Origin: Candidatus Sulfopaludibacter sp. SbA3
Lineage (GTDB): Bacteria > Acidobacteriota > Vicinamibacteria > Vicinamibacterales > UBA2999
Direction of reading: 5' to 3'
Assembly: GCA_945903265.1 (NCBI GenBank)
Contig: CAMDNQ010000021.1
Location: forward strand, 1 to 46,635
DNA length: 46,635 nucleotides
In this document: piece after piece, positions 1 to 46,635 of the stretch
Position numbering within the stretch: the stretch's first letter is position 1
Layout of the letters: each line of letters opens with the position of its first letter
Notes under the pieces: generated by a model
The model's database searches: none
What the model saw: only the letters and a program-made list of their open reading frames with translations
What the model was told of the DNA's origin: nothing
Position numbers and translations under genes: made by a program

Positions 1-762
1 GTGCTGATGGCGCTCGAAGAGAGCGTGCTGGGCTCGTCCAATCGCCGGGCCGAGGCGCTTCGCCACGTGATTCGGGGCGGGTCGGCCGAGACCTTCGATG
101 TCCTCCATCGGCAGTGGGTCACCGGGTCGCGCGGCGAGATCTACCACTACGAGTACTACGACGGGCGCGCACGCCGGCTCACGGGCGTGTCGATCTACGA
201 GTTCGGCGAGCGGATGCAGATCCTGTCGCGGCGCGTCTTTGCCGAGAGCGCGGTCTACGACGGCGTCGGATCGGGTGGCGCCGAGGTCTGGACCGCGAGC
301 CAGGGATGGACGCGGGAATTGACGCCTGAGGGCGAGACGCACGCGTTTACGCCGTTCGCCCAGGCCCCCGTGACGCTCGAGGCTCCCGCGTACTTCGGGA
401 CGCAGCAGCCCGACGAGCGATTCATGAGCTATTCGCAGCTTCGCGAATACATCGAGCGCCTGCGGGCGACAGGCTTCGATGTCAGCGCGCAGCTCGTCTC
501 GCTCGAGCGCAAGCTGTCATTCCCGTTCGTCACGCTGGTGATGACGCTCATCGCCGTGCCGTTCGCGGTGACGACCGGCCGCCGCGGCGCGATGTACGGC
601 ATCGGCATCGGCATCGTGCTGGCGCTCGTCTACTGGGTGACCATCAGCGTGTTCGCCGCCCTCGGAACAGGCGGCGTGATGACTCCGTTACTGGCGGCGT
701 GGGCGCCGAATCTCCTCTTTGGCGCCGGGGCCTGCTACCTGCTGCTGACCGTTCGTACCTGA
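1..762 (+). CDS. LptF/LptG (YjgP/YjgQ) family permease, C-terminal part
   Basis: This is the 3' part of a gene that begins upstream; the GTG at base 1 is only the first codon in view. LptF and LptG are the inner-membrane subunits of the LptBFGC transporter that moves lipopolysaccharide to the outer membrane. The visible 253 residues fit the second half of the family: a hydrophilic periplasmic beta-jellyroll-like region (about 1-165), then three hydrophobic helices near 172-192, 196-217 and 225-250. The segment 'SLERKLSFPFVTLVMTLIA' is typical of the helix that follows the periplasmic domain. LptF and LptG cannot be told apart here because the partner gene is outside the window. The stop TGA lies inside a small tandem duplication. 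Confidence 0.8.
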   Translation: MLMALEESVLGSSNRRAEALRHVIRGGSAETFDVLHRQWVTGSRGEIYHYEYYDGRARRLTGVSIYEFGERMQILSRRVFAESAVYDGVGSGGAEVWTASQGWTRELTPEGETHAFTPFAQAPVTLEAPAYFGTQQPDERFMSYSQLREYIERLRATGFDVSAQLVSLERKLSFPFVTLVMTLIAVPFAVTTGRRGAMYGIGIGIVLALVYWVTISVFAALGTGGVMTPLLAAWAPNLLFGAGACYLLLTVRT

Positions 763-776
763 CGTTCGTACCTGAC
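751..776. repeat. 13-bp perfect tandem duplication across the permease stop codon
   Basis: GTTCGTACCTGAC occurs at 751-763 and again at 764-776. The first copy contains the stop TGA of the permease gene. The second sits between that stop and the ribosome-binding site of the next gene (AGGAG, 777-781). It looks like a slipped-strand duplication with no effect on the protein, because the first stop is kept. Confidence 0.85.
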
Positions 777-786
777 AGGAGACCTC

Positions 787-1971
787 ATGCATCGTCTGTT
801 CGTTGCCTTGCTTGCCGCCGTTGCCGTCGCGTCAGGAGCGACTGTCCTCGATGCCCAGACGGTCTACTTCCCTGCCCCGGGCCAGTGGGAACGGCGGATG
901 CCGGCGCAGGCCGGCTTCGACGCCGCCGCGCTGGCCGACGCGATCCAGTTCGCGTCGGCGAACGAAAACCCGATGCCGCGGGATCTCCTGCTCTATCAGG
1001 CGATCACACGCGGGCCGGCCGAACCGTTCGACACGCCGATCGGGCCCTCGTCTGTACGCGGGCCCGTGAGCGGCGTCATCATCCGCAATGGATACCTCGT
1101 GGCTGAATGGGGTGAGCCCGCACGCGTGGACATGACGTTCAGCGTGACGAAAACGTTTCTCACGACTGTCGTCGGCCTCGCGGTGCAGAAGGGGCTGATC
1201 AAGGACGTCAACGATCGCGCGCGGAGTTACATGCCGCCCGACGTCGATCTGTTCGAAGCGCCGAAGAACCAGCCGATCACCTGGGATCACCTGCTTCGCC
1301 AGACGAGCGACTGGCAGGGCACGCTCTGGGGCAAGCCCGATTGGGCCGACCGGCCGGTCGGACAGCCCGCGGAATGGCCGAACCGTCCGGTGTATGCGCC
1401 CGGCACGCACTACAAGTACAACGACGTTCGCGTGAACGTCATGGCGCTCGCCGCGCTCCATGTGCTGCGACGCCCGCTGCCCGAGGTGCTGCGTGAAGAG
1501 CTCATGGAGCCGATCGGCGCTTCGTCCACGTGGCGCTGGCACGGCTACGAGAACTCGTACGTCGAACTGGACGGCCGCCGTGTGCAGTCGGTAGCCGGCG
1601 GCGGCCACTGGGGCGGCGGGATGTTCATCAACGCGTACGACATGGCCCGCTTCGGCTATCTGTTCCTGCGCAACGGCAAGTGGAAAGATCGCCAGCTCGT
1701 GTCCGAGCAGTGGATGGCGCAGGCGCGGACGCCGGGAAGCGACAACGCCGTATACGGCTATGCGAACTGGTATCTGAATCCGGGTCGCAAACGGGTGCCT
1801 GCCGCGCCCGACTCGGCGGTGACGTTCAACGGTGACGGGCCGAACATCGTCTACATCGACTGGCAGAACGATGTGGTGATGGTCGTGCGCTGGATCCGCC
1901 CGAACGCGTTCAACGAATTCGTCGGCAAGATGCTGGGCGCTCTTCGTCCGCAGGCGACCGCCGCGCGCTAG
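787..1971 (+). CDS. Exported serine hydrolase, beta-lactamase/PBP (S12) family
   Basis: A 394-residue protein starting at ATG 787, with AGGAG 5 nt upstream. The first about 23 residues are a Sec signal peptide ending near LDAQ, so the enzyme is probably periplasmic or secreted. The catalytic S-x-x-K is visible as S119-V-T-K122 in 'MTFSVTKTF'. The second-motif region is 'YKYND' (about 209-213), a Y-N-D variant used by many S12 esterase-like members instead of Y-x-N. Near the C-terminus 'FNGDGPN' takes the place of the third K/H-x-G motif. Members of this family are D-aminopeptidases, carboxypeptidases, esterases or true beta-lactamases, and the sequence does not decide the substrate. Its stop TAG directly abuts the stop of the convergent PHP gene. 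Confidence 0.75.
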   Translation: MHRLFVALLAAVAVASGATVLDAQTVYFPAPGQWERRMPAQAGFDAAALADAIQFASANENPMPRDLLLYQAITRGPAEPFDTPIGPSSVRGPVSGVIIRNGYLVAEWGEPARVDMTFSVTKTFLTTVVGLAVQKGLIKDVNDRARSYMPPDVDLFEAPKNQPITWDHLLRQTSDWQGTLWGKPDWADRPVGQPAEWPNRPVYAPGTHYKYNDVRVNVMALAALHVLRRPLPEVLREELMEPIGASSTWRWHGYENSYVELDGRRVQSVAGGGHWGGGMFINAYDMARFGYLFLRNGKWKDRQLVSEQWMAQARTPGSDNAVYGYANWYLNPGRKRVPAAPDSAVTFNGDGPNIVYIDWQNDVVMVVRWIRPNAFNEFVGKMLGALRPQATAAR

Positions 1972-3663
1972 CTAGCGGGCGTACCTGACGTCATCGATCC
2001 AGATACGACCGCTGCCGCCAAGCGGCGTGTTCAGCGTGTCGACCACGAACAGGATCGAATCGACGGCGTCGAGCGGCGGACGCTCGGTTCGCGTGGGTCC
2101 CACCGCGCGAGTGTCGTCGACGTACACGGTGATCTGGCGCGGCATGTCGTCGAGGTACACCGACCGCTGCCAGCGCTCTCCCTGCTGCCCTCCCGGTACC
2201 CGCAGCTGGACCGACATCCGCATCGGCCGGTCGGCGTTGGCCGTAAACGTCACCCTGTCGAATTGCGGGAGCGTCGGCCCGGTCGACATCACGAATCCGA
2301 CATAGGCGCTCTCCGCGGTACTTCCGCCGAGCGCGTAGCGCAGAGCCAGGTTGGTCCCGTTGGTTGTCTTGCCGATATCGATTGCCGCCCGGGACGCCGG
2401 GCTCGTCTCAATCGTCCAGCGGTCGGCGGCGCCATTCGAATACTGGCTTTCGGACGCCGACACGGGCCGCGGCGACGGCGGCGTGCGAGGGTTCACGTCC
2501 CTCCCGACGTAAATCGGATTCGACAGCATCCACGGGACCGGCGGCTGTCCGGGAGCGCCCGGGACGGAGACCTCCACGCGGTAGACGCCGGCTGAGGCCT
2601 CCGGTGCGTAGTCGAGCCGTGGTTCGATGCTGCCGGCGATCTCCTGTCCATCCTTGAGGAGCGCAATGCGCGCCTGTGATGCCGATGCGAGCTCCACCGC
2701 GATTGCGACGGGTCCGTCGTTCGGCAGGACATCGCCAGCGGCGGCCGTCACGCCGCTACTCATCGCTCTGAAGTCCAGCGTTCCGGCCGGGCCTATCGCG
2801 TCGATTCTCGAATACAGATGACCCGCCCGGATGGCCCCGATCACGACTGCGGCGTCCGCTTCGGCGTCGCCGGTCAGCGCCACGTCCGGCAGCACGTTCG
2901 AGAATGCCCGGAAGAGACGCTCGTACGCCGGGAGATGCAGCGATGCGCCGTTGTCATACGGCTCGCCCAGGCCGCGGAACCCGAGTCGGGCATGCGCATC
3001 CGCGGCGGCGACCGCCACGACATTTCGTCGACGGAGCGCTTCGTCCCACCGCTGCAGCACGCCAGCCGGCCGGTCCAGGACCCCTGCCACGCTCTCGGTC
3101 GGCCGCGCGGGATACATGAGCAGCGCGCGCACGAGCGTCAATGGCGACTCATCGCGCCACTCACTATCGGCATTCAGCCACTCGATGCCGTCAACCGGCG
3201 CGTCCCAATCCATCCACTGGAGGTCCGGCTTCACGGAGCCGGGATGCGCGGCGATCGCAATGCCGCCCAGGCGGGCGATGTCCTCGAGCACGTCCCGCGC
3301 CTCGCCGCCCAGCAGGTATTGGGTCTTCGGCAAGCCGATCGCGACGATGTGGCCGCCGTGGGTGCTGATTTCGACGGCATCGATGCAGAGCACGCCCGAT
3401 CGATACTGCGGCTGCAGGGGCTCGCGAGTGCCGTCACCGTGGTCAGTCAGGACGACGAAATCAAGGCCGGCTCTCGCGGCGGCGGCCGCCACGTCGTCAA
3501 CAGAGCCCGTGCCGTCCGAGCGGGTCGTGTGTACGTGGATCGCACCACGAACGGTCGCGGCTTCGTCCGCGGGGGATGCCACGGCCGCCCGCGGCGGCAG
3601 CAGCAGGTACCAGACCCCCGCCACCGCGACCGCACAGACAATCAACAGCGCGCGGACTATCAC
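1972..3663 (-). CDS. Membrane-anchored PHP-domain phosphoesterase-like protein (CehA/McbA type) with C-terminal beta domain
   Basis: A 563-residue protein read from GTG 3663. Residues 5-28 are a hydrophobic anchor or signal sequence. The PHP metal-binding motifs are clear: H43-x-H45 in 'IHVHTTRSDG', D50, then D74-H75 in 'VLTDHGDGT'. PHP domains hydrolyse phosphoesters or, in CehA-type proteins, carbamate and ester bonds using a multinuclear metal site. After the PHP region (to about 285) come a beta-rich segment and, from about residue 410, a domain resembling a carbohydrate-binding/CIA30-like fold ('GSGRIWIDDVRYAR' at the end). The start abuts the XerD stop with no gap (TAG then GTG), so translation is probably coupled. 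No strong ribosome-binding site is visible. The substrate is unknown. Confidence 0.7.
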   Translation of the reverse strand: MIVRALLIVCAVAVAGVWYLLLPPRAAVASPADEAATVRGAIHVHTTRSDGTGSVDDVAAAAARAGLDFVVLTDHGDGTREPLQPQYRSGVLCIDAVEISTHGGHIVAIGLPKTQYLLGGEARDVLEDIARLGGIAIAAHPGSVKPDLQWMDWDAPVDGIEWLNADSEWRDESPLTLVRALLMYPARPTESVAGVLDRPAGVLQRWDEALRRRNVVAVAAADAHARLGFRGLGEPYDNGASLHLPAYERLFRAFSNVLPDVALTGDAEADAAVVIGAIRAGHLYSRIDAIGPAGTLDFRAMSSGVTAAAGDVLPNDGPVAIAVELASASQARIALLKDGQEIAGSIEPRLDYAPEASAGVYRVEVSVPGAPGQPPVPWMLSNPIYVGRDVNPRTPPSPRPVSASESQYSNGAADRWTIETSPASRAAIDIGKTTNGTNLALRYALGGSTAESAYVGFVMSTGPTLPQFDRVTFTANADRPMRMSVQLRVPGGQQGERWQRSVYLDDMPRQITVYVDDTRAVGPTRTERPPLDAVDSILFVVDTLNTPLGGSGRIWIDDVRYAR

Positions 3664-4563
3664 CTAGGCTCGCGGATGGAACTTGTCGTAGACGGTACGC
3701 ATCCGCTGTTCGAGGACGTGTGTGTAGATCTGCGTCGTCGACAGGTCGGCGTGGCCGAGCATCATCTGGATGGCGCGGAGATCGGCGCCTCGATCCAGGA
3801 GATGGGTGGCAAATGAATGGCGCAGCATGTGGGGGCTGATCGAGGCCTTCAAACCGGCCGTGCGCGCGTAGCCCTTGAGGATTTTCCAGAATCCGACGCG
3901 CGTCAGGCCGGGTCCGCCGCCGCGGGCGTTCACGAAGAGCCGCGGGCTGTTCCGCTTGCCCATCAACGTCGCGCGCGCGTCGCGGATATAGCGCCCGACC
4001 CACGAGGCGGCCTCGTCGCCGATGGGGATGATGCGCTGCTTGTCGCCCTTCCCCGTGCACGTCAGATAGGACGCGTCGAGGTTCACGTCGGCGGGCCGCA
4101 GCCCGATCAACTCGGAGACCCTCATACCCGTCGCGTAGAGCAATTCAATCAGCGCGCGGTCCCGCAGCCCGCGAGCCGTCGACACGTCGGGCTGTGCGAG
4201 GAGCAGGTCGACATCCTCGACCGAGAGGTACCGCGGCAGCGATTTCCAGGCCCGCGGCGGACGCAAATCGTCGGCGGGACTCGCCTTCGCGCGCCCGTCC
4301 ACGACGAGGAACCGGTAGAAGCCCCGGTAGCAGGCCACCGCCCTCGCCACCGAGCGCGGCGACCGCCCGTCGGACATGAGGCTCCTGACAAAGGCTTCCA
4401 GGTCCTGCCGGCTGAGTGCCTCGACGCGCACACCGGTGCCGGCGGCGAATGCCGCCAGCATGGTCAGATCGCGGCCATAGCTGTCCACCGAGTTGGCGGC
4501 CAGCCGCCGCTCGACGGTCAGATGGGTCAGGTAGGCGTTCACCGGGGTTATCGCTCGAGCCAC
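3664..4563 (-). CDS. xerD: Tyrosine recombinase XerD
   Basis: Site-specific recombinase of the phage-integrase family that, with XerC, resolves chromosome dimers at dif during division. I chose GTG 4563, giving 299 residues, close to the usual XerD length of about 298. A longer frame to TTG 4620 would run into the divergent murQ gene and adds an unlike N-terminus. The N-terminal SAM-like core-binding domain covers about 1-100. The catalytic set is complete: R148 ('ATGMRVSEL'), K172 ('TGKGDKQR'), H245 and R248 ('SPHMLRHS'), H271 ('GHADLSTTQIY') and Y280. It is followed without spacing by the PHP-domain gene. XerC cannot be fully excluded, but the 'RGADLRAIQMMLGHADLSTT' region is XerD-like. Confidence 0.88.
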   Translation of the reverse strand: MARAITPVNAYLTHLTVERRLAANSVDSYGRDLTMLAAFAAGTGVRVEALSRQDLEAFVRSLMSDGRSPRSVARAVACYRGFYRFLVVDGRAKASPADDLRPPRAWKSLPRYLSVEDVDLLLAQPDVSTARGLRDRALIELLYATGMRVSELIGLRPADVNLDASYLTCTGKGDKQRIIPIGDEAASWVGRYIRDARATLMGKRNSPRLFVNARGGGPGLTRVGFWKILKGYARTAGLKASISPHMLRHSFATHLLDRGADLRAIQMMLGHADLSTTQIYTHVLEQRMRTVYDKFHPRA

Positions 4564-4584
4564 GCGTCTTTGGGGCTGAATCGG

Positions 4585-4590
4585 TAGAAT
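4585..4590 (+). promoter_or_regulatory. Candidate -10 element for murQ
   Basis: TAGAAT (5 of 6 to TATAAT) lies 14 nt before the murQ ATG at 4605, in the 41-bp gap between divergent xerD and murQ. No convincing -35 hexamer is found 16-18 bp upstream. A transcript from here would have a leader of about 8 nt and no Shine-Dalgarno sequence. Confidence 0.35.
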
Positions 4591-4604
4591 TGTACGAGAA
4601 CCTG

Positions 4605-5573
4605 ATGGTGACACGTTCAAAATGGCAGTCCCTTCCGACCGAAGCGATTAATTCGTCCAGCCTCGGCATCGACAAGCTCTCCCCCGGCGACATCGTGGAC
4701 CTGATGGTCAGCGAAGACAAGAAGATGATCGCCGCCGTCCAGCGCGAGCGCGAGCGCATCGCGGTGGGCATCGAGATGATTGCATCCGCGCTGCGCAAGG
4801 GCGGCCGGATCGTCTTTGTCGGTGCAGGCACCAGCGGCCGGCTCGGGGTCCTCGAGTCCGCCGAGATGCCGCCGACCTTCAGCACCGATCCGACGCTCGT
4901 CCAGGCCATCATGGCCGGTGGGCAGGGCGCGACGTTTGCGGCCAAGGAAGGCGTCGAGGACAACTACGAAGAGGGCGCCCGTGCGATTACCCGTTTTGGT
5001 CCGACCAAGAAGGACATCGTCGTCGGCGTGTCGGCGAGCGGCATGACGCAGTTCGTCCGCGGCGCGCTCACGCGCGCGCGGCGCGCCGGATCGCGCATCA
5101 TTTTCGTCACCTGCGACCCGGGCTCGGAGCTTCAGACGTTTGTCGACCTGACCGTCTCCCCGGCGGTGGGCGCCGAAGTCATCGCCGGGTCGACCCGGCT
5201 GAAGGCCGGGACCGCCACGAAACTCGTGCTCAACATGCTGACGACCGGCGCGATGGTGCTGATGGGCAAGACATACGGCAATCTGATGGTCGACGTGCAT
5301 GTCGGATCAGAAAAGCTGAAGGATCGGGCGCGCCGCATCGTCAATATCGTGACCGGCCTCGACTACGACGAGGCGGACACGATCCTCAAGAAGGCCAAGT
5401 GGAACGTCAAGGCGGCGATTGTGATGCAGAAGACGGGCGATGCGTATCCGAAGGCGCTCGTTCGCCTGCGGAAGGCGCACGACTCGATGCGTGAAGCGAT
5501 CGGCGAGGATATCGAGCCGCGGCTCCGAGGCATGCTGCAGGGGCACGCCGAAGCCGCGACCAAATTGTCATAG
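4605..5573 (+). CDS. murQ: N-acetylmuramic acid 6-phosphate etherase MurQ
   Basis: Cleaves the D-lactyl ether of MurNAc-6-phosphate to give GlcNAc-6-phosphate and D-lactate in cytoplasmic peptidoglycan recycling. With start ATG 4605 it is 322 residues; a longer upstream frame would overlap xerD. The SIS sugar-binding domain is clear: 'FVGAGTSGRLGVLESAE' (about 71-87) and 'GVSASGMTQFVRGAL' (about 141-155). E87 in 'ESAEMPPTF' and E115 in 'AAKEGVED' match the conserved acidic pair of MurQ/GckR proteins. A C-terminal UBA-like helical region ('LDYDEADTILKKAKWNVKAA') is typical of MurQ. It converges on nagB, their stops overlapping by 6 bp. A BadF-type kinase two genes away could supply the phosphorylated substrate. 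Confidence 0.93.
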   Translation: MVTRSKWQSLPTEAINSSSLGIDKLSPGDIVDLMVSEDKKMIAAVQRERERIAVGIEMIASALRKGGRIVFVGAGTSGRLGVLESAEMPPTFSTDPTLVQAIMAGGQGATFAAKEGVEDNYEEGARAITRFGPTKKDIVVGVSASGMTQFVRGALTRARRAGSRIIFVTCDPGSELQTFVDLTVSPAVGAEVIAGSTRLKAGTATKLVLNMLTTGAMVLMGKTYGNLMVDVHVGSEKLKDRARRIVNIVTGLDYDEADTILKKAKWNVKAAIVMQKTGDAYPKALVRLRKAHDSMREAIGEDIEPRLRGMLQGHAEAATKLS

Positions 5574-6296
5574 CCGGCTCGCGGCCGGGCGATCCAGATA
5601 CAGCTCGACGTGGCGGTGCAGCTGGAGAAACGACGCCGGCAGCTGCGTCGTCAGCGGCCCCTGCACCGCACTTCCGACGCACTGCGCCTTCCGCTCCCCT
5701 GTCGCGATCAGCACGATGGTGCCCGCGCCCAGAATCGTTCCCATCCCCATTGAGAGCGCCTCGGCCGGCACGTTCGCGATGTCGCCGCCGAACAGCGCCG
5801 CGTTGTCGCGCCGCGTGGACGCCGCCAGGTGCACGCGATGGGTACGGGTCACCAGCTCCGTGCCGGGTTCGTTGAATCCAATGTGGCCGTTGCTGCCGAT
5901 GCCCAGGAGCTGAAGGCCGATTCCCCCGGCGGCGTCGACTGCGGTTTCGTATCGCACGCACTCGGCGTCGAGATCGGGCGCGGCGCCATCGAGAAAATGA
6001 ATGCGGCCCGGCGCGAGATTGACCTCCGAGAAGAGATGGCGATCCATGAACGTCCGGAAGCTGCCGGGATGCCCGGGCGTGATCCCGGCAAACTCGTCGA
6101 GGTTGAACGTCGTAACGCGGGCGAAGTTCACATGGCCGGCGTGGTGCAGGCGCCGGAGCGCCCTGTACGTCGCGATCGGCGTTCGACCCGTCGGCAGCCC
6201 CAGCACCACGTCCGGCCTCGCGGCGACGGCATCGACAATACGGCCGGCGACAGCGGCAGCCACTTCGTCTGCGGTGTCGAACACCAGGATATCCAT
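5568..6296 (-). CDS. nagB: Glucosamine-6-phosphate deaminase NagB
   Basis: Converts glucosamine-6-phosphate to fructose-6-phosphate and ammonia, the last step of amino-sugar catabolism. It has 242 residues, the short form seen in Firmicutes, without the longer C-terminal tail of the allosteric E. coli enzyme (about 266). Visible motifs are 'LPTGRTP' (about 34-40, phosphate binding), 'NLDEF' with D67 as likely general base, and 'GIGSNGHIGFNEPG' with H138 and E143. Its ATG follows the kinase stop after a single base (TGA-c-ATG), so the two are translationally coupled. No nagA deacetylase lies in the window, although one is needed between MurQ and NagB. Confidence 0.93.
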   Translation of the reverse strand: MDILVFDTADEVAAAVAGRIVDAVAARPDVVLGLPTGRTPIATYRALRRLHHAGHVNFARVTTFNLDEFAGITPGHPGSFRTFMDRHLFSEVNLAPGRIHFLDGAAPDLDAECVRYETAVDAAGGIGLQLLGIGSNGHIGFNEPGTELVTRTHRVHLAASTRRDNAALFGGDIANVPAEALSMGMGTILGAGTIVLIATGERKAQCVGSAVQGPLTTQLPASFLQLHRHVELYLDRPAASRL

Positions 6297-6297
6297 G

Positions 6298-7233
6298 TCA
6301 GATATAGGCCGGAACGGTCACAGGACCGCGTGCGGCTGCCAGTGCGAGACGGACGGCGCCGATCGCCGGCTCCACCTCGAGCAGCCGCGCCGACGCCCTG
6401 GGCGCCACCTCGGACAGCCGCTGACTGACGTCGGTCGCGAGCGACGGGATGCCACGAAAGATCCCGCCCGCGAGGATGACAGGGAACGCGTCCCCTCGCA
6501 TCCCAAGACGGGTAATCACCGAGGCCGCCGCAGCGGCGAGCTCGGTTCCTGCGCGGCTCAGAATGTGACCGGCCACGGCGTCGCCCGCTTCGGCTGCCCC
6601 CTGGACGAGCGCCGCCAGGCCGGCGATGGCGTGGCGATGGAGATCCCGGTAGTAGATCTCGTGAATCAGCTCGGTGGGACTGGTCAGTCCCATCTGCGTC
6701 AGCACGAGTTCAGTGAGGCGCGTGGATGGCCCACGGCCGTCAAACTGCCGGACGACGGCCGAGAGCGCCGCGCGTCCGATCCAGAAGCCGCCGCCCTCAT
6801 CGCCGAGGAGGTATCCCCACCCGCCGGCACGCGCCGCCTGCTCCGCGCCGTTCCGTCCGTACGCGATCGATCCGGTGCCTGCCACGAGCACGACGCCAGG
6901 GCCTTCGCCCGCACCCGCTTCGAGCGCGACAAGCGCGTCGTTCACGACGAGCGTTCGTGTGTTCGATCCGATCCGGCGCATGATGCTGTGCACGGTCGCC
7001 GCATCCGACGGCCGGTCGACGCCGGCAATGCCGAGGCAGATCGCCGCCGGCCGGACATCGCAGTTCGCGAGTACCGCGTCCATGACGCCGTGCAGCACCT
7101 TCTCGACTTCGAGCTCGCCCACCGACTGCAGGTTGGCGCCGCCTCCGCGCGCGTCCGCGAGGACCGTGCCCTTCTCGTCGGCCAGCAGGCAGACGGTCTT
7201 TGTCCCACCTGCGTCGATGCCTAGAACATGCAT
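6298..7233 (-). CDS. BadF/BadG/BcrA/BcrD-type amino-sugar kinase (GlcNAc or MurNAc/GlcNAc kinase)
   Basis: A 311-residue ASKHA-fold sugar kinase. The phosphate-1 loop is 'GIDAGGTKT' (about 5-13), the acidic catalytic region is 'VVNDALVALEAG', and the adenosine/phosphate-2 region is 'LVAGTGSIAYGRNG'. 'GWGYLLGDEGGGFWIG' is a hallmark of eukaryotic-NAGK-like and bacterial MurK-like kinases. In Clostridium acetobutylicum a BadF-type kinase (MurK) beside murQ phosphorylates both MurNAc and GlcNAc. The same neighbourhood here suggests this enzyme feeds MurQ and, after deacetylation, NagB. That substrate assignment is inferred from context. It is the first gene of a two-gene operon with nagB. TAGGG lies 3 nt before the ATG, and a TAGCAT -10-like hexamer lies 9 nt before it. 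Confidence 0.82.
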   Translation of the reverse strand: MHVLGIDAGGTKTVCLLADEKGTVLADARGGGANLQSVGELEVEKVLHGVMDAVLANCDVRPAAICLGIAGVDRPSDAATVHSIMRRIGSNTRTLVVNDALVALEAGAGEGPGVVLVAGTGSIAYGRNGAEQAARAGGWGYLLGDEGGGFWIGRAALSAVVRQFDGRGPSTRLTELVLTQMGLTSPTELIHEIYYRDLHRHAIAGLAALVQGAAEAGDAVAGHILSRAGTELAAAAASVITRLGMRGDAFPVILAGGIFRGIPSLATDVSQRLSEVAPRASARLLEVEPAIGAVRLALAAARGPVTVPAYI

Positions 7234-7276
7234 GCCCTACTTATGCTACTAAGGAGCGCGAGGTTCAGAGGTTCAG

Positions 7277-8347
7277 TTGGTGCAAATGGTTCAGGGCGGC
7301 GAGTTCGGGAGGTTCGGGGCTGCGCACCGTGTAATCGCCGCGGCGGTTGAGGCGCGAGCCTTCCCCGCCGCCACCGTCGAGGTCGGCGATGCGACGCAGG
7401 TGTTGTGGAGCGAGGCGTTGGGCCGGCTCACGTTCGACGCCGACGCTCCGGCCACGCGCCCGGACACCGTCTTCGATCTGGCGTCGTTGACGAAAGTGCT
7501 GTCGACGACCTCGATCGTGATGCAGGAAGTCGAGCGTGGCGCGATCGGCCTCGACGAGCCGGTCTCGCAATACATCCCGGCGTGGACCGGCGCCGACCGC
7601 GCCTGCGTCACAGTGCGTGATCTCCTGGCGCACAGCAGCGGGCTGCCCGCGCATCGCCACTTTTACGACACGATGAGCGGCCGTGCGGCAATCGAGCGCG
7701 CGGTCTGTGCGACGCCGCTCGAATACGAGCCAGGAACCCGCTCGATCTACAGCGACCTGGGATTCATGCTGCTGGGGTTTCTGCTGGAAGACCGCGTGCC
7801 GCTCCCGCAGCGATTCACCGCCCTGCGGTCCCAGGTAGGCGTCGTGGAGGACCTGCAGTTTCATCCACCCACGCACTGGCGCAGACGCATCGCTCCGACG
7901 GAGCAACCGTTTCGGAGGCAAGTCGTGATCGGCGCGGTCGGCGACGAGAACGCGGAGGCTCTTGGCGGCGCCGCCGGTCACGCGGGTCTCTTCGGCACGG
8001 CCGCAGCCGTTGGGCAGTATGCCCGGCACACCCTGCAGGTCCTCACCGGAAAGGTCGGCGCGTTTCAGCGTGAGACGCTGGAGATGTTCATCACGAAGCG
8101 CAGCGACGTACCAGGGAGTTCGCGGGCGCTCGGATGGGACACGATGCTACCGACGTCGTCGTGCGGCAGCCTGATGTCTCCCCGCTCGTTCGGCCACACA
8201 GGATTTACCGGGACATCGGTCTGGATCGATCCCGATCGTGGCCTCTACATCGTGCTGCTGACGAACCGTGTGCACCCGTCGAGCGCGAACGATGCCATCC
8301 GGCAGGTGCGCCCTGCCTTCCACGACGCGGTGATGAACGAGATCTAG
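7277..8347 (+). CDS. Serine hydrolase, beta-lactamase (S12) family, AmiE/YfeW-like
   Basis: A 356-residue protein if started at TTG 7277; GTG 7280 (AGAGG 8 nt upstream) and ATG 7286 are equally possible. The start region contains three near-tandem copies of GGTTCAG (7262-7294). S-x-x-K is S70-L-T-K73, the second motif is 'IYSDLGF', and the third is 'GHTGFTG'. The block 'VGDENAEALGGAAGHAGLF' resembles the Bacillus AmiE (YbbE) and E. coli YfeW/PBP4B branch. Bacillus amiE is part of the murQ/nagZ cell-wall recycling cluster, so a muropeptide-trimming role is plausible here. There is no signal peptide, so it may be cytoplasmic or need another export route. It ends in CTAG shared with the convergent pseudopilin stop. 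Confidence 0.72.
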   Translation: MVQMVQGGEFGRFGAAHRVIAAAVEARAFPAATVEVGDATQVLWSEALGRLTFDADAPATRPDTVFDLASLTKVLSTTSIVMQEVERGAIGLDEPVSQYIPAWTGADRACVTVRDLLAHSSGLPAHRHFYDTMSGRAAIERAVCATPLEYEPGTRSIYSDLGFMLLGFLLEDRVPLPQRFTALRSQVGVVEDLQFHPPTHWRRRIAPTEQPFRRQVVIGAVGDENAEALGGAAGHAGLFGTAAAVGQYARHTLQVLTGKVGAFQRETLEMFITKRSDVPGSSRALGWDTMLPTSSCGSLMSPRSFGHTGFTGTSVWIDPDRGLYIVLLTNRVHPSSANDAIRQVRPAFHDAVMNEI

Positions 8348-9132
8348 AGGCCGCCGCGACCCGGCTGGGGAAATCCGCCGCGTGCGGGCGGCGCCATCTG
8401 GCCACGACCCGGCTGATTTGGCATGAGGACTCGCCCGGGACCCCCGCGCCCCGGGAGGCCGCGGCCTGCGCCTCCCTGGCGCCCGGGCAGACCGGGCGTC
8501 TGAGTCCCTGGGGGACCGCCCGCCTGCTGCGTGGCCGCAGTGCTCACGAACAGCCACTCGTTGTAGCGGCCGCGCCCGTTGTACTGACGGAGCGATTCGC
8601 CGGTGCTGCGGCTGACGACGCCAATGATTGGTCCGGCACCCTGGGCGCCGCCGGTCGCCGGACCAAACGGCGACTGACCGCCGCGTCCGGCCTGAGGCAC
8701 GGCTCCTGCCCCGCGTCCCTGCAGTGCCGGTGGCGCTCCACGCCCGGTGACGGGCGGTTGACCGCGGCCCTGGAGTCCCGGAAGACCGCTGCGGCCGCCT
8801 GGTGCGGTCGGCGCCCCAATTGCGCCGGACGCAATCTGCCCGAGATAGACGGGCTGGAAGTCCTCGTTCGTGATCGGGTCCTTATAGAGCTTGCGGATGT
8901 ACCTGCCGTCGCGCAACGCGTTCATCGAGGTGGGAAAGCCGCCGGTCTGACGGGAGAACAACCCGATGGCCTGGACGTATTGTTCGCCGCGGAACACCAA
9001 CTCCGCTTCGCGCTCGCGCCGGGCCCACGTCTGCCAGACGGGCATCACCATGCCGAGGATGATGCCCATGACGCTGAGGCCGACGAGCAGCGCGGCCATC
9101 GCGTAGCCCCGTTCCCTGCGCGCGCGAGACAT
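8344..9132 (-). CDS. Pseudopilin-like protein with Gly/Arg/Pro-rich C-terminal tail
   Basis: Last gene of the pilus/secretion operon, 262 residues from ATG 9132, which overlaps the preceding stop (TGATG). The N-terminus 'RGYAMAALLVGLSVMGIIL' is a type III (prepilin) signal with a short basic leader and cleavage expected after Gly. The position-5 residue of the mature protein is Ala rather than the almost universal Glu, as in GspK-type tip pseudopilins. A helical N-terminal region (to about 95) is followed by a conserved short pilin body ('YIRKLYKDPITNEDFQPVYLG'). A long low-complexity stretch then runs from about 105 to the end, full of GRG/GLPG/GRGG units, interrupted near 165-200 by an ordered segment ('GESLRQYNGRGRYNEWLFV'). 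I infer a minor or tip pseudopilin with a disordered extension. The exact role is unknown. Confidence 0.7.
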   Translation of the reverse strand: MSRARRERGYAMAALLVGLSVMGIILGMVMPVWQTWARREREAELVFRGEQYVQAIGLFSRQTGGFPTSMNALRDGRYIRKLYKDPITNEDFQPVYLGQIASGAIGAPTAPGGRSGLPGLQGRGQPPVTGRGAPPALQGRGAGAVPQAGRGGQSPFGPATGGAQGAGPIIGVVSRSTGESLRQYNGRGRYNEWLFVSTAATQQAGGPPGTQTPGLPGRQGGAGRGLPGRGGPGRVLMPNQPGRGQMAPPARGGFPQPGRGGL

Positions 9133-10436
9133 CACGGAAACTTGCTGACGAGAATCTCCGTCCGGCCGGTAGCGGTTCGCCCATCCACCGTTCGGACCGT
9201 GACTGTGACCGTTCGGCGTTGCTCGGTCAGGGCGGTGTCGTACACGTGCGCGGTAGTGTTGCCGGATGTGGTTGCCGAGCTGCCGTCGCCGAACTCCCAG
9301 CTGTAGCTTTGAATCGTCGCGTTCCCGGTGCCGTTGTCGCCACCGCCCGTCGCCGTTGCGGTGAACTCCCACCGCTGGCCTCCCGCCGTGGCCGTTCCAG
9401 GCGTGGCCGTGAGGGTGACGTTAATCGGCGTGATCGTCGGCTTCGGTGTGATGATGACCGTCGTCGCCGCCGACTGCGATTCACCGTTGATGTCGGTGGC
9501 CTGCACGGTCGCCGTATATGGCACCGACGTCGTCCCCGACGGCCCGGCGTACGTGTGGGTCACCGTTGCGGTGCCGCCTGCAAGGTTGCCCAGGGCCTGC
9601 GATGTGCCGTCGCCGAAATCGATGGTGGCCGTCCGCAGCGTGCTGCTGCCGGTTGGTCTGGTGATCGTGAACAGTACGGTCGCCGTGTTGTTCGACGCGC
9701 TCGCCTGCACCGCGGCGCAGTTGCCCGTTCCTGCCGTCGGGGCGCAGGAGATCGAGATAATCGGACCCGAACGTTGACCGACGACGAGCGCGGTGGTGGT
9801 TTTCGTCCCGGCGGTCGCCGTGACGCTTGCCTGCTGGTTCGTGGTGAGCGTGACGCGCGCCTCGCCGCCAGCACCCGTCACGGCGGTGTTCGAGCTGAGG
9901 CTCCCCTGGTCGGAATTGAACGTGACGACGACGCCCGGCAAAGCCTGCCCGTTTTCGCCGACAACCGTCGCAATGAGCTCGACGGTACCGCCCGTAGGGC
10001 CGATGCTGCCTGGATTCGCGCGCACGGAAATCGTATTCACGGCGGCGGCGCCTACGGTGATTTCGACGACGTTCGTGTTCCCCGTTCCGCCGGATGCTGC
10101 ACCCGACGACGCGGTAATACGGGCGACGCCAGACGAATTGCTGGCGAAGAAGCGCGTCATTGCGAGGCCATTACGGGTCTGGGTTTCGACCGGCTCGACG
10201 CGGCCCAGGTTTGTCGTGAACCGCACCGTGGTCCCATTCTGGACGGGCGTGCCGGCCTGCTCGACGACGACCGCAGAAATCTCCGTCTCGCCATTCGATG
10301 CCAGCAACTTGCTGGCCGCGGTAACGGAAATCGTGGACTGCGTCGGCGCCAGCAGTTGCGCCTTGTCGCAGCCGGCGCCCACGAATGCCGCGCCCGCGAC
10401 GGCGGCCGTGATGAATACGTGCTTCAACATCCTCAT
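9132..10436 (-). CDS. Lipoprotein with bacterial Ig-like (Big_1-type) and PKD repeats
   Basis: 434 residues from ATG 10436, which overlaps the preceding stop (TAATG); a TTG six bases earlier is less likely. A lipobox ends '...FVGAGC', so it is a predicted outer- or inner-membrane lipoprotein. Two tandem invasin-like Ig modules follow (about 35-125 and 130-215: 'TVRFTTNLGRVEP', 'VVTFNSDQGSLSSNT'). Then come two PKD-like domains with the diagnostic 'IDFGDGTSQAL' and 'WEFGDGSSAT'. Such repeats are rigid adhesive or spacer modules at cell surfaces. Its place between pseudopilin genes, with overlapping start and stop codons, suggests it is a surface component of the same machine. It has no recognised homologue among standard T2SS or T4P subunits. 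Confidence 0.75.
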   Translation of the reverse strand: MRMLKHVFITAAVAGAAFVGAGCDKAQLLAPTQSTISVTAASKLLASNGETEISAVVVEQAGTPVQNGTTVRFTTNLGRVEPVETQTRNGLAMTRFFASNSSGVARITASSGAASGGTGNTNVVEITVGAAAVNTISVRANPGSIGPTGGTVELIATVVGENGQALPGVVVTFNSDQGSLSSNTAVTGAGGEARVTLTTNQQASVTATAGTKTTTALVVGQRSGPIISISCAPTAGTGNCAAVQASASNNTATVLFTITRPTGSSTLRTATIDFGDGTSQALGNLAGGTATVTHTYAGPSGTTSVPYTATVQATDINGESQSAATTVIITPKPTITPINVTLTATPGTATAGGQRWEFTATATGGGDNGTGNATIQSYSWEFGDGSSATTSGNTTAHVYDTALTEQRRTVTVTVRTVDGRTATGRTEILVSKFP

Positions 10437-10870
10437 TACCAATCCGAGTATTGCGTTCCGTCGATCGCTTCGCGATCCGACCCGCTCTTCACGTCATAAA
10501 TGCCCGGCTGTGCCGATGGATTCGCCGCATCCAGCTCCGACAGCACCGTCTGCCACGTCTCCGCCGTCAGGGTGAAGGGGTCAGCCGGGATTGCACGCAG
10601 GTACTTGTCCGTGACGAGCGAATCGAGCGTGGGCGGATACGCGTTCTTGTCCGCGTAGTACTGATCGATCGCGTCCCGCATCCGGAACAGGTTTTCCTTC
10701 AGCACCGCTTCCCGCGCGCGCGTCTGGCTGTTCGCGTGCATCGCCAGGCCGATGCCGGCCAGAATCACGATGAGCGTCATCACGACCATCAACTCGATGA
10801 GGGTGAACCCGTGTTCACCCTTCGGCGTGCTCCCTGCTCGGTTCGTGTTCACGTTCGGGCGGATGTTCAC
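10436..10870 (-). CDS. GspG/PilE-like pseudopilin
   Basis: 144 residues from GTG 10870 (GTG 10852 also possible), 4 nt after the preceding stop. The prepilin signal is 'KGEHGFTLIELMVVMTLIV': cleavage after Gly and Glu at +5, as in the major pseudopilin GspG. The body has the GspG pattern: long N-terminal helix, 'MRDAIDQYYADKNAYPPTL', then 'IPADPFT', and a C-terminal 'GIYDVKSGSDREAIDGTQYSDW'. Tail residues of the type 'DVKSGS...DGT.Y.DW' suggest a calcium-binding-like loop as in GspG. It likely forms the main fibre of the pseudopilus built by the upstream ATPase and platform proteins. Confidence 0.85.
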   Translation of the reverse strand: MNIRPNVNTNRAGSTPKGEHGFTLIELMVVMTLIVILAGIGLAMHANSQTRAREAVLKENLFRMRDAIDQYYADKNAYPPTLDSLVTDKYLRAIPADPFTLTAETWQTVLSELDAANPSAQPGIYDVKSGSDREAIDGTQYSDW

Positions 10871-10874
10871 TGTT

Positions 10875-11339
10875 CTACCAGTCCCGGTAATTCGATCCGT
10901 CAAGCGCCGTGCCAGAGAACGTGGTGTAGACGTCGTACACGTTCTGTCTCCCCCAGCTCGTGGAGGTTGGCTCATCCTGGTACGACCGCAGTCCCCACTC
11001 CGTAGATGAGGTCATCGGGTCGCGCGGAATCCGTCGCAGGAACCTGAGCTTGGTACCCGAGGCATCGTTCGCGGCTGAGATGCCTTCCACGAGCGTCTCC
11101 AGATCCGGCGGATACCCCTGATTCTCGGGCTCGAGTTCGGTCGTCGGAATACGCCCCTGATCGACGCCGTTCCTGAACTGGTCGATCGCGGTGCGCAGCT
11201 CCCGCAGCGAGCGGCGCAGCTCGGCCTCGCGCTGTCGTTGTGAGGCCACCTGCGCGAGCGGCATCACCGCCGACGCCAGGATCAGCAGGATCGTCGTGAC
11301 GACGATCAGCTCGACGAACGTGTACCCGCGCTGATTCAT
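10875..11339 (-). CDS. GspG-like pseudopilin (second copy)
   Basis: 154 residues; its ATG overlaps the secretin stop (ATGA). A very short leader (MNQRG) precedes 'YTFVELIVVTTILLILAS', with Glu at +5 of the mature protein. The body 'LRELRTAIDQFRNGVDQGR' and '...YPPDLETLVEG...', with the ending 'DGSNYRDW', parallels the next gene, so the pair arose by duplication or forms a hetero-fibre. It carries an insert relative to GspG ('LRFLRRIPRDPMTSSTEWG'). Prepilin peptidase processing is required, but no pilD/gspO gene is present here. Confidence 0.85.
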   Translation of the reverse strand: MNQRGYTFVELIVVTTILLILASAVMPLAQVASQRQREAELRRSLRELRTAIDQFRNGVDQGRIPTTELEPENQGYPPDLETLVEGISAANDASGTKLRFLRRIPRDPMTSSTEWGLRSYQDEPTSTSWGRQNVYDVYTTFSGTALDGSNYRDW

Positions 11340-13768
11340 CGCACCGTCACCGCAGGGACCTGGCCGAACTGCAGCGAGACTGGCGTGCCCCGCGGTCCGG
11401 CGGCAGCCCCCGTGACGGTCAGGTTCGCGGCCCCGCCGCCCACGGCATCAAACACGATCGCGGCGAGGAGTCCGGTTCCGGCGACGCCGGTCTGATCGCT
11501 CGTGCGCACGATGGCCATGTCGACGCGTCCGGACGCGGCGTCCACCTGCTGTGTAAATGCGGCCTGCACGCCGCCCGTTCGAAGGAAGCTCCCCTCCTGC
11601 ACCGTTCGAACCCGGAGCGCGGCGGGGTTGAAGGTGATCGTGAGCGTCACGCTCGACAGCTGCGAGGCGCCGGCAATCGACACGGGGACGGTGTACGGGC
11701 CCGCGCCGACACGGAATTCTGGTCCCGGGGGCGACAGGATGATCTGGCCGCCGGTCGCAACGCCGGTGGCCGCAACAGGCGGCGTGCCGCCCGCGGCACC
11801 CTGCGGCGTTCCTCCAGCGGGCGCGACGTCACCTGGCTGCGGTACGGGTGCCAGGGGCTGCGCGGGAGCGGCGGGCAATGTCGTGGTGCCCGGCACCTGC
11901 GAACTGCCCGGAGGCACGACGACAACGCCGCCTGCGCCGGGAGTTCCAGGCGTCACCGCCGGCGGCACGACGACCGGGGCCACGGGTGCTGCCACCATGG
12001 GCGTATCGTCGACGACCCCGGCAATCAGCGGCGGCGGTCCGCCGAGGCCCAGGCTCTGCTGCGATCCAATGAAGATCGGACTGACATCCTGCAGCGTGAG
12101 CTCCTGCGTGCGCACGATGCGCGGCGTCAGGAGCATCACGATGTCGGTCTGCGCGATGCGGTTCACGTTGGACGCGAACAGGTTCCGGAGAATGGGAATG
12201 CGGATGAGGCCGGGAATGCCGGAAATCGACCGGCGATCTTCCTCGCGCAGCAGTCCCGCGAGGAGATTCGACTCCCCGTCTCGCAGCCGGAGCCGCGTCT
12301 GCACGCGCCGCGACCCGAACGACGGGAGCTCCTGGCCGGCGATCGAGATGTTCCCCCCGAGCGTGCTGTTCTCGACCGTGAGGTCGAGAATGATGTCGCC
12401 CTCAAAGGTCACCCGCGGCGTCATCTGCACGTTGACGCCGACATCCTTGTAGTTGAAGGACGTCAGCGGATTGAAATTCGCGCCACCCTGGCCGATCGGC
12501 GTGAAGACGGTGGCCGGCACCGGAATCTGATCGCCGAGGTTGAGGGTGATCTGCTGCCCCTCGGCGCCGCGCAGCTGGGGCTTGGCAATCAGCCTTGTCT
12601 CCGAGTCCGACTCCAGAAAGTCGATGACCGCCGACGGCACCGACAGATAAAAATCGGCCGTCGAAATACCGCGGGTGACGGTGTTCAGGTTGAACGGCGC
12701 CGGCGAGAGCGTGCCATCGTCGCCGCGCGGATCGGTCTCCGGCGAGAACGCGCCGCCAATCGCGAATTGCGACAGGTCGATGCCGAACTGCTTCGCCCGG
12801 TCGCGGTTGACCTCCATGATCTGGACGTCGACGACGATCTCCGCCTTCGGATTGTCGTTCTGCTGCACGATCCGCTCGATGATCTGCACGATCGTGGCGC
12901 CGGCGCGGACGGTAATGGTGTTGTTGGTCTTGTTCGCCACGATCTGCGGCGCCACGGCGAGCGCCGGGATGCGGATGATCCCGTTGAGGATCTGCGCGAC
13001 CTCGGTGGCGTCGGCGTGCGAAATGAAGAACGTCCGGATGACCTGCTCCTCGTACAGCGCGCGCTTCTGCGCGTTGTCGGGAATCACCATGATCGTCCGC
13101 TCGTTGATCACCTTGTAGAACATCAGGTTGCCGGCGAGGATCTGGTTCAGCGCCTGCTCGAAGGTGACGCCGCGCATCTGCACGGTGTAGCTGCGGTCGG
13201 CGTAGTCGCGCTCGAAGGTGACGTTGATGCCGGCCGACATCCCCATCGAATTCAGGATGTCGCGCAGGCTCGCGTTATTGAAGACGACGTCAAGGGGCTC
13301 GCGCGACCCCGGATTGAGGAGCGGCTCCGGGTTTTGCCGGGCCGCCTGCTGCAGCTGCTGGATGGTCGGTGTCGGGCGGGCCGCTTCGGCCATATCGCGG
13401 AGCCGCCGCTCCATCTCGCTGGCCTTCCCGGCGATCTGCCGGTTCGTCGGGTCGTACTCGCTCGCGCGGCGGTACTCCCGCAGCGCGTCCTCGATCTGCC
13501 CTCGCGCCTCGAGCAGGCGCGCCTGATCCAGGTGTCGCGCGGAGGCATTGATCATCGCGCGTTCGAGCGCAATCTGGTAGTCGACCCGGCGCGGATCCTC
13601 CTGGACGGCCTGCCGGTAGAGCTCGACCGCCGCATCCCAGTCACCGGCGCGCGCCGCGGCATCACCGCGGCCAAAGGAACGCGACCCGCCGCACGCCGCA
13701 ATCGTCAGCGCGACGATGAGCAGCGCGAGCAGCCGGAATCCAGGTTGTACGAGTCGTAAATGCATCAT
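11336..13768 (-). CDS. Secretin (PilQ/GspD family) lipoprotein with N-terminal TPRs and C-terminal cohesin-like domain
   Basis: 810 residues; ATG 13768 overlaps the upstream stop (ATGA). A lipobox places the lipid-modified Cys at C26 ('LTIAACGGS'). TPR-like helices cover about 30-125, an STN/N0-type domain about 158-212 ('PLDVVFNNASLRDIL'), a secretin N1 domain about 242-305, and the secretin beta-barrel domain about 310-552 ('VDVQIMEVNRD', 'GLLREEDRRSISGIPGL', 'LTPRIVR'). A Pro/Gly/Ala linker (about 553-675) leads to a terminal beta-sandwich of about 130 residues. This reads as a cohesin-type domain ('VPVSIAGASQLSSVTLTI', 'FNPAALRVRTVQEG', 'AAIVFDAVGGG'). The secretin forms the outer-membrane pore for the pilus or secreted substrate. 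A C-terminal cohesin is not part of classical PilQ or GspD. Confidence 0.88.
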   Translation of the reverse strand: MMHLRLVQPGFRLLALLIVALTIAACGGSRSFGRGDAAARAGDWDAAVELYRQAVQEDPRRVDYQIALERAMINASARHLDQARLLEARGQIEDALREYRRASEYDPTNRQIAGKASEMERRLRDMAEAARPTPTIQQLQQAARQNPEPLLNPGSREPLDVVFNNASLRDILNSMGMSAGINVTFERDYADRSYTVQMRGVTFEQALNQILAGNLMFYKVINERTIMVIPDNAQKRALYEEQVIRTFFISHADATEVAQILNGIIRIPALAVAPQIVANKTNNTITVRAGATIVQIIERIVQQNDNPKAEIVVDVQIMEVNRDRAKQFGIDLSQFAIGGAFSPETDPRGDDGTLSPAPFNLNTVTRGISTADFYLSVPSAVIDFLESDSETRLIAKPQLRGAEGQQITLNLGDQIPVPATVFTPIGQGGANFNPLTSFNYKDVGVNVQMTPRVTFEGDIILDLTVENSTLGGNISIAGQELPSFGSRRVQTRLRLRDGESNLLAGLLREEDRRSISGIPGLIRIPILRNLFASNVNRIAQTDIVMLLTPRIVRTQELTLQDVSPIFIGSQQSLGLGGPPPLIAGVVDDTPMVAAPVAPVVVPPAVTPGTPGAGGVVVVPPGSSQVPGTTTLPAAPAQPLAPVPQPGDVAPAGGTPQGAAGGTPPVAATGVATGGQIILSPPGPEFRVGAGPYTVPVSIAGASQLSSVTLTITFNPAALRVRTVQEGSFLRTGGVQAAFTQQVDAASGRVDMAIVRTSDQTGVAGTGLLAAIVFDAVGGGAANLTVTGAAAGPRGTPVSLQFGQVPAVTVR

Positions 13769-14319
13769 TGTCCTGCGAGGCGAACGGTCTGCCGGCCCCT
13801 GCCGTCAACGTACGCGAGTTCGACCGCGTCGGCGCTGACTTTCAGCAGACGGTACCGGCCTTCGATCGTATCGCCTTCTTTTCCATAGACGACGTTGCCG
13901 CGGCCATCGCTCAGGATGGCCACGCGACCCGCCTGCAACGGCGCATCCATCAGTCCGATGAATCGCAGCGCAATCGGAGGTGGCGGCGGCGGCCCCGTGG
14001 GCATCGGCGGCCGGGCAATCACGGGCGTCGCGGGACGCGGCGGCGGCGCCGGCGCGGCGGGACGTGGCGGAGCCGGGCGCGCCTGGAACCGGAACGGATC
14101 GCGTGCCGGTTCGCCGATCTCCTCACGATGCTGCTCGAGCAGCTCGAGTTTCAAGTCCGTCACCGCGGGACCGCCATCGCTCCGTCCCGACGCCGCGACC
14201 CGGCCAGCCGCCGGTGTACCGGTCGGCACTACTTCGTCGTTCTGCGCGAGCAGGACAACGGCAAGGAGCGCAGCAATGCCGGACGCGGCAATCATGTTTC
14301 TACGCGACGGCCAGGTCAT
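13765..14319 (-). CDS. PilP-like pilus assembly protein
   Basis: 184 residues from ATG 14319, overlapping the PilO stop (ATGA). An N-terminal membrane helix ('IAASGIAALLAVVLLA') leads to a proline-rich linker (about 95-125, 'APAPPPRP' runs). A small beta domain ends it ('ALRFIGLMDAPLQAGRVAI' to 'VELAYVDGRGRQTVRLAGQ'), matching the PilP/GspC HR-type fold. PilP links the PilN-PilO inner-membrane complex to the secretin. A longer open frame extends upstream over pilO but lacks pilus-like sequence, so I reject that start. Confidence 0.75.
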   Translation of the reverse strand: MTWPSRRNMIAASGIAALLAVVLLAQNDEVVPTGTPAAGRVAASGRSDGGPAVTDLKLELLEQHREEIGEPARDPFRFQARPAPPRPAAPAPPPRPATPVIARPPMPTGPPPPPPIALRFIGLMDAPLQAGRVAILSDGRGNVVYGKEGDTIEGRYRLLKVSADAVELAYVDGRGRQTVRLAGQ

Positions 14320-14906
14320 GACACCCCGGCACTTCGGAAATACGTCGAGAGGTCGAGGGTGACGACCAGCAAGCCACTGCCATCGGCGCCCTCGGCGAGC
14401 TGGACGTTGTCGATGACGACGAACTCCGGCGCGGTTTCGAGCTGGTAGATGAAGTCGCGCATGTTCGCGTATGTGCCGCTGAGTACGAGCTGGATCTGCA
14501 ATCGTGTCAGCGTGCTGTCGGTCTCGACAACGGGCTCGTAGGTGGCGCGCTGATAGTTCAGGTCCGCTTCGCGTGCGAGCTGCGCGAGCCGCAGGTACGT
14601 CAGCCGCCTGGCCCCTGACAGACTCTGCGGGAGGACATCCGCGTAGAACGTCGTCAGCTCCGCCGACGCGCGCGACTTGCCGGTCAGCGTCCCTGACGCG
14701 GCCGCCTGCTCCGCCTTCGCGGCCGCAAGGGTCTGCTCCGCCGCCTGCTCGCGTTGCGCGACGTTCGCGACGCGTTGGGACAAGGGATAGACGACGAGCG
14801 CGTACGCGAGCAGATTCACGGCCAGCGCGATACCCAGCCCGATGACGAGGCGGCGGTGCTCGGCAACGGCGCGCCGGACGAGCGGCAGGCCGTGGGTCGA
14901 GTCCAT
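14316..14906 (-). CDS. pilO: PilO-like pilus assembly protein
   Basis: 196 residues. There is a single transmembrane helix at about 19-42, a coiled-coil segment (about 45-75) and a ferredoxin-like periplasmic domain. The domain shows 'ADVLPQSLSGARRLTYLRLAQ' and a PilO-typical 'GTYANMRDFIYQLETAPEFVV' followed by 'IDNVQL'. It dimerises with PilN to form the inner-membrane alignment complex. Start and stop overlap its neighbours by 1 nt (TAATG) and 4 nt (ATGA). Confidence 0.85.
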   Translation of the reverse strand: MDSTHGLPLVRRAVAEHRRLVIGLGIALAVNLLAYALVVYPLSQRVANVAQREQAAEQTLAAAKAEQAAASGTLTGKSRASAELTTFYADVLPQSLSGARRLTYLRLAQLAREADLNYQRATYEPVVETDSTLTRLQIQLVLSGTYANMRDFIYQLETAPEFVVIDNVQLAEGADGSGLLVVTLDLSTYFRSAGVS

Positions 14907-15496
14907 TACTGTCCGCCTCCCTGCGCACGCGTTGCGGTGCGCGGCGGCGGCAGGTACGTGCCCTGGATGACGGCCGCGATCAGTCCTGAGTCGGCCGTCT
15001 GCTCCTGAATCGAGAGCACGTCGCGGAACCCTCCGCGATCCTCGAGCGATTCGATGAACGCGTCGAGATCCTCAGGACGCCGTGCTTCCACGCCGATCGC
15101 GATGACGAAGTCGCCGTTCCGCTCCAGGCGCGGCTGGACCGCCGTCACGCGCACATCCGGCGGCAACGTCGCTTCGAAGTGCGCGAAGAGCTCGGTCCAG
15201 GAGAACGCCCGCTGATCGATGATCGCGTTCGCTTCGCGCGCAGCGTCGGCGACCACCGCGAGTTCTTCGGCATTGATCTGCGATCGGATGCGGACCGCTT
15301 CGGCCTGAAGCCGCTCGGCCTCGACCTCCGCGGCGGAGGCGCTGGCCCCGAGCGAGTACTGGCTGACGCCGAGCCGCGCCGTCTGTACGAGATTGAAGAG
15401 GGTGAGGCCGATGACGAGGGCCGCCACCACGCCGAGCGCCACCTGCACGGCGCGCACGTTGTAGAAGGGCCTGGTGCCGAGATTGATCTGCAGCAT
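14906..15496 (-). CDS. pilN: PilN-like pilus assembly protein
   Basis: 196 residues. It opens with the diagnostic cytoplasmic peptide 'INLGTRPFYN', which binds PilM, followed by one transmembrane helix (about 17-38), a coiled coil and a periplasmic ferredoxin-like domain ('VRVTAVQPRLERNGDFVIA', 'FIESLEDRGGFRDVLSIQE'). Its ATG overlaps the PilM stop (TGATG). Confidence 0.87.
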   Translation of the reverse strand: MLQINLGTRPFYNVRAVQVALGVVAALVIGLTLFNLVQTARLGVSQYSLGASASAAEVEAERLQAEAVRIRSQINAEELAVVADAAREANAIIDQRAFSWTELFAHFEATLPPDVRVTAVQPRLERNGDFVIAIGVEARRPEDLDAFIESLEDRGGFRDVLSIQEQTADSGLIAAVIQGTYLPPPRTATRAQGGGQ

Positions 15497-16458
15497 CAGG
15501 CGCTCACCATCTCGGTCGTACGCGAGAGCATGCCGGCAAGCGGCGCCAGCCCGTCACGGACCGCCGCTGCAGTGCGCGGCATATCCGGCAATGTGACGGC
15601 AGACGCCGCGTCAATCGCGTCCACACGCGCGCCAAGCCGCTCTTCGAGGTCGCGCCGTGCGGCCTCGACGGCATCCGGGACCCGTCCGCTTCCCCCGAGC
15701 AGCACGCCCCGGAAGCCCTCGCCGGACAGGCGATCCTGGTAATACATCGCTGTCTGATGGACGACGTCGGTCAGGCTCTCCTGATCGCCTTCGGGACGAT
15801 TGCGGAAAAAGATCACATCGCCGTCGCGGACGATGCCGATCGACGTGTACTCGGGGCGCACGTGCACCATCAGCCAGTCACCCGCGCGCACACGAGGCGC
15901 GGTCAGCGCCAGGTTGATGACGCAGAACGTGGCGATGTCCACGAGGCCGGCGTGTGCGCCGGCCGCCGCGCAGACGTCCTCGTACTCCGCGACGACGTCC
16001 CGCCGCGCGAGCACGACGACGAACTCTCCCCCGCCATCGGCGGTCCGGCTGCCGGCGGTGTACGACACGGCGGCCTCCTCGATCGGAAACGGCGCCGCCT
16101 TTCGCATCTGCCAGCGGACCAGCTGATCGAGGTCGTCGCGGCGCGCCGGAATGCGATCGAAGCGCACGACCGAGACCTTGGCGGCCACGTCGGGAATGAT
16201 CAGCGCGACGCGGGCAGGCCGCCGCTCGAGCCGATCGAACACCGTGCGGAGCGAGGCCACCACCGATGCGCGGTCGAGGATGTTGACTGACGTCAGGGAG
16301 CCCGTGATCGCCTCAGTGGGCAGCGCGTCGACCGCGAACGACTGGATCGCCGGCGTCCCGCCGCGGGAGGACAGCATGGCAGCCGACACACGCGACGGCG
16401 CGATCTCGACCGCGGCATCAGGCGCCGGGCTGGCGAGCCAGGAGGTAAGCAGCCTCAT
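15496..16458 (-). CDS. pilM: PilM-like actin-fold pilus assembly protein
   Basis: 320 residues of an FtsA/PilM-like actin fold. PilM is cytoplasmic, binds the PilN N-terminal peptide and couples it to the assembly ATPase. Recognisable parts are 'VEIAPSRVSAAMLS' (phosphate-1 region), 'VALIIPDVAAKVSVVRFDRIP', 'QMRKAAPFPIEEAAVSY' (a PilM hallmark) and 'RGVLLGGSGRVPD' (adenosine-binding loop). The ATP-contacting motifs are degenerate compared with Thermus PilM. The start overlaps the GspE stop by 4 nt (ATGA). Confidence 0.85.
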   Translation of the reverse strand: MRLLTSWLASPAPDAAVEIAPSRVSAAMLSSRGGTPAIQSFAVDALPTEAITGSLTSVNILDRASVVASLRTVFDRLERRPARVALIIPDVAAKVSVVRFDRIPARRDDLDQLVRWQMRKAAPFPIEEAAVSYTAGSRTADGGGEFVVVLARRDVVAEYEDVCAAAGAHAGLVDIATFCVINLALTAPRVRAGDWLMVHVRPEYTSIGIVRDGDVIFFRNRPEGDQESLTDVVHQTAMYYQDRLSGEGFRGVLLGGSGRVPDAVEAARRDLEERLGARVDAIDAASAVTLPDMPRTAAAVRDGLAPLAGMLSRTTEMVSA

Positions 16459-18080
16459 TCGACGAACGTCACCTTATTGATCTCGCGCAGGGTGGACTGG
16501 CCGAGGAGCACTTTTTCGACCGCCGATTCCCGGAGGAACCGCATGCCCTCTGCGGCCGCCGTTTTCTTGATGTCGGAAATGGGCCGTCGTTCGAGGATCA
16601 TCTCACGGATAGGATCGGACAAATTGAGGAGCTCGCAGATGGCGGTGCGTCCCTTGAAGCCGGTGCCGCCGCAGTCGATACACCCGGCGCCTTCATAGAA
16701 CTGGTGCGAATCCGCGAATGCGGGATTGATCCCCGAATCCTCGAGCGCCTTCCGGTCGATACGCACCGGCCGCTTGCACTGCGCGCAGATCAACCGGACC
16801 AGGCGCTGCGCCATCACGCAGTTGAGCGCGGACACGAACTGGTATGGCTCGACGCCCATGTTGAGAAAGCGTCCCAGCACGTCCAGGACGTTATTGGCGT
16901 GGACGGTGGTGAACACCAGATGCCCCGTCAGCGCCGACTGAATCGCAATCTGCGCCGTCTCCGGATCGCGGATCTCGCCGACCATGATCTTGTCGGGATC
17001 GTGGCGAAGGATCGACCGCAGGCCGCGCGCGAACGTCAGCCCCTTCTTCTCGTTGATCGGAATCTGCGTGATCCCCGACAACTGATACTCGACAGGATCT
17101 TCAATCGTGATGATCTTGTCTTCGATCGTGCGGATCTCCGACAGCGCCGCGTAGAGCGTCGTCGTCTTCCCCGAGCCGGTGGGGCCGGTCACGAGCACCA
17201 TCCCGTACGGCTCATGGATGTACTTGCGGAACCGCTTGAGCTCGGCTTCCGGAAAGCCGAGGATGTCGAGCGTCAGGTCGGTGAACTGCTCGCTGATCGA
17301 TTCCTTGTCGAGAATACGGATGACCGCGTCCTCGCCGTGCACGCTCGGCATGATCGAGACGCGGAAGTCGATGGTCTTGCCGGGCATGCGCACCTTGAAG
17401 CGGCCGTCCTGCGGCACGCGCTTCTCCGCGATGTCGAGCTCCGCCATGACCTTGACGCGCGAGATGATCGAGCTGTGGAACTGCTTCGCGATCGGCCGCA
17501 TTGCCGGCTGCAGCACCCCGTCGATGCGGTACTTCACATGGACGGCGTCATCGCCGGTCTCGATGTGGATGTCGCTCGCCCGTCGCTGGATGGCGGTGTA
17601 GATGGTTGAATCCACCAGTTTGATGATCGGACTGATGTCGCTGGTCAGCCGTTCGACCGTCAGGTTGTCATCGGCGGCGTCGTCTTCCTTGAGGACCTGC
17701 AGCTCGAAGCCTTCGGTCGCGTCCTCGAGGACCCGCTGCGAGCTCTCGCTCTTCTTCAGGATCGACTGAATCGCCGATGGAGCGCCGACGGTGACGCGGA
17801 CGGGCATGCCCAGAATCACCCCGAGCTCGTCGATCATCGGCAGATCGGTCGGATCGGAGACGACAATCACGAGCGACCGGCCATCCCGCCGGTGCGGGAC
17901 GAAGCCGTACCGCAGCATCAGGTCCGCGGGGATCGTGCGGAACAGCTCCTGGTCGATCCGGAAGTCGTCCATGTCGACGAACTCCAGCCTGTAGCGCTCG
18001 GCGAGCTTGCGCGCGCGCGCGATTTCCGCCGAGTAATCCTCCGGGGTCTGAACGAGGTTGGCTGGATCGAGAGTCGCCAC
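16455..18080 (-). CDS. Assembly ATPase PilB/GspE
   Basis: 541 residues. It hydrolyses ATP in the cytoplasm to drive pilus or pseudopilus extension. An N-terminal MshEN/GspE_N domain (about 1-130) precedes the secretion-ATPase core. Visible motifs are Walker A 'GPTGSGKT' (299-306), the Asp box 'IITIEDPVEY' (about 323-332), Walker B 'DKIMVGEIRD' (363-372), and the His box 'GHLVFTTVHAN'. A four-Cys zinc site is formed by C432/C435 and C467/C470. Retraction ATPases (PilT) lack the N-terminal domain and zinc site, so this is the extension motor. It starts 2 nt after the GspF stop. Confidence 0.92.
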   Translation of the reverse strand: MATLDPANLVQTPEDYSAEIARARKLAERYRLEFVDMDDFRIDQELFRTIPADLMLRYGFVPHRRDGRSLVIVVSDPTDLPMIDELGVILGMPVRVTVGAPSAIQSILKKSESSQRVLEDATEGFELQVLKEDDAADDNLTVERLTSDISPIIKLVDSTIYTAIQRRASDIHIETGDDAVHVKYRIDGVLQPAMRPIAKQFHSSIISRVKVMAELDIAEKRVPQDGRFKVRMPGKTIDFRVSIMPSVHGEDAVIRILDKESISEQFTDLTLDILGFPEAELKRFRKYIHEPYGMVLVTGPTGSGKTTTLYAALSEIRTIEDKIITIEDPVEYQLSGITQIPINEKKGLTFARGLRSILRHDPDKIMVGEIRDPETAQIAIQSALTGHLVFTTVHANNVLDVLGRFLNMGVEPYQFVSALNCVMAQRLVRLICAQCKRPVRIDRKALEDSGINPAFADSHQFYEGAGCIDCGGTGFKGRTAICELLNLSDPIREMILERRPISDIKKTAAAEGMRFLRESAVEKVLLGQSTLREINKVTFVE

Positions 18081-18082
18081 GT

Positions 18083-19294
18083 CTACCCTCCCATGACCGA
18101 ACTGAGCTCGAAGAGCGGCATGTACAGCGCGAGGACCACGGCGGCAATCACGACGCCCATGATGACCAGGATCACCGGCTCGATGATCGTGATGAACCGG
18201 CTCACTTCCGTCTCGATTTCCTCATCGTAGAAATCCGCGAGGCTGTTCAGCATTTCCTGGAGCGCGCCGGTCGATTCTCCGACCTCGACCATCTTCACGG
18301 CCACGTCGGGAAACACGCCGCGCGCGAGCAGCGCGCCCGCGAAGCTCTCCCCTTCCTTGACGCGCTGCGTGACGATTCCGATTTCTTCCGCGAGGTGCCT
18401 GTTCGTCATCGCGCGCCCCGCGATTTCGAGGGCGTTCACGAGTGGAATGCCGCCCCCGATGAGCGTGGCCAGGGTGCGGGACAGCTGCGACACGGCAAAT
18501 TTCCGGACGGAGGGTCCGGCCCACGGCATCTTCAGGAGCATCCGATCGGCGCGTGCGCGCTGTTCGGGCCGCTTGGCCCATGCCGCGATGGAGATGACGC
18601 TGCCGGCGACCGCGACGGCGATCAGCAGCAGGTTGTCGACGAGGAGGTTGGAGATGCCGACGACGACACGTGTCGACAGCGGAAGCTCGCGGTCGTAGCT
18701 GCCATAGAAACCGGAGAACGCCGGAACGACCCGTACCACGATGATCAGGATGAGCACGATCATCAGGGTGACCAGGATGGCGGGATAAATCAGCGCGGAG
18801 ATCGTCCGTCGCCTCACCGCGCCGATGATTTTTTCGTACGCCACATAGCGCCGGATGACGGCGTCGAGATTGCCGCTTCGCTCGCCGGCCATCAGCGACA
18901 CGGGATACACCGCGGGAAAGAGACCGGGGTGTTCGCCAAAGGCGTCCGACAGGGCGGTGCCGGCCTTCACCCGCTCGTAGACCCCGTCGAGCACCGCTTT
19001 GAACGTCGGATGGGCGACCCGCTGGCGCAGGATGTCGAGCGACTGCACGAGCGGCATGCCCGCCTTGAGCAGCGTCGCGAGTTCCTGATTGAAGACGATG
19101 AAATCCTGCCGGGGGATGCGCCGGCGGCGCGGACCGCCCAGGGCCAGCGCGGGCAGACCTCCACGGCGCTGGAGGGCCAGGACGTACAAGCCCTTATCTT
19201 CCAGTTCCTTGCGGAGGTGCGACTCGCTGTCGGCCACGTAGACGCCCTCGATGACGTCCCCCGTCGCCGTGCCGAGCCTACAGCGAAATTCCAT
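18083..19294 (-). CDS. Inner-membrane platform protein PilC/GspF
   Basis: 403 residues with the two T2SSF domains: about 70-193 ('FNQELATLLKAGMPLVQSL', 'VSLMAGERSGNLDAVI') and about 275-396 ('QLSRTLATLIGGGIPLVNAL', 'VEVGESTGALQEMLNSL'). Transmembrane helices lie near 168-190, 220-240 and 372-395. It is the first gene of the eleven-gene operon and anchors the assembly ATPase to the membrane. The ATG at 19294 has no Shine-Dalgarno sequence but lies 6 nt after an extended -10 hexamer. Confidence 0.92.
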   Translation of the reverse strand: MEFRCRLGTATGDVIEGVYVADSESHLRKELEDKGLYVLALQRRGGLPALALGGPRRRRIPRQDFIVFNQELATLLKAGMPLVQSLDILRQRVAHPTFKAVLDGVYERVKAGTALSDAFGEHPGLFPAVYPVSLMAGERSGNLDAVIRRYVAYEKIIGAVRRRTISALIYPAILVTLMIVLILIIVVRVVPAFSGFYGSYDRELPLSTRVVVGISNLLVDNLLLIAVAVAGSVISIAAWAKRPEQRARADRMLLKMPWAGPSVRKFAVSQLSRTLATLIGGGIPLVNALEIAGRAMTNRHLAEEIGIVTQRVKEGESFAGALLARGVFPDVAVKMVEVGESTGALQEMLNSLADFYDEEIETEVSRFITIIEPVILVIMGVVIAAVVLALYMPLFELSSVMGG

Positions 19295-19300
19295 CGATCA

Positions 19301-19306
19301 ACTCTA
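19301..19306 (-). promoter_or_regulatory. Candidate extended -10 for the pilus/secretion operon, leaderless
   Basis: On the minus strand the sequence reads TGgTAGAGT, followed by only 6 nt (TGATCG) before the ATG of gspF. Transcription would therefore start at or within a base or two of the A of the start codon. No good -35 is seen. The 108 bp between this site and the upstream lipoprotein gene holds no other gene. Confidence 0.45.
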
Positions 19307-19414
19307 CCAACCTCTTCCAAACCCTTAGACCGGATTGACGCCGCCACGGACGGCCCGGACGGCCCGCGAAGCCGCCGGAGCGTGCAAATGTGCGAACTGC
19401 CGCGGCCCGCGCGG

Positions 19415-20296
19415 CTAGGAAGGCTCGACGAACGCGCGGAAGACGCGGATCCCGAGCTCGCGCGCGTCTCCGCTCTTCAGCGCCGGAACGTGCGCCGGTA
19501 CAAATGTCTTATCAACCACCAGCGTCAGGTCGACCGTCTCGCCGGTCCCGAGCTGGGCGGCTGGAATCGTCAGCCGCCGCAGATCGCTGCCGCCGGGATT
19601 CAGGGTGAAGCTGTCGATGACGGTCTCCCCGATCCGCAGCTCGACCCGCTGCGGCGGGACCGCCGCGACCGGCTGATCCACCTGCAGATAGAGGCGCGCG
19701 TCGCGTTGCGGGTTTCGAAATCCGAGGGTGGCCCGGCCCTTCGACCATTGCCATTCGCGGGCGTTGTCGTCGGGAGGCGCCTCCGTCTCGTGCCAGCCGT
19801 CCGTGAACACCATCAGATAGGCGTCGCTCTCGAGCCGCATGTCGAACATCGCGACGTCATACGCGCGCTGTCCCTCGGTTCGCCCCGCCAGCGGCAGCCG
19901 TTCCCCGCTCGCCGGAGCGAACAGCCCGACCTGGATCCGCGCCTGGCCGACGTACGGGAACTTCGGCACGAACATCGGGCGCGTGTACTCGACGGTGGAT
20001 CCCGGCTTCCATTCGCGTACGGGCGTCGGCGGCGGATGGTCGTCCGTCCACATCAACTCGCCGTCGCTGTCGAGGAAGTGCGCGAAGACCCAGTACTCCT
20101 CGGCGACCGAGGGCGCGTCCGCCGCCACGTCGAAGCGGTACGTGATCTCGACGGGCGTGCCTATCGCAGGTGCCGTCTTGTTCAGCGTGACCGTCGGCGT
20201 TGCCACCGGCGGAGCGGTGTCGGCCGCGCTGGAACATGCCGCCGCCCCACCGGCCAGCAGCGCTGCGGCCAGGGCGCAAGTCCATCTGATGAGCAT
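19415..20296 (-). CDS. Predicted lipoprotein of unknown function
   Basis: 293 residues. The N-terminal signal ends in a lipobox ('GGAAACSSA', C21). The rest is soluble and beta-rich, with a large Ig-like or jellyroll-like pattern: '[14 protein letters not shown]', '[19 protein letters not shown]', '[19 protein letters not shown]', '[10 protein letters not shown]', '[14 protein letters not shown]'. I do not recognise a named domain with confidence. It resembles conserved hypothetical lipoproteins seen near glycosyltransferase or surface genes. It is transcribed divergently from the microcompartment gene pair, with start codons 47 bp apart, and lies upstream of the pilus operon on the same strand with a 120-bp gap. 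Confidence 0.6.
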
Positions 20297-20308
20297 CTGT
20301 GAATGGAA

Positions 20309-20314
20309 ATGATA
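20309..20314 (-). promoter_or_regulatory. Candidate -10 for the lipoprotein gene
   Basis: TATCAT on the minus strand, 12 nt before the ATG at 20296. It lies within about 20 bp of the opposing -10 of the shell-protein gene, so the two promoters overlap back to back. No clear -35 is visible. Confidence 0.35.
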
Positions 20315-20326
20315 CCGCGCATTTCG

Positions 20327-20335
20327 TGCTAGAGT
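20327..20335 (+). promoter_or_regulatory. Candidate extended -10 for the BMC operon, nearly leaderless
   Basis: TGcTAGAGT, the same nine-base pattern as upstream of the MltD-like gene (22472-22480). The hexamer ends 8 nt before the ATG at 20344. No good -35 lies at 16-18 bp spacing, consistent with reliance on the extended -10. Confidence 0.42.
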
Positions 20336-20343
20336 CTCCGCAA

Positions 20344-20619
20344 ATGGCGGCAGATGCGCTCGGAATGATTGAAACGCGAGGACTCATCGGGTCGATCGAA
20401 GCAGCCGATGCGATGGTCAAGGCCGCCAACGTCACGCTCATCGGCAAGGAATACATCGGTGCCGGGTACGTCACCGTCCTGTGCCGGGGCGACGTCGGCG
20501 CCGTGAAGGCCGCCACCGATGCCGGTGCCGCGGCCGCGCGGCGCGTCGGCGAGCTCATCTCCGTCCACGTCATTCCCCGGCCGCATACGGAAGTCGAGCG
20601 CATACTGCCCCAGATATAG
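20344..20619 (+). CDS. Bacterial microcompartment hexamer shell protein (BMC-H, PduA/EutM/CcmK family)
   Basis: A 91-residue single BMC-domain protein that forms hexameric facets of a protein organelle shell. The family core is clear: '[17 protein letters not shown]' at the N-terminus, pore-loop region '[19 protein letters not shown]' (about 36-54), '[19 protein letters not shown]' and the terminal '[12 protein letters not shown]'. The pore loop reads I-G-A-G-Y where PduA/EutM-type proteins usually have G-S-G; the residue lining the pore sets which metabolites pass. I start at ATG 20344 because the preceding in-frame codons overlap the promoter and are unlike the family. The aldehyde dehydrogenase follows after 12 nt, clearly co-transcribed. 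No BMC-T or BMC-P (EutN/CcmL pentamer) gene is in the window. Confidence 0.93.
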
Positions 20620-20631
20620 GCGGGAGCCCCC

Positions 20632-22416
20632 ATGGCCGCCCCGGATAGCATCCCCTCTTCAGAGAAAGACCTCACCTCGATCGCAGAAGCCCGAGCCCTC
20701 GCGCGACACGCGAAGCAGGCGCAGGCACGGCTCGCGGAACTCTCCCAGGAACAGATCGACGCCATCGTGACGGCCGTCGCGGACGCCGTGACGCCGCACG
20801 CCGACGCGCTGGCGCGGCTCGCCGTCGAAGAGACCGGGTACGGCGTCGTCGCCGACAAGCTCCAGAAGAACCTGTTTGCGTCGCGGCGCGTCTACGAGTT
20901 CATCCGGCCGATTCGGACCGTCGGCGTCGTGAACCGGATCGAGGACCGGAAGATCGTCGAGATCGCCGAGCCCTTCGGCGTGGTGGCGGCCGTCGTGCCG
21001 TCGACCAATCCGACGTCCACCGCCATCTACAAGGTGTTGATTGCGCTGAAGGCGCGATGCGCCATCGTGATCAGCCCGCATCCATCGGCGGTGCGCTGCA
21101 TCACCCGCACGGTCGAAATCATGGCCGAGGCCGCCGCGCGCGCCGGGGCGCCGGACGGCAGCATCGGCTGGATGAAGACGGTGACGCTCGAAGGCACACA
21201 GGAGCTGATGAAGCACCGCGACGTCGCCGTCATCCTGGCGACCGGCGGCATGGGTCTCGTGCGCGCCGCCTACAGCGCCGGCAAGCCGGCGTACGGCGTC
21301 GGACCGGGAAATGCTCCCGCGTTCATCGAGCGGAGCGCCGACGTTCCCAAGGCGGTGCGCGACATCATCACGGGCAAGACGTTCGACAACGGCGTCCTGT
21401 GCTCCTCCGAGAATTCGGTCGTCGTCGACGAGCCGATCGCCGAGGAGGCACGGCGGACGTTCGTGGCCGAAGGCGCCTATTTCATGAACTCGGCCGAGAT
21501 GGAGCGGCTGGCCAAGGCGTTCGTCACACCGCAGCGGCTGCCGAATCCGGCGCTGGTCGGCAAGTCGGCGCGCCATATTGCGGATGCGGTCGGCATCCAC
21601 GCGCCCGAAGGGACGCGGGTGCTTATCGCCCCCCTCGCCGGCGTCGGCCGCGACTATCCCCTCTCGATTGAAAAGCTGGCCCCGATCCTGTCCTGGTATG
21701 TCGTGAAGGACTGGCGGGAAGGATGCGAGCGGTGCATCCAGGTTCTGAGATACGGCGGCATGGGCCACACCATGTCGATCCACTCGAAGAATGACGAGGT
21801 CATCCTGCAGTTCGGCCTGCGCAAGCCGGCCTTCCGCATCGTGGTGAATACGCCGACGACGCATGGGTCAATCGGGCTGACAACGGGCTTGGACCCGGCG
21901 ATGACGCTGGGGTGCGGCGGCTGGGGCGGCAACATCACGTCGGACAACATCTCGCCGCGTCATCTGTTGAATATCAAGCGCTTGGCGTACGAGGTGCGGC
22001 CGGCGCAGCGTTCGTCTCCAGACGTAGGGGCCGGCTTCCCTGGCCCGCGAGAAGCCGGGGGCAGCCGGCCCGTGGACAGCCGGCTAAAGCCGGCCTCCAC
22101 GCCATCACTCCCCCAGCCGCCGGCGCGACCTGTCGCTGAAGGCATCCCGGTTCAGGCCCTTGCCGCCCGGATCGACAGTTTTCTGGCGTCCAGGGGCTAC
22201 GTTCAGGGAGGGGAACTTCCCTCGTCCGAGGTGACGGCTCGCCCCCCCGCCCAGGCGGCGGAAGCGGCCGTCGGATTCGTCTGCGAGGAGGACGTGCGGC
22301 TGGCGCTGAGGTCGGGGCGAAAGCTCGTGATCGATGAAAAGACGATCGTCACCCCGGCCGCCCGGGATCTTGGGGAGGAGAACCGCGTATTCATTCAAGC
22401 AGGCTGGAAGTCTTGA
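20632..22416 (+). CDS. CoA-acylating aldehyde dehydrogenase (EutE/PduP-like) with C-terminal extension
   Basis: 594 residues. Oxidises an aldehyde to acyl-CoA with NAD+, the signature core enzyme of catabolic microcompartments. Residues 1 to about 455 form the aldehyde dehydrogenase domain: cofactor region '[18 protein letters not shown]', and catalytic C257 in '[12 protein letters not shown]'. A proline- and glycine-rich linker (465-491) is encoded by an embedded palindromic repeat. An amphipathic helix follows (about 506-525, '[18 protein letters not shown]'), resembling an encapsulation peptide. A terminal module (about 548-594, '[14 protein letters not shown]...[10 protein letters not shown]') recalls the short N-terminal motif of EutQ and EutT. 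AldDHs in other compartments carry simple N- or C-terminal peptides, so this layout is unusual. GGGAG lies 6 nt before ATG 20632. The aldehyde source enzyme is not in the window. Confidence 0.88.
22024..22103. repeat. Palindromic (REP-like) element embedded in the aldehyde dehydrogenase frame
   Basis: Two hairpins lie in tandem. CCGGCTTC (22031-22038) pairs with GAAGCCGG (22051-22058). GCCGGCT (22079-22085) pairs with AGCCGGC (22088-22094). The second hairpin's 14-nt core CCGGCTAAAGCCGG is the exact reverse complement of the core found between genes at 38089-38102. The element is read through without a stop, giving a low-complexity stretch (residues about 465-491) between the catalytic domain and the C-terminal helix. 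The end points are my estimate from where the palindromic composition stops. Confidence 0.65.
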
Positions 22417-22446
22417 TGAGCTCTAACTGCTGAGTTCATTAGACTT
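22408..22446 (+). terminator. Hairpin overlapping the aldehyde dehydrogenase stop codon
   Basis: AAGTCT..ATGA (22408-22419) pairs with TCAT.AGACTT (22437-22446) with a small bulge, and an inner CTC/GAG pair (22421-22423 / 22432-22434) closes the top. The TGA stop (22414-22416) is inside the left arm. No U-tract follows, so it may be a weak or factor-dependent terminator, or it may shield the downstream promoter at 22452. Confidence 0.35.
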
Positions 22447-22451
22447 ACTGT

Positions 22452-22480
22452 TTGACCCTCGATCCCGTGAATGCTAGAGT
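22452..22480 (+). promoter_or_regulatory. Promoter of the MltD-like gene, leaderless
   Basis: -35 TTGACC (22452-22457), a 17-bp spacer, then extended -10 TGcTAGAGT with the hexamer at 22475-22480. The start codon GTG 22487 follows after 6 nt, so transcription would begin at about the first base of the gene. This is the best-formed housekeeping-type promoter in the window. Confidence 0.6.
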
Positions 22481-22486
22481 AGCGCG

Positions 22487-24238
22487 GTGATGCTGAGCAG
22501 CCCGCGGCTCGTCAAGGCAGGCGTCGTCCTGAGTGTAGGGTTTCTTGCGACGGCCTGCGCGGCACGTGTCCCGGCGCCCTCCCAGGTTTCGACCCCCGTT
22601 GCGGTCGCCGCCGCCCCCACCGCCCCCGCGGCGGTCCCCGAGCCTCTTCCCGAGCCCGCACTTGAGCTGATCGACCTCTCCACCCGCCATTTTGAAGCGG
22701 GCCAGCGGGAGCTCGAACTGGGGCATCTCGACGCTGCGAAGGACGAATTCAACCTTGCGCTCGAAGTGCTTCTGGAGTCGCCCTTTGGGGGCCGCACGGA
22801 ACCGCGCATCCGCGAGCATTTTGACGATCTGGTGGAGCGGATCAGCGCCTACGAAGTGACCGCCCTCGCACAGGGTGACGGGTTCGAGGAGCAGCGGACG
22901 TCCGAGTCCGCCACGATCGACGAGCTCCTGGCCAGCCTGATATTCGAGGTACCTGCGCCGACGCAGGAAACCACGCGGGCGGTCGCCGAGGATCTGAAGT
23001 CGCTCGCGCACGACATCGATATCCCGCTGAATGCCAAGGTCCTGTCATTCGTGCAGCTGTTCAGGGGCCGGCTGAGATCCTTCCTCGAAGAGGGCTTGAG
23101 CCGCAGCGTCCAGTACCTGCCGATGATTCAGAGCATCTTCCGGGCAGAAGGCCTCCCGCTGGATCTGGCGTATGTGCCGCTGATCGAGAGCGCGTTCAAG
23201 ACGTCGGCGCTCTCGCGGGCCAAGGCTCGCGGGATCTGGCAATTCATGCCCGGCACCGGTCTCGAAATGGGCCTGCGCCACGACTGGTACATCGACGAGC
23301 GCGCCGAACCCGAAAAGGCGACGCGCGCCGCGGCGAAGTACCTCAAGACGCTTCACAGGATGTTTGACGGGGACTGGCACCTGGCGCTGGCGTCGTACAA
23401 CGCGGGTCCCGGCCGCGTGTCGCGTGCCATGAAGCGGTCCGGGCGCACGGATTACTGGAAGCTGACGGCGACCACACGGTTCCTGCCGCGCGAGACGCGC
23501 GACTACGTGCCGCTGATCCTGGCGGCGATGATCGTCGCGAGAAACCCTGAGCAGTACGGCCTGAACGTCCAGCCGGTCGAGCCGGTCCGCTATGAGTCCG
23601 TGGCTCTGAACACACCGGTCGATCTCCGCCGGGTCGCCGAGTGGGTTGCCGAGCCGGTGAAGAAGCTTCAGGACCTCAATCCGGAGCTTCGCCGCTGGAC
23701 GACTCCGGTGAAGGCTTCCGAATACGAGCTGAAGGTCCCGGAGGGCGTTGGCGACATCGTCCGCGCGAACCTGTCGCTCGCCGACCCCGACGACCTCGCG
23801 CCGCTCAACTGGCACACGGTCAAGAAGGGCGAGACGCTGCAGACGATCTCCAAGAAGCTCAAGGTCACTCGGGCCGACCTCGCGGAGGCCAACTATCTCT
23901 CGACCCGGGCGAAGATTGCGGCCGGCCAGCGGCTGATTGTTCCGCGCGCGCCCGCGCTGATGCTCGCTTCGACCCCCGACAATCCCCCGCCGGCGACCGA
24001 GACGCGCTCGGCTGATGCGGTCGTCGCGGTCAATAACGTGGCGCCCGTCGCCCGCGCGCGCACGCCGGCGTCTCTCACCTACCGGGTGAAGCGCGGCGAC
24101 ACATTGTTGAAGATTGCGAAGGTCTACCGGACGACGGTGGCGTCGCTGAAGACGTGGAATCGCCTGCGGGGCAATTCAATTCAAGTGGGCCAGCGTCTGA
24201 CGATTCGTACCCAGGCCGGCGCGACCGCGACCGACTAA
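22487..24238 (+). CDS. MltD-like membrane-bound lytic transglycosylase with two LysM domains
   Basis: 583 residues from GTG 22487 (ATG 22490 is the next codon). The N-terminal signal ends in a lipobox 'GFLATACAA', so it is lipid-anchored. An SLT/lysozyme-like domain covers about 200-330. The catalytic Glu is in 'YVPLIESAFKTSALSRA', and 'GIWQFMPGTGLEMGL' and 'ALASYNAGPGRVSRAM' are family signatures. Two C-terminal LysM repeats bind peptidoglycan: 'WHTVKKGETLQTISKKLKV' (about 443-489) and 'YRVKRGDTLLKIAKVYRTT' (about 530-575). It cleaves MurNAc-GlcNAc bonds to 1,6-anhydro products in the periplasm, generating material that recycling genes such as murQ could consume. The frame ends in short CCGACTA-type repeats. 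Confidence 0.92.
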   Translation: MMLSSPRLVKAGVVLSVGFLATACAARVPAPSQVSTPVAVAAAPTAPAAVPEPLPEPALELIDLSTRHFEAGQRELELGHLDAAKDEFNLALEVLLESPFGGRTEPRIREHFDDLVERISAYEVTALAQGDGFEEQRTSESATIDELLASLIFEVPAPTQETTRAVAEDLKSLAHDIDIPLNAKVLSFVQLFRGRLRSFLEEGLSRSVQYLPMIQSIFRAEGLPLDLAYVPLIESAFKTSALSRAKARGIWQFMPGTGLEMGLRHDWYIDERAEPEKATRAAAKYLKTLHRMFDGDWHLALASYNAGPGRVSRAMKRSGRTDYWKLTATTRFLPRETRDYVPLILAAMIVARNPEQYGLNVQPVEPVRYESVALNTPVDLRRVAEWVAEPVKKLQDLNPELRRWTTPVKASEYELKVPEGVGDIVRANLSLADPDDLAPLNWHTVKKGETLQTISKKLKVTRADLAEANYLSTRAKIAAGQRLIVPRAPALMLASTPDNPPPATETRSADAVVAVNNVAPVARARTPASLTYRVKRGDTLLKIAKVYRTTVASLKTWNRLRGNSIQVGQRLTIRTQAGATATD

Positions 24239-24265
24239 CTACCGACTACCGACTACCAACCAGGA

Positions 24266-25837
24266 TCAGGCTGTTTGACGGCCTTCACCGGACGCGCCCC
24301 CGCTGCGCGACCGCAGCTGGCGAATGCTCTGCTCGATGCGTTCGGCCAGCTCCCGTTCCTGGCTCAGCATGCGCAGGGTGTTCTGCGCTTCCTGCATCAC
24401 GAACTGGACGTTCGCCAGTTTTTCCGTGAGCTGATCGACCATCGCCTTCTGCTCGCCGACGGTCTCGAGATTGACGCGGACGTCCTCGAGCAGGTTCGAG
24501 ATCAGCGCCGTCTTCGACTGGACTTCTTCCACGTCCCGCCGGCGCGCTTCGATTGAGGCGATCTTGTCCTCGGTGGCCGACGCCAGCGTCAGCAGCTCCT
24601 GCACCTGGCGCCGGAGCCCGGTGACCTGATCGCGGTGTTCGGTGACGAACTGCAGGTCCTCGCGGCTCTTCGCGCTGATCTGGTGGACGGCATCGAGCTC
24701 GCTGCGCACGGATCCGATGACCGCCTCGCGGTCCGCAAGCGCCTTGAGCCGGTCGTCGATATACGCGGACTTCTGCGCCAGCTCGGCCATCTTCAGCTCG
24801 ACATCCGACAGCTTCTTCTCCGAGAACGCGAGCTGGGAGCGGCGCTGCTCCAGCTGCCGGTACATCGCGTCGGCACGCCGGAGCTGTTCCTCGACGGCTT
24901 CCGCCTGGGCGACCGCTTCGCGCTGCCGCGCCTGGATGCGGGCGAGGTCTCCGAGGAGCTCGTCTTTGACGGCCCCGGACCGTTCGAGTTCCTGCCGCAG
25001 CGTCTGCATCTGCTTCATCCGGTCGTCGGCCTCGTCCGCCAGCGTACGGCTCGTGTCCGACAGCTCGATCAGCCGTGCCTCCTGCTGCGCGAGAATCTCT
25101 TCGTCGCGCTGGACGTCCTTGACGCGGGCGCCCGTCTTCTCGACGCGGTCCTCGAGGATCGACATCCGGATATCGAGCGGCGCGAGCTTCGTCTGCGAGG
25201 CGAGGACGGCATCCACTTTCTGCTGCGAATCCATCATCTGCGCGATGACGCCATCACACTGGGTTTTGAGCGCGTCGAGCTCGGCGCGCCGTTCCAGCTG
25301 TGTCGCCAGCTTGCGATCGACCTCGCTGGCGACCTCGTGGAGTCCATTGAGGCGCCCCTCCATCAACTCGACGAAGTGGATCCGCTCGGACACGCGGGCC
25401 ACCTGTCCTTCAAGCGCGACCGACATGTCCGCCAGGCGCGACGCGTGCCGGAGGCCGTCGTCAACCTGTCCCAGGCGACTGGTGATCGCGGCCATCGTCG
25501 CCTCGAGCTCCGGTGTCTGCGCCCGGAAGGACGAGACACGGTCGGCGAACGATTCGAGCGCGGCCCGATCGGCCGACAGGCGGTCGCGCAGCTGCGCCGC
25601 CTCCGCGTATGACTGGTGGAACTCCTGGATGTCGTTCCGAAGCGCTTCGAGATCGCCGCGGCTCTGACGCAGGCTTTCGTGCTGCGCCGTCGTCCGTGCC
25701 GACATGTCCTGGACGAGCGCAAGATGCTCGCGCAGTGATTCAAGGCTCGCCTGCTGCCGGCCGAGATCGTCGGCCTGCTGGAGCAGGCGCTGAAACATGG
25801 CGCTGAACTCCTCCATGCGCACGGGGAGGTGGGACAA
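24266..25837 (-). CDS. Long coiled-coil protein, C-terminal part (separated by in-frame TAG)
   Basis: 523 residues if begun at TTG 25837 (ATG 25816 is the next option). The sequence is almost entirely heptad-repeat coiled coil, rich in Glu, Gln, Leu, Arg and Ala, with no membrane segment or enzymatic motif. Examples are 'LRDRLSADRAALESFADRV' and 'ELERSGAVKDELLGDLARI'. It is in the same reading frame as the upstream coiled-coil gene, and the two are separated only by the stop at 25862-25864 and eight sense codons ('TLAVRERQ'). Neither possible start here has a Shine-Dalgarno sequence or a -10 element. I therefore think this is the distal part of one protein of about 905 residues, and it may not be translated independently. 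Function unknown; a structural or chromosome/cell-shape role would be guesswork. Confidence 0.6.
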   Translation of the reverse strand: MSHLPVRMEEFSAMFQRLLQQADDLGRQQASLESLREHLALVQDMSARTTAQHESLRQSRGDLEALRNDIQEFHQSYAEAAQLRDRLSADRAALESFADRVSSFRAQTPELEATMAAITSRLGQVDDGLRHASRLADMSVALEGQVARVSERIHFVELMEGRLNGLHEVASEVDRKLATQLERRAELDALKTQCDGVIAQMMDSQQKVDAVLASQTKLAPLDIRMSILEDRVEKTGARVKDVQRDEEILAQQEARLIELSDTSRTLADEADDRMKQMQTLRQELERSGAVKDELLGDLARIQARQREAVAQAEAVEEQLRRADAMYRQLEQRRSQLAFSEKKLSDVELKMAELAQKSAYIDDRLKALADREAVIGSVRSELDAVHQISAKSREDLQFVTEHRDQVTGLRRQVQELLTLASATEDKIASIEARRRDVEEVQSKTALISNLLEDVRVNLETVGEQKAMVDQLTEKLANVQFVMQEAQNTLRMLSQERELAERIEQSIRQLRSRSGGASGEGRQTA

Positions 25838-25861
25838 CTGGCGCTCGCGTACCGCGAGCGT

Positions 25862-26986
25862 CTACATGCGCTGCTCGGCCTGCTGGACGGATCCGTCGAG
25901 AGCGCCGAGGCGCTGCTGGAGCGTCTCGAGCTCCTTCTTTTCGACGCCGAGCTGCTCGACGTACGCGCGCATCGTTTCGACGAGGGAACGGCCGTCCTTC
26001 TCCATGCGCGCGGTTTCCCGCAGGAATTCATCGCGCATGGTCGTGGCCTGATCGAGCTTTGCCGTCGTCTCGCTGACAATCTGCTCGACGCGGCCGAGGG
26101 TCTCCTCGCCGCGGGCCGCCTGCTTGAGGCCTTCGTTCAGGGTGGAGATCTGGGCGTCCATGTTCCACACCATCTCGTTCAGCCGGTGGGCCTCGAGCAC
26201 CGCGCGATCCATGACGTGCTTCTGCGCATCGAGCGCCCGCGCCTTCTGTGTGACGTGCTCGGCGAGGGCATTGACCGTCACCAGCTTTTCCTCGGTGGCG
26301 CGGGTGAGGTCCTGGAGCTGCGTCAGCCGTCCCAGCTTGCGTTCGACGTCCTGCACGGCAGTGGTGGCTGCCTCGGCATCCTCGCGCGCCTCGCGTGAGG
26401 TGTCGCGCAGCCGGGTGTAGTCCTGCGACAGCTGGGTCGCGACGCCACGGACCTGCTCCAGTTCGGTGCGGAGCGTGAGAGCCTGGTCCACCGACTGGCG
26501 AATCTCCCTCAGCTCGGAGTGCGACTCACGGAGCTGCGTCCCGAATTCCTCGAGCGTGGCGCGTTCGCGTTTGAGCGTATCGACGGTGGCCTGCGTGTCG
26601 AGTGTCTGCGACGACAGCTGCTGCAGCTCCCGTTTCCGTTTCTCCAGATCCCCTTCCGGCGCCAGAAGCTTTTCAGCCTGCTGCTGCGCGCGGATGGTCG
26701 TCTCCATCAGGGCCTGCACCCGCTTCTCGACGTCGGTCAGCGTTGTGGCGCGCTGCTCGAGCCCTTCGATGCGCTTGGCCAGTACGTCGAGGCTGCCGGT
26801 GGCGGCCGCCGCCTTCTTGTCGACCTGCTCGAGGGCCTTGCCGGTTTCGGCCAGCTTGGCGCTGCGGGTCGTCACCTGGGTGAGCATCGTGCTGAGCGCC
26901 GTGCGCTCCTCGCGCGCGGTCTTGATCAGCGCGTCGAGTTCCTCGAGCTGTTGCTGTCGTTTGCGTCCGGTGAAGGCGTCGAGCAT
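25862..26986 (-). CDS. Long coiled-coil protein, N-terminal part, ending at a premature-looking TAG
   Basis: 374 residues from ATG 26986. The N-terminus 'MLDAFTGRKRQQQLEELDAL' is basic and then becomes uninterrupted coiled coil to the last residue ('GSVQQAEQRM'). No domain boundary or tail precedes the TAG at 25864-25862, which falls mid-helix. The following codons continue the heptads in the same frame. A single G-to-T change of a GAG glutamate codon would create this TAG. The ATG lies 7 nt after a good -10 (TATCCT) with TTGAGC at 17 bp spacing, which supports this start over the TTG at 27022. The gene diverges from comM. Confidence 0.65.
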   Translation of the reverse strand: MLDAFTGRKRQQQLEELDALIKTAREERTALSTMLTQVTTRSAKLAETGKALEQVDKKAAAATGSLDVLAKRIEGLEQRATTLTDVEKRVQALMETTIRAQQQAEKLLAPEGDLEKRKRELQQLSSQTLDTQATVDTLKRERATLEEFGTQLRESHSELREIRQSVDQALTLRTELEQVRGVATQLSQDYTRLRDTSREAREDAEAATTAVQDVERKLGRLTQLQDLTRATEEKLVTVNALAEHVTQKARALDAQKHVMDRAVLEAHRLNEMVWNMDAQISTLNEGLKQAARGEETLGRVEQIVSETTAKLDQATTMRDEFLRETARMEKDGRSLVETMRAYVEQLGVEKKELETLQQRLGALDGSVQQAEQRM

Positions 26987-26993
26987 GCGACAG

Positions 26994-27022
26994 AGGATAC
27001 CCGCCACGCCGCCTAAGCTCAA
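26994..27022 (-). promoter_or_regulatory. Promoter of the coiled-coil gene, leaderless
   Basis: On the minus strand: TTGAGC (27022-27017), a 17-bp spacer, then TATCCT (26999-26994). Seven bases (CTGTCGC) then separate it from ATG 26986. No Shine-Dalgarno sequence is present. Confidence 0.55.
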
Positions 27023-27156
27023 GTGTTGATTGCAGTTACGAACACGTCACCGCGCGCGCGGCCGTGACAATTTTGCGCACGGTGGAAGTCGAACAGGCGG
27101 AATACAGGCGTTCCACGCGACCAGCTTCAGCACGGCACCTTGCAGCAGGGAGCGGC

Positions 27157-28680
27157 GTGCTCGCCAGCCTTCGCAGCGCCGCCGTCTTCGGCATCGATGC
27201 GTATCCCGTGCAAATCGAGATCGACGTGTCGTTCGGGCTTCCGAATTTCACGATGGTCGGCCTGCCGGACGCCACGGTCCGCGAAAGCCGCGATCGGGTC
27301 CGGGCGGCCATCCGGAATTCCGGCTTCGAGTTTCCGTCGCACCGGATCACCGTCAACCTGGCGCCCGCCGATGTCAGGAAGGCCGGGTCGTCGTTCGACC
27401 TGCCGATTGCGCTCGGCCTCCTCGCGACGTCCGGCCAGCTGTCCCGCCGATCGATTGACGACACCATCGTGCTGGGCGAGCTCTCGCTCGACGGGGCGAT
27501 CAACGGCATCCGAGGGGTCCTGCCGATCGCGATTGCCGCTCGTCGTCTGGGCCTGCGCCGGCTGCTGCTGCCGCCGCAGAATGCCGCGGAAGCCTGCGCC
27601 GTGGAGGGGGTTGAGGTGTGCATCGCCCGTTCGCTGCCCGAGGCCCTGACCGCGCTGAACCACCCGGAGCAGGCGGAGCGCGCCTCGCCCGGGATCGCCC
27701 CGCGTCCGACGGCAGCGACGGACGGCGCCGCCGACGGGGATCTGTCTGACGTGCGAGGGCAGACGCTCGCTCGCCGCGCGCTGGAGGTAGCAGCCGCCGG
27801 CGGCCACAACTTGTTGATGTGCGGTCCGCCTGGCGCTGGAAAAACGATGCTGGCGCGGCGCCTGGCAGGCGTCCTTCCGCCGTTGAGTTTTGACGAGGCG
27901 CTCGAATGCACGGCCATTCATTCGGTGGCCGGAACCCTGCGGCCAGGCGCCGGACTCCTCACCGCCCGGCCATTCCGGGCCCCGCATCACACGATCTCCA
28001 ACGTCGCCCTGGTTGGCGGGGGCGCAATTCCGCGGCCGGGCGAGATTTCGCTGGCCCACAACGGCGTGCTGTTCCTGGACGAGATGCCGGAGTTCGATCG
28101 CCGTGTGCTTGAAGTCCTTCGGCAGCCGCTCGAGGAAGGACGCGTCACCATCGCGCGCGCGGCGCGGACGGTCGGCTTCCCTGCCCGTTTCGTGCTCGTG
28201 TCGGCCATGAATCCGTGCCCATGCGGGTATCAGGGCGATACGCGCCGCCTGTGCCGCTGCACGCCCCCGCAGATCGATCGCTACCGCGGGCGCATCTCCG
28301 GTCCGCTTCGCGACCGCATTGACCTGATCGTCGACGTACCGGCGGTTCCGCTTGCGGCCATCACGGACGGCGAGCCTGGCGAGCCGACCCATCTCGTGCG
28401 TAGCCGCGTGTCCGCGGCGTGCGCCACGCAGCGGATCCGGTACGAAGGGCTGCCGCCACGCATGAATGCGGAGCTTCGCGGTTCCCTGGTCCCGCGTTTC
28501 TGCGCGCCTTCGGCGGCCGGCCGGGACCTGCTTCGCCGCGCCATCGATCGCCTCGGTCTCAGCGCGCGCGGCTACGACCGCGTGCTCAAGGTCGCCAGGA
28601 CGATCGCCGACCTGGCGGAGTCGGACGTCGTGGATAGCGACCACGTGGCGGAGGCGCTGCAGTACCGGTTGCTTGAATAG
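27157..28680 (+). CDS. comM: ComM/YifB-family AAA+ ATPase (Mg-chelatase-like)
   Basis: 507 residues from GTG 27157, which has AGGGAG 4 nt upstream and matches the usual length (E. coli 506). In-frame codons further upstream are not family-like. It has an N-terminal ChlI-like domain ('VFGIDAYPVQIEIDVSFGLP', 'GLPDATVRESRDRVRAAI'). The AAA+ core follows with Walker A 'GPPGAGKTMLAR', Walker B 'NGVLFLDEMPEF' and the cysteine-rich loop 'MNPCPCGY...CRCTP'. ComM is a hexameric helicase that aids branch migration of integrating single-stranded DNA in natural transformation. Its presence near a type IV pilus operon fits, but does not prove, competence. Confidence 0.93.
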   Translation: MLASLRSAAVFGIDAYPVQIEIDVSFGLPNFTMVGLPDATVRESRDRVRAAIRNSGFEFPSHRITVNLAPADVRKAGSSFDLPIALGLLATSGQLSRRSIDDTIVLGELSLDGAINGIRGVLPIAIAARRLGLRRLLLPPQNAAEACAVEGVEVCIARSLPEALTALNHPEQAERASPGIAPRPTAATDGAADGDLSDVRGQTLARRALEVAAAGGHNLLMCGPPGAGKTMLARRLAGVLPPLSFDEALECTAIHSVAGTLRPGAGLLTARPFRAPHHTISNVALVGGGAIPRPGEISLAHNGVLFLDEMPEFDRRVLEVLRQPLEEGRVTIARAARTVGFPARFVLVSAMNPCPCGYQGDTRRLCRCTPPQIDRYRGRISGPLRDRIDLIVDVPAVPLAAITDGEPGEPTHLVRSRVSAACATQRIRYEGLPPRMNAELRGSLVPRFCAPSAAGRDLLRRAIDRLGLSARGYDRVLKVARTIADLAESDVVDSDHVAEALQYRLLE

Positions 28681-28691
28681 CGAGGCGGAGG

Positions 28692-29549
28692 CTAATTCCG
28701 AGTGCTGGTGGGGCGTCGTCTGAGTCTTGCCTGCGCGGCACTGGCCGCGAGGACGATGGCACCCCCTGCCAGGGTCCAGACGCCTGGGTTTTCGCCGTGG
28801 ACGAACCATGTCCAGATTGGATTCAGCACGGGCTCCAAGAGCAGCAGCAACGAGATGTGGAGCGCCGGGAGATGGCCGACAGCACTCGTCAACAGGATGT
28901 ACGCGAGGCCAATCTGAAACACGCCAAGGTAGCCGAGCGTGAGCCATTCAGCCGGAGACGCGCCCGGGAACGGAAACAAGGACGGGATGCCAGACATAAA
29001 CGCCAGGACGTTGCCCGCAATGACCGCCGCCAGCGCCGTGCCCGGTGCGCGCTGTTCGGCCCAACGAAGGCCGAGCAGCGTGAACGCCCATGTCACGCTG
29101 CATGCGGCACCGAGCAGATTCCCCGTGAACGGGTCCGGGGCCGTTGCTGTCGCAGTTGGCTGTCCTACGAAGCAGAGACCGAGACCGGCCGCGGCGGCCG
29201 CGACGAACAACAGATCGCGGCGCTCGAAATGTTCGCGCAGGAGCACCGGCGCCAGAACCACGATGAACAACGGGGCCGTCGCCTGCAGGAAGATGGCGCT
29301 GGCAGCCGTCGTCAGCTTCGTGGATGTGACGAACAGCACCAGCGTAGCGGCATAAACGACGGCGACTGGCAGCACCCGCCAGGACCATCGGGCCCCGCTC
29401 CGGATCCACAGGATGAGCGCCAGGGCGGCGATGCCCGACCGGAGCGATGCGACCTGCATCCCCGAGAAGGCCCCTGCCTTAATGGCGGCGCCGCCTGTCG
29501 AGAACAGGACGGCCGCCGCGACGACACGCCATGCCGGGGAGGACCACAT
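28692..29549 (-). CDS. EamA/DMT-superfamily transporter
   Basis: 285 residues from ATG 29549 (in-frame codons upstream are charged and unlike the family). It has ten hydrophobic helices arranged as two EamA repeats, starting 'VVAAAVLFSTGGAAIKAG' and, in the second half, 'LLGAACSVTWAFTLLGLRWA'. The family pattern 'AIFLQATAPLFIVVLAPVL' is present in repeat one and 'PALHISLLLLLEPVLNPIW' in repeat two. Members export amino acids, nucleobases or other metabolites by proton exchange; the substrate is not predictable. It converges on comM with an 11-bp gap and diverges from the M23 peptidase. Confidence 0.87.
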   Translation of the reverse strand: MWSSPAWRVVAAAVLFSTGGAAIKAGAFSGMQVASLRSGIAALALILWIRSGARWSWRVLPVAVVYAATLVLFVTSTKLTTAASAIFLQATAPLFIVVLAPVLLREHFERRDLLFVAAAAAGLGLCFVGQPTATATAPDPFTGNLLGAACSVTWAFTLLGLRWAEQRAPGTALAAVIAGNVLAFMSGIPSLFPFPGASPAEWLTLGYLGVFQIGLAYILLTSAVGHLPALHISLLLLLEPVLNPIWTWFVHGENPGVWTLAGGAIVLAASAAQARLRRRPTSTRN

Positions 29550-29579
29550 TCGCGTATTCTTCGCCTCAGCCTTTCTTTT

Positions 29580-29609
29580 TTGTCGAGCCCGGAACTCGTG
29601 TGGTAGCCT
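29580..29609 (+). promoter_or_regulatory. Candidate promoter of the M23 peptidase gene
   Basis: TTGTCG (29580-29585), 18-bp spacer, TAGCCT (29604-29609), giving a leader of about 48 nt before ATG 29664. Moderate match only. Confidence 0.35.
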
Positions 29610-29663
29610 CAGGTTTCCCCTGCCCAGCTCCAAGGCCGGCGGAACCCTCAACTAGTTTCGCGA

Positions 29664-30599
29664 ATGAAGCCATCCCGGCGTTACACGATTCTTCTGGCCG
29701 ATCGCACCAGCGGCCTGGTGCGGCGAGCGACGATCTCATCTCGACCGATCATGGTTGCGGTGTCCGTTGTGCTCGCGACACCCATTCTGATCGGGTTCGG
29801 CGCCGCCTGGAAGGGTTGGAGCGACGTATCGGACCTCCACGCCAGCCATCGCGCGCTCGAAGTCGAGAACGCCAACTACCGCCAGGCCACCGAAGCCCTG
29901 GCTGGCCAGATCGACTCCCTGCAGACCGCGATCAGCGACCTGAGCGAAAAATCGACGCTCGATCCGAACCTGGCGCGCGCCATGAACCGCCTGCCCGCGA
30001 TTACCAAGTCGCGCGCCATGGGCGGCACCACGACGCCGCCCTCCAAGGATCAGGAGCTCTCGTACGCCAAGACCTTATCCGCGCTCGCGGCGCCGGACGA
30101 CACGTTCGGACTGCTGCGATCGGTCCTCGAAGGTTTGCAGGATCGTCTCAACGTCGTCGCGCGAAACGTCGACCGCCGGAACGCGCTCGCCAACGCCACG
30201 CCTTCGATGTGGCCCGCCTACGGCTGGCTCTCATCGGGGATGGGCCCGCGGCGCGATCCTGTGACGGGCGGCCCCGACTACCACTCGGGCCTCGACATTG
30301 CCGGTGAGCGCGGCCAGCCGGTATACGCCACCGCGGCCGGGACGGTGCGTCACATCGGATATCAGGGCGCGTACGGCAATCTGATCGTCCTCGACCACGG
30401 CTTCGGGCTCGAAAGCCGCTACGGCCACCTTCTCAAGTACCAGGTCAAGGCTGGCGCGAAGGTCAAGCGTGGGGACATCATCGGCCAGGTTGGCGCCACG
30501 GGCCGTGCGACCGGCTACCACCTCCATTACGAGGTGTTCGCCAACGGCCGTCTGATCAACCCGCTTCAGCTGCTCACGCAGAAGCCGCGCGACCGATAA
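29664..30599 (+). CDS. M23-family (LytM-like) peptidase or EnvC-like factor
   Basis: 311 residues with one N-terminal membrane helix (about 28-50), a coiled coil (about 55-98) and a C-terminal LytM domain (about 200-305). The zinc ligands are present: H207 and D211 in 'YHSGLDIA', and H286/H288 in 'GYHLHYEVF'. The domain is therefore probably an active endopeptidase cutting peptidoglycan cross-links, unlike the degenerate activator EnvC. It is membrane-anchored and faces the periplasm. It precedes secA by 84 bp in the same direction, but secA has its own candidate promoter. Confidence 0.88.
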   Translation: MKPSRRYTILLADRTSGLVRRATISSRPIMVAVSVVLATPILIGFGAAWKGWSDVSDLHASHRALEVENANYRQATEALAGQIDSLQTAISDLSEKSTLDPNLARAMNRLPAITKSRAMGGTTTPPSKDQELSYAKTLSALAAPDDTFGLLRSVLEGLQDRLNVVARNVDRRNALANATPSMWPAYGWLSSGMGPRRDPVTGGPDYHSGLDIAGERGQPVYATAAGTVRHIGYQGAYGNLIVLDHGFGLESRYGHLLKYQVKAGAKVKRGDIIGQVGATGRATGYHLHYEVFANGRLINPLQLLTQKPRDR

Positions 30600-30622
30600 C
30601 CTCCCCACAACCTGCGGTTTCC

Positions 30623-30651
30623 TTGCTGGTTCGTAGCCCCGCGGCTAGAAT
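30623..30651 (+). promoter_or_regulatory. Candidate promoter of secA
   Basis: TTGCTG (30623-30628), 17-bp spacer, TAGAAT (30646-30651). The start ATG 30684 would have a leader of about 26 nt, with no clear Shine-Dalgarno sequence. Confidence 0.45.
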
Positions 30652-30683
30652 CGGTAGATCCATCTCCTTTTGCCAGTCAGCAC

Positions 30684-35560
<4,877 letters not shown>

Positions 35561-35587
35561 GACGAAGGCGGACCTGACGGTCCGCGT

Positions 35588-37159
35588 CTACGAAGGGGTC
35601 TCGTCACCGCCATCGCAGAGCCGTCCGAGCGCCTTGCCGAGCAGCGCGGCGACGTCGGTCGCGGTCATCGACACCTGCCCTTCGCTTTCTTCGGCAAGAT
35701 CTCCTGCGGCCCCGTGGAGGAACACGCCCAGCCGGCAGGCCGCTTCAGCGTCGAGCAGCTGCGCGAGCCAGGCGGCAATCATTCCGGTGAGCAGATCACC
35801 AGTTCCGCCGGTCGCCATGCCGGCGTTGCCGGTCGGGTTGATGAATACGCGCCCCTCGGGTGTCGCGATGATGGTGCGGTGCCCCTTGAGGACGACGTAT
35901 ACATGCCGCGTGGCTGCGAAGTTGGATGCCACCTCGATGCGGTTGGCCTGTACTTCGTCGACCGTTGTGCCGATCAGTTTCGCCATCTCGCCTGGATGCG
36001 GCGTGATGATGACGTCACGTTCCTCGCTGCCGACGAGGCTCGAGGGGTCCTCAGCCAGGACCACCAGCGCGTCGGCGTCGAGGACGAGCGGCACTGTCGA
36101 ACGCTCGACCAGCGCCCTCACGAATTCTCCAACAGACGGCTCGCGGCCAAGGCCCGGACCGCACGCGATGACGTCGTGCCGCATCCCGAGGATCGCCTCG
36201 ACGGACGCCGCTGTGACGCATCCGGCTTTCGAGTCGCCGAGCGGCTCCGTCATGAACTCGGCCCCCATCGACGCGATGATCGGCAGGCAGGATGCCGGTG
36301 TGGCCACGGTCACGAGTCCCGTCCCCGACCGAAGCGCGCCGACGGCCGCCAGGTAGGCCGCGCCGGTTTTCCCCCGCGATCCGGCGACGATCGTGACACG
36401 TCCGAAATCGCCCTTGTGCGAGTCGGCCGCCCGCGGCTCGACCAGCGGCTTGAGGAGCTCGGGCGTCAGCAGCTCGATATACGGGCCTTCGAGCCCCTCA
36501 ACGACTTCTGACGGAATGCCGATGTCGGCGATGACCACGTCGCCCGCATGCGTCTCGCCGGGGGGCAGCACCAGGGGCAGCTTGGGGCACGCCAGCGTGA
36601 CCGTCATCGAGGCGTCAATGCAGTCCCCGATGAGATGCGGCGTGTCGGCCGACAGGCCGCTCGGCAGGTCGATCGCGACGATCGGAATGCCGGACGCATT
36701 CACGTCCGCCACCACGGTTTCCATCATGCCGCCGAGCGCCGCCGTCAGGCCGGTGCCGAACATCGCGTCGACGATCAGCGTGCACTGCGAGATCTCTGAG
36801 AAATGGAGCTCCCACGTCTGCTCGTCGCCGACTTCGACGACCGTCGCGCCGAGGCGTCCGAGGATGTCGAGATTGGCGCGTGCGTCGCCGCGGACGTCGG
36901 CGACCGATCCGATCAGAAAGACGGCCACGTCGACGCCGCGCTGCATCAGCGTCCGCGCGACGACGAAGCCGTCGCCGCCGTTGTTCCCGCGGCCGCACAG
37001 GACGGCGACACGCCCTTCGAGACGCGCCTCGTACGCCGCCTCGAGCGCCGCGACGACCTGCCGTCCGGCGTTCTCCATGAGGACCAGCGACGGGATGCCG
37101 ATGTCCTCGATCGTGAAGCGGTCGGCCTCGCGCATCTGCGCGGCAGTCAGGATCCGCAT
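35588..37159 (-). CDS. nnr: Bifunctional NAD(P)H-hydrate epimerase / ADP-dependent NAD(P)H-hydrate dehydratase
   Basis: 523 residues from ATG 37159. Repairs damaged NADHX and NADPHX. The N-terminal YjeF_N epimerase domain (about 1-215) has 'LMENAGRQVVAALE', 'VLCGRGNNGGDGFVVARTL' and 'VDAMFGTGL'. The C-terminal ribokinase-like dehydratase domain (about 225-515) has 'GRVTIVAGSRGKTGAAYLA', 'ACGPGLGREP', 'LDADALV' and the nucleotide-binding 'MATGGTGDLLTGMIAAWL'. It diverges from the class IV aminotransferase with 31 bp between starts. A longer upstream frame exists, but its codons are antisense to the aminotransferase. Confidence 0.93.
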   Translation of the reverse strand: MRILTAAQMREADRFTIEDIGIPSLVLMENAGRQVVAALEAAYEARLEGRVAVLCGRGNNGGDGFVVARTLMQRGVDVAVFLIGSVADVRGDARANLDILGRLGATVVEVGDEQTWELHFSEISQCTLIVDAMFGTGLTAALGGMMETVVADVNASGIPIVAIDLPSGLSADTPHLIGDCIDASMTVTLACPKLPLVLPPGETHAGDVVIADIGIPSEVVEGLEGPYIELLTPELLKPLVEPRAADSHKGDFGRVTIVAGSRGKTGAAYLAAVGALRSGTGLVTVATPASCLPIIASMGAEFMTEPLGDSKAGCVTAASVEAILGMRHDVIACGPGLGREPSVGEFVRALVERSTVPLVLDADALVVLAEDPSSLVGSEERDVIITPHPGEMAKLIGTTVDEVQANRIEVASNFAATRHVYVVLKGHRTIIATPEGRVFINPTGNAGMATGGTGDLLTGMIAAWLAQLLDAEAACRLGVFLHGAAGDLAEESEGQVSMTATDVAALLGKALGRLCDGGDETPS

Positions 37160-37165
37160 TGAGAT

Positions 37166-37183
37166 AGTAGGATACTGCCTACT
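37166..37183. promoter_or_regulatory. Inverted repeat between divergent nnr and aminotransferase genes
   Basis: AGTAGG (37166-37171), a 6-nt spacer, CCTACT (37178-37183). It covers over half of the 31-bp intergenic space and overlaps a minus-strand candidate -10, TATCCT (37175-37170), which lies 9-10 nt before the nnr ATG. This could be an operator or simply a relic of short CTACTGCC repeats. Confidence 0.3.
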
Positions 37184-37190
37184 GCCCACC

Positions 37191-38057
37191 ATGTCCGCCA
37201 CCGTCAGCGTCAACGGCCGCATCTCCTCCGCGCGAGAAGCGGTCATCTCGGTGTTCGATCACGGCTTCCTCTACGGTGAAGGCATCTACGAGACGATGCG
37301 CACGTACAACGGACGGCCGTTCCTCTACGACCTGCACGTGCGCCGTCTGCGGAACTCGGCGCGCATGATCGTGCTGGAGCTTCCCTTCACCGACGAGGCG
37401 CTGGCCGGGCAGATCCGCGACACGATGGCCGCCGCGGACCTTCAGGGCGTCGAGGCCTACATTCGCGTGCTCGTGACTCGTGGCGTTGGCGAACTCACCT
37501 ACGATCCGGCCGCGACGCCTCGCCCGTCGGTCATCATCATCGTCAAGCCCCAGGTCGATCCACCGGCCGAGGCGTACGACAACGGCGTGGGCGTGGTCAT
37601 CGTCGACGTGGTGCGGAATCATCCTGACACCGTGAACCCGATGATCAAGAGCAACAACCTGCTGAATAGCGCGCTGGCGGCGCAGGAAGCGATCCGGCGC
37701 GGCGGGTTCGAAGGGATCATGCGGAACTACCGTGGTGAGCTGAGCGAGTGCACGACCTCGAACCTCTTCGTCGTCAAGGACGGCGCCGCGCTGACTCCCC
37801 CGCTGACCGCCGGCCTGCTGCCGGGCATTACGAGAGAGTTCCTGTTCGACATCGGGCGGGACGTCGGGATTCAGGTCCGCGAGGAAGTGCTGCGCGACGC
37901 CGACCTGTTTGGAGCCGATGAGGCGTTCCTCACCAGCACCACGCGCGAGGCGCTGCCCATCGTGACCGTGGATGGCCGGGCGATTGGCAACGGACGGCCA
38001 GGGCCGGTGACGAAGAAGCTGCTGGAAGGATTTCGAAAGCGCGCATGGGGTGCCTAA
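37191..38057 (+). CDS. Class IV (fold-type IV) PLP aminotransferase, branched-chain or D-amino-acid type
   Basis: 288 residues from ATG 37191; a much longer frame upstream is antisense to nnr. The catalytic Lys is K153 in 'NPMIKSNNLLNSALA'. 'FDHGFLYGEGIYETMRTYNG' and 'RGELSECTTSNLFVVKDG' are typical of IlvE, D-alanine aminotransferase and aminodeoxychorismate lyase enzymes, which share this fold. 'GYGEGIYET'-like and 'NLLN' residues favour an IlvE or Dat-like transaminase over PabC, but the substrate is not fixed by sequence alone. Confidence 0.82.
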   Translation: MSATVSVNGRISSAREAVISVFDHGFLYGEGIYETMRTYNGRPFLYDLHVRRLRNSARMIVLELPFTDEALAGQIRDTMAAADLQGVEAYIRVLVTRGVGELTYDPAATPRPSVIIIVKPQVDPPAEAYDNGVGVVIVDVVRNHPDTVNPMIKSNNLLNSALAAQEAIRRGGFEGIMRNYRGELSECTTSNLFVVKDGAALTPPLTAGLLPGITREFLFDIGRDVGIQVREEVLRDADLFGADEAFLTSTTREALPIVTVDGRAIGNGRPGPVTKKLLEGFRKRAWGA

Positions 38058-38062
38058 AGGCA

Positions 38063-38103
38063 GACACTACGTACGGCGTACGTCGTGTCCGGCTTTAGCC
38101 GGA
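38063..38103. terminator. Tandem hairpins in the ilvE-like/gcvP convergent gap (probable bidirectional terminator)
   Basis: Hairpin 1: GACACTACGTAC (38063-38074) pairs with GTACGTCGTGTC (38078-38089), one mismatch, loop GGC. Hairpin 2: TCCGGCT (38088-38094) pairs with AGCCGGA (38097-38103), loop TT. Together they fill the 47-bp gap between the two stop codons. Neither has a long U-tract. The second carries the CCGGCTTTAGCCGG core shared, inverted, with the element at 22079-22094. Confidence 0.5.
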
Positions 38104-38104
38104 C

Positions 38105-40999
38105 CTATTCGAGCGGCGGGCAGGAACAGAACAGATTGCGATCGCCGTAGGGGTTATCAATGCGCCCCACCGACGGCCAGAACTTCTTCTCCCTGACAAA
38201 CGGCAGCGGAAACGCCGCTTCTTCACGCGAGTAGCCGTGCGGCCATTCCGTGGCTGACACCGCTTCGGCGGTGTGCGGCGCGTTCTTGAGCAGGTTGTCC
38301 ACTTTGTCCGCGCGTCCGGACACCACGTCGTCTATTTCCTTGCGAATCTGAATCATCGCGTCGCAGAAGCGATCGAGTTCCGCCTTGTCCTCGCTCTCGG
38401 TCGGCTCGACCATCAGCGTGCCGGCGACCGGGAACGACACCGTCGGCGCGTGGAAGCCGTAGTCCATCAGGCGCTTTGCGACATCCATCTCCTCGACGCC
38501 GCCTGCCTTGAACTGGCGCAGATCAAAGATCAGCTCGTGGGCCACGCGACCAGTGTCGCGGGCGTACAGCACCGGGTAATGCGCCTCGAGCCGTGCCTTC
38601 AGGTAATTCGCGTTCAGGATCGCGTAGCGCGTCGCGTTCGTGACGCCTTCGGCTCCAAGCATCCTGATGTAGCCGTAGGAGATCAGCAGGATGCTCGCGC
38701 TGCCCCAGGGAGCGGCCGAGATCGCGTGAATCGCATGATCGCCGCCCGTCCTGATGACCGGATGGCCGGGCAGGTACGGCGCGAGATGCGTCGCAACGCC
38801 AATGGGACCCATGCCCGGACCGCCTCCGCCATGCGGAATCGCGAAGGTCTTGTGCAGGTTCAGGTGGCAGACGTCCGCACCGATGGACGCGGGACTGGTC
38901 AGCCCGACCTGCGCGTTCATGTTGGCGCCGTCCATGTACACCTGGCCGCCCTGCTCGTGGACGATGTCGCAGATGGCGCGGATCTCGTCCTCGAAGACGC
39001 CGTGCGTCGAGGGATACGTGATCATCAGACAGGCAAGCCGGTCGCGATGCTCAGCGGCCTTCTTCCGAAGATCCGCGACATCGACGTTGCCGTTCGGTGC
39101 CGTCGCCACGACCACGACGCGCCAGCCGGCCATGGCGGCAGTCGCCGGGTTGGTACCATGGGCGGATGCGGGGATCAGCACCACGTCGCGGTGCCCGTCG
39201 CCGCGGGCCGCGTGATACGCGCGAATGACCATCAGTCCGGCGAACTCGCCCTGTGCACCGGAGTTCGGCTGGAGCGAGACGGCGGCGAAGCCGGTGATCT
39301 CGCACAGCGCCGCCTCGAGGTCCCGGAAGATCTCGGCGTACCCCTGTGCCTGTTCCACGGGCGCGAAGGGGTGCACGCGCCCGAAGTGTTCCCAGGTGAC
39401 CGGCAGCATTTCGGTCGCCGAGTTCAGCTTCATCGTGCACGAGCCGAGCGCAATCATGGAGGTATCGAGACCGATGTCCTTCCGCTCGAGGCCTCGCACG
39501 TACCGCATCATTTCGGTTTCGGATTTGTGCGTGTTGAACACCGGATGCGTGAGGAACGCGGAGGCACGCATCAGCCCCGGGGGATATCGCGCGTCAGGTA
39601 TGCGATCGGGACGGACGTCAGGCGCCGCCTTGCCCGTTGCCGTGTGCCCGAGAGCGGTCGCAAACACCCCGACCACGTCCCGAACGTCCTCGGTCGAAAC
39701 TGTTTCATTGAGCGAGACGCCCACGGTGCGCGCATCGATATACCGGAGGTTGATACCCGCGGCCAGCGCCGCAGCACGAACCACGTCGGCCTTCGGCACG
39801 TCGAAGGCGACAGTGTCGAAGTAGTGAGCGTGCCGCTGCGTGATTCCGAGACTTTTGAGCTGCGCTTCGAGGAGCGCAGCGAGCGCATGCACCCGGGTCG
39901 CGATCGCCTGCAGCCCGTCCGGTCCGTGATAGACCGCGTACATGGCCGCCATGTTGGCCAGCAGTGCCTGCGCCGTGCAGATGTTGGACGTCGCCTTCTC
40001 ACGGCGAATGTGCTGCTCGCGCGTGGCGAGCGCCATGCGATAGGCCCGCTTGCCGTGCACATCGACTGAGACGCCGATAATGCGGCCCGGCATCTGGCGG
40101 ACGAAGCTGTTGCGCGTGGCGAAAAACGCCGCGTGTGGCCCCCCGTAGCCGAGCGGCACGCCAAAGCGCTGTGAATTGCCGAACACGACGTCGGCGCCCA
40201 TCTCGCCTGGGGACTTCAGGAGCGCCAGCGCCAGGAGATCCGTGCCGACCGCGACGAGCGCGCCGGCCGCGTGCGCCCGGTCCATGATTGGCGCCAGATC
40301 TTCGACGAGACCATCGGCGTCCGGATACTGGAGCAGGACGCCGTACGGGACGCGGCCGTCCCTCGGTTCGAACGTGATCCGTGCGGGCGGCACCACCTCG
40401 ACATCGATCCCCAGCGGCTCCGCGCGTCCTTTGAGCAGATCGACGACCTGCGGGAGGCACCGATCGCTCGCCACGAACAGGGGGCGCTGCCCTTCCACGG
40501 GCTTCTGCGTGCGGACGCGGTGCAGCAGCGTCATCGCCTCCGCGGCGGCCGTCGCCTCATCCAGCAGCGAGGCATTTGCCACCTCCATCCCCGTCAGGTC
40601 CGCGACCATCGTCTGGAAGTTGATGAGTGACTCGAGACGGCCCTGGGCGATTTCCGCCTGATACGGCGTGTACGGCGTGTACCAGCCGGGATTCTCCATG
40701 ACCATCCGGAGGATGACGCTCGGGGTGATGGTGTCGTGATACCCCAGGCCGATATACGACCGGAACGTCTTGTTCCGTCTGGCGACCGTGGTCAGGCGCC
40801 GGAGGTACTGATGCTCGCTTTCAGCCGGCGGCAGCCGCAGCGGCTTCGCCAAGCGTATCGACCGCGGAATGGTTTCGTCGATGAGCGCGTCGAGCGACGC
40901 AGCGCCGACGGCCTGGAGCATTGCGTCACGTTCGTCTGGCGAGGGACCGATGTGCCGGGGCGCGAACCAGTCGTTCGCGTCGAGTGATGAATTAGCCAA
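38105..40999 (-). CDS. gcvP: Glycine dehydrogenase (decarboxylating), P-protein of the glycine cleavage system
   Basis: 964 residues from TTG 40999, which has AGGA 5 nt upstream and overlaps the gcvH stop by 8 nt; an ATG at 41035 is possible but lacks a ribosome-binding site. Both halves (GcvPA and GcvPB) are fused, as in proteobacteria and mitochondria. The N-terminal half begins '[18 protein letters not shown]'. The PLP lysine is in '[18 protein letters not shown]' in the second half, near residue 705. It decarboxylates glycine and passes aminomethyl to the lipoyl arm of GcvH. It is last in the tight gcvT-gcvH-gcvP operon; the L-protein and SHMT genes are elsewhere. Confidence 0.96.
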
Positions 41000-41366
41000 G
41001 GAGTTCCTGATACTGCCTGCTGTCGAGAAGCGCACTCCCCTCGCCCGGACTGGAGACCTTGACCTTGATCATCCACGTCTCATGCGGAGCCGTGTTGACG
41101 ACCTCCGGGTGCGACTTCACGTGTTCATTCACTTCAACGACTTCGCCAGCCATTGGCGCGAACAGCTCGGAGACCGCTTTCACCGACTCGATGTTGCCGA
41201 ACGACTGGCCCGCGGTCACCTTGGTGCCGGCGTCGGGCAGCTCGATGTAGACGACGTCACCGAGCTGCTGCTGCGCAAAGTCGGTGATCCCGATCTCCGC
41301 CGTGTCGCCGGACAGGCGGATCCACTCGTGGTCCTTGGTGTACTTGCGATCGTCCGGATACGCCAC
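40992..41366 (-). CDS. gcvH: Glycine cleavage system H protein
   Basis: 124 residues from GTG 41366, with GAGG 7 nt upstream and only 1 nt after the gcvT stop (TGA-c-GTG). Lipoylation site K63 lies in '[15 protein letters not shown]'. The N-terminus '[19 protein letters not shown]' is characteristic. It shuttles the aminomethyl group between P- and T-proteins. Confidence 0.95.
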
Positions 41367-41367
41367 G

Positions 41368-42471
41368 TCAACCTCGCTTATAGAACGGCATTGGCACCAC
41401 GCGGGCCTTGAGCGCGCGGCCGCGTACGTCGATTTCAATCTCGCTGCCGGGACGCGATGCGTCGATGGGCACGTAGGCCATGCCGATCGCCTTCTTCAGA
41501 AACGGCGTCTGGGTACCGCTGGTGACGACGCCAACCGGGCGCCCGTCGCGAACCACCTGATATCCGTGCCGCCCGATGCCCCGGTCGATCATCTCGAAGC
41601 CGACAAGCTTCTTCGTCACGCCGGCATCCTTCTGCTTCTTGAGCGCGTCGCGGCCGATGAACTGCTCGTTCGTCCATCCGACCATCCACCCAAGTCCCGC
41701 TTCCAGCGCCGTCGTCGACTCGTCCATGTCGTTGCCGTAGAGGCGCATCGACGCTTCCAGGCGGAGCGTGTCGCGGGCACCGAGTCCGGCGGGCACGATG
41801 TCGACGGACCGTCCAGATTCGAGGATGGCGTCCCACACGCGTTCGGCGACATTCGGCGGTACGAAAATCTCGAACCCGTCCTCGCCGGTGTAGCCGGTCC
41901 GTGAGATCGTGGCGCGCGCGCCCGCCACTTCCCCATGGGCGAACCAGTAGTACTTGATGTCGGCGAGCGGGACGCCCGTGAGCGGCTGCACGACGTCGAT
42001 GGCTGCGGGACCCTGCACGGCGATCAGGGCATAGCGGCTGCTTGAATCGACGACGGCTGCATCGGAGACGGCTTTGACCTGCTCGACGATCCAGGCGTAG
42101 TCCTTGGCGGCGTTCGAGGCGTTCACGACGAGCATGAAATGGCTCGGCCCCATGCGGTAGACGAGCATGTCGTCGAGAAATGTGCCGTCGGGCGTCAGGA
42201 GTCCAGCCAGGTGCGCCTGGCCGACTTCGAGGACGGACGGGTCGCTGCACGCGATGCGCTGGACCGCCTTCAGCGCGTCCTTGCCGGCAATCTCGATCTC
42301 GCCCATGTGACTGACGTCGAACACCCCGGCGCGCGTACGCACGGCCATGTGCTCGGCGGTGATGCCGCTGTATTCGACGGGCATGTCCCAGCCGGCAAAC
42401 GGCACCATCCTGGCGTTCAGCGCGCGATGACGGGCGTTGAGCGGGGTTTTTCGGAGGTCGGCGGTGGTCAG
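41368..42471 (-). CDS. gcvT: Glycine cleavage system T protein (aminomethyltransferase), apparent CTG start
   Basis: 367 residues if begun at CTG 42471. Transfers the methylene unit from the H-protein arm to tetrahydrofolate. The first ATG in frame (42408) would remove the conserved N-terminal '[17 protein letters not shown]', which is clearly encoded upstream. Between that motif and the preceding in-frame TGA there is no ATG, GTG or TTG, only CTG. Family signatures include '[15 protein letters not shown]', '[16 protein letters not shown]', '[10 protein letters not shown]' and '[16 protein letters not shown]'. Using CTG gives a length close to E. coli GcvT (364). A TATAGT -10 lies 9 nt before the CTG. 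Confidence 0.92.
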
Positions 42472-42480
42472 AACTGTTTG

Positions 42481-42510
42481 ACTATAGTTTCCGCGCGCTC
42501 ACTTGCGCAA
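42481..42510 (-). promoter_or_regulatory. Candidate promoter of gcvTHP
   Basis: On the minus strand: TTGCGC (42510-42505), 18-bp spacer, TATAGT (42486-42481), 5 of 6 to TATAAT. The proposed CTG start is 9 nt further on, so the leader would be only 2-4 nt. No glycine-riboswitch-like structured leader fits in this 70-bp divergent region. Confidence 0.45.
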
Positions 42511-42538
42511 TACTCGAAAGGATTCATGGAGAGAACTC

Positions 42539-43108
42539 ATGCCCGATAACCCGCTGTCCGACCGAGGCCGCTCACTCGAAGACGATTTTTTCCGCAAGCA
42601 GGATCAAGAGCTGATTGAAAAGATGCGCCGCGCTGCCGCGGCTGACAAGACGCGTCAGCATCTGACGGCGAGCACGGGGCTCCAGGATCCCGCGCTGATC
42701 GCGGAGGTGCAGGCGCTCGGGTTCAGTCCTGAGACCGTCGCCCTGCTGCCTCTGGTGCCGCTGATTGAGGTCGCGTGGGCCGAGGGCGGCGTGAGCGACG
42801 CAGAGCGTGCACTCGTGGTCGAGCTGGCCCGGTCGCGCGGCATCGCCGAAGGCAGCGCCGCGAATCGGGAGCTGAAGGAGTGGCTCCGCGCCCGTCCGAC
42901 CGCCGAGATGTTCGCCCGGGCAAACCGCCTTGTCCGCGCCATGCTCGCGGCCGCGACGCCAGACTCGCCGGCGATTACCGCAGACGATCTGGTCAAGTAC
43001 TCCGAGAGCATCGCGGCCGCGTCCGGGGGAATCTTCGGCATGAACAAGGTGTCGGCCGAGGAGCGCGCGCTGCTGGAACGGATTGCCGCGGAGCTCAAGG
43101 GTCGATAG
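42539..43108 (+). CDS. TerB-like helical protein of unknown function
   Basis: 189 residues from ATG 42539, with GGAGAG 5 nt upstream. After a charged N-terminus it shows an all-helical domain, 'LLPLVPLIEVAWAEGGVSDAERALVVELA' in outline, with the acidic 'D-A-E-R' turn of TerB/DjlA-N-like domains. A second similar helical segment ('VSAEERALLERIAAEL') ends the protein. TerB domains bind metal and occur in stress-response contexts, but the role here is unknown. It is soluble with no signal peptide. Its last 14 bp overlap the convergent regulator remnant. Confidence 0.6.
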   Translation: MPDNPLSDRGRSLEDDFFRKQDQELIEKMRRAAAADKTRQHLTASTGLQDPALIAEVQALGFSPETVALLPLVPLIEVAWAEGGVSDAERALVVELARSRGIAEGSAANRELKEWLRARPTAEMFARANRLVRAMLAAATPDSPAITADDLVKYSESIAAASGGIFGMNKVSAEERALLERIAAELKGR

Positions 43109-44009
43109 CGGGCGTGACACCCGTGCGCGCCCAGGCCGGCACGCGGTTCCCCGCCGGGCGCGGCGAATGGCCGTAGCGGAGATAGGCGTCGAGCGTGTGA
43201 TAGCTGATGTCGAGCGCGCGGCTCGCCTGGCGTTTGTTCCTGCCGCAGCGCTCGAAGACGATCCGCGCATAGCGGCTCGCCCACGCCCGCATGGAATGCC
43301 CGGCCGCGACCGAAGGGGCGAGGACCTCGCCGTATTCGCCGCGGACATGCAGCGGCAGATCGTCGAGCTCGATGCGGGGCGAGCTCGCCAGCGCGACGGC
43401 GCGCTCGATCATCCTCTCGAGCTCACGGACATTCCCCGGCCAGTCGTATAGCCGCAGGGCGTCGATGGCCGGCTCGGACAGGGAGCGATCTCCGGTCGTC
43501 CTGTGGCGCGCCAGGAAATAGGCGGCCAACTCCGAGACATCCTCGCGCCGCTCCCGCAGCGCCGGTACCAGGATCTCCACGCCGCCCAGCCGGTAGAACA
43601 GGTCCGCCCGGAATAGCTTTCGTTCGACAAGCTCGGACAGGGGGCGATTGGTCGCCGCCACGATCCGGGTGTTGACCCGCCGTGTCCCGGTGGTTCCCAC
43701 GCGCTCGATCGCCAGATCCTGAATCGCGCGAAGCAGCTTGGCCTGGGCGGACAGCGACAGGTCGGACACCTCGTCGAGGAAGAGCGTGCCGCCGTCTGCG
43801 TGCTCGAACTTGCCGCGGCGACCCCGGACGCCGGTCGCCGTCCGCTCCTCGATGCCGAAGAGCTCGGCCTCGAGCAGCGTTTCGACGACTGCCGCGCAGT
43901 TCACCGGGACGAACGGGCCCTTCCGGCGCCGGCCGAAGTCATGAATCTGTCGCGCGACCAGCTCCTTGCCCGTCCCGCTTTCACCCTCGAGCGGCCGGTA
44001 GTAGGACAT
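43095..44009 (-). pseudogene. 5'-truncated AAA+ transcriptional regulator (NtrC-like) lacking GAFTGA
   Basis: The reading frame from 44009 starts directly at Walker A ('GESGTGKE', residues 9-16), so the sensor domain and the first strand of the AAA+ domain are missing. The eight preceding residues ('MSYYRPLE') are not family-like. The rest is intact: Walker B 'GGTLFLDEVSDL' (about 73-84), 'ATNRPLSELV', 'FRADLFYRLGGVEILVPALR', 'WPGNVRELERMIERAV', and a C-terminal Fis-type HTH ('NKRQASRALDISYHTLDAYL'). Where sigma-54 activators have GAFTGA, this has 'ERTATGVRG' (about 55-63), so contact with sigma-54 is doubtful even for the full-length ancestor. The break coincides with the edge of the island-like region, which suggests truncation by insertion or deletion. 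Confidence 0.72.
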
Positions 44010-44080
44010 TCGTGGTCGACCTACCAGCGAATCGCCTTGGGCCGGGATGGCGGCGAAAAACGGGATAGCACCAGACTGAC

Positions 44081-44096
44081 GCGGGTTCGAATCCCC
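44081..44096 (+). other. tRNA/tmRNA T-arm-like motif at island boundary (possible attachment-site remnant)
   Basis: GCGGGTTCGAATCCCC contains the GG-TTCGAAT-CC signature of a T-arm, with a three-pair GGG/CCC stem. No cloverleaf, acceptor stem or CCA can be built around it, so it is not a working tRNA. It lies about 90 bp from the truncation point of the regulator gene, where integrase target fragments are often left. The rest of 43984-44278 holds no recognisable gene. Confidence 0.3.
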
Positions 44097-44264
44097 ACCT
44101 GGAATTCAAGACTTCTACACGCTCGTGGGTTCGGCCCTGAGGAGCCGCGTAGATCCAACTCTCGATCTCTCTTGAGCCCGTTTCGAATTCCGGAATGCGC
44201 CCGAATTGGTCCAGGGCATTGAGTATCGCCTCCAGTAGACGCTTCGACCGACCGCACGCCCCTG

Positions 44265-44270
44265 TATCAT
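44265..44270 (+). promoter_or_regulatory. Candidate -10 of the 2OG-oxygenase gene
   Basis: TATCAT, ending 8 nt before ATG 44279. A GGAGG (44273-44277) lies almost against the ATG, too close to be a normal Shine-Dalgarno sequence. No clear -35. Confidence 0.3.
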
Positions 44271-44278
44271 CTGGAGGG

Positions 44279-45340
44279 ATGAGCCAACAACGCTCCTTGT
44301 TCGCTAGGCTGTGGGGCCGGCTCGGCATCGCCACCGCGCGCGATGCGGCCACGCGTGCCGAGCGGTTTAGCAAGCACCTCGACCGCCACGAGAAACGCAC
44401 CGAGCGCATCAACGAGATTCTCGACCAGCACGAAAAGCATGCTTCCACCATCGCTGACACGGCGGCCGACCTCACGGCCTCGGTCGCGAAGCTGCAGCAG
44501 GCTATCGCAGCTGCAGGCAATCAGGCGCGCCTGCTGGCACTCGCCCGAAAGCAGGATCTGGCCTCGCTGGATACAGTGCCCCGTCTCGCGGCCGAGCTCG
44601 AGCAGGACCGTGGCGCAGTCGAGGCACACATCGAGGGCGCGATTGCGAGAGCCGTGGTCTCGGCCGACCCGTTTCCCCATATCCTAATCGACCAGCTGCT
44701 GCCCCCGGCGTTCTACAACCGAATCCTCGAGGCGCTGCCAACGGCCGACTACTGGCGGTCCAGCGGCCACTCCCGCGACTACTGGGAGATCAACACCGAC
44801 GTCGGCCCCTGGCAGACGGAGGTCATCTGGCGCTTCGTTGACCAGCGGGTCGTGGATCAGATGCTACGGCCGCGGCTCGTCGAGACCTTCCGCCATCGCC
44901 TCGCGGACTATTGGCGCGACGGCTTCGGTGTCGATGGCGCCTGCGTGAGCTACCACACGGACGAGGGACGCCTCCAACTCCGACGCAAGGGGTACCTGCT
45001 ACGCCCGCATCTCGATCCGCCGCATGCCGCGTTGACGGGACTCTTCTACCTCGCACGGCCCGGCGACGATCCCAGGTATGGGACGGGTCTGTACAAAGCG
45101 TCCAGTCCTCTTCCAGTGAAGCGGAACGGGATCTACTACCCCGAGGACCACGGCATCGCACTCGAAAACGTGGTGGCGGTGCCGTTTCGCGCCAACACGC
45201 TGCTCGTGTGGATGACGTCGCTCGGCCCGCACGGCGCGGACCTCACCGCACCGGACGTGCCGAAGTCGCTCGAGCGATACACCTATCAGTTCCAGCTCGT
45301 CGTGGACCACAACACCCGGCGGCGAATCAAGGCGAAGTGA
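44279..45340 (+). CDS. 2OG-Fe(II) oxygenase-like protein with N-terminal coiled coil
   Basis: 353 residues from ATG 44279. Residues about 20-115 are an alpha-helical coiled coil ('AERFSKHLDRHEKRTERIN', 'ADLTASVAKLQQAIAAAG'). The C-terminal part is a double-stranded beta-helix dioxygenase domain. The iron triad is H244-x-D246 in 'LLRPHLDPPHAALTGLFYL' and probably H318 in 'SLGPHGADL', and R333 ('LERYTYQF') would bind 2-oxoglutarate. Related proteins lie in O-antigen or surface-polysaccharide clusters and may hydroxylate a protein or glycan; the substrate is unknown. Its setting between decayed sequence and an IS-hit methyltransferase suggests it was acquired horizontally. Confidence 0.72.
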   Translation: MSQQRSLFARLWGRLGIATARDAATRAERFSKHLDRHEKRTERINEILDQHEKHASTIADTAADLTASVAKLQQAIAAAGNQARLLALARKQDLASLDTVPRLAAELEQDRGAVEAHIEGAIARAVVSADPFPHILIDQLLPPAFYNRILEALPTADYWRSSGHSRDYWEINTDVGPWQTEVIWRFVDQRVVDQMLRPRLVETFRHRLADYWRDGFGVDGACVSYHTDEGRLQLRRKGYLLRPHLDPPHAALTGLFYLARPGDDPRYGTGLYKASSPLPVKRNGIYYPEDHGIALENVVAVPFRANTLLVWMTSLGPHGADLTAPDVPKSLERYTYQFQLVVDHNTRRRIKAK

Positions 45341-45985
45341 CGCGCAACTCGTAGCAGCTTCAGCGGGCTATTTTCCGGAAATCGTGAGAGCGGAATGGTG
45401 GCGTCCCTGAGCATTCCGAGTTGGAACCAGATCGCGCCATTTCTCGAGTCTGTGCGGCAGTTGCGCGATTCCGCGGGTTTCGGTGCATGACTCCGGACCG
45501 GGGCACTCACTCCCCGACCCCATGGAAGCTCTCTCCCAGCGGTGATTGGAAACTCGATATTCCGTCGTTGATTCGGTACCCCAATTCGGAGAACGGCGAT
45601 GCCCCGAGGCGGCCGGCGACCGCGACGAATAGACGGCAGTCGCGTTTCGGTGTGCTGCCCTGGCGGTCGCTGGGGGCCGCGACGGACGCGAGTCACAGAG
45701 TGCTACGCGGTGCTCCGGGCCGAGGACGTCTATACCGCAATCCTAAAGGACACCACGAAGGGTGCGGCTCCTGGCGCCCGCGGAAGCGCGACCTATACCG
45801 TTGAAGGGCCACCAGGTCAGCGCGGACTGGGAAGTGCGTCAGAACGATGTGTGGCGCCGCGGAAGGGTGTTCCTGCAATTTCGGTCCCGAGATTCCAAGT
45901 CCCGTGTCTGCCACTTCGCCACCTCCGGCGGTGCTCAGTGCCTGGAACTGCGCCGGTTGCACCGGTACCTGTGGACACGAGTTCG
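45341..45985. other. Gene-poor 645-bp stretch with a possible decayed reading frame
   Basis: No intact gene is convincing. Between about 45599 and 46010 the plus strand keeps protein-like text, but in shifting frames. It reads 'TECYAVLRAEDVYTAILKDT' in one frame (about 45687-45746). From about 45790 another frame has 'VSADWEVRQNDVWRRGRVFL', followed by a Cys-containing segment. This looks like a gene inactivated by frameshifts, perhaps a small zinc-ribbon protein, but the identity is uncertain. The first 250 bp of the stretch shows nothing. Confidence 0.25.
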
Positions 45986-46418
45986 TCATTTATGGGCTGC
46001 GAGCGTCGTTTGAATGCGGACGGGAAGCCATCGCGGGGCGATGATCGCGTCCGGATAACGCGCGTCATATTTTGCGAGCGCGGTATATGCCGAATGCAGT
46101 GGGGTGGAAGGCAACGGAAGAACGCCCTCTTCCCGACGGCCGATCACGAGTGTCCGCCTGGGCGTTCCGACGTCCAGCGGGATGTCCAACACACGAAACC
46201 CTGCTGTTCCAAGCAACCAGCGCAGCGACTGGCGCGTATACGCAAGAATGTGCGTACGGGAGCGAAGACAGTAGGTCAAGTCGCCGTGGGCGCCGACGTC
46301 ATCCAGGTTTGGAACGCTGACGAAGATGAATCCTCCCGTGTGCATTGCGCGCCCGAGCCGTCTTAGAATCCCCAATGGTCCCGTCACGTGCTCGAGCACG
46401 TGGTGCATCACGACCAGG
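45986..46418 (-). pseudogene. SAM-dependent methyltransferase, 3' part, interrupted by an IS3-like element
   Basis: About 143 codons remain, ending normally at 45986. They contain the post-I region of a class I methyltransferase: 'VVMHHVLEHVTGPLGILRRL' and 'GGFIFVSVPNLDD', as in Methyltransf_11/23 enzymes acting on small molecules or glycans. The SAM-binding GxGxG motif should lie further 5' but is replaced by IS sequence from about 46419. An open frame continues to 46564 only by reading through IS DNA. It probably belonged to a surface-polysaccharide cluster together with the oxygenase. Confidence 0.7.
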
Positions 46419-46635
46419 TGAGCTTGATCCGATTCCGTGGACATCTTCCGAAGGGCGGATACGATGGCCAGAATGGGATCAGACACGCGTGGACGGCGAG
46501 CCAGGCGGCAGTTCACCGAAGAGTTCATCGCCGGCGCCGTCCGGCTGGTCTTGGACGAAGGCAAGACGATCGGGGCGGTCGCCCGCGAGTTGGATCTGAC
46601 GCCGTCAGCCCTGGGTAACTGGGTGCGGCACGCGC
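46419..46635 (+). mobile_element. IS3-family-like insertion sequence, left end (truncated by the window)
   Basis: The left end is placed at 46419 because the methyltransferase sequence stops there and TGAGCTTGATCCG...GTGGACA resembles the terminal inverted repeats of IS3-family elements, which begin TGA and carry GTGGACA about 20 bp in. The transposase OrfA starts 45 bp inside. The right end, target duplication and OrfB lie beyond the window. Confidence 0.65.
46464..46635 (+). CDS. IS3-family transposase OrfA, N-terminal fragment
   Basis: 57 codons from ATG 46464 run off the window end. 'RRQFTEEFIAGAVRLVLDEG' and 'IGAVARELDLTPSALGNWVR' form the helix-turn-helix of the Tnp_1 domain that binds the IS ends. 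In complete IS3 elements OrfA is about 100 residues and is joined to the DDE catalytic OrfB by a -1 frameshift. Confidence 0.88.
   Translation, partial: MARMGSDTRGRRARRQFTEEFIAGAVRLVLDEGKTIGAVARELDLTPSALGNWVRHA

Follow-up and report, generated by a model that had tools for sequence, protein, structure and literature searches.

In-frame REP doublet and other dispersed repeats in the C-terminal tail of a microcompartment-associated aldehyde dehydrogenase

How does a palindromic repeat come to be translated within an enzyme that belongs to a bacterial microcompartment? The question was raised by the window analyzed here, a stretch of 46,635 nucleotides that makes up contig C21 of a Candidatus Sulfopaludibacter genome (G000; 3.52 Mb, 45 contigs, 98.86% complete). 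The gene concerned (20632-22416, + strand) encodes a CoA-acylating aldehyde dehydrogenase of 594 residues with a C-terminal tail, hereafter ALDH, identified with Pfam, NCBIfam and PDB. Its Aldedh domain is matched by Pfam with 96.9 bits, and its best NCBIfam model is TIGR02518 (acetylating acetaldehyde dehydrogenase), with a score of 611.5 bits that falls just below the cut-off of 620.1, hence the protein is not named by this model. The closest solved structures are 3k9d and 5j78. A BMC-H shell protein gene lies immediately 5' of ALDH on the same strand (20299-20619; Pfam BMC, 99.8 bits), which is the adjacency looked for in a microcompartment ALDH. A BMC-H match is also present at 59 of 64 orthologue loci, a set that joins two collections taken partly from the same genomes and includes cut contigs. 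Within the stretches of the window scanned with family models, this shell gene and ALDH (20299-22416) are the only microcompartment genes seen.

The ALDH tail starts with a tether, approximately residues 456-505 (21997-22146, + strand), which is predicted to be disordered from AlphaFold2 pLDDT and from its variability in orthologues. It leads from the catalytic domain to a predicted helix with conserved columns, residues 507-520 (22150-22191, + strand), presumed to be an encapsulation helix that targets the enzyme, by comparison with known encapsulation-peptide architecture. In the AlphaFold2 model pLDDT is below 50 for residues 450-497 of the tether region and 61-67 by block for the helix, in which L510, F517 and L518 are conserved; the model was built on 26 sequences and is of moderate quality (overall pLDDT 71.1), part of the catalytic domain (residues 396-440) likewise being below 50. 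The helix is followed by a second disordered stretch (524-542) and by a small folded domain (547-589, block means 66-91). This mini-domain (FVCEEDVR..., 22270-22398 in the window) is conserved and better predicted than the linkers; no Pfam match was found for it in the ALDH protein. An earlier note, made from the letters of the window, had placed a palindromic element between the catalytic domain and a C-terminal helix. The position within the tether holds, and what comes after the tether has to be corrected: not a helix alone but a helix, a disordered stretch and a folded C-terminal domain.

Both inverted repeats described in that note were recovered, with a span refined to 22023-22101. The inner pair, CCGGCTTC/GAAGCCGG, lies at 22031-22038 and 22051-22058; the outer pair, CGTAGGGGCCGGCTT/AAGCCGGCCTCCACG, delimits the whole span with 15-nt arms that are 87% complementary. 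The element can be read as two REP units. Unit 1 (22023-22072, + strand) is a long-hairpin form, with a C-GTAG head followed by GGGCCGGCTTCCCTGGC...GCCGGGGGCAGCCGGCCC, and is delimited by inverted-repeat analysis, fold and dispersed relatives. Unit 2 (22073-22100, - strand) has the opposite orientation and a GTGG head, and its sequence, GTGGAGGCCGGCTTTAGCCGGCTGTCCA, differs by 2 mismatches from GTAGGGGCCGGCTTNAGCCGGC. The GT(A/G)G head at one foot, by which REPs are defined in the available part of PMC2817692, is found in both units (GTAG and GTGG). The 87-nt RNA around the element folds with -56.2 kcal/mol (z -4.9; none of 200 shuffles as low), as a short palindrome or hairpin should. The complete inverted doublet (22023-22101, + strand) covers ALDH codons 464-490 in frame, and the frame of the gene is open from 20632 to 22416, which confirms that the element is translated without a stop, an in-frame position in a protein-coding gene being also a trait of Rickettsia palindromic elements; stops are found within it in 2 of the other 5 frames. 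About 27 of the 56 residues that link the catalytic domain to the presumed encapsulation helix come from it. The palindrome as seen measures 79 bp, which cannot be divided by three, and a clean insert would therefore have another length; the edges given here are those of the palindrome and do not fix those of the insertion.

Two trivial explanations were considered. G000 is a draft genome of 45 contigs and repeats can cause false joins, so that two contigs might have been wrongly assembled at the repeat; both sides nevertheless belong to the same gene, in the same frame, with an architecture shared by the orthologues and with the usual BMC gene upstream, and we reject this artefact as very improbable. 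The second is that GC-rich DNA coding for proline and alanine merely looks palindromic. The tether DNA is indeed 74% GC, and stems of 7-9 occur in many orthologous tails. However, when AGCCGGCTNAAGCCGGC was searched with up to 2 mismatches, its 2 matches in the window were the ALDH site read on two strands, compared to a mean of 0.04 matches in shuffled windows, of which 1 in 100 reached 2. The best match to the REP consensus has 1 mismatch in the window tail and 6-10 in 23 other tails, and stems of at least 12 are absent from 329 GC-rich windows of the catalytic core. Together with the matching copies found elsewhere in the genome, described below, these results lead us to reject chance as very improbable.

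The distribution of the element in the genome supports the view, already held in the earlier note, that it is a dispersed element and not mere GC-rich coding DNA. Its 14-nt core (22080-22093) is the exact reverse complement of CCGGCTTTAGCCGG at 38089-38102, in an intergenic position, as had been noticed. The core is not missing elsewhere in the genome: with up to 1 mismatch, CCGGCTTTAGCCGG has 29 matches at 28 places in G000, compared to 7 for the reversed control. Most of these 29 matches correspond to a sister subtype, and many read GTACGTAGTGT-CCGGCTTTAGCCGG-ACC. The intergenic copy in the window, GTACGTCGTGTCCGGCTTTAGCCGGAC (38078-38104, + strand, between ORFs), is of this sister subtype, with flanks GTGT and GGACC; its head is GTCG, where many other copies have GTAG. 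Its assignment to the same subtype as the ALDH copy was considered and rejected: the core is common to both and the flanks differ (GTGTCCGG...CCGGACC vs GTGGAGGCCGG...CCGGC). The copies are mostly extragenic, 6 of the 28 places in G000 lying in an open coding-like frame according to a rough score.

The ALDH subtype itself, GTAGGGGCCGGCTTNAGCCGGC with up to 2 mismatches, is matched in 15 of the 43 family genomes, compared to a single match of the control pattern in all 43. The matches, counted on both strands with some palindromic sites counted twice, amount to 79 in G014, 61 in G007, 54 in G015, 26 in G027 and 6 in G000 (ALDH included). Relatives of unit 1 are dispersed in G007, G003, G014, G002 and G015, with 75-87% identity over about 45-60 nt. 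The anatomy of the doublet is that of a REPIN (two inverted REPs and a spacer, able to fold). The full-length doublet has one match in G000, and no other cover of the whole doublet appears among the matches listed in the 43 genomes; since a REPIN is expected to be a multicopy unit and this doublet is not, we call it REPIN-like. Apart from one clear family, GTCCGGCT, with 8 hairpins, little emerged from hairpin statistics on approximately 447 kb of G000. In G014, five REP matches follow one another in direct orientation, repeated every 110 bp or so (C77, 9082-9544; L215).

REPs are expected to be accompanied by a REP-associated tyrosine transposase (RAYT), and the earlier note had proposed to look for one. 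The outcome is divided: no gene was found in the genome of the window, with 0 matches to PF01797 in G000, and a RAYT flanked by REPs of the same type is present in a relative. PF01797 (Y1_Tnp) is matched in 32 of the 43 family genomes. In G015 a gene at 57727-58059 of contig C114 reaches 102.6 bits with NF047646 ("REP-associated tyrosine transposase"; cut-off 80) and has three REPs of the ALDH type on one side, in direct orientation (L214, G015:C114:55800-59500), and two inverted ones on the other. On account of this flanking, the element type can be assigned to a RAYT-REP system of the lineage, and we infer that the ALDH copy was itself placed by a RAYT. According to the available part of PMC3733652, tyrosine transposase genes show no obvious correlation with repeat families, so a missing RAYT in the own genome does not by itself exclude a REP. 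The same part of this article does not name the phylum of the G015 RAYT among those with GTAG repeats.

Did the palindrome build the tether, as the earlier note had supposed? The orthologues do not support this. A tether measured from the conserved LLNIKRLA motif to the helix motif is present in 41 distinct tails (the window and 40 others), with a length of 29-61 residues. This set omits the cut tails of L133 and of L076 and L119 (the latter two identical), L138, which has no helix motif, and loci in which the pre-tether motif was not found. The same range, 29-61 residues, is covered by the 37 tails where no repeat was shown in the first linker, and orthologues with no shown repeat keep the same architecture. 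The tether sequence varies among orthologues (alignment A1, 26 sequences), and the ALDH REP is absent from all 23 other tails scanned, 3 cut tails being left out. Conservation of the linker in distant homologues that do not have the palindrome, which had been put forward as an argument against capture, is thus half observed: position and character are common, the sequence is not. In the L138 orthologue the tail runs into the C-terminal domain with no helix motif, possibly an untargeted form.

The same tail was found to contain other dispersed repeats. Five further tails, chosen for strong stems or repeats by a stem scan of the 41 tails and some folds, were each searched in their own genome; with the window included, dispersed repeats were confirmed in 6 of 6 tails tested, out of 41 screened. 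The five orthologues carry in frame five repeats that differ from one another. In the first linker, G013 has a different REP doublet, CGTAGGGCGGGTCTTTTCGGACCCGCC...GCCGGGTCCCAATGGACCCGGCCTACG, with GTAG at both feet and 56 own-genome matches up to E 10, including another 61-bp copy at 87%. G017 has at the same place a palindrome of about 40 bp, AGAGCGTTTTTCGATTCGGTGGAGACCGAAAAACGCTC, with 140 candidates; 40 of them were scored, and the 39 that are not the ALDH copy are 90-100% identical. The first linker of G041 contains the tandem repeat CGATCGAC (97 candidates, 40 scored). The other two repeats are located in the second linker, after the helix: in G066 the GGGTC palindrome GGGTCGGACTGGGGTCAGACCCCATTCCGACCCCAGTCCGACCC (17 candidates, 33 matches on both strands), and in G004 a hairpin that has four more copies at 86-94%. 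The six captures give six different peptides, e.g. VGAGFPGP..., VGRVFSDPPESRVPMDP, RAFFDSVETEKRS and RSTDAGRSTMDDRRST.

This series bears on an exaptation of the repeat, in which the residues it encodes would be used and the palindrome would tune the length or stickiness of the tether, and hence how the enzyme is loaded into the microcompartment. The repeats lie between the enzyme and the presumed targeting helix in four genomes (the window, G013, G017 and G041) and in the linker after the helix in two (G066 and G004), and the window tether, with 57 residues for a median of 41, is among the longer ones. On the other hand no common chemistry is seen in the six peptides, the linkers of repeat carriers do not differ clearly in length from the others (p 0.15 and 0.51), so that replacement instead of addition is possible, and the same architecture is found where no repeat was shown. 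Exaptation appears unlikely.

Strong stems are more frequent in the tails than in the rest of the gene. Stems of at least 12, a cut-off picked after the stems had been seen, occur in 6 of 79 tail windows, compared to 0 of 842 windows of the catalytic core and 0 of the 329 core windows with a GC content of at least 0.68 (Fisher p 3e-7 for tail against core, on windows that come from related genes and are non-independent). The contrast is weaker for stems of at least 10 (10/79 vs 40/842). L087 and L141 are among the tails with such stems, of 12 in their second linkers. Such an excess could suggest selection on the nucleic acid: a hairpin in the mRNA would make ribosomes pause after the catalytic domain, or 3'-shortened messages would produce an untargeted form of the enzyme. 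The very stable fold of the window element, and its location past the catalytic domain and ahead of the presumed targeting helix, agree with this proposal. However, only 5 of 41 tails have a stem of at least 10 in their first linker, the stem of the G041 element, a tandem repeat, is modest, and the window linker reaches a z of only -2.2 when compared to shuffled codons; we consider selection of this kind improbable.

The six carriers require 6 changes on a tree of 40 catalytic domains, built with L141 left out as too short, and 5-6 changes in bootstraps. At least 3 of them are forced by well-supported branches, and as few changes suffice in all 500 label shuffles, i.e. the carriers are scattered and unclustered. 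Because the six repeats are different, it is simplest to assume separate captures. One small clade of six contains G000, G013 and G004, and in both G000 and G013 the REP doublet has a GTA-GGG codon pair, four codons apart; one old doublet could conceivably have been replaced later by another type in this pair.

Taken together, these observations are probably best explained if the tether is a permissive sink, in which a REP doublet spread by RAYT entered a tether that already existed and was kept as flexible, in-frame and stop-free sequence, the same tail having caught other repeats elsewhere. An inverted doublet of GT(A/G)G-headed REPs, of a type that would have spread in the lineage with the help of RAYT transposases, would have entered the DNA of the disordered tether in an acyl-CoA aldehyde dehydrogenase associated with a microcompartment, where it would by chance have been in frame and free of stops. 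It would have been retained since the tether mainly needs flexibility, its sequence and, within limits, its length being nearly free. More generally, mobile palindromes would insert widely, inserts that break genes would be lost, and those in frame and stop-free in disordered stretches would survive; the uptake of other dispersed repeats by the same tail in at least 5 other genomes would then be expected of such a sink. The captured repeats are presumably close to neutral, because they give six different peptides, cause no clear shift in length and leave, elsewhere, an intact architecture. A stronger version is doubtful, although it deserves mention: the tail might be a true hot spot, renewed lineage after lineage by unrelated dispersed repeats that supply its coding sequence, either because its DNA attracts repeats or because it is favourable to have a hairpin or a fresh spacer close to where the enzyme meets the targeting helix. 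A sink and a hot spot are not told apart by the excess of stems in tails over the core, because core windows cannot accept inserts.

Intragenic REPs with GTAG heads have been described before. In the available part of PMC3733652, doublets or groups account for over half of the inserts and give 20-30 residues, the inserts are considered perhaps neutral in flexible linkers or loops, and RAYT genes are flanked by GTAG repeats. GTAG repeats are named there for Proteobacteria, Cyanobacteria, Chloroflexi and the PVC group, Opitutus terrae being richest in intragenic ones, and Koribacter versatilis is named for transposases with other inverted repeats. The resemblance to the system studied here is close (GTAG-headed palindromes within genes, doublets, a RAYT flanked by GTAG repeats), whereas the same part of the article describes neither a microcompartment tether nor several repeat families in one tether. 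Rickettsia palindromic elements, again as presented there, are in-frame palindromes in ORFs that are likely to encode functional proteins; the likeness is one of description, limited to the in-frame palindrome. The intragenic repeats counted in R. conorii, where the CGTC type is richest, include RPE-4 and RPE-6, while the window heads are GTAG and GTGG. REPINs, in the available part of PMC3116915, share with the window type the association with RAYT, observed for the latter in the relative G015; they are extragenic and replicate as doublets, whereas the window doublet has one full-length match in its genome, within a gene. Encapsulation peptides are, like the ALDH tail, amphipathic helices on poorly conserved disordered linkers, and the available parts of PMC8217296 and PMC12339742 do not describe repeats in such linkers.

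Alone, the window element adds one member to the known intragenic REPs and palindromic elements. The new variant is the capture of several different repeats by the tail of one organelle cargo: at the level of listings, a search of the open-access literature found no like case of several repeat families captured by one microcompartment tether. Among capture sites the ALDH tail is notable as a single tail seen with six different repeats, which suggests that it accepts many different sequences. Orthologues of this tail can be traced through an order, and six repeats in six genomes constitute a natural insertion assay of the tolerance of a cargo tether. If the hot-spot reading were true, bacterial organelles would regularly draw cargo tethers, or new tether sequence, from mobile repeats. 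In these genomes, coding repeats also disturb the comparison of linkers, the prediction of genes and codon-based tests.

In-frame repeats are not restricted to ALDH. The earlier note had regarded the window element as a rare case, which does not agree with the in-frame REPs documented in the available part of PMC3733652 nor with their recurrence in this family. A rough coding score picked out 9 of the 46 REP clusters of G015, including flags on the wrong strand of a kinase, for which the sense reading was shown separately. Several protein kinases of this genome carry REPs in the loop between NIAAIYG and ALVLELVEG, and one carries a REP in the activation loop, behind DFGLAKAL. The Pfam Pkinase match runs across the inserts in each of the six kinases scanned. 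In KdsB (3-deoxy-manno-octulosonate cytidylyltransferase; L219:767-825, G015:C109) a REP doublet lies in frame in a loop; CTP_transf_3 spans the doublet, and PDB 3oam aligns around it, with its own loop residues at that place. A REP is also found within a methylguanine methyltransferase in G027. These in-frame REPs in kinases, KdsB and a methyltransferase indicate that capture is a general process.

A second coding test was applied to the six genomes with a repeat in ALDH, the first one undercounting (it missed the ALDH copies of G000, G017 and G066). Beside the 6 of 28 places in G000, a coding-like frame was found for 6 of 16 in G013, 1 of 30 in G017 (ALDH itself), 0 of 10 in G041, 1 of 5 in G004 (ALDH itself) and 9 of 15 in G066. 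These fractions are rough: the test recovers the ALDH copies of G000, G013, G017, G004 and G066 and misses that of G041, it covers part of the matches, e.g. 30 of the 40 scored in G017 and 10 of 40 in G041, with the ALDH copy included for every genome, and it skips places with runs of N (19 loci given and 16 counted in G013). At least 2 of the six coding-like cases of G000 (L046 and L047) have no REP flanks and look like chance. In the same genome the sister REP subtype encodes VRLKPDTTY in a PfkB-family kinase and VRLKPDTTT in another open frame (L057, L041).

Two minor observations concern the places where such peptides occur. The in-frame REPs of the G015 kinases (L269, L271, L281, L286, L219 at 6390-6411, and L220) are found in one loop shared by the paralogues, once in the activation loop, and may derive either from the duplication of a single insert or from repeated capture. 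In G000, an FKBP-type protein (contig C7, L002:1445-2329) has VGAGFPGP near its signal-like N-terminus, the same peptide from a partial unit 1 as in ALDH.
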